From Ferrimonas futtsuensis DSM 18154 (GTDB taxonomy: Bacteria > Pseudomonadota > Gammaproteobacteria > Enterobacterales > Shewanellaceae), in NCBI RefSeq assembly GCF_000422645.1, contig NZ_AUGL01000001.1, forward strand, positions 1 through 64,000: DNA of 64,000 nucleotides. The letters run 5' to 3'. The notes under the pieces were generated by a model. That model was not told where the DNA came from. It worked only from the letters and a program-made list of their open reading frames with translations, and searched no databases. The first letter of the stretch is position 1. Each line of letters opens with the position of its first letter. The translations under genes were made by a program, and so were the position numbers. Positions 1-64,000 of the stretch are shown piece after piece.

Positions 1-9
1 CACAAAAAA

Positions 10-1034
10 GGGCTGTGTCTTATGTAACTGTTGCACCCCACCCAGCAACTTCGCTAAGACACTGCCTTTGATTCAATTGGTACCGGTAGCGGTCCAGCAT
101 TCGGTGCCATCCCAAGTAGTTGTGCAGATATTTAGTCGCTACACCTCGAAATCGCACCATCCAACTTTTCAATCGACTGTCGTAGGCGTTCACATTCTGT
201 ATGTGGAATGGCCCTCGCTTTCTCGGCCCTGATGCCTTAATCGTTTCATGCTTTATTCCCGCTCTTTTCGCGTACGCAGCGTAGACCGATGCCCTGTCGG
301 TACATAGACAAGCATCCATCGATAACACCGAACTCAGGGCGGCACCGACATGTTTTGCATCAAGTCTTTCCAGCATGAAATCCGCAGTTTGCCCAGACCT
401 GTCTCGCACAATGAGAACAGAAACCTGGTCTTCGCTTCCTCCACCTTTGGTTTTACTTACTCCGCCGCGGACGCGGGCAGGTCGCTCTAACGTTTTCTGG
501 CCTTTGTTCGACTTCAGAAAGAAGGTTTCATCGGCTTCAACGATACCATGCTCTTGGGTAGCTTGTTTGTTGGCAATGAACTTGAGAAACCGGTGGCGCC
601 AGAGAAAGGCCGTGTTCTTGTTTATTCGGCACTCTTTTGCAGAGCGCCGGACGGTGAAGCCATCAATCAAACACTGAGCATACGCCAGCCAATGCTCCTT
701 TTTCCGCAAGCGAGCCAAGGGAGTGCCAGTTAATGGGTTGAAGGTTTTGCTACAGGACTTGCAACGATATCGAGGAAGACCGTGGCTTGAGCCCCAAGGA
801 CGCAACTCAACAGAGTGGCAATGGGGACAACTATCTGGATGATTCTCTATGAGAAATGCGCTGGCAGAGGCGCCATCAAAGCAAAGAAGATTGAGTAGCT
901 GTTCGCGCTGGCTTGGCGACAGCTCCTCAATATGGTGAAGCAACTGTGTGAATTGCTGCTGTTTCATACCTGAACTCCCAAAGCGGAGAGGTACCTTAAG
1001 TATACGCCTTCAACAGCTAACTAAAACACAGCCC
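10..1034 (-). mobile_element. IS1595-family insertion sequence, apparently complete
   Basis: The element is bounded by imperfect terminal inverted repeats: 10-33 matches the reverse complement of 1011-1034 at 20 of 24 positions, both ends starting GGGCTGTGT. One transposase gene fills it, and its stop codon lies inside the left repeat. Both flanks carry a run of six A (4-9 and 1035-1040), a possible target duplication, although the family usually duplicates 8 bp. The right flank is the U-tract side of the acnB terminator, so the element sits at the end of the acnB transcription unit. Confidence 0.85.
20..967 (-). CDS. IS1595-family (ISXO2-like) transposase
   Basis: A 315-residue transposase that would cut and join the ends of its own element. 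A zinc-ribbon near the N-terminus has Cys47, Cys50, Cys69 and Cys72, followed by a helix-turn-helix-like stretch. The catalytic RNase H-like domain shows the first Asp in the EADETFF motif (about residue 146), a second in CTDRASVY (about 224) and the HIQNVNAYDSRLKSW motif typical of ISXO2-like transposases, where an Asn often replaces the third acidic residue. The frame is intact with no frameshift, so the protein could be active. It is the only gene in the element and unrelated to its chromosomal neighbours. Confidence 0.9.
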   Translation of the reverse strand: MKQQQFTQLLHHIEELSPSQREQLLNLLCFDGASASAFLIENHPDSCPHCHSVELRPWGSSHGLPRYRCKSCSKTFNPLTGTPLARLRKKEHWLAYAQCLIDGFTVRRSAKECRINKNTAFLWRHRFLKFIANKQATQEHGIVEADETFFLKSNKGQKTLERPARVRGGVSKTKGGGSEDQVSVLIVRDRSGQTADFMLERLDAKHVGAALSSVLSMDACLCTDRASVYAAYAKRAGIKHETIKASGPRKRGPFHIQNVNAYDSRLKSWMVRFRGVATKYLHNYLGWHRMLDRYRYQLNQRQCLSEVAGWGATVT

Positions 1035-1063
1035 AAAAAAGCCCCGCATCTGGCGGGGCTTTT
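1035..1063 (-). terminator. Intrinsic terminator of acnB, adjoining the IS end
   Basis: A 7-bp GC stem (1041-1047 with 1053-1059) and 5-nt loop are followed on the minus strand by six U encoded by 1035-1040. Four T at 1060-1063 could also serve the plus strand. The inserted IS begins directly after the A-run, so stem and U-tract both survive. Confidence 0.85.
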
Positions 1064-1083
1064 GAGTTTGGCCGGTACCGGCG

Positions 1084-3681
1084 TTAAACCGCCGTCTGGA
1101 TAATCACCTCACCGGCAGGCTTGGTGTAATGCTCCATCTTGTGGAAGTTCAGGTAACGGTAGGTGTCCGCCGCCTGAGCATCGATCGCCTTGGCGTACTC
1201 CTGATACTCCTCAACGCTAGGCAGTTTGCCCATGATGGAGGCCACCGCCGCCAGCTCCGCAGAGGCCAGGAACACATTGGCTCCGGTGCCCAGACGGTTG
1301 GGGAAGTTACGGGTAGAGGTGGAGACCACGGACGCACCGTCGGCGACCCGGGCCTGGTTACCCATACACAGGGAACAGCCGGGCTGCTCGGTGCGGGCGC
1401 CCACTCGGCCATAGATGCCGTAGTAACCCTCGTCGATCAGCTGCTGCTGGTCCATCTTGGTCGGTGGCGCCACCCACAGACGGGTCGGCAGGGCGCCTTT
1501 GTGCTTGTCCAGCAGCTTGCCGGCGGCGCGGAAGTGACCGATGTTGGTCATGCAGGAGCCGATGAACACCTCGTCGATGCTTTCGCCCTGAACCTCGGAC
1601 AGCAGTCGGGCGTCGTCGGGATCGTTCGGCGCACACAGGATAGGCTGGGTGATCTGGGCCAGATCGATCTCGATCACTTCACAGTACTCAGCATCGGCAT
1701 CCGCTTCCATCAGCTCCGGATTGGCCAGCCACTTCTCCATCGCCTGGATGCGACGCTCAATGGTACGGCGGTCACCGTAACCTTCGGCAATCATCCACTT
1801 CAGCATGACGATGTTGGACTGCAGGTACTCGGCCACAGAGTCCTCGGACAGCTTGATGGTACAACCGGCGGCGGAACGCTCGGCAGAGGCGTCGGACAGT
1901 TCAAACGCCTGCTCGACGGTGAGGTGGTCCAGACCTTCGATCTCCAGCACGCGGCCGGAGAAGATGTTTTTCTTGCCCTGCTTCTCTACGGTCAGCAGGC
2001 CCTGCTGGATGGCGTAGTAGGGGATGGCGTGCACCAGATCGCGCAGGGTGATGCCTGGCTGCATCTCGCCCTTGAAGCGCACCAGTACCGACTCAGGCAT
2101 ATCCAGAGGCATCACACCGGTGGCGGCAGCGAAAGCCACCAGGCCGGAGCCTGCCGGGAAGGAGATCCCCAGTGGGAAACGGGTGTGGGAGTCACCGCCG
2201 GTACCTACGGTATCGGGCAGCAGCATGCGGTTCAGCCAGGAGTGAATCACGCCGTCACCCGGGCGCAGGGAGATGCCGCCACGGTTCATGATGAAGTCAG
2301 GCAGGGTGGCGTGAGTGGTCACGTCCACCGGCTTGGGGTAGGCGGAGGTGTGACAGAAGGACTGCATGGTCAGGTCGGCGGAGAAGCCCAGACAGGCCAG
2401 ATCCTTGAGTTCGTCGCGGGTCATGGGACCGGTGGTGTCCTGGGAGCCCACAGTGGTCATCTTGGGTTCACAGTATTGACCGGGGCGGACGCCGGTGACG
2501 CCACAGGCCTTGCCGACCATCTTCTGCGCCAGGGTATAACCCTTGCCGCTGTCGACCACATCGGCGGGACGACGGAACACCTCGCTGGTGCCCAGCTCCA
2601 GGGCTTCACGGGCGCGGTCGGTCAGACCACGGCCGATGATCAGTGGAATACGGCCACCGGCGCGCACCTCGTCCAGCAGCACATCGGTTTTCAGATTGAA
2701 GCGACACAGCTCCTCACCGGTATCGGCATTTTTGGCCAATCCCTCATAGGGGTAGATCTCGATGACGTCGCCCATGTTCATCTTGCTGACATCCAGCTCG
2801 ATGGGCAGGGCGCCGGCGTCTTCCATGGTGTTGAAGAAGATCGGTGCGATCTTGCCGCCCAGGCAGTAACCGCCGGCGCGCTTGTTGGGTACATTGGGAA
2901 TGTCGTCACCCATAAACCACAGCACCGAGTTGGTGGCGGACTTACGGGAGGAGCCGGTGCCCACAACGTCGCCAACATAAGCCACCGGATGGCCCTTCTC
3001 CTTCAGCGCCTCGATGGTGCTGATGGGGCCAATCTCGCCATCCTTGTCCGGAGTAATGCCGTCACGGGCAGTCTTCAGCATCGCCAGGGCGTGCAGCGGG
3101 ATGTCCGGACGGGACCAGGCGTCAGGGGCGGGGGACAGGTCGTCGGTGTTGGTCTCGCCGCTCACCTTGAACACGGTCAGGGTGATCTTTTCCGCCAGGG
3201 CTGGCTTGGAGAGGAACCACTCCGCTTCGGCCCAGGAGTGCACCACCTGCTTGGCAAAGTCGTTGCCGGCGTTCATCTTCTCAACCACATCGTGGAAGGC
3301 ATCGAACATCAGCAGGGTGTGAGACAGGGCCTTGGCGGCCAGAGGCGCCAGCTCGGCGTCATCCAGCAGGGCAATCAGTGGCTCGATGTTGTAGCCACCC
3401 TGCATGGTGCCCAGCAATTCAGTGGCACGCGCCTTGCTCAGCAGCGGGCTGGAGGCCTCACCGCGGGCGACGGCGGTCAGGAAGCTGGCCTTCACATAGG
3501 CGGCCTCATCGACACCGGGCGGAATGCGATTTTCCAGCAGATCGACCAGGGTCTCCTCTTCACCGACGGGGGGATTCTTCAGCAGCTCCACCAGGGCCGC
3601 GGTTTGCTCCGCGTCCAGGGGCTTGGGAGCAATACCTTGGTTTGCGCGTTCGGCGACGTGTTCACGGTAGGCTTCTAGCAC
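1084..3681 (-). CDS. acnB: Aconitate hydratase B / 2-methylisocitrate dehydratase
   Basis: The 865-residue product is the same length as E. coli AcnB and is the main cytosolic TCA-cycle aconitase (citrate to isocitrate via cis-aconitate); the family also hydrates 2-methyl-cis-aconitate. The N-terminal HEAT-like domain is followed by the swivel domain and the three Fe-S domains. The 4Fe-4S ligands are seen in [10 protein letters not shown] (about residue 710) and [10 protein letters not shown] (about 769 and 772). Translation starts at a GTG (MLEAYREH matches the E. coli N-terminus), preceded by an AGAGGA ribosome-binding site. It is monocistronic, with its own terminator and a candidate CRP site upstream. 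Confidence 0.97.
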
Positions 3682-3807
3682 GGCAAAATTCCTCTTTTAC
3701 TGGCAGGCTTACAACGAAGCTGCTCGTCCTGTTGTTGATTCCGGGTTCTCGGCCACTGCTTCAGATCACAGCGAGCTCCGGTTTTGCGTGGCGTTTTGGT
3801 TCCATTT

Positions 3808-3823
3808 TGTGATGAATGCCACA
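3808..3823. promoter_or_regulatory. Candidate CRP-type site upstream of acnB
   Basis: TGTGA, six bases, then CCACA: one mismatch from the CRP consensus TGTGA-N6-TCACA. It lies about 127 nt before the acnB start. E. coli acnB is known to be CRP-activated, which supports but does not prove the call. Confidence 0.4.
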
Positions 3824-3926
3824 TGTTTTAGGCTGTGGGCAGTATATCTGAATTAAAACGGAAGTTTAAATTGCAACCGCTCCGATGAGCCGGTTTTTTG
3901 GACTAAAGTTGAAGAAAGTGAAGCTG

Positions 3927-3951
3927 GGCGGCACCCAGGACAGGTGCCGCC
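3927..3951 (-). terminator. Hairpin downstream of the DUF4382-like lipoprotein gene
   Basis: A 9-bp GC-rich stem (3927-3935 with 3943-3951) begins 9 nt after the lipoprotein stop codon. The minus strand after it is U-poor, so it is either a weak intrinsic terminator or an RNA 3' end stabiliser. Confidence 0.5.
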
Positions 3952-3959
3952 GCGCGGGA

Positions 3960-4964
3960 TCACAGAATGGGATCGAGATCTTGAACAGTGGTCAGTCCAG
4001 GCTGGACCTGTACCGGGGTGTAGTGCTGGTAGAAGGTAAAGTCCTGCTCTTCGGTCTCATGGCTTTCAGGCAGGTCGAAGTTGGCCACACAGGTGTAACC
4101 GATGCTGTAGATGCCCTCGCCGATAAAGCCAAACTCGTAACGATACTCGCCACTGGCCTCATCCAGGCTGATGTCTGCCGTAGCCACCGGGGCGACCAGA
4201 GGCGAACCCTCCGGGTATCCGGCATCGCCCACGATGTCGCCCATGGTGGTGCGATCGCGCTCTGAGGCGAACAGGTAAGCCACGTGACTGAATTCAGACA
4301 CCTCCAACAGGGAGGTCATGTCCGCTTCGCAGGCATCCTTCTGGACCTCTGAAAGTGCACCGGCGATGTTACCGGCCCCGGCCTGGTTCACCAACTGCAC
4401 CGCGGTCGGTTTAATGAACATCCCCTCCTGGCCCTGAGGGTCCACCAGTCCCTGACGCAGATTGAACTCCGCCACATAGCTGTTGATGCCGGTATTGATG
4501 GTAAAGGGCTGGTTGAAGAACAGGCGTCCGGCGGCGTCGGTGTTGCCCTTCACCCCTTTGCAACTGCCCTTGCTGTTGACCCGCAGCGGCACCACCCCCT
4601 GGTCCTGGGTGTTCACATAAGAGAGTTGCTCGGTGCCGTCTCCATCCAGGGCGTACAGGCACATGGTGTACTCCCCCACCGCCAGGGTCTGGCTGTTCAC
4701 CAGGGTGGCGCTGTCACTGCCGGTATACTGCAGCAGATCGACGCTGTCGGGACCGCCTTCGCTGAGATCGATCACCACGGGATCGCCGCCGTTCTCCGGC
4801 ACCAGGATCACTTCGTTGAAGTAGAGCACCACTTCATCCGCCTGCTCCACAGGTGCATCGGACACCGCTAAAGCAAACTGGCCGGTTTTGGGGGAAGAGG
4901 AGCCGCTGCCGCCGCAACCGGCCACAAGTAGCGCCAAACTGACAATAGAAAGGGGTTTTAACAT
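3960..4964 (-). CDS. DUF4382-like lipoprotein
   Basis: A 334-residue predicted lipoprotein. I start at the ATG at 4964 rather than further upstream because it gives a clean lipoprotein signal: MLKPLSIVSLALLVAGC, with the lipobox Cys at residue 17. A Gly/Ser-rich stretch follows, then a beta-rich region resembling DUF4382 domains (FALAVSDAPVEQADEVVLYFNEVIL), found in bacterial cell-surface proteins of unknown function. The C-terminal third contains ISLDEASGEYRYEFGFIGEGIYSI, suggesting a second beta-sandwich. No catalytic motif was found. It is divergent from the downstream phosphatase gene, with a candidate hairpin in its leader. The family assignment is from memory of the domain pattern and is moderately secure. 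Confidence 0.75.
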   Translation of the reverse strand: MLKPLSIVSLALLVAGCGGSGSSSPKTGQFALAVSDAPVEQADEVVLYFNEVILVPENGGDPVVIDLSEGGPDSVDLLQYTGSDSATLVNSQTLAVGEYTMCLYALDGDGTEQLSYVNTQDQGVVPLRVNSKGSCKGVKGNTDAAGRLFFNQPFTINTGINSYVAEFNLRQGLVDPQGQEGMFIKPTAVQLVNQAGAGNIAGALSEVQKDACEADMTSLLEVSEFSHVAYLFASERDRTTMGDIVGDAGYPEGSPLVAPVATADISLDEASGEYRYEFGFIGEGIYSIGYTCVANFDLPESHETEEQDFTFYQHYTPVQVQPGLTTVQDLDPIL

Positions 4965-4991
4965 AGGTTCACCATCAAAAAATGAGCTACA

Positions 4992-5012
4992 CTGCCCGCC
5001 GCAAAGGGGCAG
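4992..5012 (-). promoter_or_regulatory. Leader hairpin followed by a U-run, possible attenuator
   Basis: On the minus strand CTGCCC (5007-5012) can pair with GGGCAG (4992-4997), and six U follow about 9 nt later, before the lipoprotein start codon at 4964. The distance to the U-run is longer than for a standard terminator, so an attenuator role is only possible. Confidence 0.3.
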
Positions 5013-5102
5013 GCAATGGCATTGAAATATCTTCAGATGCCCTAACCTTAGTCGAAGCCTCAGCTCTTTCAAGGGGCACATACGCAAGTGATAGGAGTTG
5101 TT

Positions 5103-5750
5103 ATGGTCAAAGGGGTCATTTTCGATATGGACGGCATCCTGGTGGATTCCGAGCCGTTCTGGCAACTGGCTGAAATGGAGGTATTTCCTCAATATGGCGT
5201 GCCCATCACCCTGGAAGACACCCTAAAAACCCAGGGACTCAGAATTGATCATGTCGTTCAGTTCTGGTTCAGCCGCCACCCCTGGGACAACGCCAGCGCC
5301 AAGGAGGTCGAGCAGCGGATTCTCGACGCCATGGTGGCGGTGATCCGCGACAAGGGGCAACCCATGCCTGGCGTTGTTTCGACTCTCGACACCCTGCACC
5401 AGGCAGGCATCCCCATGGCTGTCGCCACCTCCTCGCCTCATATCCTGATGGAAGCCACCCTGGAGAAGCTTGCAATAGGCCACTACTTCCAGGCCACCTG
5501 CTCCGCCGAACATCTGCCCCTGGGCAAACCCCACCCCCAGGTCTACCTCAATGCGATCGACGCCCTCAACCTTGAGGCCACCCAGTGTCTCGCCGTCGAA
5601 GACTCCTTCAACGGCCTTTTGGCGGCCAAGGCGGCCAGGATGCACACCCTGGCCATCCCCGATGCCGAGCACAGGGCAGACCCCAGGTATGTGATCGCCG
5701 ACAGACAGTATCTCAGCCTGGAGGAGTTCTCCCTGGAGCACTGGCTGTAG
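5103..5750 (+). CDS. hxpB: HAD-superfamily hexitol/sugar phosphatase (HxpB/YniC type)
   Basis: A 215-residue haloacid dehalogenase-type phosphatase; the E. coli relative HxpB (YniC) acts on 2-deoxyglucose 6-phosphate and hexitol phosphates. HAD motif I is IFDMDGILVDSEP (nucleophile Asp8, acid/base Asp10), motif II is VATSSP, and the KP of LGKPHPQVY plus VEDSFNGLLAA supply motifs III and IV. A cap domain lies between motifs I and II. I chose the ATG at 5103 over the in-frame GTG at 5088 because AGGAG stands 5 nt before it. The gene is alone, convergent with the patatin gene and separated from it by a shared terminator. Confidence 0.88.
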   Translation: MVKGVIFDMDGILVDSEPFWQLAEMEVFPQYGVPITLEDTLKTQGLRIDHVVQFWFSRHPWDNASAKEVEQRILDAMVAVIRDKGQPMPGVVSTLDTLHQAGIPMAVATSSPHILMEATLEKLAIGHYFQATCSAEHLPLGKPHPQVYLNAIDALNLEATQCLAVEDSFNGLLAAKAARMHTLAIPDAEHRADPRYVIADRQYLSLEEFSLEHWL

Positions 5751-5765
5751 CAGCGTTCGACGCAG

Positions 5766-5790
5766 AAAGGGCACCCTGGGGTGCCCTTTT
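5766..5790. terminator. Bidirectional intrinsic terminator
   Basis: A 10-bp stem (5766-5775 with 5780-5789) and 4-nt loop are flanked by A on one side and T on the other. It separates the convergent phosphatase and patatin genes. Confidence 0.9.
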
Positions 5791-5815
5791 CCGTATCCGC
5801 ATCGATGGAACTGCG

Positions 5816-8041
5816 TCAGAAGCGCTTGCCCAGGAACAGATAGAGGCTGGAATCACCGCTGTCCGCCATGCCCCAGGCGATGGCCGCAGGCCCCAGTTTG
5901 GTTTCGGCACCGATAAACAGGCTGCCAGCGTAGATGAGGTCGTCCCAGTCTGCGTCATTGCGGGTCAGCCAGACGTTCCCCGCCTCGGCGGAAAAACCCA
6001 GATACAGGGGCCAGGTGATGCCCAGCACCTCCTTACTCAGATCATAGGTGTACACCCCGGCAATCAGCCCCTTGTGGCTTCCCAGCAGAGAGTCCCGATA
6101 GAAGCCGGACAGGTTCAGGAAGCCGCCCAGAGAGGTGAAGTGAACAAAGCTGATGCCGTCGCTGTCGATGGTCTCCAGTTCACTCTTGATGAAGAAACTG
6201 TGCTGATCCCAATTGGTGGCACCGATCCACTCCAGGTGATAGACCAAGGACTCCTGCTGATTGGTGGGCAGGCCGTCGAATGCCAGATCCGAGCGCTCAT
6301 CGATGTGGGACAGGCTCACCAACAGCCGGTGCCCCTGGGTAGGGAACATGGCGCCGTCCAGGGTATCGTAGCCGAAACTGAACATGGCACCGTGGAACTC
6401 ATAATCACCCAGTTTGTTCAATACCAGGGCGTGCTCGTCATTGACCTCACCGGACTCGTACTGATACCCCAGCTCCAGCTGGGCCGCCAGCCCCAGGTTG
6501 ATGCCCAAACCCGCCATCCAGTTATCCCGTTTGCGCTCAATGCTGCGGAACGGGAAATCCTCCGTGGGTGAAATACGCTCCCAACGCTCCTGTTGCGCCT
6601 CGAACTGCGCCCGGCCGTACCAGCGGCCATTGGCGTCCAGGGGCAGATAAAACTCACTGCTGAGCCTGCGATTGGTCCCCAGGGATAACTCATTTCGCCA
6701 CTGTCCATTCAGGCTGGTGATGTTATTCATGGTGAAGGCGATATCCAGGTTCGAGGTCGTCGGATTGTCGAAGTCATCCTCAAACCTCAGCCCCAGCTCG
6801 AACAGGTGGGGACCCCAGCTCTTGCCGTCGGTATCCACCACCAGCACCCGCCCTTCGGCCCTTTCCTGGATGTAAGCATCCACCCGCTCAAACTCATTGA
6901 GGGCATAGACGCGGGCAATGGCGTCCTCGATCTCGTCCTGAGCCAGGGGTTGACCGGGTTTGACCCCCAGTGCGGTGAGAATGCGGCTCTCGCTGACCCA
7001 GGAGTCGTTGTCCAACTCGATGGCCACCAGCTCCCCGGCGCCCTTATTCTCCCAGAAGCTGCGCAAAGCCTGTTTCTGAGCCAGGTGGCCGGCATAACGA
7101 GCCTCAGGCAGAGAGAGTGCCCTGAGCTGTTCCAGCTTGACCCTGGCAGCCGCCTCGCCCCGGGGAATCATCTGCGGCATCAGATCAAAATCGGACGTCC
7201 CCACCCCATCGATCTCCGGCACCAGCAGGATATCCTGGTCCCCCATCAGGGCCACCTGTTGATCCCGGGTGAGGTTGGTCAGGTAGCCAGTCAGTTGGTC
7301 GACGATGTCAAATACCGATTTGAGATCATCCTTACCCTTGAGTGGCGTGCCGATGTCCACGGCAATAACGACGTCCGCCCCCATCGCCTTCACCACGGAA
7401 ACAGGCAGATTGTTGGCCATGCCGCCGTCCACCAGCATATGGCCATCGATCTCTATGGGCGCCAGCGCCCCGGGTACCGTCATGCTCGCCTGCATCGCCA
7501 GCACCAGGTTACCGCTCTCCAGCACCACTTCACTGCGATCGGCTAGATCCGTGGCAACGGTACGCAGGGGGATGGGCAGATCATCGAAGTGACCCACTTC
7601 TGGAATGTTGCCCACGGAGCGGCGAATCAGCGAGCGCATGGTCTGCCCCTGCAGCGCCCCTTTGGGAAAACGCAGCTCCCCCTCCCGGTAGCCCATCTGG
7701 ATCCCCAGGGGGAAATCATCCCGCTGCTGCTTGTCACGATAGGAGAGGTCTTCCCTGGGGATCTCGTCGTCGAAGCCGGTATTGAAATCCATGGACAGCA
7801 GGATCGCCTCGATCTCATCGGCACTGTATCCCAGGGCATAGAGCCCGGCCACATAGGAGCCCATGGAGGTGCCGGCGATGTAATCCACCGGAATCCTGTT
7901 CTGTTCCAGCACCCTGAGCACACCGATGTGGGCCGCTCCCTTGGCGCCGCCGCCGGAGAGCACCACACCCACGGTGGGGCGCTCGGACGCCTGCCCCCAC
8001 ATAGGCAGGAGCAGCAGAAAAGCCAGCAATATACGTAACAT
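5816..8041 (-). CDS. Patatin-like phospholipase fused to an outer-membrane beta-barrel (type Vd/PlpD-like)
   Basis: A 741-residue protein with a signal peptide (about residues 1-18), a patatin domain and a C-terminal barrel. The patatin domain has the oxyanion-hole GGGAKG (about 30-35), the nucleophile motif GTSMG (Ser59) and the DGG motif with catalytic Asp205. After it come a POTRA-like linker (about 320-395) and a surface-antigen/BamA-type barrel ending in Phe, typical of outer-membrane proteins. This layout matches type Vd autotransporters such as Pseudomonas PlpD. I start at the ATG at 8041, preceded by AGAGGGAT, because upstream codons lack a signal peptide. Whether the patatin part is released or stays attached cannot be told from the sequence. 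Confidence 0.88.
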   Translation of the reverse strand: MLRILLAFLLLLPMWGQASERPTVGVVLSGGGAKGAAHIGVLRVLEQNRIPVDYIAGTSMGSYVAGLYALGYSADEIEAILLSMDFNTGFDDEIPREDLSYRDKQQRDDFPLGIQMGYREGELRFPKGALQGQTMRSLIRRSVGNIPEVGHFDDLPIPLRTVATDLADRSEVVLESGNLVLAMQASMTVPGALAPIEIDGHMLVDGGMANNLPVSVVKAMGADVVIAVDIGTPLKGKDDLKSVFDIVDQLTGYLTNLTRDQQVALMGDQDILLVPEIDGVGTSDFDLMPQMIPRGEAAARVKLEQLRALSLPEARYAGHLAQKQALRSFWENKGAGELVAIELDNDSWVSESRILTALGVKPGQPLAQDEIEDAIARVYALNEFERVDAYIQERAEGRVLVVDTDGKSWGPHLFELGLRFEDDFDNPTTSNLDIAFTMNNITSLNGQWRNELSLGTNRRLSSEFYLPLDANGRWYGRAQFEAQQERWERISPTEDFPFRSIERKRDNWMAGLGINLGLAAQLELGYQYESGEVNDEHALVLNKLGDYEFHGAMFSFGYDTLDGAMFPTQGHRLLVSLSHIDERSDLAFDGLPTNQQESLVYHLEWIGATNWDQHSFFIKSELETIDSDGISFVHFTSLGGFLNLSGFYRDSLLGSHKGLIAGVYTYDLSKEVLGITWPLYLGFSAEAGNVWLTRNDADWDDLIYAGSLFIGAETKLGPAAIAWGMADSGDSSLYLFLGKRF

Positions 8042-8104
8042 AGATCCCTCTAGGGCGAGTTTATCTTGGTGATGACCCTCGGGCACCCAGGGCGGCTGTG
8101 CCCC

Positions 8105-11100
8105 CTAGGACGATGCCATCAGCAATTCATGTTCACTAGGAGCCCAGTTTGCCAGCCACTGACGGCACTGTGAAGACGGCATGGGTCTGGCAAAGTGATA
8201 CCCCTGCACCAGATGACAGCCCTGGCTGCGCAGGAACGCCAGCTGATCCGGGGTTTCCACCCCTTCTGCCACCACATCCAGCTCCAGGTTGCGGCCCAGA
8301 TCCAGAATACTGCAGGTGATCGCCCGATTGGCTTTATTCTCCAGCATGGACTGGATGAAGGAGCGGTCGATCTTCAGGCTGTTCACCGCAAACTGGCTCA
8401 GGTAGGAGAGCGAGGAGTAGCCGGTACCGAAGTCGTCCACCGCCACGGAGATACCCAGTTCCCTCAGGGCCAGCAGGTGCGCCTGGGCCAGGTTCACCTG
8501 CTTCATCAGCACCCCTTCGGTGATCTCCAGACACAACTGCTCCGGCGGAATGCCTGTGCTCTGCAACACCGACTGGATAAACTCCACGTAGTCGAACTGA
8601 CGGAAGTGACTGGCCGAGACGTTGATGGAAAGCTTGAGGGCTCGATTGTCCGGCCAAGACATGAATTCCCGACAGGCGTTCTCCAGCATCCAACGATCCA
8701 GGCGGATAATCAGGCCGCTGGATTCCGCCAGTTCGATAAAGAGATCCGGTGCCACCGGACTGCCGTCCTCCCGGTTCCAGCGCATCAGCGCCTCGACACC
8801 ACACACCGAGTTATCGGAAACATCCAGCTGCGGCTGATAGTGAATCGCCAGCTTGTCCTGCTCCAGGGCCTGGCGCAGCTCATTCTCCATCTCCAGCTGA
8901 TAGGTGGCCTGGGCATCCCGCTCCCTGGTGTAGAAGCAGGCGCGTCCCCGCCCCTCCTCCTTGGCGTGGTACATCGCCAGGTCGGCGTTCTTCAGCAACT
9001 CCTCGGCCTGGCTGCCATCCTCGGGGTAGAGGGCGATGCCGATGCTCACCGACAGGTAGAGCACCTGCTGCTGCACCTGGATAGGCTCAGACAACAGACT
9101 GAGGATCCGTTCCGCCAGGGCTTCCACCTGGAGCCTGTGATTGAAATCTCGAACGATGATGACGAACTCATCACCGCCGAAGCGGCAGACGGTGCCGCTG
9201 CCCCCCACCACGGAGGAGAGCAATCGGCTGACCTCCACCAACAGGGCGTCGCCGGTGCCATGGCCGAAGGTGTCGTTGATGTGTTTGAACCTGTCCAAGT
9301 CCAGAAACAGCAGGGCCAGAGGCTCATCCGGCGATTCCTGCATCAGGGCACGGATCTGCTGATCAAACTGGGAACGGTTGGGCAGGCCGGTGACCAGGTC
9401 ATAGTTGGCCAGCTTCTGCAACGCCACCTCCTGCTTCTTGCGCTCGGAGATGTCGGAGAAAAGCACCACCAGATAGTCACCGCCGCTGTCCAGCGACATA
9501 TGGCTGAGGTTGAGCCACACCGGTACCTGGCCGCGGCCGCGGCGGCGCATCTGGGCTTCACCGCTCCAACGCCGCTGACTCTTCATCTCCGCCAGGATCT
9601 CAGATTCGGTAAGCAGGGTATCCGACAGGCTCACCCCCTCCAGCGCGCCTTTGGGGTATCCGAGGATCGCCAGGGCGGAGGGGTTGTGCGCAGTCACATT
9701 GTACTCCGCATCCAGAATCATCATCCCCTCGGTGGTGTTCTCCATGGCATGGGCATAGAGGGTGTGCAGATGTGCCATCTTACGCACCTTGGTACGGTCG
9801 GCGTACACCCCGGCCACCAGCAGCGCCTGACCGGTATCCGGATCCCGTTCGATCACCGTGCCGGTTACCCACAGCCAGCGCCATTCGCCAATGGGGCTGA
9901 TGGCGCGAAACTCAACGTTGATTCGCTCCTGATCGCCACTCAACAACTGTTTCCAGGCCTGGGCAACAGGCTGCAGATCCTGTTTGTGCAGGGTCATTCC
10001 CACTCTGGGAATTCGCATTGGCCTGTTGGTACGCGACAGGGTGGTCTGACGGTTTTCCACATAGAAGCTGTCGCTCTTGGCATCCCACTCCCAGATGTCT
10101 GACCCGCCCCCCTGCAGCGCCAACTGCAATCTGTGCTGACTCTGCCTCAACGCCTGGTTGATCCGGCGCTGTCGACGCAGCTGGTTGCGCCAGTTCACCG
10201 CGGTGACAAACAGCATCAGTATGGTGACCGTCAGGAACAGCAGCTGCATCCCCTGCCTGGCCCACCAGTACTGCTCCACCTTGAAGTTCAGCCTCAATGG
10301 CTGCTCCTGCCAGACACCGTCAAACTCACCGTACACCAGCAGGGAATGGTTGCCCGGGGGCAAACGCGACAGGGTAATGCTGGACTCCCCATCCAGCTCG
10401 GTCATGTTGCTGGGTTTGCCGTCGAATACCAGCTGATAGCGAAAATGCACCGCCGGCCCGGTAATGAGGTTGGTGGTGCCAAGACTGATGTTCACCAGCT
10501 CGAAGTTGGGACGGATCACCATCTTCTGAAGCTGGGGGATCAGGAACAGCTCGTTGCCCTCGTCGTACTGCACCTTGACCGACTCCAGTTGAAGGCTGTT
10601 GCTGCTCCTGGCCAAGGAGATGTTCATCGGATCCACCCGCATCAGCCCGGTGGTGGTCCCAACCACCAGAGTGTCGTCGGCCAGGCGGAAGGCGGCTCCC
10701 TCATTGAGTTCGGTATTAAACAGGCCACCGTCATTGCCCACACTGATGATGGACCCGGTGTCCCTGTTGTAGCGCGCCAGCACCTGAGGACAGCCAATCA
10801 CCGCCCCCTCATTGGTTGGCTGGATGAAGTAGGGCGTGATGCAGTTGAAGCGCCACTGGTGGTTCATGCGAAACGCCAGCTTGAGGCCGGTGTCCACCTC
10901 CAGGATCCCCTCACCAAAACTGCCCACCAGCAGCTTGTCCGGCGCCACCTGGGCCATGGGGCCAAAATGGTAATCCGAGGGCTCGCCGGGCAGCCAGTTC
11001 AGCGTCGACTCGAAGCGCCTGTCCATCAGGTGGTAACGGCCAAACAACTGTTTGCCTCCCAGCCACACCTCATGACCCAGGTCCAGGATGTTGCGCACCT

Positions 11101-12496
11101 CCATCAGAGGCTGCCCTTCATCCAGAATCAACTCCAGGGTGCGACGTTCGGTATCGAACAGGTAAAGCCCCATGTCGGTGGCCAGCCAGACCCGGCCCGG
11201 CCCCTCGGTCAGGCTGAGGATCACCCGGTTGCTCAGATCCGGAAGACCGTCACTGCCAATGGCGATCCTGTGGCCCACCCCCTGCTCCCGGTCCACCAAA
11301 AACAGACCCTTGGTGGTCCCCACCAGAATCTCGGTGTCGGATATGGGCAGGGTGTTGAACGCCGCATCCAGGGCATCCAGGCCCTCCAGCAACAGGGGTT
11401 TGACCCTGCGCCCCACCAGGTCCACCTCATCCACACCCTGATCATGGGCAACGAACAACTGCTCAGGGGCGCCGCTGAACCCCCACACCAGATCCGCCCC
11501 TATCGCCGGCGAGGTGTGGGTCGAGAGGCGATCCAACACATAATCTTCCGGCTGAGAGAGCGCGGCAATGCCGGCACTGACGGTGGCCACCCAGAGGTTA
11601 TCGTTCTCATCCAGCTCAAGCTTATGCATGCTGGCCGCCACATCAAACAGCTCTTCACTGCGCCCCATGGCGGTCACTTTCAGATCCTCACCATCGATAC
11701 GGAACAGGCCCAGGGTGGTCACCACCCACAGGTTACCCTTGCTGTCCTGATGGATATCGCGAACCGAGCGCCCCACAGAATCAATCCGCAGGAACTGCTC
11801 TCCCTGGCGCAGGTAGAGTCCCCGGGTTGAGGTCAGCCATAACCGGCCTTGGCGGTCGGAGAACAGGGTGGTGAGGTTGCCCCGCTCCTTGGGCCAGGAC
11901 GCCGATTCCAGTACCTCCCCCGCCATGGAGAAGGTGATCAACTGATTGCGGGTGCCGGTCACCAGCGTGTCGCCATGGTGGACCAGGCCTTGAAAGAAGT
12001 GCTTTTGAGCGCCAATGACCGACAGCAGAGTGGCCTGCTCCTGGGCCATATCGAAACGATACAGTTGCCCCATCTCATTCAGCACCCAGAACAGATGCCC
12101 TTCCGCTTCCGTCAGCGCCGTTGAGCCGCCCCTCTGGTAGTCATGGAAGCTATCACGACCAAGCATAGACACCCGGTTGTGGGCCTCATCCAGCAAAAAC
12201 AGGTCGTGCTCACTGGAGACCAGGACCAGATTGTTTGGCAGGGCACGAACCCGGGTCAGGGTGAAGTCAGGCAGAAGAACGGTATCGGAGAAACGATCGA
12301 GACGACGAACCTTGTGGCTGGCGATGCGGTAGAGGCCATCGTGGGTCGTCACCCACAGCTGCCCCCGATCGCTGAAGGCCATATCCGTCACTGAGTTGGA
12401 GACGAAACCGGAATGATGATCGAGTACGCGGCTCTGGAAGCCGTAAACCGGTAGAGATTGTCCCAACAGCAGGACCAATAGCGTGAGCCACCTCAA
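8105..12496 (-). CDS. Membrane GGDEF/EAL c-di-GMP enzyme with periplasmic propeller sensor and PAS domain
   Basis: A 1463-residue protein predicted to make and/or break c-di-GMP. A signal peptide (about residues 1-20) leads into a two-component-regulator-type beta-propeller with repeats such as GQLWVTTHDGLYRI, then a Y_Y_Y-like domain. A membrane helix lies at about 745-765 and PAS/PAC units at about 790-1030. The diguanylate cyclase domain has intact RFGGDEF (about 1105) and no RxxD inhibitory site at the usual place. The phosphodiesterase domain has EALMRW (about 1234), SINVSASHF, LEITEG, DDFGTGYSSL, LKIDRSFI and AEGVET, so all the usual catalytic residues appear present. The only usable start is TTG at 12496. 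It lies downstream of lpdA but beyond a terminator, so it is probably transcribed alone. Confidence 0.93.
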   Translation of the reverse strand: MRWLTLLVLLLGQSLPVYGFQSRVLDHHSGFVSNSVTDMAFSDRGQLWVTTHDGLYRIASHKVRRLDRFSDTVLLPDFTLTRVRALPNNLVLVSSEHDLFLLDEAHNRVSMLGRDSFHDYQRGGSTALTEAEGHLFWVLNEMGQLYRFDMAQEQATLLSVIGAQKHFFQGLVHHGDTLVTGTRNQLITFSMAGEVLESASWPKERGNLTTLFSDRQGRLWLTSTRGLYLRQGEQFLRIDSVGRSVRDIHQDSKGNLWVVTTLGLFRIDGEDLKVTAMGRSEELFDVAASMHKLELDENDNLWVATVSAGIAALSQPEDYVLDRLSTHTSPAIGADLVWGFSGAPEQLFVAHDQGVDEVDLVGRRVKPLLLEGLDALDAAFNTLPISDTEILVGTTKGLFLVDREQGVGHRIAIGSDGLPDLSNRVILSLTEGPGRVWLATDMGLYLFDTERRTLELILDEGQPLMEVRNILDLGHEVWLGGKQLFGRYHLMDRRFESTLNWLPGEPSDYHFGPMAQVAPDKLLVGSFGEGILEVDTGLKLAFRMNHQWRFNCITPYFIQPTNEGAVIGCPQVLARYNRDTGSIISVGNDGGLFNTELNEGAAFRLADDTLVVGTTTGLMRVDPMNISLARSSNSLQLESVKVQYDEGNELFLIPQLQKMVIRPNFELVNISLGTTNLITGPAVHFRYQLVFDGKPSNMTELDGESSITLSRLPPGNHSLLVYGEFDGVWQEQPLRLNFKVEQYWWARQGMQLLFLTVTILMLFVTAVNWRNQLRRQRRINQALRQSQHRLQLALQGGGSDIWEWDAKSDSFYVENRQTTLSRTNRPMRIPRVGMTLHKQDLQPVAQAWKQLLSGDQERINVEFRAISPIGEWRWLWVTGTVIERDPDTGQALLVAGVYADRTKVRKMAHLHTLYAHAMENTTEGMMILDAEYNVTAHNPSALAILGYPKGALEGVSLSDTLLTESEILAEMKSQRRWSGEAQMRRRGRGQVPVWLNLSHMSLDSGGDYLVVLFSDISERKKQEVALQKLANYDLVTGLPNRSQFDQQIRALMQESPDEPLALLFLDLDRFKHINDTFGHGTGDALLVEVSRLLSSVVGGSGTVCRFGGDEFVIIVRDFNHRLQVEALAERILSLLSEPIQVQQQVLYLSVSIGIALYPEDGSQAEELLKNADLAMYHAKEEGRGRACFYTRERDAQATYQLEMENELRQALEQDKLAIHYQPQLDVSDNSVCGVEALMRWNREDGSPVAPDLFIELAESSGLIIRLDRWMLENACREFMSWPDNRALKLSINVSASHFRQFDYVEFIQSVLQSTGIPPEQLCLEITEGVLMKQVNLAQAHLLALRELGISVAVDDFGTGYSSLSYLSQFAVNSLKIDRSFIQSMLENKANRAITCSILDLGRNLELDVVAEGVETPDQLAFLRSQGCHLVQGYHFARPMPSSQCRQWLANWAPSEHELLMASS

Positions 12497-12575
12497 CAGA
12501 ATGAGCCACCTTCAGGGTTTTGGTTATCGAATCGCTACTTTAAAAGTTGTTCTACCAAACTTCCATTGCTCTGTG

Positions 12576-12600
12576 CATAAAAAAAGCGGCCGAAGCCGCT
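12576..12600 (-). terminator. Intrinsic terminator of the pdh operon after lpdA
   Basis: A 6-bp GC stem (12585-12590 with 12595-12600) with loop CGAA is followed on the minus strand by a run of U. It stands 20 nt after the lpdA stop codon. Confidence 0.85.
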
Positions 12601-12620
12601 TAATTCGCATTTGAAGGGTG

Positions 12621-14045
12621 TTAACGCTTCTTCGCCTTGGGGTTCGGCAGATCCGTGATGCTGCCTTCATACACCTCGGCGGCCAGGCCCACTGACTCAT
12701 GCAGTGTGGGGTGGGCGTGGATGGTCAGCGCCAGATCCTCGGCGTCACAGCCCATCTCGATGGCCAGGCCAATCTCACCCAACAGTTCGCCACCATTGCT
12801 GCCGACGATGGCGCCACCGATCACCCGGTGAGTCTCCTTGTCGAAGATCAGCTTGGTCATGCCGTCTGCGGCATCCTGGGCTATGGCTCGGCCACTGGCC
12901 GCCCAGGGGAAGACGGACGTTTCGTAAGCGATGTTCTGCGCCTTGGCTTCCTTCTCGGTCAGGCCCACCCAGGCCACCTCAGGATCGGTGTAGGCGATGG
13001 AGGGGATCACCTTGGGATCGAAGTAGTGCTTCTTACCGGAGATCACCTCGGCAGCCACATGGCCTTCGTGCACACCTTTGTGTGCCAGCATCGGCTGGCC
13101 CACGATGTCACCGATGGCGAAGATGTGGTTGACGTTGGTGCGCATCTGCTTATCCACGTTGATGAAGCCGCGCTCGTCAATCTTCACGCCCGCCTTGTCG
13201 GCGTCGATCAGCTTGCCGTTGGGGGTACGGCCGATGGCCACCAGAACCGCATCATAACGCTGAGGTTCGGCTGGGGCCTTCTTGCCCTCCATGCTGACGT
13301 AGATGCCATCTTCCTTGGCTTCCACCAGGGTCACCTTGGTCTGCAGCATGAAATCGAACTTGTTCTTCATCCGCTTGGTGAAGACGCGAACCACATCCTT
13401 ATCGGCGGCGGGGATCACCTGATCCAGCATCTCCACAACGTCCACCTTGGAACCCAGGGTGTGGTACACGGTACCCATCTCCAGGCCGATGATGCCCCCG
13501 CCCATTACCAGCAGGCGCTCAGGGATCTCTTTCAGCTCCAGGGCGTCGGTGGAATCCCAGATGCGGGGATCTTCGTGGGGGATGAAAGGCAACTCGATGG
13601 GGCGGGAACCTGCGGCGATGATGGCGTGGTCGAAGTTCACCACTGTGGTGCCGTCGGCACCTTCCACGGCGATGGAGTTGGAGCCGGTGAACTTACCAAA
13701 GCCGTTCACCACCTTCACCTTGCGCATCTTGGCCATGCCAGACAGGCCGCCGGTCAGCTGACCAATCACCTTCTCCTTGTGGGCGCGTACCTTGTCCAGA
13801 TCGATTTGGGGCTCGCCGAAACTGACACCGTGATCCGCCATCGCCTTGGCTTCATCGATCACCTTGGCAACGTGCAGCAGCGCTTTGGAAGGGATACAAC
13901 CGACGTTCAGGCACACGCCACCCAGGGTGGAGTAACGCTCAACGATAACGGTTTCCAGGCCGAGGTCGGCGGCACGAAAAGCGGCGGAGTAACCGGCAGG
14001 TCCGGCACCGAGAACCACGACTTGGGTTTTGATCTCGTTGCTCAT
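12621..14045 (-). CDS. lpdA: Dihydrolipoyl dehydrogenase (E3)
   Basis: The 474-residue FAD flavoprotein reoxidises dihydrolipoamide of the pyruvate (and probably 2-oxoglutarate) dehydrogenase complex, reducing NAD+. The N-terminal GAGPAGYSAAFRAADLG is the FAD dinucleotide fold, followed by the redox disulfide GGVCLNVGCIPSKA (Cys45 and Cys50). A second dinucleotide fold, MGGGIIGLEMGTVYHTLGSKVDVVE, binds NAD, and the C-terminal HPTLHE carries the catalytic His-Glu pair. It is the last gene of pdhR-aceE-aceF-lpdA. A hairpin with a U-run between aceF and lpdA suggests that lpdA expression is partly separate, as it is in E. coli. Confidence 0.97.
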   Translation of the reverse strand: MSNEIKTQVVVLGAGPAGYSAAFRAADLGLETVIVERYSTLGGVCLNVGCIPSKALLHVAKVIDEAKAMADHGVSFGEPQIDLDKVRAHKEKVIGQLTGGLSGMAKMRKVKVVNGFGKFTGSNSIAVEGADGTTVVNFDHAIIAAGSRPIELPFIPHEDPRIWDSTDALELKEIPERLLVMGGGIIGLEMGTVYHTLGSKVDVVEMLDQVIPAADKDVVRVFTKRMKNKFDFMLQTKVTLVEAKEDGIYVSMEGKKAPAEPQRYDAVLVAIGRTPNGKLIDADKAGVKIDERGFINVDKQMRTNVNHIFAIGDIVGQPMLAHKGVHEGHVAAEVISGKKHYFDPKVIPSIAYTDPEVAWVGLTEKEAKAQNIAYETSVFPWAASGRAIAQDAADGMTKLIFDKETHRVIGGAIVGSNGGELLGEIGLAIEMGCDAEDLALTIHAHPTLHESVGLAAEVYEGSITDLPNPKAKKR

Positions 14046-14133
14046 AATGTCCTCTATTTTTTATTCATTCCGTTGGGGCAGTCACCACCTGACGGCGGGG
14101 ATGCTGGCATTGTACTGCCCCGATTCCTTAAAC

Positions 14134-14162
14134 AAAAGGCCAACCAGAATGGTCGGCCTTTT
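14134..14162 (-). terminator. Hairpin between aceF and lpdA
   Basis: An 11-bp stem with one mismatch (AAAGGCCAACC with GGTCGGCCTTT) and loop AGAAT, followed by U-rich sequence on the minus strand. It lies directly after the aceF stop, so aceE-aceF messages may end or be processed here and only part reads through to lpdA. Confidence 0.7.
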
Positions 14163-14172
14163 ATATGCCGAT

Positions 14173-15831
14173 TTACAGAATCAATCGGCGGATGTCACCC
14201 AGTGTCTGGCTCAGGGTGGTGATGAAGCGGGCCGCGTCGGCGCCGTCGATCACCCTGTGGTCATAAGACATCGCCAGGGGCAGCATCAGCCGGGGCTGGA
14301 ACGCCTGGCCATCCCACTTGGGCTTCATCTCGGAGCGGGACACGCCGAGGATGGCCACGTCCGGGGCGTTGACGATGGGGGTAAACTGAGTCCCGCCAAT
14401 GCCGCCCAGGCTGGAGATGGTGAAGCAGCTTCCCTGCATGTCGGTGGCTGTCAACTTACCTTGACGGGCCTTAGTGGAGAGCGCCGCCAGATCCTGGGAC
14501 AACTCGATGATCCCTTTCTTGTTCACGTCGCGAACCACAGGCACCACCAGACCGTTGGGGGTATCCACCGCCACACCGATGTGGATGTACTTCTTCATCA
14601 CCAGGCTCTCACCGTCCGCAGACAGGGAGCTGTTGAACTTGGGGTGGGTCTCCAGCGCACGGGCCGCCGCCTTGAGGATAAACACCAGAGGGGTGATCTT
14701 CACACCGCTGTCGCTCTTGGCCGCCAGCTGGTTCTGCTCCTTACGGAACGCCTCCTGCTCGGTGATGTCCGCCTCGTCAAACTGAGTCACGTGAGGAATG
14801 GTCACCCAGTTGCGATGCAGGTTGGGACCGGAGATCTTCTGGATTCGGGTCAGCGGTACCTCTTCCACTTCACCGAACTTGGCGAAGTCCACCTTAGGTC
14901 CTTCAATCACCTGCAGGCCGTTACCGGCACCGGTGCTGGTGGCGGCGCTGGCCTTGGGACGGGATAACTCGTACTTGACGTAAGCCTGTACATCCTCTTT
15001 GAGGATCCGGTTCTTACGGCCGCTGCCCTTCACCTTGGTCAGGTCCACACCAAACTCGCTGGCCAGACGGCGAACCGCAGGTGAGGCGTAGATGGCGCCG
15101 GTGGCCTTGGGAGCCGCCGCAGAGGGGTGATGTGGCACCGGGGGCGCGGAGTTCTTGGCCGGAGCTGGCGCAGGTTCCGCCTTAGGCGCTTCGGCAGCAG
15201 GCGCCGGAGCAGGCTCAGCCGCCGCTGGGGCCGCATCCTGAGTTTCAATCAGGGCCACCAGCCCACCTTCGCCAATCTTGTCGCCCACGTTGACCTTCAG
15301 CTCCTTCACCACACCGGCGAAGGGGGCAGGCACCTCCATGGTGGCCTTGTCGGTCTCCAGAGTGATCAGGCCCTGTTCCGCGTCGACACTGTCACCCACG
15401 GCCACCAGCACCTCGATGATGTCCACTTCACCGGACTCGCCGATGTCAGGCACGGTCACCTCTTTCACCACAGGCTCAGAGGCCGCCGGCGCCTCGGCGG
15501 CGGCAGGGGCTTCAGGGGCAGGGGCAGGCTCGGCAGGAGCCGGGGCTTCCGCTGGGGTCGCTTCGGCCGCCGGGGCCTCGGCGGCCGCTTCACCGGCCAC
15601 CTCCACCAGGGCGATCAGGTCCCCTTCGGAGACCTTGTCACCGACCTGGACTTTCAGCTCCACCACGGTACCCGCGTCTTCGCTGGGCACATCCATGGTG
15701 GCCTTGTCGGTTTCCACGGTGATCAGCGAACCTTCCGCTTCCACAGCGTCGCCAGCGGCCACGCACAGCTCGATGATCTCTACCGCATCGCCGCCCACGT
15801 CGGGCAGACGGATCTCTTTGATTTGTGACAT
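14173..15831 (-). CDS. aceF: Dihydrolipoamide acetyltransferase (PDH E2), two lipoyl domains
   Basis: The 552-residue core subunit transfers acetyl groups from lipoyl-lysine to CoA. It has two N-terminal lipoyl domains, with the lysines in ETDKATMDV (Lys43) and ETDKATMEV (Lys162), joined and followed by Ala/Pro/Glu-rich flexible linkers. A peripheral subunit-binding domain follows at about 248-285 ([16 protein letters not shown]). The C-terminal catalytic domain ends with [15 protein letters not shown], which carries the catalytic His and Asp. E. coli AceF has three lipoyl domains, so two is one fewer but common elsewhere. The gene follows aceE after a short gap in the same operon. Confidence 0.96.
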
Positions 15832-15845
15832 TTATCTAATCCCTA

Positions 15846-18509
15846 TCAAGCCCACAGCGGATTCGGTTTGGCGGTATCGATGCCGTACTGCTCAATGGTC
15901 TGGGTCAGCACCTCAACCGGCAGCTCGCCACGGTCCACCAGGGACTTGAGCGCGGCCAGAACCACCCAGCGAGAGTCCACTTCGAAGTGGTGACGCAGGT
16001 TGGCGCGGCTGTCGGAGCGGCCGAAGCCGTCGGTGCCCAGTACGCTGTAGTCGCCGGGAACCCAGGCACGAACCTGATCGGCGTAGGACTTCATGTAGTC
16101 GGTCGCGGCGATAACAGGGGACTCATCCAGCACAGTGCTGATGTAGGCCTGCTTAGGTTTGGCAGTGGGGTTCAGCAGGTTGTGGCGTTCAATGTCCTGA
16201 CCGTCACGGGTCAGTTCGTTGAAGCTGGTGACGCTGAATACGTCCACATCGATGCCGTAGTCCTTGGCCAGGGCGTCGGCGGCCTTTCGAACCTGCTGCA
16301 GGATGGAACCACAACCCAACAGCTGTACCTTGCCTTTGCCGGAACCCTTGATGCTGTCCAGCTTGTAGATACCCTTGATGATCCCCTCTTCCACGCCTTC
16401 TGGCATGGCAGGCTGCTCATAGTTCTCGTTCAGGGTGGTCAGGTAGTAGAACACGTCCTCCTGGGCATCGCCGTACATCCGCTCCAGGCCGTCGTGGACG
16501 ATGACCGCCACTTCGTAGCCATAGGTAGGATCATAGGTGATGCAGCTTGGGATGGTATTCGCCTGAATGTGGCTGTGGCCATCCTGGTGCTGCAAACCTT
16601 CGCCGTTGAGGGTGGTGCGTCCGGAAGTACCGCCAATCATGAATCCACGGGCACGCTGGTCACCGGCCGCCCAGGCCATGTCACCGATGCGCTGGAAGCC
16701 GAACATGGAGTAGTAGATGTAGAACGGAATGGTCGGGGCGTCGTTGGTGGAGTAACTGGTCGCCGCCGCCAGCCAGGAGCTCATGGCGCCCAGCTCGTTG
16801 ATCCCTTCCTGCAGTACCTGGCCCTTCTTGTCCTCACGGTAGTAGGCCACCTGGTCCTTGTCCTGAGGGGTGTACTTCTGGCCTTCGTGGGCGTAGATGC
16901 CCACCTGACGGAACAGGCCTTCCATACCGAAGGTACGGGCTTCATCCGGGATGATGGGCACGATGCGCTTGCCGATCTGCTTGTCTTTCAGCAGGGCGGT
17001 CAGGACGCGGACGAACGCCATGGTGGTGGAGATTTCGCGGCCGTTGGAGCCCTTGAGCACGGCGTCAAAGGCCTTCAGCGGAGGGGTGATCAGCTCTTCG
17101 GTGAACTTGGAACTGCGGGCTGGCATGTAGCCTTTCAGGGCTTCACGGCGCTCGCGCAGGTATTTCACCTCTTCGGAATCTTCACCCGGGTGGTAGTAAG
17201 GGATGTCTTCCAGCTGATCGTCGCTCAGAGGGATGTTGAAGCGGTCACGGAAATGCTTGATTGCATCCATGTCCATCTTCTTCACGCCGTGGGCGATGTT
17301 CTTGCCTTCACCGGCTTCACCCATGCCGTAACCTTTAACGGTCTTGGCCAGAATCACCGTGGGGCGACCCTTGGTTTCGGTGGCCTGCTTCAGGGCGGCG
17401 TAGACCTTCACCGGATCGTGACCACCACGATTCAGGCGCCAGATGTCGCTGTCGGACATATTGGCCACCATCTCGGCGGTCTCCGGGTACTTGCTGAAGA
17501 AGTGCTCACGGGTGTAGGCGCCACCCTTGGCCTTGCAGTTCTGGTATTCGCCGTCGACGGTCTCTTCCATCAGCTGCAGCAGCTTGCCGGAGGTGTCTTG
17601 GGCCAACAGGGGATCCCAGTAGCGACCCCAGATCACCTTGATCACTTCCCAGCCGGCGCCGCGGAATTCGCCTTCCAGCTCCTGGATGATCTTGCCGTTA
17701 CCCCGTACCGGGCCGTCCAGACGCTGCAGGTTGCAGTTGACGATGAAGATCAGGTTATCCAGCTCTTCTCGGGCAGCCAGGCCAATGGCACCCAGGGCTT
17801 CCGGCTCATCCACTTCGCCATCACCAAGGAAGCAGTACACCTTCTGTTCGGAACAGTCCTTGATGCCGCGGTCGGTCAGATACTTGAGGTAGCGCGCCTG
17901 GTAGATGGCGGCGATGGGACCCAGACCCATGGATACGGTGGGGAACTGCCAGTAATCGGGCATCAGACGGGGGTGAGGGTAGGAGGAGAGGCCCTTACCG
18001 TCCACCTCCTGGCGGAAGTTGTCCAGCTGAGCTTCGGTCAGGCGGCCTTCCAGGAAAGAGCGCGAGTAGATGCCGGGGGCGATGTGACCCTGGAAGTACA
18101 CCAGGTCACCACCATCCTTCTCATTGGGCGCACGGAAGAAGTGGTTGAAGCACACGTCGTACAGGGTGGCACTGGAGGCAAAGCTGGAGATGTGACCCCC
18201 AAGCTCCAGGTCCTTCTTGGACGCACGCAATACCATGGCCAGGGCGTTCCAGCGAACGATGGCACGGATGCGCTCCTCCAGTTCCTGGTTGCCAGGCATG
18301 TGGGGCTCGGAGCCAACAGGGATGGTGTTCACATAGGCGGTGGTGGGTTTGTAGGGCAGATGGGCACCGCTGCGGCGGGCCTTGTCGATCATCTGCTCCA
18401 GCAGGTAGTGAGCCCGTTCGGGACCATCCTGCTCCAATACCGCCGCCAGGGCGCCCAGCCATTCATGAGTTTCTTGCGGATCCACGTCGTGTGGCATCAT
18501 TTCCGGCAT
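15846..18509 (-). CDS. aceE: Pyruvate dehydrogenase E1 component (homodimeric)
   Basis: The 887-residue thiamine diphosphate enzyme decarboxylates pyruvate and reductively acetylates lipoyl-AceF. The TPP/Mg motif is visible as GDGEVDEPEALGAIGLA followed by NCNLQRLDGPVRGNGK. The N-terminal MPHDVDPQETHEWL matches E. coli AceE, where this tail contacts E2. I start at ATG 18509; a GTG one codon upstream (18512) is an alternative, and both can use the AGAGGA just before. It follows pdhR and precedes aceF, consistent with PdhR control of the whole operon. Confidence 0.96.
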   Translation of the reverse strand: MPEMMPHDVDPQETHEWLGALAAVLEQDGPERAHYLLEQMIDKARRSGAHLPYKPTTAYVNTIPVGSEPHMPGNQELEERIRAIVRWNALAMVLRASKKDLELGGHISSFASSATLYDVCFNHFFRAPNEKDGGDLVYFQGHIAPGIYSRSFLEGRLTEAQLDNFRQEVDGKGLSSYPHPRLMPDYWQFPTVSMGLGPIAAIYQARYLKYLTDRGIKDCSEQKVYCFLGDGEVDEPEALGAIGLAAREELDNLIFIVNCNLQRLDGPVRGNGKIIQELEGEFRGAGWEVIKVIWGRYWDPLLAQDTSGKLLQLMEETVDGEYQNCKAKGGAYTREHFFSKYPETAEMVANMSDSDIWRLNRGGHDPVKVYAALKQATETKGRPTVILAKTVKGYGMGEAGEGKNIAHGVKKMDMDAIKHFRDRFNIPLSDDQLEDIPYYHPGEDSEEVKYLRERREALKGYMPARSSKFTEELITPPLKAFDAVLKGSNGREISTTMAFVRVLTALLKDKQIGKRIVPIIPDEARTFGMEGLFRQVGIYAHEGQKYTPQDKDQVAYYREDKKGQVLQEGINELGAMSSWLAAATSYSTNDAPTIPFYIYYSMFGFQRIGDMAWAAGDQRARGFMIGGTSGRTTLNGEGLQHQDGHSHIQANTIPSCITYDPTYGYEVAVIVHDGLERMYGDAQEDVFYYLTTLNENYEQPAMPEGVEEGIIKGIYKLDSIKGSGKGKVQLLGCGSILQQVRKAADALAKDYGIDVDVFSVTSFNELTRDGQDIERHNLLNPTAKPKQAYISTVLDESPVIAATDYMKSYADQVRAWVPGDYSVLGTDGFGRSDSRANLRHHFEVDSRWVVLAALKSLVDRGELPVEVLTQTIEQYGIDTAKPNPLWA

Positions 18510-18543
18510 CACAAAATTCCTCTTCCATCGTTGCTTGTGATGG

Positions 18544-18562
18544 GGCGGCCCGAAGGGCCGCC
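18544..18562 (-). other. GC hairpin between pdhR and aceE
   Basis: A perfect 8-bp stem (18544-18551 with 18555-18562) stands in the 68-nt gap between pdhR and aceE. No U-run follows on the minus strand, so it is more likely an mRNA processing or stability hairpin than a terminator. Confidence 0.4.
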
Positions 18563-18577
18563 TTTACTCGCATTCTG

Positions 18578-19333
18578 CTAGTAGTCGTTCCGCAGGCGGC
18601 GCAGGCTGCGCTGCTGACGACTGTCTTCCTGGCGCACCTCGATGGTCACTTCCTCGATGTAGGCCAGGTGTTCATTAGATGCCCTGCGTGCCACTTCGGG
18701 CTCGCGATTCAAGATCGCTTTTAACAGGGCTTCCCGGTGCAGGTTGGCGTAATGGGCGGAGCCCTCCCGGCGGTACAGAAGACCGAGGTTTTCCGTCACA
18801 TTACGCTCGAGCAGAGGCGACAGACTCAACACCACGTGCAACATGGCAACGTTGTGTGAGGCTTCGGCCACCGCACGGTAGAAGTCCACGATCGCCTTGG
18901 CTTCAAGCTCAAGCTGACCCTGGACCTCATGGAGTCGTTCAATTCGCTGCTTAAGAATGGCGTGATCCGAATCGGTACCACGCAATGCTGCATAATAGGC
19001 CATCATTCCCTCGGTTGCGTGACGGAACTCCAGGAGGTCGTACTGAGTCTCCGGGTTGTCCGCCAGCAGTTCGATGAGGGGATCGGCCAAGCTTTTCCAC
19101 AGCTGATCCTGCACGTAGGTGCCGCCACCCTGGCGCCGATTCAACAGGCCTTTCACCTCCAGCTTCTGAATCGCCTCCCTCAGAGAGGGTCGGGATACTT
19201 CAAACTGTTGTGCCAGCTCCCGCTCCGGCGGCAGTTTCTGCCCCGGTTTCAGGCTGCCTTCGAGGATCATCTTCTCCAGTTGGTTAACGATGACGTCGGA
19301 CAGCTTTGGCTGACTGATTTTTTGGTAGGCCAT
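18578..19333 (-). CDS. pdhR: GntR-family pyruvate dehydrogenase repressor PdhR
   Basis: The 251-residue GntR/FadR-family regulator represses pdhR-aceEF-lpd until pyruvate binds. The N-terminal winged helix-turn-helix contains LKPGQKLPPERELAQQFEVSR and SLREAIQKLEVKGLL, followed by a C-terminal all-helical FCD effector domain. It is the first gene of the operon. An operator matching the PdhR consensus lies 37-51 nt before its start codon, just downstream of a candidate -10/-35 pair, which predicts autorepression. The identity is supported by both the protein pattern and the neighbouring aceE-aceF-lpdA. Confidence 0.95.
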   Translation of the reverse strand: MAYQKISQPKLSDVIVNQLEKMILEGSLKPGQKLPPERELAQQFEVSRPSLREAIQKLEVKGLLNRRQGGGTYVQDQLWKSLADPLIELLADNPETQYDLLEFRHATEGMMAYYAALRGTDSDHAILKQRIERLHEVQGQLELEAKAIVDFYRAVAEASHNVAMLHVVLSLSPLLERNVTENLGLLYRREGSAHYANLHREALLKAILNREPEVARRASNEHLAYIEEVTIEVRQEDSRQQRSLRRLRNDY

Positions 19334-19369
19334 GGTCGGATAACTTCCCAGTCTGCTAATGGTTTGTCA

Positions 19370-19384
19370 ATTGGTAAGACCATT
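19370..19384. promoter_or_regulatory. PdhR operator
   Basis: ATTGGTAAGACCATT fits the known PdhR consensus ATTGGT-N3-ACCAAT with one mismatch. It lies between the candidate pdhR promoter and the start codon, roughly +9 to +23, where a bound repressor would block transcription. Confidence 0.85.
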
Positions 19385-19399
19385 ATGAGTGCGGCACAA

Positions 19400-19429
19400 A
19401 ATGTAGCAGATCACACTCTTTAATGGCAA
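19400..19429 (-). promoter_or_regulatory. Candidate sigma-70 promoter of the pdh operon
   Basis: On the minus strand TTGCCA (19424-19429) and TACATT (19400-19405) are separated by 18 nt. The position just upstream of the PdhR box supports it, but the hexamers are each only a partial match. Confidence 0.5.
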
Positions 19430-19786
19430 CCACTTTGATTGAAATCACAGAATGCATTTAATAGATCGACCCGATCAATAAAACCGAACAGGCCTTGCAA
19501 TCAATGGTATGACCACTTTACAACATTTTGATCTCAAAGGAATCTGTGAATGAGATTCTGGCAGGCAAAGGGGATTGCTGCCACGTTGGATCATCCCTTG
19601 TTTGAGAGATAGATCAACCGACCGGTTCGCAATTTCGACAATTGAAGTGAGTCGAATTCTGTTGGCATTTCAATCCTGCCTAAAATCGCTGATTCTTCAA
19701 TCGGGTTTTCACTGGTCAGACTGAGCCGCGTGCGCCAGGTCACTCTTCCGGGTTCCCTGGTGTGAACTGGTTCGGTGTGGGAGATG
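19430..19786. other. Non-coding region between the ampE terminator and the pdh promoter
   Basis: Apart from the second PdhR-like box at 19503-19517, I see no gene, repeat or convincing RNA structure here. The sequence is noticeably more AT-rich than the flanking genes, as expected for an upstream regulatory region. Confidence 0.5.
19503..19517. promoter_or_regulatory. Second PdhR-like box
   Basis: AATGGTATGACCACT keeps the core TGGT-N3-ACCA with one mismatch in each outer half-site. It lies about 120 bp further upstream of the first operator and could be an auxiliary site. Confidence 0.45.
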
Positions 19787-19812
19787 AAAAAGGGGAGCCG
19801 CCGGGCTCCCCT
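19787..19812 (-). terminator. Intrinsic terminator of ampD-ampE
   Basis: A 9-bp stem (19791-19799 with 19804-19812) and loop GCCG are followed on the minus strand by UUUUU-rich sequence. It lies about 105 nt after the ampE stop codon. Confidence 0.85.
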
Positions 19813-19917
19813 GGGTCATTGAATTGACCAGGCATTAGAGTGCTGCCTCTGTTGCCCTGAACCGGTTGGCATCAGCGGTGAACTGACGCCCTTCCGGAGT
19901 AAACGCTCCGCCCTCGG

Positions 19918-20766
19918 CTAGCTCAACACGCCGAAGATGGTCAGCAGGGACACCAGAATGAGCAGCAGGGTGACATTGCGCTTGGCCAGCTTCAGCAGGT
20001 TGAGGGTGGACTGGACGCAGACTGGCGCCGCGCTCTCCACAGGAATCTCCTCCGCCACCAGGGCGACGCGATAGATCAGAGTCCTGGCCGACACTGTCGG
20101 CTTGAACGCCAGGGAGAGCCACACCGACAGGGCTCGGCTGAAGTGACCGGAAAGGGCGAAGCCGAACGCCACCAGGCGCACCGGTACCCAGTCCAGCAGG
20201 GTCATCAGTCCGGACACCAGGGGACGGTTAAGCTGATGACGTTCGAAGTGGTCGTGGTAGCCACGCACCACACAATAGAAGGTTGCCACCGCAGGTCCCA
20301 ACAGAACAAAGTAAAGGGCCACCGCCGCGTAGTAGCGGTAATTCAGCCAGGCGGCCACCTGCCCCATTCGCTGCCCCAGTTCCCGCTCAGTCACCGCTTC
20401 CAGGGGCACAGGGTCCACCTTGTCGGCAATGTGGAAGCTGGCCTGGAGATCGGCCCGGCAGGCTGCCTGAAGGTACTCCTTGAAAGCCGCCCTCAGCTCC
20501 ATATGGCTGAACAGCACCACCCCGACCAACAGCCACAGGGCCAGGTGCCAGACGCCATAGTGTACCCCTTCGAACTCATACGCGAGCAGGGCCACCAGAG
20601 CCGGGGCCAGAGCCAGGGAGAACAGCATCTTCCAGCCGCTGCGCAGCTCACTGTCGTTAAACAACCTGCTGCGATAGGCATCAAACACCGCATTAAACTG
20701 CAGGGCAGGAGCGATCAACTTCAGCCGCTCCAGCAGCAGTACCACCAGTAATGAAAACAGAGCCAT
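19918..20766 (-). CDS. ampE: Inner-membrane protein AmpE
   Basis: A 282-residue inner-membrane protein of the AmpE/CobD-like family, named from its genetic link to beta-lactamase regulation; its molecular role is not settled. Several hydrophobic segments are visible: near the N-terminus (ALFSLLVVLLLERL), about residues 50-65 and 75-90, about 145-165 (YYAAVALYFVLLGPAVATFY) and at the extreme C-terminus (NVTLLLILVSLLTIFGVL). The start ATG directly abuts the ampD stop codon (TAAATG), which implies translational coupling. The ampD-ampE pair followed by a terminator matches the enterobacterial arrangement. Confidence 0.9.
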   Translation of the reverse strand: MALFSLLVVLLLERLKLIAPALQFNAVFDAYRSRLFNDSELRSGWKMLFSLALAPALVALLAYEFEGVHYGVWHLALWLLVGVVLFSHMELRAAFKEYLQAACRADLQASFHIADKVDPVPLEAVTERELGQRMGQVAAWLNYRYYAAVALYFVLLGPAVATFYCVVRGYHDHFERHQLNRPLVSGLMTLLDWVPVRLVAFGFALSGHFSRALSVWLSLAFKPTVSARTLIYRVALVAEEIPVESAAPVCVQSTLNLLKLAKRNVTLLLILVSLLTIFGVLS

Positions 20767-21339
20767 TTAGCTTGCCTTGTCTAATCCGAGCCGGTAACGA
20801 TTCCAGTCAAAATGGGGCCCCGGATCGGTTTTCCGTCCCGGGGCGATGTCACTGTGACCCACAATTCTGTCCAGGGTGATATCGGGGTAAGACGCTAATA
20901 AAGCGGAAGTTACCTCGATGAGACTATGGTATTGTGCCACGGTGAAGGGAAGATGATCACTGCCCTCCATCTCAATTCCTATGCTGAAGTCATTGCATCG
21001 GCTTTGCCCCGCCAGTTCGCTGGCTCCAGCATGCCAGGCACGACGATCGAAGGGAACATACTGAATCACCTGGCCGCTTCGTCGTATAAAGAGGTGGGCA
21101 GACAACCTCAGCCCCCGAACGTCCGCCAGCACCGGGTGGTCCACCTGGACACAGCCAAGAAACAGCTGGTCAACGTAGTCACTGCCAAACTGACCCGGCA
21201 ACAGGCTGATGTTGTGGATCACCAGGGCGCTGATGGCAAGGCCCTCGGGGCGGGCATCCTGAAAGGGGCTGAATCTGTGGGTTGCACCGCTCAGCCAGCG
21301 CCCCTGAGGATCCAGAGTGTAGTGGTTGCCCTTGTCCAT
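20767..21339 (-). CDS. ampD: 1,6-anhydro-N-acetylmuramyl-L-alanine amidase AmpD
   Basis: The 190-residue cytosolic zinc amidase removes the peptide from anhydro-muropeptides during cell-wall recycling and so keeps the AmpR inducer low. Zinc ligands are seen as VIHNISL (His42) and the C-terminal VGHSDIAPGRKTDPGPHFDW, with the second His and the Asp. The open frame continues upstream through antisense sequence of the next genes. I therefore start at the ATG at 21339 (MDKGNHYTLDPQGRWL), which fits the family length. It is divergent from the retropepsin-like gene with only 45 nt between starts. Confidence 0.93.
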   Translation of the reverse strand: MDKGNHYTLDPQGRWLSGATHRFSPFQDARPEGLAISALVIHNISLLPGQFGSDYVDQLFLGCVQVDHPVLADVRGLRLSAHLFIRRSGQVIQYVPFDRRAWHAGASELAGQSRCNDFSIGIEMEGSDHLPFTVAQYHSLIEVTSALLASYPDITLDRIVGHSDIAPGRKTDPGPHFDWNRYRLGLDKAS

Positions 21340-21384
21340 GGAGAAAACCGATAATGCCAAAAACCACACTGTAGCAGGTCCGGT

Positions 21385-21885
21385 ATGAAGAGAACACGTC
21401 CACACTCTCCCCTGGGAAAGCCAATGCTGCTTCTGGCCTGGCTCTCCATGCTGGGACTGCTCTACCTCTACTTTGATGACAAACTGGAGCGGCAACACAA
21501 TCCCAACCTGAACCCTGTGGTTCAGGGAGAGGAGCTGGTGCTGCAACAGAATCGCCGCGGTCACTACGTGGTGGCCGGGACGCTCAATGGCCAACCGGTC
21601 ACCCTGATGCTGGATACCGGGGCCACCACCATCTCTGTGCCCGCTCATCTCGGACCGGCGCTGGGACTGAATCCCGGCTTCCCCTACCCGGTGAGCACAG
21701 CCAACGGCACCATCACGGTGCACCGCACCACCATAGAGACACTCACAATCGGTCCGCTGACCCTGTATAATCTGGAGGCCGGTCTCAACCCCGGCCAGGA
21801 AGACAACACCATACTGCTGGGGATGAACGCCCTGAGGCACCTGGAGTTGGTGCAACGGGGACAAACACTTACTATCAGGAAGTAA
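21385..21885 (+). CDS. Membrane-anchored retropepsin-like aspartic protease (clan AA)
   Basis: A 166-residue protein with one N-terminal membrane helix (about 13-30) and a soluble domain on the far side. The motif LMLDTGATTISVP (Asp77) is the active-site signature of retroviral-type aspartic proteases, and the later ILLGMNALRHLEL resembles their second conserved block, with a Gly preceded by hydrophobic residues. A single domain of this size would act as a dimer. Proteins of this kind are widespread next to unrelated genes and their substrates are unknown. The gene runs into nadC with a 6-nt gap, so the two are probably cotranscribed. Confidence 0.8.
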   Translation: MKRTRPHSPLGKPMLLLAWLSMLGLLYLYFDDKLERQHNPNLNPVVQGEELVLQQNRRGHYVVAGTLNGQPVTLMLDTGATTISVPAHLGPALGLNPGFPYPVSTANGTITVHRTTIETLTIGPLTLYNLEAGLNPGQEDNTILLGMNALRHLELVQRGQTLTIRK

Positions 21886-22731
<846 letters not shown>

Positions 22732-22762
22732 GCGGACTCCAACCCTCTGTGGATAACCAAAG

Positions 22763-22784
22763 CGGCACCCCTGGGTGCCGTTTT
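22763..22784 (+). terminator. Intrinsic terminator after nadC
   Basis: An 8-bp stem (22763-22770 with 22773-22780) whose terminal pairs open to form the loop, followed by TTTT and a second T-rich stretch. It separates nadC from the pil operon. Confidence 0.85.
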
Positions 22785-22981
22785 GTCTTTTTGCTCTCCT
22801 GACATTCCCGGCAAACTACTGATTAAAGGAATTAAAAGCCCTGGCACCAGGATAACCTGCGGTTTTTTGGCCCGCTCTGGCTTGTGACAGCAGCACTTTG
22901 TACTAGCTTTTAGGTTGGATCACCTCTTCGCAGGACGCGAAGGGGAGACAAGGATTGTCGCCAAAGCAAAGGAGTGTCCAG

Positions 22982-23404
22982 ATGCGTACCCATGCCCGCC
23001 AGACAGGCTTTACCCTGATCGAACTGATGATCGTTGTGGCCATCGTCGGCATCCTCGCCGCCATCGCCCTGCCCGCCTATCAAACCTACACCAAACGCGC
23101 CAAGTTCAGCGAAGTGGTGTCCGCCACCGGCTCCATCAAGACTCAGATAGAGGTGTGTGTGCAGACCAAAGGCACCACAGGAAACGCGGAAGCCGTGCAT
23201 ACCGCCTGTAACGGCTCCGTCAGCACTGCGGGGGCGGATTCGGGTGCCTATGTGAATACGGTAACCTTTACCACCGCCGGCATTACCGCCACCGGAACCG
23301 GGGACGTCGACAGCAAGACCTACATCCTGGTGCCCACGGCCAGCAGCGGTACCATCACCTGGGATCAAACCACGGGCAGCTGCGTCGCCGCCGGCCTCTG
23401 TTAA
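22982..23404 (+). CDS. pilA: Type IVa major pilin
   Basis: A 140-residue pilin with a nine-residue leader MRTHARQTG cleaved before Phe by PilD, then the classic [24 protein letters not shown] helix with Glu5 of the mature protein. The globular part has a Cys pair in EVCVQTK and HTACNGS and a C-terminal pair SCVAAGLC, which would close the D-loop. I start at ATG 22982, nine nt after AAGGAG, rather than at the upstream in-frame start, because this gives a normal leader. It opens the pilA-pilB-pilC-pilD operon. No convincing sigma-54 site was found upstream. Confidence 0.93.
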
Positions 23405-23413
23405 GGGCACCGG

Positions 23414-24979
23414 GTGGACGGCCACTGCTATCAGCAGGCGCGCGACCTGGGCGCGCCGCTGTTTGATATCCGCCACCTCAATCCCGACACCCTGCCGGTT
23501 GAACTGATCAGCCAGAAACTGGTGGAACGCCACCGCTGCCTGCCCCTCTCCTGTCGGGGCGGGCAGCTGTTTATCGCCACCTGCGATGCCGCCAACCTGA
23601 CGGTGCTGGAGGACTTCGAATTCAACACCGGCCTGAGGGCGGTGCCGGTTCTGGTGGACGTGAGCGCCCTGGAGCAGGTGATTGAGCAGTTCCTGGAGAG
23701 CGACTTCGACGCCCTGGAGCTGACCGAGTTGGATGAGCAGAACCTGGGCAGCATCGAGGTGGAGGAGCAGGGGGAGGAGCGGGATGTGCCTCCCGCCGCC
23801 GACGATGCCCCCATCGTCATCTACATCAACAAGCTGCTCACCGACGCCATCAAGAGAGGGGCCTCGGACCTGCATTTCGAGCCGTTTGAGGCCAGCTACC
23901 GCATCCGTTTTCGCATCGACGGCGTGCTGCACACCGTCTCCAGCCCGCCCGCCAACCTGGCCAGCCGCATCTCCGCCCGGCTCAAGGTGATGTCCAAGCT
24001 GGACATTGCCGAACGCCGGCTGCCTCAGGATGGCCGCATCAAACTGCGCCTCGGCCCTAAACGGGCCATCGACTTTCGGGTGTCCACCCTGCCCACCCTG
24101 TTTGGGGAGAAAATCGTGATGCGGATCCTCGATGGTTCCGCCGCCCTGCTTAACATCGATGTCCTCGGCTATCACCCTCCTCAGAAAGCCCTCTACCTGG
24201 GGGCACTGCAGCGGCCGCAAGGGATGATCCTGGTCACCGGCCCCACCGGTTCCGGCAAGACGGTCTCACTCTATACCGGCCTGAATATTCTCAATACCGA
24301 GCAGCGCAACATCTCCACCGCCGAAGACCCGGTAGAGATAAACCTCCCAGGCATCAACCAGGTGCAGATCAACAACCGCGCCGGACTCACCTTCGCTGCC
24401 GCCCTGCGCGCCTTTCTGCGCCAGGATCCGGATGTGGTGATGGTGGGAGAGATCCGGGATCTGGAAACCGCCGAGATCGCCATCAAGGCGGCCCAGACCG
24501 GTCACCTGGTGCTCTCCACCCTGCACACCAACTCCGCTGCCGAGACCCTGACCCGGCTGCTGAACATGGGGGTGCCCGCCTACAACATCGCCGCCTCGGT
24601 GTCACTGATCATCGCCCAGCGACTGGCAAGAAGACTCTGCCGCCACTGCAAACAACCGGAGCCCCTGACTGCCGAGGCCCTCGAGAAAGCGGGATTCAGC
24701 GACGCTCAGATCGCCTCGGGGCTCACCCTCTACCGGGCCAAGGGGTGTGAGCACTGCACCGGCGGTTACAAGGGACGCCTGGGAGTCTATGAGCTGTTGC
24801 CCATGTCGCCGCCCCTGGCTGAGCTGATCATGGCCAACGGCAACTCTCTGGAGCTGGCCCAGGTCGCCATAGAGAGTGGCATGGTGCCCCTGCGACGATC
24901 CGGCCTGACCCAGGTGGCCGCCGGCATCACCAGCCTGGCGGAGATCAACCGAATCACCGACTGGGAGGCGCAGGGATGA
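23414..24979 (+). CDS. pilB: Type IV pilus extension ATPase PilB, short N-terminus
   Basis: A 521-residue AAA-type secretion ATPase that powers pilin polymerisation at the inner membrane. The Walker A motif GPTGSGKT is at about 276-283, followed by the Asp box (TAEDPVEI), Walker B ([10 protein letters not shown]) and His box ([12 protein letters not shown]). The zinc tetracysteine is CRHC and CEHC near the C-terminus. The protein starts at GTG within [13 protein letters not shown], about 50 residues into the usual N1 domain of 560-570-residue PilB proteins. Extension upstream is blocked because the pilA stop codon lies in the same frame four codons earlier. AAGGG provides a ribosome-binding site. 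Confidence 0.93.
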
Positions 24980-26208
24980 CCCAACAGACCAAGGGGGCGG
25001 GTGCCGCCATCGTCGAGTATCTGTGGCAGGGCGCCAACGCCAGCGGCCGCCGCACCCGGGGGGAGATCCGAGCCATCAGCGCCGAGGAAGCCCGGACCCA
25101 GCTGCGCAGACAGGGGATCCACGCGGTACGGCTAAGGCGCAAGCCCACCCCCCTGTTCGGCCGGGGCGCTAGCATCACCCCGATGGAGATGGCCATGGTC
25201 ACCCGACAGATCGCCACCATGTTGATGGCCGGGGTCCCGCTGGTCACCACCCTGCAGATGCTGGGCCGCGGCCATGACAAGGAAGCGATGCGCACCCTGC
25301 TGGGGGAGATCCTGCTTCAGGTGGAAGCCGGCCTGCCCCTCTCCAAGGCATTGCGTCCCCACCCCAAGCAGTTCGACGAACTCTACTGCGACCTGGTGGA
25401 AGCCGGCGAGCACTCCGGCGCCCTGGATCGGGTGTTTGACCGCATCGCCACCTACAGGGAGAAAGCGGAAGCGCTGAAATCCAAGATCAAGAAGGCGATG
25501 TTCTACCCTGCGGCGGTGATCGTGGTGGCGGTGATCGTCACGGTGATCCTGCTGCTGTTTGTGGTGCCCCAGTTCGAGGAGATCTTTGCCAGCTTCGACG
25601 CCGAACTGCCGGTGTTTACCCAACTGGTGATTCAACTCTCCCGCTTCCTTCAACTGGCCTGGCCCTATTTCGCTGCTGGGGTGACTGTGCTGATCTGGGG
25701 CTTCATTCAGGCCCATCGCCGCTCCCAGAGGTTCAGTGACAGAGTGGACGCCCTGCTGCTGAAACTCCCCCTGGTGGGCCCCATCCTCAACAAAGGGGCG
25801 GTGGCTCGCTTCGCCCGTACCCTGGCCACCACCTTCGCCGCCGGGGTCCCCCTGATTGACGGGCTGGAGTCCGCCGCCGGTGCCGCCGGTAACGCGGTGT
25901 ATCGCAAGGCCGTCCAGTCGGTGCGCACCGAGGTGATCTCCGGACTGCAGATGAACATGGCGATGCGCACCCAGAGCGTGTTTCCCGACATGCTGGTCCA
26001 GATGGTGTTAATCGGGGAGGAGTCCGGCTCACTGGATGAGATGCTCAACAAGGTCGCCAACATCTATGAGATGCAGGTGGATGACGCCGTAGATGGCCTC
26101 TCCACCCTGATCGAACCCCTGTTGATGGTGGTCATCGGCTCACTCGTGGGTGGATTAGTGGTGGCAATGTATCTTCCGATCTTCCAATTAGGTAGCGTGG
26201 TCGGCTAG
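24976..26208 (+). CDS. pilC: Type IV pilus platform protein PilC
   Basis: A 410-residue inner-membrane protein of the GspF/PilC family that forms the platform for pilus assembly and binds PilB. Two tandem GspF domains are seen: one beginning [24 protein letters not shown] (about 75-195) and a repeat beginning [20 protein letters not shown] (about 275-400). Membrane segments lie at about 175-195, 225-245 and near the C-terminus ([22 protein letters not shown]). The start codon overlaps the pilB stop (ATGA), so translation is coupled. Confidence 0.95.
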
Positions 26209-26243
26209 GATCTACGGGTTAACTCACTAAGCCGAATCGATAA

Positions 26244-27125
26244 ATGGATTACTGGATCACCCTTTTTCACTCTCAGCCCTGGCTGTTCACTACCCTGGTC
26301 GCCCTGTTGGGCCTGATCCTGGGCAGCTTCCTCAATGTGGTGATCCATCGCCTGCCCATCATGATGGACAGGGACTGGCGCATCGAATGTCAGGAGTACT
26401 GCCAGCAGCCGGTGACCCGCACCGATCTGCCGGAAAACTTCAACCTGGCCACCCCGAGATCCCGCTGTGGCCACTGCCAGACCCCGATCCCCATGAAGCA
26501 CAACGTTCCGGTGCTCAGCTACCTGCTTCTGGGCGGCAAATGCCACAGCTGCGGCGCTGCCATTGGCCTGCGCTACCCCATGGTGGAACTGATGACCGCG
26601 GCCGTCTCGGCACTGATGGCCTGGCAGTTCGGGCCTACCCCGGCCTTTGCTGCCCTGTGGCTGCTGAGTCTGGGACTGATCGCCCTGGCCTTCATCGACG
26701 CCGACACCATGCTGCTGCCGGATCAGATCACCCTGCCCCTGCTGTGGCTGGGCCTGCTGTTCAACATCAAAGATGGCCTGGTGCCGCTGGAACAGGCGGT
26801 CCTGGGTGCGGCCTTCGGTTACCTCAGCCTGTGGAGCGTGTTCCAGCTGTTCCGAATGGTCACCGGCAAGGAGGGGATGGGCTATGGCGATTTCAAACTG
26901 CTGGCACTCTTCGGTGCCTGGCTGGGGTGGAAGCCGCTGCTGCTGATCATCCTGCTCTCCTCGGTACTTGGCGCGGTCTACGGCATACTGCAACTGGCCC
27001 TGGGCAAACTGACGCGGGACAACCCCATGCCCTTCGGTCCCTGGATCATCCTGGCGGGCTGGATAGCCCTGCTGTGGGGTGACCAGATCGTCCATTGGTA
27101 CCTGACCCGGGTGCTGGGCCTGTGA
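26244..27125 (+). CDS. pilD: Prepilin peptidase / N-methyltransferase PilD
   Basis: A 293-residue polytopic membrane aspartyl protease that cleaves the prepilin leader after Gly and methylates the new N-terminal Phe. The cytosolic loop has the four zinc-type cysteines Cys75, Cys78, Cys100 and Cys103. The catalytic aspartates are in AFIDADTMLLPDQ (Asp152 region) and GMGYGDFKLL (Asp216). It is the last pil gene of the operon, and the coaE GTG start overlaps its stop codon. Substrates here include PilA and probably other type IV-like pilins or pseudopilins elsewhere in the genome. Confidence 0.96.
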   Translation: MDYWITLFHSQPWLFTTLVALLGLILGSFLNVVIHRLPIMMDRDWRIECQEYCQQPVTRTDLPENFNLATPRSRCGHCQTPIPMKHNVPVLSYLLLGGKCHSCGAAIGLRYPMVELMTAAVSALMAWQFGPTPAFAALWLLSLGLIALAFIDADTMLLPDQITLPLLWLGLLFNIKDGLVPLEQAVLGAAFGYLSLWSVFQLFRMVTGKEGMGYGDFKLLALFGAWLGWKPLLLIILLSSVLGAVYGILQLALGKLTRDNPMPFGPWIILAGWIALLWGDQIVHWYLTRVLGL

Positions 27126-27727
27126 GTGCCGTGCTGATCGGCCTCACCGGCGGCATCGGCTCCGGCAAAACCACGGTGGCCAACCTGTTTGCCGACCGGG
27201 GCATCGAACTGATTGACGCCGACATCATTGCCCGGGAGGTGGTGGCACCGGGCAGTGACGGCCTCAAGGCGATCGTCGACCACTTTGGGCAAGAGGTGCT
27301 CTCCGAGGGTGAGCTGGACCGGTCGGCGCTAAGAGCGAGGGTGTTCAACAATCCCCAGGAGCTCCAGTGGCTCAACAACCTGATCCATCCCATGGTGCGC
27401 GCCACCATGACCGAGCGGGGCAGGGCTGCCGCCTCCCCCTATGCCCTGCTGGTGATCCCGCTGCTGGTGGAGAATGGCCTGCAATCCCTGGTTGAGCGGG
27501 TTCTGGTGGTGGATCTGCCGGAGGAGGAGCAACTCAGGCGCACCATGAGCCGGGACAGCAACGACCGAGCCTTGGTGGAAAAGATCATGGCCAACCAGGC
27601 CAGCCGTGAGCAGCGCCTGGCCGCGGCGGATGATTGCATTGACAACGGCGGCGACTTTGCCGACCTTAACACACAGGTGGAACGACTCCATCAACACTAT
27701 CTGACACTTGCCGGGAGCCATGAGTAA
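27122..27727 (+). CDS. coaE: Dephospho-CoA kinase
   Basis: The 201-residue enzyme phosphorylates dephospho-CoA at the 3'-hydroxyl in the last step of CoA synthesis. The P-loop is GLTGGIGSGKTT near the N-terminus, with DADIIAREVVAPG just after it and the lid region containing RTMSRDSNDRALVEKIMANQ. I start at the GTG at 27122 that overlaps the pilD stop codon (GTGA), giving MSAVLIGLTGG and a length close to the E. coli protein (206). Placement after pilD is the standard gammaproteobacterial arrangement. Confidence 0.95.
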   Translation: MSAVLIGLTGGIGSGKTTVANLFADRGIELIDADIIAREVVAPGSDGLKAIVDHFGQEVLSEGELDRSALRARVFNNPQELQWLNNLIHPMVRATMTERGRAAASPYALLVIPLLVENGLQSLVERVLVVDLPEEEQLRRTMSRDSNDRALVEKIMANQASREQRLAAADDCIDNGGDFADLNTQVERLHQHYLTLAGSHE

Positions 27728-28475
27728 CTCGACTCTGTATGAACACCCCCTAAATGAACGCACCCGCTTCTACCTGCGGGTCGAGCAGCTGATCCAGTCT
27801 CTGGAGGACAGCCGGAATGGCGACTGCCCCAGTGCCCATCGCAGCCTGTTCCGCACCCTGTTCGAGCTGTGCGACCTGTTGGAGCGCTCCGACATCAAGG
27901 GCGATCTGGCCAAGCAGGTGGACCAGAGCCTGACTCTGGTGAATCAGTGGCAGAGTCAGCCTGGGGTGGACCAACAACAGCTGCAGGCCCTGGTGGACAC
28001 TCTCAAAGGGCAGAACGCTGCCCTGCTGCAGATGGAACGGCCGGGCAGCTCTCTGCGCCAGGACCGCTTCCTCAGCCAGATTCGCCAGAGAGTCAATCTG
28101 GCCGGCGGCGCCTGTGGCTTCGATCTGCCCAGGTTGCAGTTCTGGCTGGGTCAGCCCAAAGAACAGCGGATCCACGACATTGAGGCCTGGCAGGCCACCC
28201 TGGCCCCGCTGACCGAGTCGATCGCCCTGCAGCTGCAGCTGATTCGGGAATGCAGCCACTGGGAGAACAAGGTGGCGATTCAGGGACAGTTTCTCCATAA
28301 TGCCGATCATCCCCTGGCGCTGTTGCGGGTGCGACTGGACAACCACTACGGCTGCTACCCTGTAGTGAGCGGCCACAAGAACCGCTTCAGCCTGCATATG
28401 ATGAATGCCAGCACAGGCAGTGCCGAGGTTCGCAACCTGCCCTTTAGCCTGTCGCTGTCGATGGAGACCCCATGA
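27720..28475 (+). CDS. zapD: Cell division protein ZapD (FtsZ-bundling)
   Basis: A 251-residue cytosolic protein of the ZapD/YacF family that cross-links FtsZ filaments at the Z-ring. Recognisable stretches are [17 protein letters not shown] at the N-terminus, [18 protein letters not shown] in the middle and [10 protein letters not shown] at the C-terminus. The ATG at 27720 lies inside the end of coaE, so translation is coupled. The link between coaE, zapD and yacG is conserved and does not by itself indicate a shared pathway. Confidence 0.93.
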
Positions 28476-28672
28476 CCCTGGAAGTACAATGCCCCACCTG
28501 TAAGAAGACAGTGACCTGGGACAGTGAGCACCCCTTCAAGCCCTTCTGCAGCGAGCGCTGCAAACTGATCGACCTGGGTGACTGGGCGGACGAGAAGCAC
28601 GCCATCCCTGCCGAGCCGGAGATCCCCGACGATCTGGGTTACGACGAAGGCGACTTTTTCAAAGAGGATTAA
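28472..28672 (+). CDS. yacG: Zinc-binding DNA gyrase inhibitor YacG
   Basis: A 66-residue zinc-finger protein; the E. coli relative binds GyrB and inhibits DNA gyrase. The four zinc ligands are Cys7 and Cys10 (CPTC) and Cys26 and Cys30 (CSERC), followed by [15 protein letters not shown], typical of the family. An acidic tail ends the protein. The start ATG overlaps the zapD stop (ATGA). The operon ends here at a strong terminator. Confidence 0.93.
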
Positions 28673-28703
28673 ACCCGGCTTATCCGATGAGGCTGGTACA
28701 GCA

Positions 28704-28727
28704 AAAAGGCTCCGCAAGGAGCCTTTT
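28704..28727. terminator. Bidirectional terminator between yacG and mutT
   Basis: A 10-bp stem (28704-28713 with 28718-28727) with loop GCAA and A/T runs on both sides. It lies between the convergent yacG and mutT genes. Confidence 0.9.
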
Positions 28728-28732
28728 CTGGT

Positions 28733-29113
28733 TCACAGGACCGCAATGACCGAGTCATTGGCCTTGGGAAAGGGCAGAGCCCGAAGCTCTTCGACACTGG
28801 CCCACTTCAGGGGCTGTCCCTCCCTCGCGTGTGCCTCGCCGCGGTACCCGGTCACCCGGAAGAAGTGCAGCTCCAGGGTGCGGTCGTCGAACTCAAACAC
28901 TTTACGCTCCATCAGTTCGGCCTGGGTCATCTCCAGCCCCACCTCCTCCTCCAGCTCGCGGGCCAGGGCGGTCAGCTCATCTTCGCCCGCCTCCGCCTTG
29001 CCGCCGGGGAACTCCCACTTGCCCGCCAGGTGCTGATCTCCCTGACGCAGACTGATCAGGTAGTGATTCTGGTGGTTTTGCACCAGGCCAATGACGATTC
29101 TCTGGATGGTCAT
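28733..29113 (-). CDS. mutT: 8-oxo-dGTP diphosphatase MutT
   Basis: A 126-residue Nudix hydrolase that removes 8-oxo-dGTP from the nucleotide pool and so prevents A-to-C transversions. The Nudix box is complete: GGKAEAGEDELTALARELEE followed by EVGL (about residues 37-59) fits GX5EX7REUXEEXGU. The FEFDDRTLELHFFRV and GQPLKW stretches also match MutT. It lies directly downstream of secA, a conserved link, with a terminator between the two. Confidence 0.92.
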   Translation of the reverse strand: MTIQRIVIGLVQNHQNHYLISLRQGDQHLAGKWEFPGGKAEAGEDELTALARELEEEVGLEMTQAELMERKVFEFDDRTLELHFFRVTGYRGEAHAREGQPLKWASVEELRALPFPKANDSVIAVL

Positions 29114-29130
29114 CGCTTCTTCTCTGTACT

Positions 29131-29157
29131 AAAAAGCCAGTCCGGAGACTGGCTTTT
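29131..29157 (-). terminator. Intrinsic terminator after secA
   Basis: An 11-bp stem (29132-29142 with 29147-29157) with loop CGGA, followed by U on the minus strand. It separates secA from mutT, and the T-run on the other side makes it possibly bidirectional. Confidence 0.85.
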
Positions 29158-29178
29158 GCTGTTCGTTGGACTCAAGCC

Positions 29179-31866
<2,688 letters not shown>

Positions 31867-31936
31867 CGTATTTTTTCACTTTCTAGAAAGGTCTTGGGCC
31901 AGACTCCGCCGGTCCCACCAGGATTGCCACCCCCGC

Positions 31937-32842
31937 TTAACTGCGGGGCTTACGATAAACGTATTTGTTAGGGTTGACCTGACGATCGTTGCGCAACACT
32001 TCATAGTGGACGTGTGGTCCAGTCGAGCGGCCGGTGTTGCCCAATTCGGCAACCACGTCTCCCTTCTTTACCACCTGGCCTGCTTTGACAAGCAGGGACT
32101 TGTTATGACCGTAACGGGTCTTCAGCCCGTTACCGTGATCAATCTCGACCAGATTGCCATAGCCATACATTTCTCCGGAATAGGTCACTACTCCCGCTCC
32201 GGTGGCTACGACATCGCCTCCTTCCGTGCCCGCAAAATCGATGCCTTTATGCATGGCGGGACGGCCGGAAAATGGATCGTTGCGCATCCCATAGTCTGAG
32301 GACTGCCAGCCCTTGACGATGGGACGTCCTGACAAATAACTGCTTAGGTCTATATGGTGATTGCGCTCGACAGTTTCAAGTAGCGCAAGCTGGTTGTCCG
32401 AGCTGTCCAGCCGTTTGGCCAGTTGCTCCATATCCAGCAGCAGCTGCTTGAGCTCCACATCACCCAACCCATCGGCATTGGCGCCACCCAGGCCCACTGC
32501 CGATGAGAAATCAAACTGTTCGGTAAGTTCGGCCCGATCGGCCAGTGCGATACCCAGGGACTCCAGGCGGTTCATCTGCGCCTGCATCCGCCCGAGGCGG
32601 ACCGCCAGGGTGGCCAGTTGGGTCTGGGTCAGCTGACGGATCTCATCCACCTGCTCCTGCCCCTCGGCCTGACTCTCCTGAGCCTGAGCCAATTCCAGCT
32701 CGGCCTGGTGCAACTGCTCCTTATGGGCCTGGAACAGCCCGACACCCGCAGCCACCAGCATCAGCGGCAGTAAAAACCACCCCTTGCCCGGTTGCCAGTG
32801 TCGTACACCGTGCTTTCCCTTAATAAAGACTGTTACACTCAT
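31937..32842 (-). CDS. M23-family peptidoglycan endopeptidase, membrane-anchored
   Basis: A 301-residue protein with an N-terminal membrane anchor (about 23-40), a coiled-coil region rich in Gln/Glu/Leu (about 42-110) and a C-terminal LytM/M23 domain. Zinc-binding and catalytic motifs are MHKGIDFAG (His and Asp) and HVHYEV (His-x-His), with the intervening VVTYSGEMYGYGNLVEIDHGNGL, so the enzyme looks active. It would cut peptide cross-links in the cell wall. It lies between secA and the divergent dciA. An imperfect hairpin overlaps its stop codon (31931-31948) but has no U-run. Confidence 0.88.
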   Translation of the reverse strand: MSVTVFIKGKHGVRHWQPGKGWFLLPLMLVAAGVGLFQAHKEQLHQAELELAQAQESQAEGQEQVDEIRQLTQTQLATLAVRLGRMQAQMNRLESLGIALADRAELTEQFDFSSAVGLGGANADGLGDVELKQLLLDMEQLAKRLDSSDNQLALLETVERNHHIDLSSYLSGRPIVKGWQSSDYGMRNDPFSGRPAMHKGIDFAGTEGGDVVATGAGVVTYSGEMYGYGNLVEIDHGNGLKTRYGHNKSLLVKAGQVVKKGDVVAELGNTGRSTGPHVHYEVLRNDRQVNPNKYVYRKPRS

Positions 32843-32873
32843 GGAGTTCTTTTCTTATGTTTCGTGTCTTGGT

Positions 32874-33323
32874 ATGAAATCAAAACCAACCGATGTTGCC
32901 GAGCTGATGGGCCAAAGGCTCCGCCAGGTCCAGGAGCGAACCGAATCGCTCAGGCAGCTGCAGCAAGTGACCGCCGATCTCCTGGGTAATGACCTCAAGG
33001 GGCGGTACCGGGTGGCCAACCTTCGCAACGGTGTCATGATCATCGAGACCGACAGCGCCGCCTGGGCGACCCGATTGCAGTTTATGAAACTGCAGCTGCT
33101 GCAGCAGTTGCGGCAACAAAACTTCCCAATGCTCACCACTATTGAGATCAAAGTCAACCCGGCACTGTCCAGGATTGAGCGTCCGGTAACGCAAAATCTC
33201 AATAAGCTGAGCCCTCAGGCCGCGAGCCAGATTCAGGAGCTGGCAGATTCTATAGGCGGCAGTCTGGGGGAGAAGCTAAAAAAACTGGCCGCCCATGGGG
33301 GCGGCCAGCAAGGTAACTCTTAG
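32874..33323 (+). CDS. dciA: DUF721/DciA-family protein (replicative helicase loader family)
   Basis: A 149-residue DUF721-family protein. Members called DciA load or assist the replicative helicase DnaB in bacteria that lack DnaC. The core LRNGVMIIETDSAAWATRLQFMKLQLLQQL is the KH-like DciA domain; a Gly/Gln-rich tail follows. I take the ATG at 32874 (MKSKPTDVAEL); another in-frame ATG at 32841 would nearly overlap the divergent peptidase start. Neither has a good ribosome-binding site. The stop codon is one base from the convergent lpxC stop, and the lpxC terminator is embedded in its final codons. Confidence 0.8.
   Translation: MKSKPTDVAELMGQRLRQVQERTESLRQLQQVTADLLGNDLKGRYRVANLRNGVMIIETDSAAWATRLQFMKLQLLQQLRQQNFPMLTTIEIKVNPALSRIERPVTQNLNKLSPQAASQIQELADSIGGSLGEKLKKLAAHGGGQQGNS
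33277..33308 (-). terminator. Terminator of the dcw/lpxC transcript inside the end of dciA
   Basis: A 10-bp GC-rich stem (33285-33294 with 33299-33308) with loop ATGG is followed on the minus strand by seven U (33278-33284). It terminates lpxC messages from within the coding sequence of dciA. Confidence 0.88.
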
Positions 33324-33324
33324 G

Positions 33325-34236
33325 TCAGGCGGTAACCGGTGCCAGGTAGTCCATGGGCACCTCCTGAGCCTCCTCGAAGCTCACCAGCTCCCAGGCCTCC
33401 TGATTCTCCAGAACGGTGCGAATCAGCTGATTGTTCAGGGCGTGGCCGGACTTGAAGGCGGTAAACTCGCCCAGGATGGCGTAACCACCCAGGTAGAGAT
33501 CGCCCACCGCATCCAGAATCTTGTGCTTAACAAACTCATCTTCCACCCTCAGACCGTCCGGGTTGAGGATGCGGAATTCGTCCAGCACCACCGCATTTTC
33601 CATGCTGCCGCCCAGGGCCAGGTTGTTGGCCCGCAGGTACTCGATGTCGCGCATGAACCCGAAGGTACGGGCACGGCTCACCTGCTTGATGTACTCGGCG
33701 GAGGAGAACTCCATCACCATCTTCTGCTGGCTGCGAGCAATCTCTGGATGATCAAAGTCGATGGCAAAGTTGAGTTTAAAGCCATTATGGGGACGGAACT
33801 CGGCCCACTTGTCTCCCTCTTCGACCCGGATCGGCTTACGGATGCGCAGGTACTGTTTGGACGCAGGCTGCTCTACCAGGCCGGCGGTCTGAAGAAGGAA
33901 TACAAAGGGACTGGCACTGCCGTCCATAATGGGGATCTCGGGGGCGTCCACCTCGATGATGGCATTGTCTACGCCGAGACCGGCCAGGGCAGACATCAGG
34001 TGCTCCACCGTCGCAATGCGGTGCCCCTCGTCGCTGACCAGACCTGTACACAGGGTGGTTTCACGCACCAGCGCAGCACTGGCGGGAATCTCCGCCACCG
34101 GGGTCAGATCAGTGCGCCGGAACACGATCCCGGTGCCCACTGGGGCGGGATTGATGCTCATGGTCACCTTATCACCGGAGTGAAGGCCCACACCGGTTGC
34201 CTGAACCGGGCGCTGTAGAGTGCGTTGTTTACTCAT
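33325..34236 (-). CDS. lpxC: UDP-3-O-acyl-N-acetylglucosamine deacetylase LpxC
   Basis: The 303-residue zinc deacetylase catalyses the committed step of lipid A synthesis. The N-terminal repeat starts [21 protein letters not shown], and the zinc-binding [13 protein letters not shown] and later [15 protein letters not shown] with its catalytic His are visible. The length matches E. coli LpxC (305). It is the last gene of the dcw cluster after ftsZ, the usual order, and ends at the terminator embedded in dciA. Confidence 0.97.
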
Positions 34237-34333
34237 TAACCGTCCTGCTCTCTATAAACTCAATGAAGGGCGCGTATTTTACCAGAAAAAACGCCCAGAA
34301 CCAAAATCTGGTCTGATCAGCCAGTAAAGCCTT

Positions 34334-35563
34334 TTAATCCAGCTGCTTACGCAGAAACGCCGGAATATCCAGGTAGGCACCCTTCTGGGACTCCTGGGCG
34401 GGCGCGGCGTTGCCGTGGTTGCTGCTGGCCGGAGCCGGAGCCGGAGTGGCAGGCTCAACAGCCGGGATCGCTGGTTCAACGCGGATCGGCTGCATGGACA
34501 CCGGAGGCTGCTCCATCGGCTTGGGCTCGGGCTGAGCCGCAGGCTGAGGCGCTGGCGCCGGGGTCGCCGCCTTGGGTGGCACCACGATCTGGATATCGGG
34601 CTTCTTGTCGGCACCGATGCCTGTGGCCACCACGGTCACGCGGATCTCATCGCTCATCTCAGGTTCAATGACAGTACCTACCACGATGGTAGCATTTTCA
34701 GACGCATAGGCACGAACGTGGTCACCGATGAGGGTGTACTCCTCGATGGACAGGTCCATACCACAGGTGATGTTCACCAGGACGCCCTTGGCACCGGTCA
34801 GGTCGATATCTTCCAGCAGCGGGCTGGATACGGCGGCCTCGGCAGCCTCTTCCGCACGGTTCTCACCGCGAGCCACACCTGTGCCCATCATGGCGTTGCC
34901 CATCTCAGACATCACCGTCTTCACGTCGGCGAAGTCAACGTTGATCAGACCGGTACGGGTGATCAGCTCGGCGATGCCCTGTACCGCACCCAGCAGGACG
35001 TTGTTGGCGGCGCTGAACGCCTCCAGCAGGCTGGTCTTGGTGCCCAGTACCTTGAGCAGCTTGTCGTTGGGTACGGTGATCAGGGAATCCACATGCTTGG
35101 ACAGCTCTTGGATACCCTGCTCGGCGTAGGCAGCACGCTTCTTACCTTCGAAGACAAAGGGCTTGGTCACCACGGCCACGGTGAGGATCCCCTCCTCCTT
35201 GGCCACTTCGGCAACCACAGGCGCCGCACCGGTACCGGTACCGCCACCCATACCGGCAGCGATAAACACCATGTCGGAACCGGTCAGGGCGGCGCGGATG
35301 GACTCTTTGTCCTCCATGGCCGCTTCGTAGCCAACCGCAGGGTTGGCACCGGCCCCCAGGCCCTTGGTGACGTTTTTACCCAGCTGAATGGTGGTGCCAG
35401 CGGTGGACTTGCGCAGTGCCTGCGAGTCCGTGTTGGCCACGATAAACTGAGCCCCTTCGATGGTCTGCTCGACCATGTGTTCGATGGCGTTACCACCACC
35501 GCCCCCTACACCGATCACTTTAATGACCGCATCTTCGGTGTGCGCGTCCACAACCTCAAACAT
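34334..35563 (-). CDS. ftsZ: Cell division tubulin homologue FtsZ
   Basis: The 409-residue GTPase forms the Z-ring. The GTP-binding tubulin signature [13 protein letters not shown] is intact, as are the N-terminal [18 protein letters not shown] and the synergy loop VNVDFAD-type sequence [12 protein letters not shown]. After a Pro/Ala/Glu-rich linker the C-terminal peptide is [13 protein letters not shown], which binds FtsA and ZipA. It follows ftsA, with about 96 nt between them. Confidence 0.98.
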
Positions 35564-35659
35564 ACTCTTATCTCCGTTTAGCCTGCGTCCAAATTCAATC
35601 TGTTACCTAGCGGCTGTATCACCGGGGTCAATCCTAACCCCGTTCCACTCAGCGGGCCG

Positions 35660-36895
35660 CTAAAACTCGCCCTTAAACCAGCCTTGGATCCTGTCCAGCA
35701 GGCTGGTCACTCCGTGTTTGGTGTGGCGTTCCACTTCCCGATCGCGGATGCGCTCGGCGCCAAAGTACAGCAAGCCGACGGAGGTTGCAAAGCTTGGCTC
35801 GCTGACGTATTCCTTCAGTCCCTTGGGCTCGTGGGGCACCGCCACCCGAACCGGCATGCCGAAGCACTCTTCGGCCACTTCCACCGCCCCTTCGATGGCG
35901 GAGGTGCCTCCGGTCAGCACCACTCCCGCCGCCACCTGCTCCTCGAAGCCACTGGCCCGCAGTTCCTCCTGGACCAGTTCGAAAATCTCCTGGTAACGGG
36001 GCTCCACCACCTCCGCCAGGGTATGGCGGGACATGGTGCGCGACGGCCGGCCACCGACGGAGTGCACATCGATGCTCTCCTCCTGGCTCACCAGGGCGCT
36101 GCGCGCCGAGGCGTACTGCACCTTTATCTGCTCCGCATAGGAGAGCGGGGTGCGGAAGATCTTGGCGATGTCGCTGGTCACCTGGTTTCCGGCCACCGGG
36201 ATCACCGCACAGTGGCGCAGGGCACCATTGGTGTAGATGGCGATGTCGGTGGTGCCGCCACCGATGTCCACCAGGCAGGCGCCCAGATCCTTCTCGTCCT
36301 GAGTCAGCACCGAGTCGGCACTGCCCAGGGCGGAGAACACCAGGTCCTCAACCTGAATGCCACAGCGCTCGACGCACTTGATGATGTTCTTGGCCCAGTC
36401 GTTGGAACAGGTCACGATGTGGACATCCACCTCCATACGCATGCCGGAGATTCCCACCGGGCTGCGGATCCCCTCCTGCTCATCGATGGTGAACTCCTGG
36501 GGCAGCACATGCAGGATGCGCCGCTCGGTGGGGATCTTCACCGAACGGGCGGTGTGGATGGCGTGATCCACGTCGTCCTGGGTCACCTCATCGTCATCGA
36601 TGGAGACCATCCCCTTCTCATTCTGGCTGTCCACATGACGGCCGGAGATGCTCAGGAACACCGAGTCCACCTGGCAGTCCGCCATCATCTCCGCCTGTCC
36701 AATGGCGTTCTTAATGCTGCGGGAAACCGAGTCCAGATCGTTCACCCCGCCCTTGTCCATGCCACGGGAGGGCTGACTGCCCAGGCCTGCGATGCTGATG
36801 GCGCCGTCAGGCAGCACCTCACCGATGATCGCCACCACCTTGGAGGTGCCGATGTCCAAGCCCACAATTAGGTTTCGCTCCTGACTTTTGGTCAT
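35660..36895 (-). CDS. ftsA: Cell division actin homologue FtsA
   Basis: The 411-residue actin-like protein tethers FtsZ to the membrane. Its ATP-binding motifs GLDIGTSKVVAIIGE, LVDIGGGTTDIAIYTNG and LTGGTSAIEGA are present, and the C-terminal LLDRIQGWFKGEF is the amphipathic membrane-targeting helix. I start at the ATG at 36895 (MTKSQERNLIVGLDIG), which fits the family and leaves a 7-nt gap after ftsQ, rather than at the far upstream ORF start. Confidence 0.97.
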   Translation of the reverse strand: MTKSQERNLIVGLDIGTSKVVAIIGEVLPDGAISIAGLGSQPSRGMDKGGVNDLDSVSRSIKNAIGQAEMMADCQVDSVFLSISGRHVDSQNEKGMVSIDDDEVTQDDVDHAIHTARSVKIPTERRILHVLPQEFTIDEQEGIRSPVGISGMRMEVDVHIVTCSNDWAKNIIKCVERCGIQVEDLVFSALGSADSVLTQDEKDLGACLVDIGGGTTDIAIYTNGALRHCAVIPVAGNQVTSDIAKIFRTPLSYAEQIKVQYASARSALVSQEESIDVHSVGGRPSRTMSRHTLAEVVEPRYQEIFELVQEELRASGFEEQVAAGVVLTGGTSAIEGAVEVAEECFGMPVRVAVPHEPKGLKEYVSEPSFATSVGLLYFGAERIRDREVERHTKHGVTSLLDRIQGWFKGEF

Positions 36896-36902
36896 GATGT
36901 CA

Positions 36903-37652
36903 TCAATCTCTCTGTTCCAACTGCCAGCCGACAGCCAATCCCGTATCGTACCGAATATCAATGTATTCTGCTCGCCTTCCTTGCTTGGAAAGCGTGGGCC
37001 ACAGCTCAATAAATCGCTGCAACCGCTCTATCCCTTCGATGCGCCCCAGCCTGAGCTCCATTCCATCCTCCAGGGTCAGGGTCCAGGCGTGGCGATGACT
37101 CAGGGTAAGACTCTGAGGCATAAAGCCATTTAACCTCAGAAGCTCACTGAATTTCAGCCAGTTCTGCCACACTTTTTCACTGCTGTCTTGCGGACCGGCC
37201 AGGTTGGGCAGCTTGCCCACCCCGGGGCGCTTCGGCGCCTGAAACGCCTCGGCGTCCTGGTTCAACCACTGGTCACCATTCCAGTGGGCCATGGGACGCT
37301 GCTCCACCAGGTAGAGTCGCAACCGGTTGGGCCACTCGCGCCGCACCGTCACCCGCTTGACCCAGGGCAGTTGGGTCAGTGCCGAACGCACCTTCTCCAT
37401 GTCGGCGGTGACCAGGCTGTCCCCCTCGATGTGGGACAGGGCCAGGCGAACCTCCTCATCCTGGGTGTAACTGCGCTCCCCCACCAGGGCGATCTCATCG
37501 ATGGGCAAACGTTCCGCATCCGCCAGAACCTGCCCCAGCATGCGTCCGCCCCAGGCGAGCGCGATCAACACCGCTATCAGCAGCAGCACACCGCACACCG
37601 AGTACCAGTTCACCCTGGGCCGGGTCCAGTTGCGCCACACCGCCAGCCCCAT
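36903..37652 (-). CDS. ftsQ: Cell division protein FtsQ
   Basis: A 249-residue bitopic inner-membrane protein with a short cytosolic tail, a membrane helix at about 17-37 and a periplasmic POTRA domain (IDEIALVGERSYTQDEEVRLAL). The following beta domain includes LPWVKRVTVRREWPNRLRLYLVEQRPMAHW. It recruits FtsB and FtsL in the divisome. Its stop codon lies 7 nt before ftsA, and the start is 6 nt after ddlB, within the dcw operon. Confidence 0.95.
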   Translation of the reverse strand: MGLAVWRNWTRPRVNWYSVCGVLLLIAVLIALAWGGRMLGQVLADAERLPIDEIALVGERSYTQDEEVRLALSHIEGDSLVTADMEKVRSALTQLPWVKRVTVRREWPNRLRLYLVEQRPMAHWNGDQWLNQDAEAFQAPKRPGVGKLPNLAGPQDSSEKVWQNWLKFSELLRLNGFMPQSLTLSHRHAWTLTLEDGMELRLGRIEGIERLQRFIELWPTLSKQGRRAEYIDIRYDTGLAVGWQLEQRD

Positions 37653-37658
37653 CGCCGG

Positions 37659-38573
37659 TTACTCCGCCGTCTGCGCCAGGATGGCGGTCACCAGCTGCTG
37701 GAAATCGAGGCCCACCGCGCGGGCCGCCTTGGGCACCAGGCTGGTCTCGGTCATCCCAGGAACCGTGTTGACCTCCAACAGTTGCCAGCGACCATCTTTG
37801 GTGCGCATCACATCGACGCGGCCCCAGCCACTGGCGCCCACAGCTCGAAAGGCTCTCAGCGCCAGAGTCCTCAGCTCCTGCTCCTCTGACTCAGGCAGGT
37901 TGCAGGGGCAGAGATAGCGAGTCTCGGTGGACTGGTATTTGGCCTGGTAGTCGTAGAAGGCGTTGTCGGTCTGCATCTCGATGGCCGGCAGGGCCTGCTC
38001 TCCGAGAATGGAAACGGTGTACTCGGGACCGTCGATCCACTGCTCCACCAACACCTCAGCGTCATACTCATGGGCCGCGGCAATCGCCTGGGCCAGCTGC
38101 TCGCCGGACTCGGCAATGGCCATGCCGATGGAGGAGCCCTCATTGGCGGGCTTCACCATCACCTTGCCACCCAGCCGGGACAGCATCTGTGACGCCGTTT
38201 CCGGCTTGAACTGACCGGCCACCGCCACTTCGAAAGCGGCAGTGGGCAGCCCCTGACCGGCCCACAGGCTCTTGGTCCGCACCTTGTCCATGGCCAGGGC
38301 ACAACCCAGCACGCCGCTGCCGGTATAGGGCATATTCATGTGTTCCAGCGCCCCTTGCAGGGTGCCATCCTCACCACCACGACCGTGAAGCACCACGAAG
38401 GCGCGGTCGAACTCGGTCAGCTCGGCCAGGGGGCGCTCAGCCGGATCGAAGGGGTGGGCGTCCACTCCGGCCTTCAGCAGGCCCGCCAGCACGGCGTTGC
38501 CTGACTTCAGGGAGATCTCCCGCTCGGCACTGCTGCCACCCAACATCACGGCGACTTTGCCAAACTCAGTCAT
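37659..38573 (-). CDS. ddlB: D-alanine--D-alanine ligase
   Basis: A 304-residue ATP-grasp enzyme that makes the D-Ala-D-Ala dipeptide for peptidoglycan precursors. Family blocks are [88 protein letters not shown]. The ATG overlaps the end of murC by 8 nt. I use ddlB because of the dcw location; whether a second ddl gene exists cannot be seen here. Confidence 0.96.
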
Positions 38574-40017
38574 GCTGTTCCCCTTTCATCGTCTCCACCG
38601 ACAGCGCCATGGCGCCCAGTTTCCTGGCCAGGGCGCCAATGTTTCCCGCCCCCTGGGTCAATACCACGTCCCCATCCTGCAGCACTTCCGCCAGCATCGC
38701 CGGCAAGGCATCCGGACCAGGCACATAGATGGGATCCACCTTGCCCCGCCCACGGATGGTTCTGGCCAGGGCGCGGCTGTCTGCTCCGGCGATGGGCTCC
38801 TCGCCTGCGGCGTACACCTCCAGCAGCAGCAGTTCATCCACCTGGGCCAGCACCTGGGCGAAATCGTCATACAGATCCCGGGTACGGCTGTAACGGTGTG
38901 GCTGATAGGCCATCACCAGTCGACGCTCAGGCCAGGCCGCACGCGCCGCCTTGATGGTGGCCGCCACCTCGCTGGGGTGGTGACCATAGTCGTCCACCAA
39001 CAACGCCTTTCCGCGGCCGGTATCGAACTCGCCATACTGCTGGAAACGTCGGCCAATCCCCTCGAAGCTGGCCAGGGCGGCGACGATGGCGTCGTCGGGA
39101 ATCCCCGCATCCGTGGCCACGGCGATGGCCGCCAGGGCATTGAGGGCGTTGTGACGTCCGGGCAGGGCCAGGGTCACCTTGAGATCCGCCTTGTCAGCAC
39201 GCTGCACCAGGAACTCGGAGTGGGTGCCGCTCTGGCAGAAGTCGATGCCGCGCACGTCCACCCCAGATTCGAAGCCGTAGGTCACCAGGTGACGGCCGAT
39301 TCTGGGCAGCAGCTCCTGCACCCCGGGGTCGTCTGCGCAGACCACCGCCAGGCCATAGAAAGGCAGGTTGTGCAGGAACTCCACGAAGGTATCGTGCAGT
39401 TTGCTGACGTCTCCCCCATAGGTGTCCATGTGATCCGGCTCGACATTGGTCACCACGGAGACCATGGGTTGCAGGTGCAGGAAGCTGGCGTCGGACTCGT
39501 CCGCTTCGGCGATCAGGAACTTGCCTGAGCCCAGCCTGGCGTTGGTGCCGGCGCTGTTGAGCAGGCCACCGATGACAAAGGTGGGGTCCAGCTGCGCCTG
39601 GGCGAAAATGCTGGCGATCAGGCTGGTGGTGGTGGTTTTGCCGTGGGTGCCAGCGATGGCGATGCCGTGGCGGAAGCGCATCAGCTCCGCCAGCATCTGC
39701 GCCCGCTGCACCACAGGGATGCGACCACCTCTGGCCGCGGCCACCTCGGGATTATCCTGTTTGATGGCGGTAGAGACCACCACCACGTCCTTATTCTCCA
39801 CCCACCGGGCATCATGGCCAATGTGGATGGTGGCCCCCAGCGCCTTGAGGCGCTCGGTGACGGCGTTGTCGGCGATGTCACTGCCGCTGATGGCATAGCC
39901 TTCATTGACCAGCACCTCGGCGATGCCGCCCATGCCGGCACCACCGATGCCGACGAAATGGATCGCTTTCACCCGTCTCATGGCGGGCAGGCCGTTTGCA
40001 GTGGTTCTGTTACTCAT
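38566..40017 (-). CDS. murC: UDP-N-acetylmuramate--L-alanine ligase
   Basis: The 483-residue Mur ligase adds L-Ala to UDP-MurNAc. The N-terminal [17 protein letters not shown] binds the UDP-sugar, [17 protein letters not shown] is the ATP P-loop, and [19 protein letters not shown] is the C-terminal-domain motif typical of MurC. It overlaps murG at its start by 8 nt and ddlB at its end, as expected in a tightly packed dcw cluster. Confidence 0.97.
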
Positions 40018-41101
40018 TGTTGCCTCCGGCAGCCTGGATACACTCCTCGGCCACCAACTGGGTGGCTTGGGGTACCGCCACCTGGGTTGCCGCCCTTGCC
40101 ATGGCGGTCAACCGTTCTGAATCTTCTGCCAGCTCGGTGAGCAGGGTCGCCAGACCCTCTGGCGTCAAACTGGATTGGGGCTGCAACCTGGCTGCTCCCG
40201 CTGCCACCAGGGCTTCGCTGTTTTTGGTCTGGTGATCGTCCACCGCATGGGGGAAGGGCACCAGGATGGCGGGACGGCCACAGGCCGCCAGTTCCGCCAC
40301 GGTCAGGGCGCCGGCCCGGCAGATCACCAGATCCGCCCAGGTGTAGGCCGCGGCCATATCATCAATAAATTCCGAGACCTGTACTCCGACCGCCGGGGCC
40401 AGGGTCTGCCAGGCGTCCCGGGTGGCCGCCTCATTGCCACGGCCTACCTGATGCCAGACGGTGAGACTGGTGCCTGAGCCCAGCAGCTGCGCGGCCTGAG
40501 GCAGGGTCTCGTTGAGCACCCGGGCACCCAGGCTGCCGCCGACGATCAGCACCTTGAGCTGGTCGCCTGGCACCACCGGATGCTGCTGACCCACCGCCAG
40601 CAGCTCCTCACGCACCGGGTTGCCCACCCGGCGGGCCCCTTTGCCGGGGAACACCCCATCGAAGGCGCACAGTATGCGGCTGGCGAAACGGGCCAGGATG
40701 CGATTGGTGGCACCGGCCACGGCATTTTGTTCATGGAGCACCACCGGGGTGCCCCTGAGCCAGGCGGCGATGCCCCCGGGACCGGCAGCGTAACCGCCCA
40801 TCCCCAGCACCACATCCGGCTTACGCCGACGCTGAATCCGCCAGGATTGATACACCGCCTTGAGGATCTGCAGGGGCGCCTTGAGCTTGCGCAGCACACC
40901 GTTGCCGCGCACCCCCTGGATGTCGATAAAGTCGATCTCAAAACCGTGCTGAGGCACCACTCTGGCCTCCATGCGATCGGAGGTGCCGAGCCAGCTCACC
41001 TGCCAGCCCTGCTCCTGGAGCCGACGGGCCACCGCCAGGGCGGGGAAGACATGGCCGCCGGTGCCGCCAGCCATCACCATCAGTCGCTTAGGCGCCGTCA
41101 T
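40010..41101 (-). CDS. murG: UDP-GlcNAc:lipid I transferase MurG
   Basis: The 363-residue GT-B glycosyltransferase makes lipid II at the inner face of the membrane. The first G loop is [18 protein letters not shown], a second is [18 protein letters not shown] and the third is [13 protein letters not shown]. Further conserved sequence [12 protein letters not shown] and [31 protein letters not shown] is complete. It overlaps ftsW at its start. Confidence 0.97.
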
Positions 41102-42266
41102 TGCTCTCCCCCTTGGCGTCTGTCTGTGCCAGACGCCGCTCGTAGTCGATACGCAGCAATACTACGGCTGCGCCCGTTGTTACCCATAAACTGCTTCCAC
41201 CATAACTGACCATGGGCAGCGTCAGCCCCTTGGTGGGCAGCAAGCCCACACTGGCGCCGACATTAACCGCGGTCTGAAAACTAAACCAGATGCCGATGCC
41301 GTAGGCCAGATAACCAGAAAACGCCTGGTTGGCCTGCAGCGCCAGGTTGCCAATGCGCAGGGCCCGCAATGCCAGCATCAGCACCAGCACCAGTACACAG
41401 GTGACGCCGACAAACCCCAGCTCTTCACCCAGTACCGCAAAAATAAAATCCGTATGAGCCTCGGGCAGGTACTCCAGTTTCTGGATGCTGTTGCCCAGCC
41501 CCTGCCCCAGCCAGTCTCCCCGGCCGTAGGCCATCAGCGACTGGGTCAGCTGATAGCCGGCGCCGAAGGGATCTTCCCAGGGATCCCAGAAGCTGGTGAC
41601 CCGCTTCATCCGGTAGGGCGCCGACACGATCAGCAGCACCACCATGGCCACCCCCAGCAACATCAGGGCAAAGAAATCACGCAGCTTGGCCCCGGCCAGA
41701 AACAGCATCCCCATGACGGTGACAAACATCACCACTGTGGTCCCCAGGTCCGGCTGCATCAGCAGCAGCACGGCGTACATCCCCAGGGCGACGAAGGGCT
41801 TGAGGAACCCCTTAATCTCCTCCCGCACCTCCTGGTGACGTCTCACCAGATACCCGGCCAGATAGAGGAACAGGGTGAACTTGGCCACCTCCGCCACCTG
41901 CAGGTTAAACGGCCCCAGGGGGATCCAACGGGTGGCACCGTTGACACTGCGTCCGCCGATGAGCACCACCACCAGCAGCACCAGGCCGACGAACATCAGC
42001 GGCGTACTGTATCTCTGCCAGAAGGCGATGGGGATCCGCACCCCGACCGCCACGATCACCCCGGCCATGGCCAGGAAGAACAGATGACGCTTCACAAAGT
42101 GGAAGGGATCGCCGGTGAGGTTTTCCGCCTCCGCCAGGGACGCCGAGGTCACCATCACCAGACCCACACAGGCCAGCACCATCATCAGCACCAGCAGCAG
42201 CCGGTCATACAGCATCGGCTGTGATGACGACTCCCTGAAATCCAGTGACAGTTGGCCCATTCCCAT
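41088..42266 (-). CDS. ftsW: Lipid II polymerase / SEDS protein FtsW
   Basis: A 392-residue polytopic SEDS-family membrane protein that polymerises lipid II with FtsI. About ten membrane segments are visible, with the conserved loops [52 protein letters not shown] and [17 protein letters not shown]. Its ATG directly follows the murD stop (TAGATG), and its end overlaps murG. A long N-terminal cytosolic tail is typical for FtsW. Confidence 0.96.
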
Positions 42267-43568
42267 CTACAACGCCTCCACCGCATGGCGGAACGCGTCA
42301 CCGCGCACCATGTAGTTGGCGAACATATCCAGGCTGGCGCAGGCAGGAGAGAGCAGCACCAGGTCCCCAGGCCGGGTCTTTCCGGCCAGCAGCTGAACGG
42401 CCTCTTCCATGGAGTCGCAGCGCAGCGACCCCGGCTTCATGGTGGCGATGGCGTCGCCATCCTGGCCCAGGGTCACCAGGTAGGTCACCTGAGCCTCCAG
42501 CGATGGCGCCAGGGGGGAGAAGTCCGCGCCCTTGCCGACGCCGCCGGCAATCAGATGCAGCCGGCCGGAGAAATCCGCCAGCCCCTGCAACGCCGCCAGT
42601 GTGGCCCCCACGTTGGTGGCCTTGGAATCGTTGATGTAGTGGACGCCGTCTTTCACCGCCACGGTCTCGCAGCGATGAGGCAGCCCGCCGAACTGTTTCA
42701 GGGCGGTCACCATGGCATCATTGGGCAACGCCAGTGCCTCGGCCATGGCGATGGCCGCCAGGGCATTGGCCTGATTGTGACGACCGACCAGGGCCATCTC
42801 GGTCACCGGCAGCACCGCCCGCCCTTGGGCCATCAGCACCCCCTGATCCAGGTGGTATTCACCGGTCTCCAGGCCAAAGCTCAGCGCATCTTCCCGGCCA
42901 CTGCGGGTGTTGCCATCATCGGCATTTTCCAGCACCAGTTCGGCCCCGGCGTAGATGGTGGCCTTGGTGTCCCGGTAATGGTCAAAGTCCCGGTACCTGT
43001 CCAGGTGGTCATCGCTGACGTTGAGCACCGTGGCGATGCGCGGCCTGAGGCTGCGGGTGGTCTCCAGCTGGAAACTGGAGAGCTCGAGCACGTAGCAGTC
43101 GTGACCCTGCCCCAGCAGGTCCAGGGCCGGAGTGCCGATGTTGCCCCCCACCCCAATGCTGCGGCCCGCCGCCCGGGCCATCTCACCCACCAGGGTGGTC
43201 ACCGTCGACTTGCCGTTGGAACCGGTGATGGCCACCACCGGCGCGTCCGCCTCCCGGGCAAAGAGTTCGATGTCGCCGATCGCCTCTGTCCCGGCCGCGA
43301 TGGCCTGGGCAATGGCCGGGTGCCCCAGGGGAATCCCCGGGGAGACCACCAGAGTCTGCGCCTGTTGCAGGGCTTGGGGGTCAAACTCCCCGGTATACAG
43401 GGGCACACCGGGAAACTCCCTGGCCAGGGTGTCGGCACCGGGCGGGGTCTCCCGGCTGTCCCACACCGCCAGGGTGTCACCGCGTCGATGCAGATGGCGC
43501 ACACAGGAGAGACCGGTGATACCCAGTCCCAGAATCAGCCATTGCACCGGCGCAGTCATTTGCTTCAT
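42267..43568 (-). CDS. murD: UDP-N-acetylmuramoylalanine--D-glutamate ligase
   Basis: The 433-residue Mur ligase adds D-Glu. The N-terminal LILGLGITGLSCVRHLHRRG is the UDP-binding fold, AITGSNGKSTVTTLVGEMA the P-loop and INDSKATNVGATLAALQG the conserved central-domain motif. I place the start at ATG 43568, where TGATG links it to the mraY stop; a second ATG three codons later (43559) is also possible. Confidence 0.95.
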   Translation of the reverse strand: MKQMTAPVQWLILGLGITGLSCVRHLHRRGDTLAVWDSRETPPGADTLAREFPGVPLYTGEFDPQALQQAQTLVVSPGIPLGHPAIAQAIAAGTEAIGDIELFAREADAPVVAITGSNGKSTVTTLVGEMARAAGRSIGVGGNIGTPALDLLGQGHDCYVLELSSFQLETTRSLRPRIATVLNVSDDHLDRYRDFDHYRDTKATIYAGAELVLENADDGNTRSGREDALSFGLETGEYHLDQGVLMAQGRAVLPVTEMALVGRHNQANALAAIAMAEALALPNDAMVTALKQFGGLPHRCETVAVKDGVHYINDSKATNVGATLAALQGLADFSGRLHLIAGGVGKGADFSPLAPSLEAQVTYLVTLGQDGDAIATMKPGSLRCDSMEEAVQLLAGKTRPGDLVLLSPACASLDMFANYMVRGDAFRHAVEAL

Positions 43569-44650
43569 CAGCGCACCTTCAGGGTCGCCAGACCCAGCAG
43601 AACCAGACACAGGGAGATGATCCAGAAACGCACGATCACCCGAGGTTCGGGCCAGCCCTTGAGTTCATAGTGATGGTGAATCGGGGCCATCCTGAAGATC
43701 CGCTTGCGGCGCATCTTGAAGGAACCCACCTGCAGGATCACCGACAGAGTCTCAATCACGAAGATGCCGCCCATGATCACCAGCAGGATCTCCTGGCGGG
43801 TCAGCACCGCGATGGCGCCCAGGGCAGCCCCCAGGGCCAGGGAGCCGACATCGCCCATAAACACCTGGGCGGGATAGGTGTTAAACCACAAAAATCCCAG
43901 TCCGGCGCCCACCATGGCGGTGCAGACGATCACCAGCTCACCCACTCCGGGCAGGTAAGGGATGTGCAGGTAGCGGGAAAACTCCGCGTGGCCTGACAGA
44001 TAGGCCACCAGGGCAAAGGCCGCCGCCACCATGACCGTGGGCACGATGGCCAGGCCGTCCAGACCGTCGGTCAGGTTGACCGCGTTGGAGCTGCCAACAA
44101 TGGTGAAATAGACCAGCAGCACAAAGAACCCACCCAGCTGGGGCATCACGTCCTTGAAGAAGGGCAGCACCAGCATGGTTTCGTCCGGACTGCGGGCACT
44201 CCACAGCAGGTAAGCGGCCACCACCAGGGCGATGGCCGATTGCCAGAAGTACTTCCAACGGGCAATCAGGCCCTTGGGATCCTTACGGATCACCTTGCGG
44301 TAGTCATCGACGAAGCCGATGGCGCCGAAAGACCCCAGGACAAACAGCATCACCAGCACGTAGCGATTGGTCAGCTCTCCCCACAGCAGCACACTGACAA
44401 AGATGCCGCCAAGGATCATGATGCCCCCCATGGTCGGGGTGCCACGCTTGCTGAAGTGGGACTCGGGACCATCGTCGCGGACCACCTGGCCTATCTGCAT
44501 ATTTTGCAGATAACGAATCAGGTGCGGCCCGGCGAACAGGCAGAACACCAGGGCGGTCAACAATCCGAGAATGGAGCGGAACGTCAGATAGGAAAAGACG
44601 TTAAACCCGCTATTAAACTGGGCCAGGTATTCGGCCAGGTAAACCAGCAT
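43568..44650 (-). CDS. mraY: Phospho-N-acetylmuramoyl-pentapeptide transferase
   Basis: The 360-residue polytopic enzyme forms lipid I from UDP-MurNAc-pentapeptide and undecaprenyl phosphate. Conserved loops include [32 protein letters not shown] (with the Asp pair), [37 protein letters not shown] and [27 protein letters not shown], the last carrying the triple-His motif. Length and start match E. coli MraY (360). Confidence 0.98.
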
Positions 44651-46015
44651 CTACTTCTGTTCTCCATAGTGATCCGACAGCGCTTCTATCACCCGCTCCA
44701 TGGCGGCGCTTCGGGATCCCTTCACCAATAGGGTTATGGGCCGGTCGCTCTCCTTCACCAGCGCCTTGACGGCAGCCACCAGGGCGGGCTGTTCCGTAAA
44801 GTGGCGTCCCCGGGGGTGGGGCGCGGAAATCGAGCGGCTTAATGTACCCACTGTCAGCACGTGGTCAATCTCTTTTTTTACCCCGTGGTCACCGACCTCG
44901 GCGTGCAACTGTTCTGCATTCTCACCCAGCTCGCCCATATCACCGAAAATCAGTACTTTAATAGAGGCTGTCTGGGCAAGGACATCGATGGCCGCCTTGC
45001 CGGACGCCACACTGGCGTTGTAGCTGTCATCGATCAGCGTCAGGCCGGTGGCCAGGACCAGCGGGCGCATCCTGCCCTTCACCGGCTCGACGCTCTGCAG
45101 GCCTCGGACTATGGTGTCCAGCTCAATGCCTGCGGCGGTCGCCAGGGTGGCCGCCGCCAGGGCGTTGTCCACCTGATGACGCCCCACCAGCGGCAGAGTG
45201 ACGGTCCGTGCGCCGTCTATCCTGTGCAGGGTAAAGCGGTAACACCCGTTATTGAGCGCCTCCAGATCCTCGGCATAGAGATCGGCAAAGGTCTGACTGG
45301 AGAAGGTCAGGATGGGCCTGGGCCCCAGGGTCGCCTTAATAAAGTCGGCTTTATGGTCGTCGAGATTAACTACGGCGATGCCATCTTCTGCCAGGTGCTC
45401 GAAAATCTCGCTCTTGGCCCGGGCCACCCCCTCGATGGAGCCGAAGCCCTCCAGGTGGGCAGCCTGAACATTGTTGATCATCGCCACGTTGGGTCTGACC
45501 AGGGAGGAGGTGTAACGGATCTCGCCGGGGTGATTGGCCCCCAGTTCGAAGACACCGAATTGATGCCGAGGTTCCAGCCTGAGCAGGGTCAGGGGCACAC
45601 CCAGATCGTTGTTGAAGTTGCCTTTGGTGGCCAGGGTGGGCCCTTGGCAGCCGAAGATGGCCGCCGCCATCTCCTTCACCGAGGTCTTACCCACCGAGCC
45701 GGTGATGGCGACACGGTAGGGGTTGAGCTTACGGCACAACCAGGCGCCGAGTTGCCCAAGTGCCAGGCGGGTGTCCGCCACCACCACCTGCGGCAGATCC
45801 ACCGGCTGAGGCTCACTGACCAAAGCCGCCGCCGCCGTATCCGCCACCTGATTCAGGTAGTGGTGGCCGTCGAAGTGCTCACCCTTGAGGGCCACAAACA
45901 CCCCGCCCGCCTGCGGACGACGGCTGTCGGTAAACAGGCCGGAGATCATTCGGTCCTCTCCCACCAGCTCTCCGGAGAGGATCTCCGCCATCCGGCTCAG
46001 GGTCAGATCAATCAT
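44651..46015 (-). CDS. murF: UDP-MurNAc-tripeptide--D-Ala-D-Ala ligase
   Basis: The 454-residue Mur ligase adds D-Ala-D-Ala, made by DdlB in the same cluster. The N-terminal DSRRPQAGGVFVALKGEHFDGH and the P-loop AITGSVGKTSVKEMAAAIF are clear, followed by GNFNNDLGVPLTLL and IDDSYNASVASGKAAIDVL. Its stop directly abuts the mraY start, and its start overlaps the murE end by 8 nt. Confidence 0.96.
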   Translation of the reverse strand: MIDLTLSRMAEILSGELVGEDRMISGLFTDSRRPQAGGVFVALKGEHFDGHHYLNQVADTAAAALVSEPQPVDLPQVVVADTRLALGQLGAWLCRKLNPYRVAITGSVGKTSVKEMAAAIFGCQGPTLATKGNFNNDLGVPLTLLRLEPRHQFGVFELGANHPGEIRYTSSLVRPNVAMINNVQAAHLEGFGSIEGVARAKSEIFEHLAEDGIAVVNLDDHKADFIKATLGPRPILTFSSQTFADLYAEDLEALNNGCYRFTLHRIDGARTVTLPLVGRHQVDNALAAATLATAAGIELDTIVRGLQSVEPVKGRMRPLVLATGLTLIDDSYNASVASGKAAIDVLAQTASIKVLIFGDMGELGENAEQLHAEVGDHGVKKEIDHVLTVGTLSRSISAPHPRGRHFTEQPALVAAVKALVKESDRPITLLVKGSRSAAMERVIEALSDHYGEQK

Positions 46016-47477
46016 CCTTGGCCTCCATCAGCTGTTGCACCCAGCGCCGTTCGTCGTAGTCCAGGCGCTCGGTGCCAATAATCTGATAATCCTCGTGGCC
46101 CTTACCCGCCACCAGGATCATGTCTTTTTCGCCGGCGTCCGCCAGGGCCAGCGCCACCGCCCGGGCTCGGTCGGTCTCGATGCGGCAGGGAACACGCCCG
46201 GTCAAGCCCTGGCGCATCTGCTCGATGATCTGCTCCAGCGACTCTGTCCTGGGGTTGTCCGCGGTCAGCACCAGTTCATCGGCCACCGCTTCCGCCTCCA
46301 TCGCCATCAATGGACGCTTGCCTGCATCACGCTCGCCCCCACAACCAAAGACGCACCAGAGACGCCCTCGGCAGTGACGCCTCAGTGCCTTGAGCGCCTG
46401 TCCCAGGGCATCCGGCGTGTGGGCATAGTCCACCACCACCGCAGCCCGTCCAGGGGCGGTGAAGGCCTCCATCCGGCCCAGGGCAGGCTGCAGATGGCTG
46501 ACTGCGTCAATCAGAGAGGCCAGCGGCACACCGCGAACCAGCATCGCCCCCAGTGCGGCCAGCAGGTTGGCCAGGTTAAAGGCGCCGATCAGCGGCGAGT
46601 TCAGCTCGAAGGCTCCCCAGCTGGAGTCCAGTTGCGCCTTCACTCCGCCCGGGTGGTAGTCGGCTGACTGCACAGAGAGGAACTGTCCCCGGCAGGTGGC
46701 CCCATCCAGGCTGTAGCCCACCGAAGTCTTCTCTGCTGGCCAGCGGCGATGCCACTGGGCACCATACTGGTCATCCAGATTGAATACCCCGGCCTCCAGC
46801 TGAGGCAGATCAAACAGCCGGGCCTTAGCCTCGGCATAGCCGTTCATGTCGCCGTGGTAGTCCAGGTGGTCCCGGCTGAGGTTGGTGAACACCCCGACCG
46901 CAAAGGGCAGACCGTCCACCCGGTGCTGACTGAGGCCATGGCTGCTCACTTCAAGGGCGATGGCCCGGGCTCCAGCCCTGGCCTGCTCCGACAAGGAGCG
47001 GGCGACGGTGATGGCGTCTGAGGTGGTGTTGGCCGACGGCTCAAGAGCCCCCCAGAGGCCATTGCCGACGGTGCCCATCACCCCGGCCTTGTCCCCAATG
47101 AGATGGTGAAGCTGGGCCAGCAACTGGGTCACCGTGGTTTTGCCATTGGTGCCGGTAACACCGTAGAGCGCCGGCCCCGCCGCTTGTGGATAGGCGCGCA
47201 GGGCGATGGCGCTGAGCTGGCTGACCAGATTGGGCAGGCCAATACGCAGAATTGGGGATCGGGCAAGCACGCCGGCCCGCTCCGCCTCCTCCAGCACTGC
47301 CACGGCTCCGTTGGCCACGGCAGCATCGATAAACTTGCGGCCATCCACCAGGTGGCCGGGTATGGCCACAAAGCAGTCGCCAGGGACCACCTTGCGGCTG
47401 TCCAGGGTCAGCCCCTGAACCTCTGTCTGTGTTTCGAGCGTCATCCAGGGCGCCAACAGATCATCAAGAGCGATCAT
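46008..47477 (-). CDS. murE: UDP-MurNAc-dipeptide--meso-diaminopimelate ligase
   Basis: The 489-residue Mur ligase adds meso-diaminopimelate. The N-terminal LTLDSRKVVPGDCFVAI and P-loop GVTGTNGKTTVTQLLAQL are present. The motif DNPRTESLEQI (DNPR) is the recognition signature for meso-DAP rather than lysine. I start at ATG 47477 because AGGAGG stands 6 nt before it; the coding sequence then overlaps the end of ftsI by 14 nt. Confidence 0.96.
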   Translation of the reverse strand: MIALDDLLAPWMTLETQTEVQGLTLDSRKVVPGDCFVAIPGHLVDGRKFIDAAVANGAVAVLEEAERAGVLARSPILRIGLPNLVSQLSAIALRAYPQAAGPALYGVTGTNGKTTVTQLLAQLHHLIGDKAGVMGTVGNGLWGALEPSANTTSDAITVARSLSEQARAGARAIALEVSSHGLSQHRVDGLPFAVGVFTNLSRDHLDYHGDMNGYAEAKARLFDLPQLEAGVFNLDDQYGAQWHRRWPAEKTSVGYSLDGATCRGQFLSVQSADYHPGGVKAQLDSSWGAFELNSPLIGAFNLANLLAALGAMLVRGVPLASLIDAVSHLQPALGRMEAFTAPGRAAVVVDYAHTPDALGQALKALRRHCRGRLWCVFGCGGERDAGKRPLMAMEAEAVADELVLTADNPRTESLEQIIEQMRQGLTGRVPCRIETDRARAVALALADAGEKDMILVAGKGHEDYQIIGTERLDYDERRWVQQLMEAKDD

Positions 47478-49275
47478 TTGCGCCTCCTCGGCGGGCCACC
47501 AGATTACCGGCCCGCTCCTTATCACTAATGGGTGCTACGTTCAGCATCTGCAGGGCACCGGACATCACCTTGGCGAACACCGGAGCCGCTACCGTTCCCC
47601 CGTAGTAATCCTCCCCCTTGGGGTCGTTGATCACCACGGAGATCGCCAGCCTGGGTCGCTCGGCAGGCGCCAGCCCGGCAAAGAAGGTCACAAAGTCATC
47701 GCCGTAGCCACCGGCGATCGCCTTACGGGAGGTGCCGGTCTTACCGGCCACGGTGTAGCCGTCGATGTGAGCGCGCTTGGCGGTGCCTTCGGGACCGGTG
47801 ATGCCGGAGAGCATGGTCACCACCTGTTCCGCGGCCCATTCGGGAATCACCTGCTCCGCCGGCGGCATCTGATCCGGCTTCACCTTGAGGATCGACACCG
47901 GGTTCTTGCGGCCACCATTGCCCAGGATGGCGTACATCCTGGCCACCTGCAGTGGGGTCGCGCTGAGGCCATAACCGAAGGAGAGGGTTGCCCGCTCAAA
48001 GTCGGACCAGCGATGACGGCGAGAGAGCACACCGGTGGACTCACCGGGCAGATTGATCCCCGAGTACTCGCCGATGCCGAATCCGGCATAGCTGTCCAAC
48101 AGGGTCTCGATGTCCATCCGCAGCGCCAGATTCGAGGTGCCCATATTGGACGATTTCAGCAGGACATGGGTGATGTCCAGCTTACCGAAATTGCGGGTAT
48201 CCCTCACCATACTGCCGCCGATACGGCGGTACCCCGGGCTGGTGTTGATCACCTCGCCGGGCTCGGTCACCCCCTCGGCCAGGGCGGTCACCACCACCAC
48301 GGGTTTCACCGTAGACCCGGGTTCAAAGGTATCGGTTACCGCCCGGTTGCGCATGGCAAAACTCTGCATCCCCGCCCTCTGGTTGGGGTTGTAGCTCGGG
48401 GTGTTGACCATGGCCAGCACCTCGCTGGTGGCCACGTCCAGAATGACGATGGAGCCTGAGCTGGCCATATGGTATTCGGTGGCCTTCTTCAGCTCCTCAT
48501 AGGCCAGGGACTGCAGACGCATGTCGATGCTGAGCTTGAGATCATTGGGGTTCTCCCCCTCCTCAATCACCGACAGGTTCTCCACCACCTTGCCATCGCG
48601 GGACTTGCGCACCCTGCGTTTGCTGGCCGAGCCGGTCAGCCAGTCGTCGTACTGGCGCTCCAAGCCCTCCAGACCTTTGTCATCGATGTTGGTGATCCCC
48701 ACCAGTTGGGCGGTGATCTCCCCAGCCGGGTAGTAGCGGCGGGACTCCGGTTTGAGGCCAATGCCGGCGATCCTGAGCTCCCGCACATAGCGGGCCAGGG
48801 CCGGGGTCACCTGACGCTTGAGGTAGACAAAGCGGCGCTTGGGGTTGGCCTTAAGCCGGGATGCAAGTTGGTCGGCATCCTCGCCCACCACCTCGGCCAG
48901 GGCCTGCCAGCGACGGGTATCGGCAAAACTGTTCTTCTGATTCAGCACCTTGGGATCGGCCCAGATCGCTTCGGCGGGCACACTGACCGCCAGCATCTCG
49001 CCATTGCGGTCGGTAATCAGACCCCGCTGGACCTCACGGGTCTGGGTTCGCAGGGAGCGCATGTCCCCCTCATAGATCAGCCGGTCCGGCGAAATCACCT
49101 GGATGTAGGCCGCCCGACCGACGATGGCCAGGAAAACGGCACACAGGGCAAACACCACGAAGCGGTAGCGATACTGGAACAGGGTGGGATGCAGATTCTG
49201 TTTGGCCCCGGACTTGGCCGGTGCCTTGGCAATGCGTCGCTTCAATGGGCGCTTCTTGCGCGTTGCTGGTTTCAT
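47464..49275 (-). CDS. ftsI: Septal peptidoglycan transpeptidase FtsI (PBP3)
   Basis: The 603-residue class B penicillin-binding protein cross-links septal peptidoglycan with FtsW. It has a basic cytosolic tail, a membrane helix at about 38-54, a pedestal domain and a transpeptidase domain. Active-site motifs are EPGSTVKP (Ser at about 321), KSSNMG and AGKTGTS. I start at ATG 49275 (MKPATRKKRPLKRR), which overlaps the ftsL stop by 4 nt; the far longer upstream ORF start lacks support. Confidence 0.97.
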   Translation of the reverse strand: MKPATRKKRPLKRRIAKAPAKSGAKQNLHPTLFQYRYRFVVFALCAVFLAIVGRAAYIQVISPDRLIYEGDMRSLRTQTREVQRGLITDRNGEMLAVSVPAEAIWADPKVLNQKNSFADTRRWQALAEVVGEDADQLASRLKANPKRRFVYLKRQVTPALARYVRELRIAGIGLKPESRRYYPAGEITAQLVGITNIDDKGLEGLERQYDDWLTGSASKRRVRKSRDGKVVENLSVIEEGENPNDLKLSIDMRLQSLAYEELKKATEYHMASSGSIVILDVATSEVLAMVNTPSYNPNQRAGMQSFAMRNRAVTDTFEPGSTVKPVVVVTALAEGVTEPGEVINTSPGYRRIGGSMVRDTRNFGKLDITHVLLKSSNMGTSNLALRMDIETLLDSYAGFGIGEYSGINLPGESTGVLSRRHRWSDFERATLSFGYGLSATPLQVARMYAILGNGGRKNPVSILKVKPDQMPPAEQVIPEWAAEQVVTMLSGITGPEGTAKRAHIDGYTVAGKTGTSRKAIAGGYGDDFVTFFAGLAPAERPRLAISVVINDPKGEDYYGGTVAAPVFAKVMSGALQMLNVAPISDKERAGNLVARRGGANDRS

Positions 49276-49586
49276 GGCAGCCTCACCACCACCTCTTGTC
49301 CCGGAGCGGGGCGCCCCATACCCAACTGCTTCTCCGCCATCCGCCCTACCCGGCTGTGCTCGGTCAGGGTCTGCTCCTCGAGAAGCAGGTGGCGCCACTC
49401 AATATCCAGTTCATCCCTGTGCTGCAACTGCAGGTTCAGTGCGTTGGTCATCGCCCGGGCATCGTAGGCGGTCCACACCACGGCCAGGGCACTGCCCAGG
49501 ACCAACACGCCCAGAAGCAGCACCGGCCATTGGCGGCGCAGATCCGCCACAATGGCGGAACCGAGACCGGCGTCGCCCAGGCTCAT
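49272..49586 (-). CDS. ftsL: Cell division protein FtsL
   Basis: A 104-residue bitopic protein with a membrane helix at about 21-39 and a periplasmic coiled-coil (LNLQLQHRDELDIEWRHLLLEEQTL) ending in VGRMAEKQLGM, which is typical of FtsL. It forms the FtsQBL complex that activates FtsWI. It overlaps ftsI (ATGA) and starts 2 nt after the rsmH stop. Confidence 0.93.
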   Translation of the reverse strand: MSLGDAGLGSAIVADLRRQWPVLLLGVLVLGSALAVVWTAYDARAMTNALNLQLQHRDELDIEWRHLLLEEQTLTEHSRVGRMAEKQLGMGRPAPGQEVVVRLP

Positions 49587-49588
49587 CC

Positions 49589-50539
49589 TCAGCCCAGCCT
49601 CTCCGCCACCCGCAGAACCGAGCTGCGGGAACGGGTATTGTCATCCACTTCCAGATCGCTTGGCTTGAGCGCCTTGCCCACGGTCTTCATGGTGCGGGTC
49701 TGGTTGATCTGGTCCTCGGTCAGGGGCAATCCGGGAGGCAGGGGTTCACCCTGGCTCTGGCGGCGCATGAAGCGCTTCACCATGCGATCTTCCAGCGAGT
49801 GGAAGCTGATCACCGACAGCCGCCCCTGGGGCGCCAGCGCCAGCAGAGACCCGGCCAGGGCCCGCTCAATCTCCTCGAGCTCGCTGTTGATGTAGATGCG
49901 AATCGCCTGGAAGGTCCGGGTGGCCGGATGCTTGCCCTTCTCCAGCTTGTGCTTGGGGGTGATGGACTCGATCAGCCCCGCCAGATCCCGGGTGCGGGTC
50001 AGGGGCTTGCCCTCCTCCAGATGCGCCTTGATGGCACGGGAGATGGGGCCGGCGTACTTGTCCTCACCGAAGGTACGAATCACCCAGGCGATGTCCTTGG
50101 CGTCCGCCCGCTCCAGCCACTGGGCTGCGGTCTCGCCCTGGCTGTTGTCCATGCGCATATCCAGCGGGCCGTCCCGCAGGAAACTGAAGCCGCGCTCGGC
50201 GTCGTCCAGCTGTGGGGAGGACACCCCAAGATCCAACAGGACGCCATCCACCTTGCCCTCGAGTCCGCGCTCTTTCAGGTAATCCGCCAGGCCGGAGAAG
50301 GGACCGTGGATGATGCGGAACCTGGGATCAGTCTGCTCCAGCTCCTGGGCGACCGCCACCGCCTGAGGGTCACGGTCGATGCCGTACAGGCGACCATCGG
50401 GTCCCAGGCGGGACAAGATCTCCCGGCTGTGACCACCGCGGCCAAAGGTACCGTCGACATAGGTGCCGTCCGGTTTGATGTTCAATCCGTCCACCGCCTC
50501 GTTGAGCAGCACGGTGACATGACTAAAAGTTTCCGCCAT
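49589..50539 (-). CDS. rsmH: 16S rRNA (cytosine-1402-N4)-methyltransferase RsmH
   Basis: The 316-residue SAM methyltransferase modifies C1402 in the decoding centre. [36 protein letters not shown] is the SAM-binding region, followed by [20 protein letters not shown] and [21 protein letters not shown]. It shares one base with the mraZ stop codon (coupled start) and is the second gene of the dcw cluster, the usual place (formerly mraW). Confidence 0.97.
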
Positions 50540-50997
50540 CAGAGGGCAAATTCCTGTAAACGTTGATTATCGATAAAGGCTTCCGCTTCCACTGCGGCAT
50601 GGGAGGCTTCAATCTGGTTCTGCCAGTTCTGTTCCGACCAGATCTCAAACTTGTTCAGTTGGCCCACCAGCATCAGCTGCTTCTCCAAAGACGCGAATTG
50701 ACGCAGGGGCGGCGGGATCAGTACCCGTCCCATGCGGTCCATCTCCGCGTCGCTGGCATAACCGAGCAGCAGCCGTTTTACGGCCCGCTCACTGGGCTGG
50801 GTGTCCGACAGGCGCGCCAGTTTCTGCTCCACTTCGCTCCAGGCTTGGAGGGGGTAAAGCAGCAGGCAGGGGGAGTGAATGTCTACGGTAACCACCAGGG
50901 GACCGGCGTCGTCCGCACACAACGAGGGCCGGTATCGCTTTGGTATGACGATCCGGCCTTTGGCATCAAGTGCGATGCTGCTGGCGCCTCTGAACAC
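50539..50997 (-). CDS. mraZ: Transcriptional regulator MraZ
   Basis: A 152-residue SpoVT/AbrB-like DNA-binding protein with two tandem MraZ domains; it represses the dcw operon by binding repeats in its own promoter region. The N-terminal [23 protein letters not shown] and the later [21 protein letters not shown] are the two conserved DxxGR-type motifs. Four regularly spaced boxes upstream (51040-51074) match its known binding pattern, so autoregulation is very likely. Confidence 0.96.
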
Positions 50998-51039
50998 TGG
51001 CTACTCCATCCCTGTTAAATTTCAGTCGGACAAGGTTTT

Positions 51040-51074
51040 CCCACAAATAACCACTTTTTCCCACAAGCTACCAA
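51040..51074 (-). promoter_or_regulatory. MraZ operator: four boxes at 10-bp spacing
   Basis: On the minus strand TTGGT, GTGGG, GTGGT and GTGGG occur at exact 10-bp intervals (plus-strand positions 51070-51074, 51060-51064, 51050-51054, 51040-51044). MraZ is known to bind GTGGG-N5 repeats. The boxes lie between the promoter -10 and the mraZ start, about 43 nt before the ATG. Confidence 0.9.
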
Positions 51075-51075
51075 G

Positions 51076-51103
51076 TTTATGGACACAAAGCGAGTATTGT
51101 CAA
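51076..51103 (-). promoter_or_regulatory. Pmra: sigma-70 promoter of the dcw operon
   Basis: A perfect TTGACA -35 (51098-51103 on the minus strand) is followed after 16 nt by CATAAA, or after 18 nt by TAAACT, as the -10. It sits just upstream of the MraZ boxes. Confidence 0.75.
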
Positions 51104-51213
51104 GGAAGCCAGATGGACGCTAAAGCCTGTATTTTCGGGGCTTTACGCTTAGTTTTTAGAGAGTTATCCGGGAATTAATCGCAGGTGGGAATGATGGATA
51201 AATCCCACTTGGG

Positions 51214-51252
51214 AAAAAAGAATCACGGGGTCCCCTTGGGGGACCCCGTGAT
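51214..51252 (-). terminator. Strong terminator of the surface-lipoprotein gene
   Basis: A perfect 14-bp stem (51222-51235 with 51239-51252) and tight loop are followed on the minus strand by AUUC and a run of six U. It lies about 110 nt after the lipoprotein stop and insulates the dcw promoter. A smaller inverted repeat, GTGGGA and TCCCAC (51185-51190 and 51203-51208), lies just beyond it. No gene is seen in 50998-51365. Confidence 0.9.
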
Positions 51253-51365
51253 ATGTGGCCGCTGCGTGCCGGTCAGCCTGATGACCCCAAGGGGACCAGT
51301 TCCCCGAACAACCTTCCCGTCGAGTCCGGTTCACTCGGAAGAACTGGCCTGTTGGTCATCGCCTG

Positions 51366-53393
51366 CTACTGAGCCTGAGCCTGCCAGTAGAGGGAGTTGG
51401 CCGCTCCCAGGTAGGCACGATACCAGCTCAGATCTCCGTAATGGCGCAGGATGTGGTCGGCCACCAGGCCCACCCGGGCATCCCATCCCTGCAGCTCAAT
51501 CCAGTCGTAGCCGATGGCCATCTGGTCCCAGGTGGAGCTGACGCCGGTACCGTCCACACCGAAACTGGCCATGGCCGGTGCCAGGAACACACGCTCGACC
51601 AGGGCATTGGCCATACAGGTCAGAGGCTCATCGTTGTCCAACAGGCCCTCCTGACGGGCCGCAACCATGAAGCCAACATCCAGGTGGGCATGGTTGAAGT
51701 CTTCCATCTTGCCGCCACCGTTAGCCAGGAACTGATAGTCCCAATTGCACAGGTTGTTGCTCTCCATCCTCAGGTTGTCCATATAGAAACCGAGGATCTC
51801 CCTGGCCTTCTGGCCCAGGTCGCCGTTACCCTGACCCCACTTGTCCAGGTAGATCATCGCCGTACCCAGGGTCATGTCGTGGTTGAACGGCAGTGGATTG
51901 GAGAACAAGCCCCCGTCGCCATAGTCCTCATTCTTGTAGTTCACATAGAAGAAGGACCCCTGGATGGCACCGTTTTTGGTGGTGCTGAACGAGCTGTCGT
52001 GAGCGCGCACAATTCGCTCGGCCCGGCCGATGTAGTAATCCGCCCGCTCCATGTACTGGGTGAGGTTCTCACTCTTGATGTGATCCACCAGTCTCATGAT
52101 GCTGTTGAGGATCATGCCGTCGGTCAGCGCCTCATTTCTCCAGGCACCGTTATAGGGACGGCGCCAGCCGGGCACCGGCAGACCCGGAGTATTCAGGTAC
52201 AGCTTGGGTGCCAGCCCTTCGTAGGGCTGGTTGTGAATATTCAGTTCACCACGCTCAACCCGCTTCTCATCGGTGTAGTTGAACATGTGGTCAGCCAGTT
52301 CCACTGCGTAATCCAGGTACTTGGTGTCACCATAGGTCTCCGCCATACGCACATAGGCACGCATCCAGTAGTGACCCTGCCAGGCAAACTTCTTCTCATC
52401 GTTGCCATTGGTGGTGCCAATAAGCGGACGCTGGTTCGGATAACTCTTATCAAACTCTGCGTCCCAATCCGCCTGGCTGGCGACATGGGGCACGGGCGCC
52501 GACACATTGGAGGTGATCGCCTGCCAGTCGCCACTGGCCAGTCCGTGCAATAGGTGAGTGCCCTCGGCACCATCACCGGAGGCCACCACGCCCTGGTCCT
52601 GATCGAACGTCAGCGTCCGGGTCTTCTCGGAATTGTCCAGGTCCACCAGCGCCAGCGCCTGCAGCCCCCCACTTGAGTAGCTGTCATTCAGACGATAGAT
52701 CCAGCGGTACGTAGCGGCATCCGCATCCACCGCACCATCACTGATGCTAGCCTGGCTCTCGCCATCGGACGCGCTGAGCTTACCGTTGTCCACGGTGATC
52801 TCCACATAACGAGTCTTGTTGAACTCGAATGGACCAGTCAGCGATACGGTATTGCCGTTCCATCTGCCTTCGACGCTGTCGTGGCGGAATGAGAGGTAGT
52901 CTCCGTCATCGGCTGACACCAGCACGGTGCTGGCCGCAGGATCGCTGTTCACCTCATCCAGCCAGGCCACCAGCCTGAACTCGCCGTCGGCACGCCAGTC
53001 GGCAATCTCGCCATAGGCATTCTGACCGTTGAAGTAGACCGCATCCCCCTGCAGCACCGGGGCAACCTCGGGATCCGGGTCCGGCTCAGGATCCGGGTCC
53101 GGGTCCGGCTCAGGATCAGGGTCCGGCTCAGGATCCGGGTCCGGCTCAGGATCCGGGTCCGGCTCAGGATCCGGGTCCGGCTCAGGCTCGGGATCCGGGT
53201 CCGGCTCGGGATCCGGGTCCGGCTCAGGGTCCGGGTCGGGAATCACCGGCGGTGGATCGGGATCCGGGTCCGGATTACTGCTGTCGCCGCCGGAGCCACC
53301 ACAGGCACTCAGGGTAAAAGTAAGAAGTGCTGCCCCAAACAGGCTCTTCAACGGTACGATGCCGTTTTTAATCTGGTCGTCTTGCCGATTCAA
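51366..53393 (-). CDS. Surface lipoprotein with Asp-Pro-Glu-Pro linker, lectin-like and helical-toroid regions
   Basis: A 675-residue predicted lipoprotein. I start at TTG 53393, which has GGAG 8 nt before it; the upstream TTG at 53447 has no such site. The signal region ends in the lipobox LSAC (Cys31), then Gly/Ser/Asp residues. Residues about 40-112 are almost pure DPDPEP repeats, a stiff spacer. About 118-295 looks like a LamG/concanavalin-type beta-sandwich (AVYFNGQNAYGEIADW, then VEITVDNGKL). About 300-675 is helical with WQGHYWMRAYVRMAETYGD and DFNHAHLDVGFMVA, reminiscent of alpha/alpha-toroid carbohydrate-active enzymes. I do not recognise an exact family or catalytic residues. It is alone between sspB and mraZ, preceded by a c-di-GMP-I-like riboswitch and followed by a strong terminator. 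Confidence 0.8.
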   Translation of the reverse strand: MNRQDDQIKNGIVPLKSLFGAALLTFTLSACGGSGGDSSNPDPDPDPPPVIPDPDPEPDPDPEPDPDPEPEPDPDPEPDPDPEPDPDPEPDPDPEPDPDPDPEPDPDPEVAPVLQGDAVYFNGQNAYGEIADWRADGEFRLVAWLDEVNSDPAASTVLVSADDGDYLSFRHDSVEGRWNGNTVSLTGPFEFNKTRYVEITVDNGKLSASDGESQASISDGAVDADAATYRWIYRLNDSYSSGGLQALALVDLDNSEKTRTLTFDQDQGVVASGDGAEGTHLLHGLASGDWQAITSNVSAPVPHVASQADWDAEFDKSYPNQRPLIGTTNGNDEKKFAWQGHYWMRAYVRMAETYGDTKYLDYAVELADHMFNYTDEKRVERGELNIHNQPYEGLAPKLYLNTPGLPVPGWRRPYNGAWRNEALTDGMILNSIMRLVDHIKSENLTQYMERADYYIGRAERIVRAHDSSFSTTKNGAIQGSFFYVNYKNEDYGDGGLFSNPLPFNHDMTLGTAMIYLDKWGQGNGDLGQKAREILGFYMDNLRMESNNLCNWDYQFLANGGGKMEDFNHAHLDVGFMVAARQEGLLDNDEPLTCMANALVERVFLAPAMASFGVDGTGVSSTWDQMAIGYDWIELQGWDARVGLVADHILRHYGDLSWYRAYLGAANSLYWQAQAQ
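53071..53243 (-). repeat. 18-bp tandem repeat coding for DPDPEP
   Basis: About nine imperfect copies of an 18-bp unit (plus strand GGATCCGGGTCCGGCTCA) lie inside the lipoprotein gene, with one 12-bp and one 24-bp variant. Copy number changes would keep the reading frame and lengthen or shorten the surface spacer by six residues each. Confidence 0.9.
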
Positions 53394-53468
53394 GTCTGAT
53401 TCTCCAACTGTCGGCAGATAAAAGGGGCGCGCAGGCAGGGACTTCAACCCGGGAAGGAAGACCGATGC

Positions 53469-53560
53469 CAGACATGAGGTAGTCCCGCTGTCTTGCCACT
53501 GACGGTAAGACCGGTGACTTTGCGCCTCCCACTAAGGGAGTTGCCTTTATCTGCTGTCTG
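53469..53560 (-). ncRNA. c-di-GMP-I (GEMM-I) riboswitch in the lipoprotein leader
   Basis: On the minus strand the conserved blocks appear in the right order: AAAGGCAA, a short hairpin (CUCCC-UUAGU-GGGAG), GCGCAAAGUCACCGGUCU, a second arm closing with AAGACAGCGG and then GGGACUACC. The ends CAGACA (53555-53560) and UGUCUG (53469-53474) pair perfectly as the closing helix. This matches the class known from Vibrio cholerae Vc2. The first hairpin loop is UUAGU, not the common GNRA tetraloop. It lies 76 nt before the TTG start. Ligand binding is inferred from sequence only. Confidence 0.85.
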
Positions 53561-53618
53561 ATAATTGAGTGTTGAACAGGTGTCCCCAACCGGGGAAGCA
53601 CCGAAATAACTGGGGAAC

Positions 53619-53647
53619 AGAATACTGATCGGCCACTTTTTGGACAA
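53619..53647 (-). promoter_or_regulatory. Candidate promoter for the riboswitch-lipoprotein transcript
   Basis: On the minus strand TTGTCC (53642-53647) and TATTCT (53619-53624) are spaced 17 nt apart, each 4 of 6 to consensus. Transcription from here would begin about 50 nt before the aptamer. Confidence 0.45.
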
Positions 53648-53989
53648 ACCACTCAAATCCACCAAGTTGACTTGAAAAGAGGACCATTTCTGAGTGATTT
53701 ATGACCCTGTTTAATTAAAATTTATAGCGTCGTTAAACGGAATGTTGTGTAAAAAGCAGGTAAAGAGGCTGGGTAAATATCTGGGATACTGAGTATTTTT
53801 CCCATGAACTCAATCGAGAACACGGACGTCGTCGCTTGCTGGAAAACTTTAGCCCACAAAGCCATTTTTGCGATCCAGATCACACAAGCAGAATCGGTTA
53901 CAATTTGTTCAGCCTGAAGCACGGAGTTATCCCGAACCTTTCCTCCGGATTACCGAACAAAGTTCAGGGAACTTTCCATGAGAGTCCCA
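53648..53989. other. AT-rich non-coding spacer upstream of the riboswitch
   Basis: Between the candidate promoter and the sspB terminator I see no credible gene. Short open frames here lack ribosome-binding sites and family features. The stretch is much more AT-rich than its surroundings, so it may hold binding sites for regulators of the lipoprotein gene. Confidence 0.5.
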
Positions 53990-54014
53990 TAAAAAAACGC
54001 GGCCATGGCCGCGT
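53990..54014 (-). terminator. Intrinsic terminator after sspB
   Basis: A perfect palindromic stem (53997-54004 with 54007-54014) is followed on the minus strand by seven U. It lies 8 nt after the sspB stop. Confidence 0.9.
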
Positions 54015-54021
54015 TTCTTCT

Positions 54022-54459
54022 CTACTTGATCACCCTTAAGCTGGGGCGCCCCTTCGGCGGGGAGTCCGGCTTAGGTTCCACCTCTGTGGGTGAAGGTTCC
54101 GGCAAGGTCGCCTCGTCGCCCTCGAGTACCTTCTCGTACGCCTCTTCCGGCGGGAACAGGGTGCCAGCACCGTTCTCACGGGCATAGATCGCCTCTACGG
54201 CGTACAGCGGCACAATCAGCGCCTGAGGCTGACCGCCAAATCGGGCATTGAACCTGACTTCGTCGATACCCAGCTGCAGATTACCTACCGCATGAGGTGC
54301 GACGTTCAGCACGATCTGGCCATCCTTCACATACTGACGAGGGACAACCACACCGGGCAGATCCGCACTGACGGCCAGGTGGGGGGTCAGACCGTTATCC
54401 ACCAGCCAGTCATACATCGCCCGCAGCAGGTAGGGGCGTTGAGGACTCAGCTCAGACAC
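54022..54459 (-). CDS. sspB: ClpXP protease specificity-enhancing factor SspB
   Basis: A 145-residue adaptor that delivers ssrA-tagged proteins (and cleaved RseA) to ClpXP. The N-terminal LSPQRPYLLRAMYDWLVDNGLTPHL and GQIVLNVAPHAVGNLQLGIDEVRFNARFGG are the substrate-binding domain. After an acidic/Pro-rich linker the C-terminal GRPSLRVIK is the ClpX-binding motif. I start at GTG 54459 by similarity to E. coli (MDLSQLTPRRPY); it overlaps the sspA stop codon. A GTG five codons upstream is less likely. The link to degS in this window is indirect, via RseA degradation. Confidence 0.93.
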   Translation of the reverse strand: MSELSPQRPYLLRAMYDWLVDNGLTPHLAVSADLPGVVVPRQYVKDGQIVLNVAPHAVGNLQLGIDEVRFNARFGGQPQALIVPLYAVEAIYARENGAGTLFPPEEAYEKVLEGDEATLPEPSPTEVEPKPDSPPKGRPSLRVIK

Positions 54460-55081
54460 CGATGCGCAGCTCACGCTCGGCTTCGGTCAGGGAAGCCTTG
54501 AAAGACTCGCGCTCAAATACGCGGGTCATGTAGGCCTTGACCTCGTTGCTGCCACGGCCGCCCAGCTCAATACCCAGCTGAGGCAGACGCCAGAACAGGG
54601 CCGCCAGATAGCAATCAACCAGGGTGAACTCCTCACTCATGAAGTAGGGAGTCTCGGCAAACACGGGAGCCAGTCCCAGGACGCTCTCAGTCAGCTCTTT
54701 GCGGGCCGCTTCCGCGCGGTCTCCACGCATGATGCGCTCGGCCAGGGCATACCAATCTTTCTGGATGCGGTACATCATCAGACGGCTCTGGCCACGGGAT
54801 ACTGGGTATACCGGCATAAGCGGTGGATGAGGGAAACGCTCGTCCAGGTACTCCATGATGATGCGGGAGTTATACAGAACAAGCTCGCGGTCCAGCAGAG
54901 TCGGTACGCTGTTGTAGGGGTTCATCTCCACCAGCTCATCCGGCAGATGGTTGGGGTCAACCTGAATCACCTCGACACCCACGCCCTTCTCAGCCAACAC
55001 GATGCGCACTTGGTGGCTGTACAGATCACTAGCACCGGAAAACAGTGCCATTACAGAGCGCTTATTGGCAGCAACAGCCAT
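54452..55081 (-). CDS. sspA: Stringent starvation protein A
   Basis: A 209-residue GST-fold protein that binds RNA polymerase and changes promoter choice under starvation and acid stress. MAVAANKRSVMALFSGASDLYSHQVRIVLAEKGV at the N-terminus is nearly the E. coli sequence, and NPYNSVPTLLDRELVLYNSRIIMEYLDERFPHPPLMPVYPV is the thioredoxin-fold part. SspA proteins lack GST activity. I start at ATG 55081 (GAGGA upstream). The gene overlaps sspB and follows the pet operon. Confidence 0.96.
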   Translation of the reverse strand: MAVAANKRSVMALFSGASDLYSHQVRIVLAEKGVGVEVIQVDPNHLPDELVEMNPYNSVPTLLDRELVLYNSRIIMEYLDERFPHPPLMPVYPVSRGQSRLMMYRIQKDWYALAERIMRGDRAEAARKELTESVLGLAPVFAETPYFMSEEFTLVDCYLAALFWRLPQLGIELGGRGSNEVKAYMTRVFERESFKASLTEAERELRIGV

Positions 55082-55173
55082 CGAATCCTCCAAACTCTTT
55101 CAGAAACGGTAAAACAGTTGGGGGCGAAACCGCCCCCAACTGCGCAAGAGGTAGATTGTAACCTTATTGGCGT

Positions 55174-55869
55174 TTAGTGTACATCTCGCCAGTATTCCTT
55201 CTTCAGCAGGTAGGCCACGATGAAGAAGATAAACAGGAAACCCAGTACCCATTTGCCGAGACGTTCACGCTCCAGCTTTACCGGTTCACCGGTGTAGGCC
55301 AGGAAGTTGGTGATGTCACGGACATACTGATCATACTCCTCGGCGGTCAGAGCACCACCGGTGGCAACAATGGTGCCATCTTCCTGCAGCACCGGAGTGC
55401 CTTGCAGCCCTTCCAGCACATGGGGCATACCCACGGCGGGGAACACCAGATTGTTGACGCCGAAGGGACGGCTCTTGTCCACATAAAACGTCTTCAGATA
55501 GGAGTAGATCCAGTCTGGACTCTTCAGGCGGGCTTCCAGAGTCAGGTCCGGAGGCGCGGCTCCGAACCACTGAGCACCGTTATCACCGCTCAAGGCGGAG
55601 GTGATCTGCTCACCGACCTTGGCGTCGGTGTGGATCAGGGCGCTGACCTCGTCTTCGGTCATCTCCAGATCGTCGGCAATGCGCTGATAACGCTGGTACT
55701 GCAAGCTGTGACAGCCACTGCAGTTATCCATGAACGCCTGGGCGCCACGCTTGAGGGAGTCCTTGTCGGTCAGGTCGATGTTGGCGCTGACCACATGTTC
55801 ATTGTTGCCACCGGCGGCGTAAGCCAGGGCCGGCAGGCAAGCGATCAATACTGCGAATACCTTTTTCAT
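55174..55869 (-). CDS. petC: Cytochrome c1 of the bc1 complex
   Basis: A 231-residue haem c subunit of ubiquinol:cytochrome c oxidoreductase. It has a signal peptide (MKKVFAVLIACLPALAYA), the haem motif CSGCH (Cys50, Cys53, His54), the axial-ligand region AVGMPHVL, and a C-terminal membrane anchor followed by LKKEYWRDVH. The ATG at 55869 overlaps the petB stop by one base (TAATG). The reading frame continues far upstream in antisense-like sequence, which I ignore because the signal peptide defines the start. Confidence 0.96.
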   Translation of the reverse strand: MKKVFAVLIACLPALAYAAGGNNEHVVSANIDLTDKDSLKRGAQAFMDNCSGCHSLQYQRYQRIADDLEMTEDEVSALIHTDAKVGEQITSALSGDNGAQWFGAAPPDLTLEARLKSPDWIYSYLKTFYVDKSRPFGVNNLVFPAVGMPHVLEGLQGTPVLQEDGTIVATGGALTAEEYDQYVRDITNFLAYTGEPVKLERERLGKWVLGFLFIFFIVAYLLKKEYWRDVH

Positions 55870-57080
55870 TAGCCTGTCACCCTCTCTGGAACCGGTTTGC
55901 AGTTTTCGTTCTTGCTGTAGATAAACAGCAGAACGAAGAAGCCGAAGTACCCCAGGGTACAGATTCGGGCCAGCAGGGTCAGGGCAGGAGTTGCCTGTAC
56001 TGCGCCGAGGTAACCCAGGATGATGAAACACACCACAAATTGGGCCAGGTTCAGCTTGTGCAGACTGCTGCGGTAGCGGACGGACTTCACCTTGCAGCGA
56101 TCCAGCCAGGGCAGCACGAACAGGACACCGATGGCCGCTCCCATGCCGACCACGCCCAGCAGCTTGTCTGGAATGGCACGCAGGATGGCGTAGAACGGGG
56201 TGAAATACCATACCGGAGCAATGTGCTCAGGGGTTTTCAAGGGGTTGGCTGCCTCGAAGTTAGGACGCTCCAGGAAGTAACCGCCACCTTCAGGCATAAA
56301 GAACAGCACGTAGCAGAACAGGATCAGGAAGCCCGCCACGCCCATGATGTCCTTCACGGTGTAATAGGGGTGGAAGGGAATCGCGTCTACAGGCCAGCCG
56401 TCAGGCCCCTTGTTCTTCTTCACTTCGATGCCGTCGGGGTTGTTGGAACCCACTTCGTGCAGGGCGATGATGTGCAGGAACACCAGTACCACCAGCACCA
56501 GAGGCAGAGCAATCACATGCAGGGCGAAGAAGCGGTTCAGGGTGGCACCGGACACCACGTAGTCACCACGGATCCACAGGGTCAGGTCATCACCAATCAC
56601 CGGAATGGCACCGAACAGGGAGATGATCACCTGGGCACCCCAGTAGGACATCTGGCCCCAGGGCAGCAGGTAACCCATAAAGGCTTCGGCCATCAGGATC
56701 AGGAAGATCAGCATGCCGAAGATCCACAACAGCTCGCGAGGCTTCTGATAGGAGCCGTACATCATGCCGCGGAACATGTGCAGATACACCACCACGAAGA
56801 AAGCGGACGCTCCGGTGGAGTGCATATAACGCAGCAGCCATCCATACTCCACATCACGCATGATGTACTCCACAGAGGCAAAGGCGCCTTCTGCGGTGGG
56901 CACGTAATTCATGGTCAGCCACACACCGGTGAGCAGCTGGTTCACCAGTACCAGCATCGCCAGAGAGCCGAAGTAGTACCAGAAGTTGAAGTTCTTAGGA
57001 GCGGGATACTGGCCAACATGCTTGTTGTAGGTGGCCGTCATCGGGATCCGCTCGTCGATCCAGTCAATGATCTTTTTCAT
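55869..57080 (-). CDS. petB: Cytochrome b of the bc1 complex
   Basis: A 403-residue polytopic membrane subunit carrying the two b haems and the quinone sites. His ligands are seen in RYMHSTGASAFFVVVYLHMFRGM and in FALHVIALPLVLVVLVFLHIIALHEVGSNNP. The Qo-site PEWY-type motif is APVWYFTPFYAILRAIPDK. It is the full fused (b plus subunit IV-like) form of proteobacteria, between petA and petC. Confidence 0.97.
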   Translation of the reverse strand: MKKIIDWIDERIPMTATYNKHVGQYPAPKNFNFWYYFGSLAMLVLVNQLLTGVWLTMNYVPTAEGAFASVEYIMRDVEYGWLLRYMHSTGASAFFVVVYLHMFRGMMYGSYQKPRELLWIFGMLIFLILMAEAFMGYLLPWGQMSYWGAQVIISLFGAIPVIGDDLTLWIRGDYVVSGATLNRFFALHVIALPLVLVVLVFLHIIALHEVGSNNPDGIEVKKNKGPDGWPVDAIPFHPYYTVKDIMGVAGFLILFCYVLFFMPEGGGYFLERPNFEAANPLKTPEHIAPVWYFTPFYAILRAIPDKLLGVVGMGAAIGVLFVLPWLDRCKVKSVRYRSSLHKLNLAQFVVCFIILGYLGAVQATPALTLLARICTLGYFGFFVLLFIYSKNENCKPVPERVTG

Positions 57081-57082
57081 AA

Positions 57083-57673
57083 TCAGGCCGTCCCCTTCTC
57101 AATACCGACCAGAATGGTGTTCTCATCCACATAGGTGTGAGGTGGAATCACCAGGTTCAGCGGGGCAGGCACGCCCTGGAACACCCGGCCGGCCATATCG
57201 AACTTGGAGCCGTGGCAGGGACAGAAGAATCCGGAAGCAACGCCTTCGACCTGCTGGCCAAAGGTGTCAGGTTGATAGGTTGGGGAGCACCCGAGGTGGG
57301 TACACAGGCCTACGGCCACGAAATACTCATCTTTGATGGAGCGGAAGGCATTCTGAGCATACTCGGGCTGCTGAGGTTCAACAGATTCCGGGTCACGCAG
57401 CTGGTCATCCAGCTTGGTCAGGCCATCCAGTACCTCCGGGGTACGACGTACGATCCATACCGGCTTACCGCGCCACTCGACACGCAGAAGCTGGCCTGGT
57501 TCCAATTTACTGATGTTGACTTCTACTGGAGCGCCGGCGGCTTTCGCCTTGGCACTCGGGTTCCATGATTTGATAAATGGAACCGCAACAGCAGCGGCGC
57601 CGACACTGCCCACTACGGCTGTAGCAGCGGTCAGGAATCTGCGACGTCCATTATCGACAGGCGCATTGCTCAT
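57083..57673 (-). CDS. petA: Rieske iron-sulfur subunit of the bc1 complex
   Basis: A 196-residue protein with an N-terminal twin-arginine-type start (GRRRFLTAATAVVGSVGAAA) that acts as a membrane anchor. The 2Fe-2S cluster ligands are CTHLGCSP (Cys124, His126, Cys129) and CPCHGS (Cys151, Cys153, His154). It passes electrons from quinol to cytochrome c1. It is the first gene of petABC, 2 nt before petB, with a candidate -10 about 100 nt upstream. Confidence 0.96.
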   Translation of the reverse strand: MSNAPVDNGRRRFLTAATAVVGSVGAAAVAVPFIKSWNPSAKAKAAGAPVEVNISKLEPGQLLRVEWRGKPVWIVRRTPEVLDGLTKLDDQLRDPESVEPQQPEYAQNAFRSIKDEYFVAVGLCTHLGCSPTYQPDTFGQQVEGVASGFFCPCHGSKFDMAGRVFQGVPAPLNLVIPPHTYVDENTILVGIEKGTA

Positions 57674-57775
57674 CCACTAAATCTCCCATTAGGGTCTGCT
57701 TATTTTTTAGTCTTTCCGAGCAGGGAGTAACCCCAAAGTGGTCTTTTGGTACCGCTAAAGCTCGGTTGCGCGCCC

Positions 57776-57781
57776 ATTATA
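57776..57781 (-). promoter_or_regulatory. Candidate -10 element of the pet operon
   Basis: A perfect TATAAT on the minus strand followed by GGGCGCGC, about 100 nt before petA. No good -35 hexamer was found, so the promoter may need an activator. Confidence 0.4.
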
Positions 57782-57903
57782 TAGAAAAATTAGAGATAGA
57801 TCATACTTTCCGTGGGGATATTGTTCTGAATAACAATAATTTGGAAACATGAATTCAAGATAAGTTTACAAAACAGCAGATTGCGCCTCACTTTGCGAGA
57901 CGC

Positions 57904-57935
57904 ATAAAAAAACCCGCTGCCAGGCAGCGGGTTTT
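57904..57935 (-). terminator. Intrinsic terminator after rpsI
   Basis: A 10-bp stem (57911-57920 with 57924-57933) with a short loop is followed on the minus strand by a U-run. It ends the rplM-rpsI operon. Confidence 0.9.
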
Positions 57936-57957
57936 CCAGTCCGAAGTTCCGGGCGAA

Positions 57958-58350
57958 TTAACGCTTGGAGAACTGAGGACGACGACGTGCTTTGCGCAGA
58001 CCAACTTTCTTACGCTCAACCTCACGGGCGTCACGAGTAACGAAGCCAGCTTTACGCAGAACAGGACGCAGAGTCTCATCGTACTCCATCAGGGCACGGG
58101 TGATACCGTGACGGATAGCACCGGCTTGGCCAGTGGTACCGCCGCCCTGAACGGTTACGTAGATGTCCAGCTTCTCCAGCATTTCGACCAGCTCGAGAGG
58201 CTGACGAACTACCATACGAGCAGTCTCACGACCGAAGTAGGTGTCCAGAGTACGCTTGTTTACAGTGATGTTACCACTGCCAGCTTTGATGAATACGCGA
58301 GCGGTAGAGCTCTTGCGGCGGCCAGTGCCGTAGTATTGAGTTTGTGCCAT
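57958..58350 (-). CDS. rpsI: 30S ribosomal protein S9
   Basis: The 130-residue ribosomal protein contains [18 protein letters not shown] at the N-terminus and ends with RRRPQFSKR, the tail that reaches the P-site tRNA. I start at ATG 58350, not at the TTG two codons upstream, by similarity to E. coli S9 (130 residues). It follows rplM after 16 nt. Confidence 0.97.
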
Positions 58351-58366
58351 TGCCAAAATCTCCGTA

Positions 58367-58795
58367 TTAGATGTCTAGTACTTGAGGCTGTTGAGCAGCG
58401 TGTGCGTGCTCGGCGCCGGCGTACACTTTCAGCTTACGGAACATGGCGCGGCCCAGAGGACCCTTCGGCAGCATGCCCTTAACCGCTTTCTCGATGATCA
58501 TCTCAGGCTTGCGAGCCTGCAGATCAGCGAAGTTGATCTCTTTGATACCGCCAGGGTAACCAGAGTGGCTGTAGTACATCTTGTTCTGAGCCTTGTTACC
58601 GGTAACGGTAACTTTCTCAGCGTTGATGATTACGATGTAGTCACCGGTATCAACGTGAGGGGTGTACTCAGGCTTGTGCTTGCCGCGCAGGCGACGAGCA
58701 ACTTCAGTGGCCAGACGACCCAGAGTTTTGCCATCGGCATCGATGACGAACCAGTCACGTTGAACGCTTTCTGGTTTTGCAGTAAAGGTTTTCAT
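58367..58795 (-). CDS. rplM: 50S ribosomal protein L13
   Basis: The 142-residue protein has the E. coli length and the signature blocks [33 protein letters not shown] and [24 protein letters not shown]. It heads the rplM-rpsI operon; in E. coli L13 represses its own messenger through the leader, and a 150-nt leader is present here as well. Confidence 0.98.
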
Positions 58796-58947
58796 CTAAC
58801 TAATAACCCAAATTAGCTGTTACACATCAGTACAATGTCGGGGCCGACACTGCACGCTATGTTGGTTTCTTCCGTGCCCCTTCGAACACGTCGCAAACCG
58901 AGTGTCTGGTTGAATAATCAACCATTCGTAACGTGGGCAGGGCGCGA

Positions 58948-58953
58948 ATTATA
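58948..58953 (-). promoter_or_regulatory. Candidate -10 of the rplM-rpsI promoter
   Basis: A perfect TATAAT followed on the minus strand by TCGCGCC, a GC-rich discriminator typical of stringently controlled ribosomal promoters. The -35 is not clear. Confidence 0.5.
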
Positions 58954-58964
58954 GAGTAAGGCGA

Positions 58965-59007
58965 GCCAAAAATCACCCGTTTTTTGCAGGAAAACGGTGG
59001 TTTTGGC
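58965..59007 (-). terminator. Imperfect hairpin, possible zapE terminator
   Basis: GCCAAAAATCACCCGTTTT (58965-58983) can pair with AAAACGGTGGTTTTGGC (58991-59007), with small bulges. It lies after the zapE stop and just upstream of the rplM promoter. Confidence 0.5.
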
Positions 59008-59033
59008 CCGCCATCAAGGTCGGTGGGCCAAAA

Positions 59034-60143
59034 TCATGGCAAGTGGGGGCGGGCCAGATAGTCGTGACTCTGCATCTCCTGCAACCGGCTCAGGCAGCGG
59101 CGGAACTCAAACTCCAGGCCGCCACCGGCGTAGATCTGCTCCAGAGGCACCTCACTGGAGATGATCAGCTTGACGCCCCGCTCATAGAACTCATCCACCA
59201 GGGCCAGGAAACGGCGAGCGATGTCGTCCCCGGTCAACTGCGCCCCCATGGCGGAGAGGCCGCTCATCAGTACCGTGTGGTAGCAACGGGCCAGCTCCAT
59301 ATAGTCCACCTGGCTTCTGGGGCCATCACACAGGGCGAGGAAATCCGCCAGCAGCACCCCGTCCGCCTCCCGGCGAACCGCAATGAAGCGTCCCTCCACT
59401 TCGATGGTGCCCCCGACCCGTCCCTCCTCCGGGGCCAGTTGTTCGAAGTAACAGTGCAGATTGGTGTCCGCCTGCCGATCCAGGGGATAATGGAAGATCT
59501 CTGCCTGCTCCAGCGCCCTCAGGCGATAATCGATGCCATGATCCACATTGACCACCAGGCAGTGGGTTTCAATCAGATCGATGGCCGGCAGGAACCGGGC
59601 GCGCTGCAACCCGTTACGATAGAGCTGGGCAGGGGGGATGTTGGAGGTGGCCACCAGTACCACGCCCCGCTCAAACAGGGCCCGAAGCAAGCCCGCCAGC
59701 AACATGGCGTCGGTGATGTCCGACACAAAAAACTCATCGAAGCAGATCACCTCGGCTTCGGCAGCCAGAGCATCGGCGACCGCCTCCAGAGGATTGGCCT
59801 GCCCCTTGAGCCGGTTCAGCTCCCGGTGTACCCGGTGCATGAAACGGTGGAAATGGATGCGCAATTTGCGTTCGACAGGCAGCACCTCATAGAAGGTGTC
59901 CACCAGATAGGTTTTCCCCCGGCCGACGCCCCCCCAGAAGTAGAGGCCCTGAACCTGGGTCGGCTCCTTCCCCCTGGCAAACAGCCTGGAGAGCAATCCC
60001 GGTTTGGGGGCCTGCTGCCGCTGAATCAGCTTCTCATACAGAGACTGGAGATGTTCAACCGCCTGCCTTTGGGCAGGATCTTCATGGAAATCTGGGCGTT
60101 GCAGATCCGCCTGATAACGCTCTAGGGGGGTCGCCTGCGGCAC
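59034..60143 (-). CDS. zapE: Cell division ATPase ZapE
   Basis: A 369-residue AFG1-family ATPase that associates with the Z-ring and affects FtsZ filaments under stress. The Walker A motif GGVGRGKTYLVD is at about 71-82, the Walker B region is VICFDEFFVSDITDAMLL, and arginine-finger-type sequence TSNIPPAQLYRNGLQRARFLPAI follows. It is divergent from zapG, as in E. coli yhcM/yhcB, although the protein families are unrelated. Confidence 0.93.
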   Translation of the reverse strand: MPQATPLERYQADLQRPDFHEDPAQRQAVEHLQSLYEKLIQRQQAPKPGLLSRLFARGKEPTQVQGLYFWGGVGRGKTYLVDTFYEVLPVERKLRIHFHRFMHRVHRELNRLKGQANPLEAVADALAAEAEVICFDEFFVSDITDAMLLAGLLRALFERGVVLVATSNIPPAQLYRNGLQRARFLPAIDLIETHCLVVNVDHGIDYRLRALEQAEIFHYPLDRQADTNLHCYFEQLAPEEGRVGGTIEVEGRFIAVRREADGVLLADFLALCDGPRSQVDYMELARCYHTVLMSGLSAMGAQLTGDDIARRFLALVDEFYERGVKLIISSEVPLEQIYAGGGLEFEFRRCLSRLQEMQSHDYLARPHLP

Positions 60144-60212
60144 GTCCTTGGCCCTCTCAACTGGTCTAAGCTTTGGGCTCGCATGGTACCACGGAGGGCG
60201 CAGCCGATGTAT

Positions 60213-60226
60213 AGTTGTTCTATAAC
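60213..60226. promoter_or_regulatory. Inverted repeat in the zapE-zapG divergent region
   Basis: TTGTTCTATAACAA is an inverted repeat of five-base arms in the 139-nt region between the two divergent genes. A plus-strand TACAAT follows immediately and may be the zapG -10. A regulator is not known. Confidence 0.3.
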
Positions 60227-60282
60227 AAGTACAATGCCCTCAAGTATTCAGACCCAAGCGCAGGGGTCGCCATGGAGTAACT

Positions 60283-60672
60283 ATGAACGAAGTTTGGATT
60301 GTGTTGGCCTTCATCCTCGGTGCCGGGGTGGGCTATCTGATTCGCTGGAAGAGCGGCGGCAGTGCGGAAGAAGCCCCGCAACTGAAGCAGGCTCTGGAGC
60401 AGGCCAAGTTTGACCTGGAGCAGCAACGTCAGGAGATGGCGGACTACTTTGAGCAGTCCCACGCCACCCTGTTGCAGCTCAGCCAGAACCTGGATAAGGC
60501 CAATAAACTGTGGAACGACTCTGCGTCACACCTGTTTAACGAGCAACTCTCCACAGCCCAACTGCCCCTGCATGAGCCGGAGCCAGTGATGATCGACAAT
60601 GAAGAGTTCCAGCCCAACGACTATGTTCAGGGCTCTCACGGAATCATTACACCCCGTAAAAAAGTAAGTTAA
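60283..60672 (+). CDS. zapG: Z-ring associated protein ZapG (YhcB, DUF1043)
   Basis: A 129-residue inner-membrane protein with one N-terminal membrane helix (about 4-20), a long coiled-coil (about 30-85) and a low-complexity tail ending PRKKVS. This is the YhcB/ZapG pattern, linked in E. coli to cell envelope growth and division. It precedes degQ, as in E. coli. Confidence 0.92.
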   Translation: MNEVWIVLAFILGAGVGYLIRWKSGGSAEEAPQLKQALEQAKFDLEQQRQEMADYFEQSHATLLQLSQNLDKANKLWNDSASHLFNEQLSTAQLPLHEPEPVMIDNEEFQPNDYVQGSHGIITPRKKVS

Positions 60673-60677
60673 CAAGC

Positions 60678-60705
60678 GGAACTAAAACGGCGGCGGACTG
60701 TCCGA
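60678..60705 (+). promoter_or_regulatory. Candidate sigma-E promoter before degQ
   Basis: GGAACT (60678-60683) and GTCCGA (60700-60705) are spaced as in sigma-E promoters (GGAACTT, about 15-16 nt, TCTGA or TCAAA). It is about 44 nt before the degQ start. The -10 has one mismatch, so this is a candidate only. Confidence 0.4.
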
Positions 60706-60748
60706 AAGCAAGTAGACAAATTTGCTGATATACGGAGAGTTTTTATAG

Positions 60749-62110
60749 ATGAAAAAGTCTGTCGCTGTTTTGACCGCCGCTTTATTATCTGCCGGCCTTT
60801 CTCTGTTCCCGGCCACCAGCCAGGCGGCGTTGCCCATGGCCGTGGACGGACAGCAGTTGCCCAGCCTGGCCCCGATGATTGAGCAGGTGGGCCCCGCCGT
60901 TGTGTCGGTTTCCGTGTCAGGAACCCAGGTCTCCCGACAGGAGATCCCCGAACCCTTCCGTTACTTCTTCGGTCCCAACGCACCACGAGAGCGGGTTCAG
61001 GAACGTCCGTTCCGTGGCCTGGGCTCCGGTGTGATCATCGATGCGGACGATGGCTACATCGTCACCAACCACCACGTCATCGATGGTGCAGACAAGATCC
61101 TCATCAGCCTGGCCGACGGCCGGGAGTTTGAAGCGAAGCTGATTGGCTCTGATCAAAGCAGCGACGTGGCCCTGCTGCAGGTGGAGGCCGATGATCTGAC
61201 CGAAGTGAAGCTGGCCAAGTCCGATCAACTGCGTGTGGGCGACTTTGCCGTGGCCATTGGTAACCCGTTCGGCCTGGGTCAGACCGTCACCTCGGGCATC
61301 GTCAGCGCCCTGGGGCGCAGCGGCCTCAACATCGAAAGCCTGGAGAATTTCATCCAGACCGACGCCGCCATCAACAGTGGTAACTCCGGCGGTGCCCTGG
61401 TAAACCTCAACGGTGAACTGATTGGCATCAATACCGCCATCCTGGCCCCCAGTGGCGGCAACGTCGGCATCGGCTTCGCCATCCCCTCCGACATGGTGAA
61501 GGGTCTGGCGGAGCAGATCATCGAGTTCGGCGAAGTACGCCGCGGCGTACTCGGAGTGCTGGGGCGCGAGCTGGATAACGAAACCGCCAAACTGTTTGGT
61601 CTGGAGTCTCAGCATGGCGCCTTTGTCAGTCAGGTGGTGCCCGATTCTGCCGCCGACAAGGCGGGCCTGAAGGCCGGGGACATCATCGTCTCCGTCAATG
61701 GCCGCAAGATCCGCACCTTCGCCGAATTGCGCGCCAAGGTGGCCACCATGGGCGCGGGTTCCAAGGTGAAGATCGGTGTCATCCGCGACGGCGACGAGGA
61801 GAACTTCAACGTCACCCTGAGCGAAGCGGAAGGGGAGAATGTGAAAGCCAGTGTGGTGCATCCCGCTCTGGAGGGCGCCAAGCTGTCAACTTACAGTCAG
61901 GACGGCATCCAGGGGGTGGCAATCACCGACCTGGAAGAGCGTTCCCCGGCAGCCCGTCAGGGATTGCGCAAGGGCGACATCATCCTGGGAGTCAACCGCG
62001 AGCGGGTGCAGAGTCTCAAGGAGCTGCGCGGCCTGCTGGAGGATTATGAAGGTGCCCTGGCCCTGAATATCCGTCGGGATGATGCCAACATGTACCTGAT
62101 CCTTCGCTGA
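60749..62110 (+). CDS. degQ: Periplasmic serine endoprotease DegQ/DegP type
   Basis: A 453-residue HtrA-family protease and chaperone for misfolded envelope proteins. A signal peptide ends at about residue 26 (ATSQA). The catalytic triad is TNHHVI (His109), SSDVALLQ (Asp139) and GNSGGAL (Ser213). Two PDZ domains follow (about 265-350 and 365-450). I call it DegQ because of its length, shorter than DegP, and its position before degS, but this organism may use it in the DegP role. Confidence 0.92.
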   Translation: MKKSVAVLTAALLSAGLSLFPATSQAALPMAVDGQQLPSLAPMIEQVGPAVVSVSVSGTQVSRQEIPEPFRYFFGPNAPRERVQERPFRGLGSGVIIDADDGYIVTNHHVIDGADKILISLADGREFEAKLIGSDQSSDVALLQVEADDLTEVKLAKSDQLRVGDFAVAIGNPFGLGQTVTSGIVSALGRSGLNIESLENFIQTDAAINSGNSGGALVNLNGELIGINTAILAPSGGNVGIGFAIPSDMVKGLAEQIIEFGEVRRGVLGVLGRELDNETAKLFGLESQHGAFVSQVVPDSAADKAGLKAGDIIVSVNGRKIRTFAELRAKVATMGAGSKVKIGVIRDGDEENFNVTLSEAEGENVKASVVHPALEGAKLSTYSQDGIQGVAITDLEERSPAARQGLRKGDIILGVNRERVQSLKELRGLLEDYEGALALNIRRDDANMYLILR

Positions 62111-62123
62111 CCTTGACACAGAG

Positions 62124-62154
62124 AAAACGCCGCGGCTTGTCCGCGGCGTTTTTT
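62124..62154 (+). terminator. Intrinsic terminator between degQ and degS
   Basis: A 12-bp stem (62124-62135 with 62141-62152) with a 5-nt loop followed by TTTTTT. degS is therefore likely to have its own promoter. Confidence 0.92.
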
Positions 62155-62207
62155 ATCCCGTTGAGACGATATGATATCCTGTTGTTTTTCATCGGACCCT
62201 GAGCACT

Positions 62208-63284
62208 ATGGCACGGCTACTCATCTACATCGCAAAACCCATTCTGGCCGGTTTGGTGCTGGCGTCAGCCATCGTTCTGCTTATTCCCAACCTGCGTCAG
62301 CAACTGCCTGAGCTCAACTGGCCCACCAGCCAGGTCAGCCGCAACAGCTTCTCTCATGCGGTAAAGCGTGCCTCCCCGGCAGTGGTCAACATCTACACCC
62401 GTACTCAGAATGCCCAGATGCCCAGCCAATCCACCGGCGCGGGCCTGGGGTCCGGCATCATCATGCGCGAAGACGGTTATGTGCTGACCAACTACCACGT
62501 GGTAAGCCGTGCGGACCTGATCTACGTGGCGCTGCAGGATGGCCGCTGGGGTTCGGCGGTGATGATTGGCGCCGATCCCTGGACCGACCTTGCCGTACTC
62601 TACCTGGATACCCAGGGGCAGAGTCTGCCGACCATCCCCTATGATCTCGAGCGGACCACAGAGGTGGGGGACGCGGTTCTGGCCATTGGTAACCCCTATA
62701 ACCTGGGGCAGACCATCACCCAGGGGATTGTCAGCGCCCGTGGCCGCACCGGTCTGAGCTCTCAATACCAGGACTTTATCCAGACCGACGCCGCCATCAA
62801 CCAGGGCAACTCCGGAGGCGCCCTGGTGGACGCCGATGGCTACCTGGTGGGGGTCAACACCGCCAACTACAACGTTCGCGGTGAGAGCGGACTGGGGATC
62901 AACTTCGCCATCCCGCTGCAGCTGGCCAATAACATCATGCAGAAGCTGATCAAGGATGGCCGGGTGATTCGGGGCCACCTTGGCGTGGCCGCCCAGGATC
63001 TGGACTTTAACAGCAGTCAGTCCCTGGGATTGACCGACCGAACGGGTGTGGTGCTGACCGGCATCGATCCCGGCGGCCCGGCCTCGCGTGCCGGCCTGGC
63101 CAAGTGGGACGTGGTGGTCGAGCTCAATGGCCAGCCTCTGCGCGGGGTGAATGCCATGATGGACGACATCGCTGAGACCCCGCCGGGCACAGAGGTGAAC
63201 CTGACCCTGCTCAGAGAAGGCAAGAAGCTGCAGCTGCCGGTAACCATCGGCGAAAAGCCCCCCTATCAGGGGCTGGAGAGATAA
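62208..63284 (+). CDS. degS: Site-1 serine protease DegS of the sigma-E pathway
   Basis: A 358-residue inner-membrane protease that cuts the anti-sigma factor RseA when its PDZ domain senses unfolded outer-membrane proteins. It has an uncleaved N-terminal membrane anchor (about 8-27), the catalytic residues His97 (TNYHVV), Asp127 (WTDLAVL) and Ser202 (GNSGGAL), and a single PDZ domain (about 265-350). The membrane anchor and single PDZ distinguish it from DegQ. Confidence 0.95.
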   Translation: MARLLIYIAKPILAGLVLASAIVLLIPNLRQQLPELNWPTSQVSRNSFSHAVKRASPAVVNIYTRTQNAQMPSQSTGAGLGSGIIMREDGYVLTNYHVVSRADLIYVALQDGRWGSAVMIGADPWTDLAVLYLDTQGQSLPTIPYDLERTTEVGDAVLAIGNPYNLGQTITQGIVSARGRTGLSSQYQDFIQTDAAINQGNSGGALVDADGYLVGVNTANYNVRGESGLGINFAIPLQLANNIMQKLIKDGRVIRGHLGVAAQDLDFNSSQSLGLTDRTGVVLTGIDPGGPASRAGLAKWDVVVELNGQPLRGVNAMMDDIAETPPGTEVNLTLLREGKKLQLPVTIGEKPPYQGLER

Positions 63285-63291
63285 TTCTTCG

Positions 63292-63318
63292 ATAAAAAGG
63301 GCCCTCGGGCCCCTTTTT
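63292..63318. terminator. Bidirectional terminator between degS and ogt
   Basis: An A-run, a GGGCCC-type stem around loop TCG and a T-run lie just after the degS stop and reach the end of ogt. Register of the stem is slightly ambiguous. Confidence 0.8.
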
Positions 63319-63790
63319 ACTGTCCCCGTTGTTCGTGATTGAGCAGCGCCTGCTTGATCGCCAGACCGCCGGCATAGCCGGTCAGGCTGCCGCCGGCCCC
63401 GATCACCCGGTGGCAGGGCACCACCAGGGCCACCGGGTTGCGGCCATTGGCGGCTCCGACCGCTCGCACCGCCTTGGGCCGGCCGATCTGCCTGGCGATG
63501 TCACCATAGCTGCGGGTCTCGCCGCTGGGAATGGTGGTCAATGCCTGCCACACCTGGCGCTGAAACTCGGTTCCCGGCATGTCCAGGGGCAGAGCAAACG
63601 ACTCCCTCTCCCCAGCCGCGTATTGCTGGCACTGCCGACGCACCTGGGCCAGGGCGTCGGCATCCCTCTGCCAGTGCGGCTCAGGGGTGACCGGTTGGGC
63701 CCCCTGCTGAAACGCCAGCAACGCCAGTCCCTTGTCGGTCACCGCCGCCAGGATCTCCCCCCAGGGGCTGCCCCAGATGTCGAATTTCAT
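63317..63790 (-). CDS. ogt: Methylated-DNA--protein-cysteine methyltransferase
   Basis: A 157-residue suicide repair protein that takes methyl groups from O6-methylguanine. The active-site motif PCHRV contains Cys126, preceded by the DNA-binding helix [27 protein letters not shown] start at ATG 63790, 7 nt after AGGAG; the longer open frame upstream is the overlapping AlkA-type gene read in another frame. Its start overlaps that gene's stop (ATGA), so alkylation repair genes are cotranscribed. Confidence 0.93.
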
Positions 63791-64000
63791 TGCTGATCTC
63801 CTAAACTCCGCCATAAAGCCATTACTCCATAGGCCCGCCAGGGGCGCCACGTCTCCGCCAGCGCCAGGGTTTGCTTTGGCGTGCCCTTCTCCAGCCCCAA
63901 CGCATGATACAAGCCCAGATCCGAGGCCACGAAAGCGTCGCTTTCTCCAAACGCCCTCATGCACACATAGTGGGCGGTCCAGTCCCCGACCCCTTTCAGG
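63787..64000 (-). CDS. AlkA-type DNA-3-methyladenine glycosylase, C-terminal fragment (cut by window edge)
   Basis: Seventy codons read from 63999 to a TGA at 63787-63789. The translation [20 protein letters not shown] (then [18 protein letters not shown]) is the helix-hairpin-helix and catalytic Asp region of AlkA or Ada-AlkA glycosylases, and the later [19 protein letters not shown] also matches. The protein removes alkylated bases. It is incomplete because the window ends. It could be AlkA alone or the glycosylase part of an Ada-AlkA fusion. Confidence 0.88.

Follow-up and report, generated by a model that had tools for sequence, protein, structure and literature searches.

A predicted c-di-GMP-I riboswitch in the leader of a putative surface lipoprotein gene of Ferrimonas futtsuensis

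Results

The window analysed here, a 64-kb stretch of the Ferrimonas futtsuensis DSM 18154 genome, carries on its minus strand a candidate riboswitch and the gene behind it, which stands between sspB and mraZ. The features of this locus are as follows:

54025-55093 and 50539-50997, minus strand: sspB and mraZ, the neighbours of the riboswitch gene
53619..53647, minus strand: candidate promoter, TTGTCC, 17 nt, TATTCT, about 60 nt 5' of P1 (conserved island)
53555..53560, minus strand: 5' arm of the P1 closing helix, CAGACA (from the sequence; paired in the isolated fold)
53475..53555, minus strand: c-di-GMP-I (GEMM-I) aptamer (RF01051, E 1e-6)
53469..53474, minus strand: 3' arm of the P1 closing helix, TGTCTG (from the sequence)
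53402..53405, minus strand: Shine-Dalgarno sequence, GGAG (from the sequence)
51366..53393, minus strand: coding sequence of a predicted lipoprotein of 675 aa with a likely TTG start (open reading frame and translation)

A first-pass annotation had proposed a c-di-GMP-I aptamer here from conserved segments and a perfect closing helix on the minus strand, and both the parts and the class were borne out. The arms of P1 pair perfectly, with GCGCAAAGTC and AGCGGGACTACC between them, and cmscan with Rfam 15 at gathering thresholds over the whole window returned RF01051 at 53555-53475 (minus strand) with 49.7 bits (gathering score 35) along the full model, positions 1-87; no other Rfam family scored above its gathering threshold in the 64 kb. 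In isolation, the aptamer is computed to fold into P1 and two hairpins (-35.0 kcal/mol), and this fold together with the RF01051 structure line places helices P1, P2 and P3 at the junction. The RF01051 alignment further shows the presumed contact bases to be present (the G of AAAGGC, the first A of GCAAAG and the C of ACC), on our own mapping of the three Vc2 contact positions by the Vc2 sequence and numbering. Those positions are given as G20, A47 and C92 in an excerpt of PMC4744006.

The stability of the whole 201-nt leader is ordinary (z -0.72), with 46 of 200 shuffles folding equally well. At its 5' end, the candidate promoter matches the window at 23-27 of 29 positions in four other orthologous leaders, and the adjoining spacer at 18-45 of 55. 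By manual count, TTGTCC/TATTCT has 8 of 12 consensus matches; a promoter scan with a threshold of 9 found none at the window leader. Besides the window aptamer, the genome (4.30 Mb, 39 contigs) has three further RF01051 matches. The fourth switch of this genome (L071, 2305-2389) precedes a frame with a gametolysin-like M11 peptidase and bacterial Ig domains, and its aptamer flank has a 9-pair complement downstream.

The pairing of the aptamer with a lipoprotein gene, also proposed in the first pass, holds in the translation. The open reading frame 3' of the RF01051 match extends to 693 codons; its likely start is the TTG at 53393, 81 nt after the aptamer, with GGAG upstream at 53405-53402. TTG is likewise found in genomes G025 and G021, and the other family leaders have ATG at the corresponding place after the Shine-Dalgarno sequence. 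Judged by eye against the lipobox pattern, the product carries a lipoprotein signal: its translation reads LFGAALLTFTLSAC followed by GG, with a lipobox-like LSAC whose Cys codon lies at 53303-53301, and an Asp/Pro-rich linker.

Among ten Ferrimonas genomes, sspB and mraZ are neighbours in two carrying the gene (G000, G007) and are separated by about 0.8 Mb in the closed genomes G029 and G002; in six drafts they fall on different contigs, a result that contig ends can make misleading. Their position on either side of the riboswitch gene in the window and in G007, set against the wide gap in both closed genomes, suggests a rearrangement or insertion at the sspB/mraZ junction. The window also encodes, as had been reported for it, a large GGDEF/EAL protein and type IV pilus genes, recognised by their domains:

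8105-12496, minus strand: 1463-aa open reading frame with PAS, GGDEF and EAL domains
within 23414-27125, plus strand: genes with PilB-, PilC- and PilD-type domains
23414-24979, plus strand: PilB-type ATPase with an N-terminal MshEN domain

MshEN domains bind c-di-GMP, and the window may hold a second c-di-GMP receptor in this PilB-type ATPase. A DUF4382 protein at 3960-5192 (minus strand) is, as far as seen, unrelated to the riboswitch.

Beyond the signal and linker, two parts of the protein can be set apart:

52497..53051, minus strand: laminin-G-like (LamG-like) part (Foldseek of a low-confidence model; repeated in long paralogues)
51369..52496, minus strand: conserved C-terminal domain of about 375 aa, mostly helical (32-member alignment, weak matches, low-confidence models)

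Pfam and NCBIfam gave sub-threshold linker matches only for the window protein, with no Pfam match for the LamG-like part or the C-terminal domain, and a PDB sequence search returned a single match at E 0.99. A designed helical repeat, reached at E 0.0076 with the 32-row profile, was treated as chance. AlphaFold models, built from five sequences rather than the 32-member alignment, are of low confidence (pLDDT 49.0 for the full-length protein, 47.5 for the C-terminal domain). With the full-length model, Foldseek placed laminin LG4-5 best for the LamG-like part (E 1.3e-3), a part that long paralogues repeat several times; GH76 and GH88 toroids were listed weakly after the LamG domains, and none of these matches reached E <= 0.001. 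Pfam GH88 matched 5 of 32 family members weakly (best 3.1e-4), did not match the window copy, and gave no significant membership in the GH88/six-hairpin glycosidases. The C-terminal domain alone drew designed helical repeats, ferritins and other helical proteins in Foldseek (best E 0.16) and no toroid, a nonspecific result that speaks against leaning on the toroid. The C-terminal domain is possibly an (alpha/alpha) toroid of the glycan-active type, and the protein, probably a lipoprotein of the outer membrane, would combine a lectin-like part with a domain that may be active on glycans. We treat the combination of lectin and glycan enzyme as a lead, not a result.

Relatives of this protein occur in 11 of 146 genomes of the bacterial family, 9 of the 14 from its own genus and 2 in sister genus g5, and none was found in a plasmid collection. 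The C-terminal domain is rare in wider samples: it was matched in 6 of 394 sampled genomes of the order, counting the genome studied here and a distant match in G399, and in 369 sampled genomes of the class it was found in the genome studied here only. Records of Ferrimonas sediminicola, F. sediminum, F. kyonanensis and F. aestuarii encode the lipoprotein gene or a long paralogue.

Of 33 genes that encode the C-terminal domain, 18 have a c-di-GMP-I-type aptamer upstream in an Rfam scan of their surroundings, a count that leaves out the distant G399 match, where there is no aptamer. When genes are grouped by architecture and identity rather than by tree, the aptamer precedes every single-LamG lipoprotein (7 of 7) and every long multi-LamG protein (9 of 9), none of the remaining Ferrimonas copies of the family (0 of 8), one of the eight copies in g5, and the one copy in G187, which belongs to another bacterial family (72.8 bits). 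Two of the 18 family leaders, L089 and L099, come under RF03167 (c-di-GMP-I-GGC), which with RF03168 (c-di-GMP-I-UAU) belongs to the same clan as RF01051, the model that covers the window aptamer. Because the 14 genomes of the genus have 1 to 6 RF01051 matches each, the coupling of gene and switch goes far beyond chance, with most pairs inherited together and hence not independent. What is new is that this family is repeatedly coupled to a c-di-GMP-I switch, including one member in another bacterial family. We considered whether the aptamer-less copies once had a switch and dropped the idea, as a permissive Rfam scan turned up no aptamer at the eight loci of this kind that it covered.

The g5 copy with an upstream aptamer has a second family gene just downstream on the same strand, which might be co-transcribed. 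In five Ferrimonas genomes, a second lipoprotein family, with frames of about 890-930 codons, is also preceded by a c-di-GMP-I-type switch. Of these switches, two come under RF03168 and one under RF03167; the L070 copy of the family has no Pfam match. The Rfam scan places the switches at:

L070, 1785-1864: second-family switch
L076, 1588-1667: second-family switch
L080, 4897-4976: second-family switch
L084, 5140-5220: second-family switch
L088, 5244-5324: second-family switch

Within and downstream of the window aptamer, three further elements form a candidate expression platform:

53544..53554, minus strand: 5' flank of the aptamer, GCAGATAAAGG, to which the anti-aptamer strand would pair (can form 11 contiguous pairs with 53414-53424)
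53414..53424, minus strand: anti-aptamer strand CTTTTATCTGC (complementarity; equivalent strand in 15 of 18 family leaders)
53383..53416, minus strand: hairpin TGCCGA...TCGGCA around the Shine-Dalgarno sequence and start codon (local fold -10.0 kcal/mol)

None of 400 dinucleotide shuffles of the downstream stretch reached the 11-pair helix of the window. In those 15 leaders, the aptamer 5' flank (GCAGAYAA; ACAGACAA in L099) has 7-11 contiguous complementary bases on a strand that runs directly into the ribosome-binding region, and in most of them this strand enters a hairpin UGCCGAU...AUCGGCA around the Shine-Dalgarno sequence and start. The helix was not found in three family leaders (L092, L094 at 8161, and L095). 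Shuffling of 14 leaders with the helix gave p<0.05 in nine and values between 0.055 and 0.105 in five; among ten control leaders of other genes, one had p<0.05. Just two anti-aptamer pairs change on both sides, each in one lineage: pair 6 is U-A in the 3 leaders of the window clade (the window genome, G025 and G021) against C-G in the 12 others, and at pair 1 L099 has A-U where 14 leaders have G-C.

Across five orthologous leaders, the promoter-like TTGTCC-17-TATTCT, P1 and the anti-aptamer strand are conserved and the spacers diverge. The hairpin around the ribosome-binding site (RBS) is a conserved island within the window clade, where G025 and G021 agree with the window at all 36 positions of 53417-53382, apart from a single-base insertion in G025. 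In the minimum-energy fold computed for the 201-nt leader without ligand, nine of the eleven anti-aptamer pairs form; the full 11-pair helix holds a share of 0.09 of the ensemble for the window, computed on a slightly different segment, and shares run from 0.0005 to 0.73 over 14 leaders.

From these sequence features, we read the recurrent platform as a translational switch by P1 strand exchange, and we think it rather likely that the 5' leader of the predicted surface lipoprotein gene in the window contains a c-di-GMP-I riboswitch that would act on translation. Control of transcription through Rho or pausing, rather than of ribosome access, would suit so long a leader; it is quite improbable given that the recurrent downstream parts are centred on the RBS and that no terminator-like site was found on the minus strand at 53200-54050. 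Because the anti-aptamer strand shares its last bases with the RBS hairpin, whose first bases overlap it, and competes for the aptamer flank, the proposed translational switch would have two exclusive states: the aptamer with a closed RBS hairpin, or the anti-aptamer helix with a weakened one. The competition would be for bases beside the presumed ligand-contact G, in the window possibly including that G. At low c-di-GMP, the 5' flank would pair with the anti-aptamer strand and so deprive the hairpin of its base. Bound c-di-GMP would hold P1 and the core in place and leave the anti-aptamer strand free; the hairpin would close, and translation would fall. If the closed hairpin is repressive, c-di-GMP would thus switch the gene OFF.

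Folding of the leaders in both states gives mixed results on the direction of switching. A local folding model favours OFF in 14 of 18 leaders, by less than 1 kcal/mol in 9 of those 14. In two-state folding, opening the RBS costs less in the anti-aptamer state for 9 of 14 leaders and more for 5; in that state the Shine-Dalgarno region has a lower mean unpaired probability in 11 of 14, a higher one in 2 and an equal one in 1. This lower accessibility speaks against OFF and for the same RNA parts working with opposite sign, such that c-di-GMP would turn translation ON: the hairpin loop would display the Shine-Dalgarno sequence and start, with the long-range anti-aptamer structure as the closed state. 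ON would also suit the position of the Shine-Dalgarno sequence and start between the hairpin arms, outside the outer stem, in most leaders listed, and it has a precedent in Vc1 upstream of gbpA, described in an excerpt of PMC4744006 as regulating positively. Against ON, in the local model of L099 the anti-aptamer strand takes most of the 5' arm of the hairpin that pairs with the Shine-Dalgarno sequence, which makes this leader the clearest case for OFF (3.5 kcal/mol), though a longer segment of L099 folds differently; the hairpin also closes over the Shine-Dalgarno sequence in two of the leaders without an anti-aptamer helix, L092 and L095. We hold ON to be a serious but lesser possibility, and OFF at high c-di-GMP to be somewhat likelier.

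The window aptamer itself departs from the usual architecture. Type I c-di-GMP-I aptamers are defined, in an excerpt of PMC11218506, by a GNRA tetraloop in P2 and a tetraloop receptor in P3. The P2 loop of the window aptamer is UUAGU, not GNRA, and its P3, GUCUUACC-GUCAGU-GGCAAGAC, is on inspection without the receptor pattern. That pattern is UAAG/UAUG-like, and most other aptamers show it. By eye, an ordinary helix replaces it in all three aptamers of the window clade. A script with a lenient rule called a GNRA loop in 54 of 58 aptamers, a sample biased to canonical forms by 30 best-scoring matches; the four other calls were the window, G025, G021 and L071, which the script left unparsed and which reads GCAA by eye. 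In isolated folds of six aptamers, L081 and L122 are not canonical.

A missing tetraloop-receptor contact weakens the case for ordinary high-affinity binding. In Cd1, we take A24-26U to alter the tetraloop. An excerpt of PMC9262584 reports no binding by this mutant, and with its own tetraloop missing the window aptamer could bind weakly. That the clade's aptamer is a decaying riboswitch, no longer a good c-di-GMP binder, would explain the loss of both tetraloop and receptor, and also its RF01051 scores of 47.6 to 49.9 bits, which compare with 62.1 to 76 bits for 12 other Ferrimonas family leaders under the same model (a 13th, under RF03167, scores 60.4). Yet the presumed ligand-contact bases are retained; conserved islands mark P1, the anti-aptamer strand and the RBS hairpin; and the loss is common to three genomes. 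Of 30 pairs compared between the window and G021, 23 are the same, two are changed on both sides, which also argues against decay, and five are seemingly broken in a gapped alignment; G021 is computed to fold with a different continuous P3 helix. We consider decay unlikely.

Discussion

The RNA class is already known, and the window aptamer is an unusual representative of it. With Vc2, Vc1 and Cd1 (RF01051), it has in common the covariance-model match, the P1-P2-P3 layout and the presumed contact bases; its clade differs from RF01051 systems in the UUAGU P2 loop, the missing P3 receptor pattern and the target gene. Vc2 is described in an excerpt of PMC9262584 as a translational OFF switch in which P1 is key, and the window leader is likewise proposed to be translational with P1 as the switching element. 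Vc1-gbpA of Vibrio cholerae is, similarly, a c-di-GMP-I switch before a secreted glycan-binding surface protein, GbpA being chitin-associated; in an excerpt of PMC4744006 its authors saw no anti-Shine-Dalgarno sequence in Vc1, whereas the window leader has a predicted RBS hairpin. The likeness of the window protein to (alpha/alpha) toroid glycosidases and LamG lectins remains at the level of weak matches.

We tentatively suggest that the clade's aptamer works without a tetraloop-receptor clamp, its affinity set by P1 and the competing 7-11-pair anti-aptamer helix, and that it tunes new, lineage-restricted surface proteins with LamG and helical domains that may bind or remodel matrix glycans as c-di-GMP changes. 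As a natural aptamer without tetraloop docking, it would be useful for asking how important that contact is in vivo.

In the literature searched, no paper brings Ferrimonas and c-di-GMP together, and the one that has both Ferrimonas and riboswitches concerns MetJ. Added here are a protein family coupled to the switch, a predicted expression platform seen again in paralogues and in a second bacterial family, and a clamp-less aptamer. If c-di-GMP sets production of the downstream lipoprotein, as first proposed from the sequence, cells would change its level as they move from a free to an attached way of life or back. This would lend a regulatory meaning, surface life under c-di-GMP, to a rare and uncharacterised protein family, which is a promising candidate part of the attach-or-leave programme in Ferrimonas.
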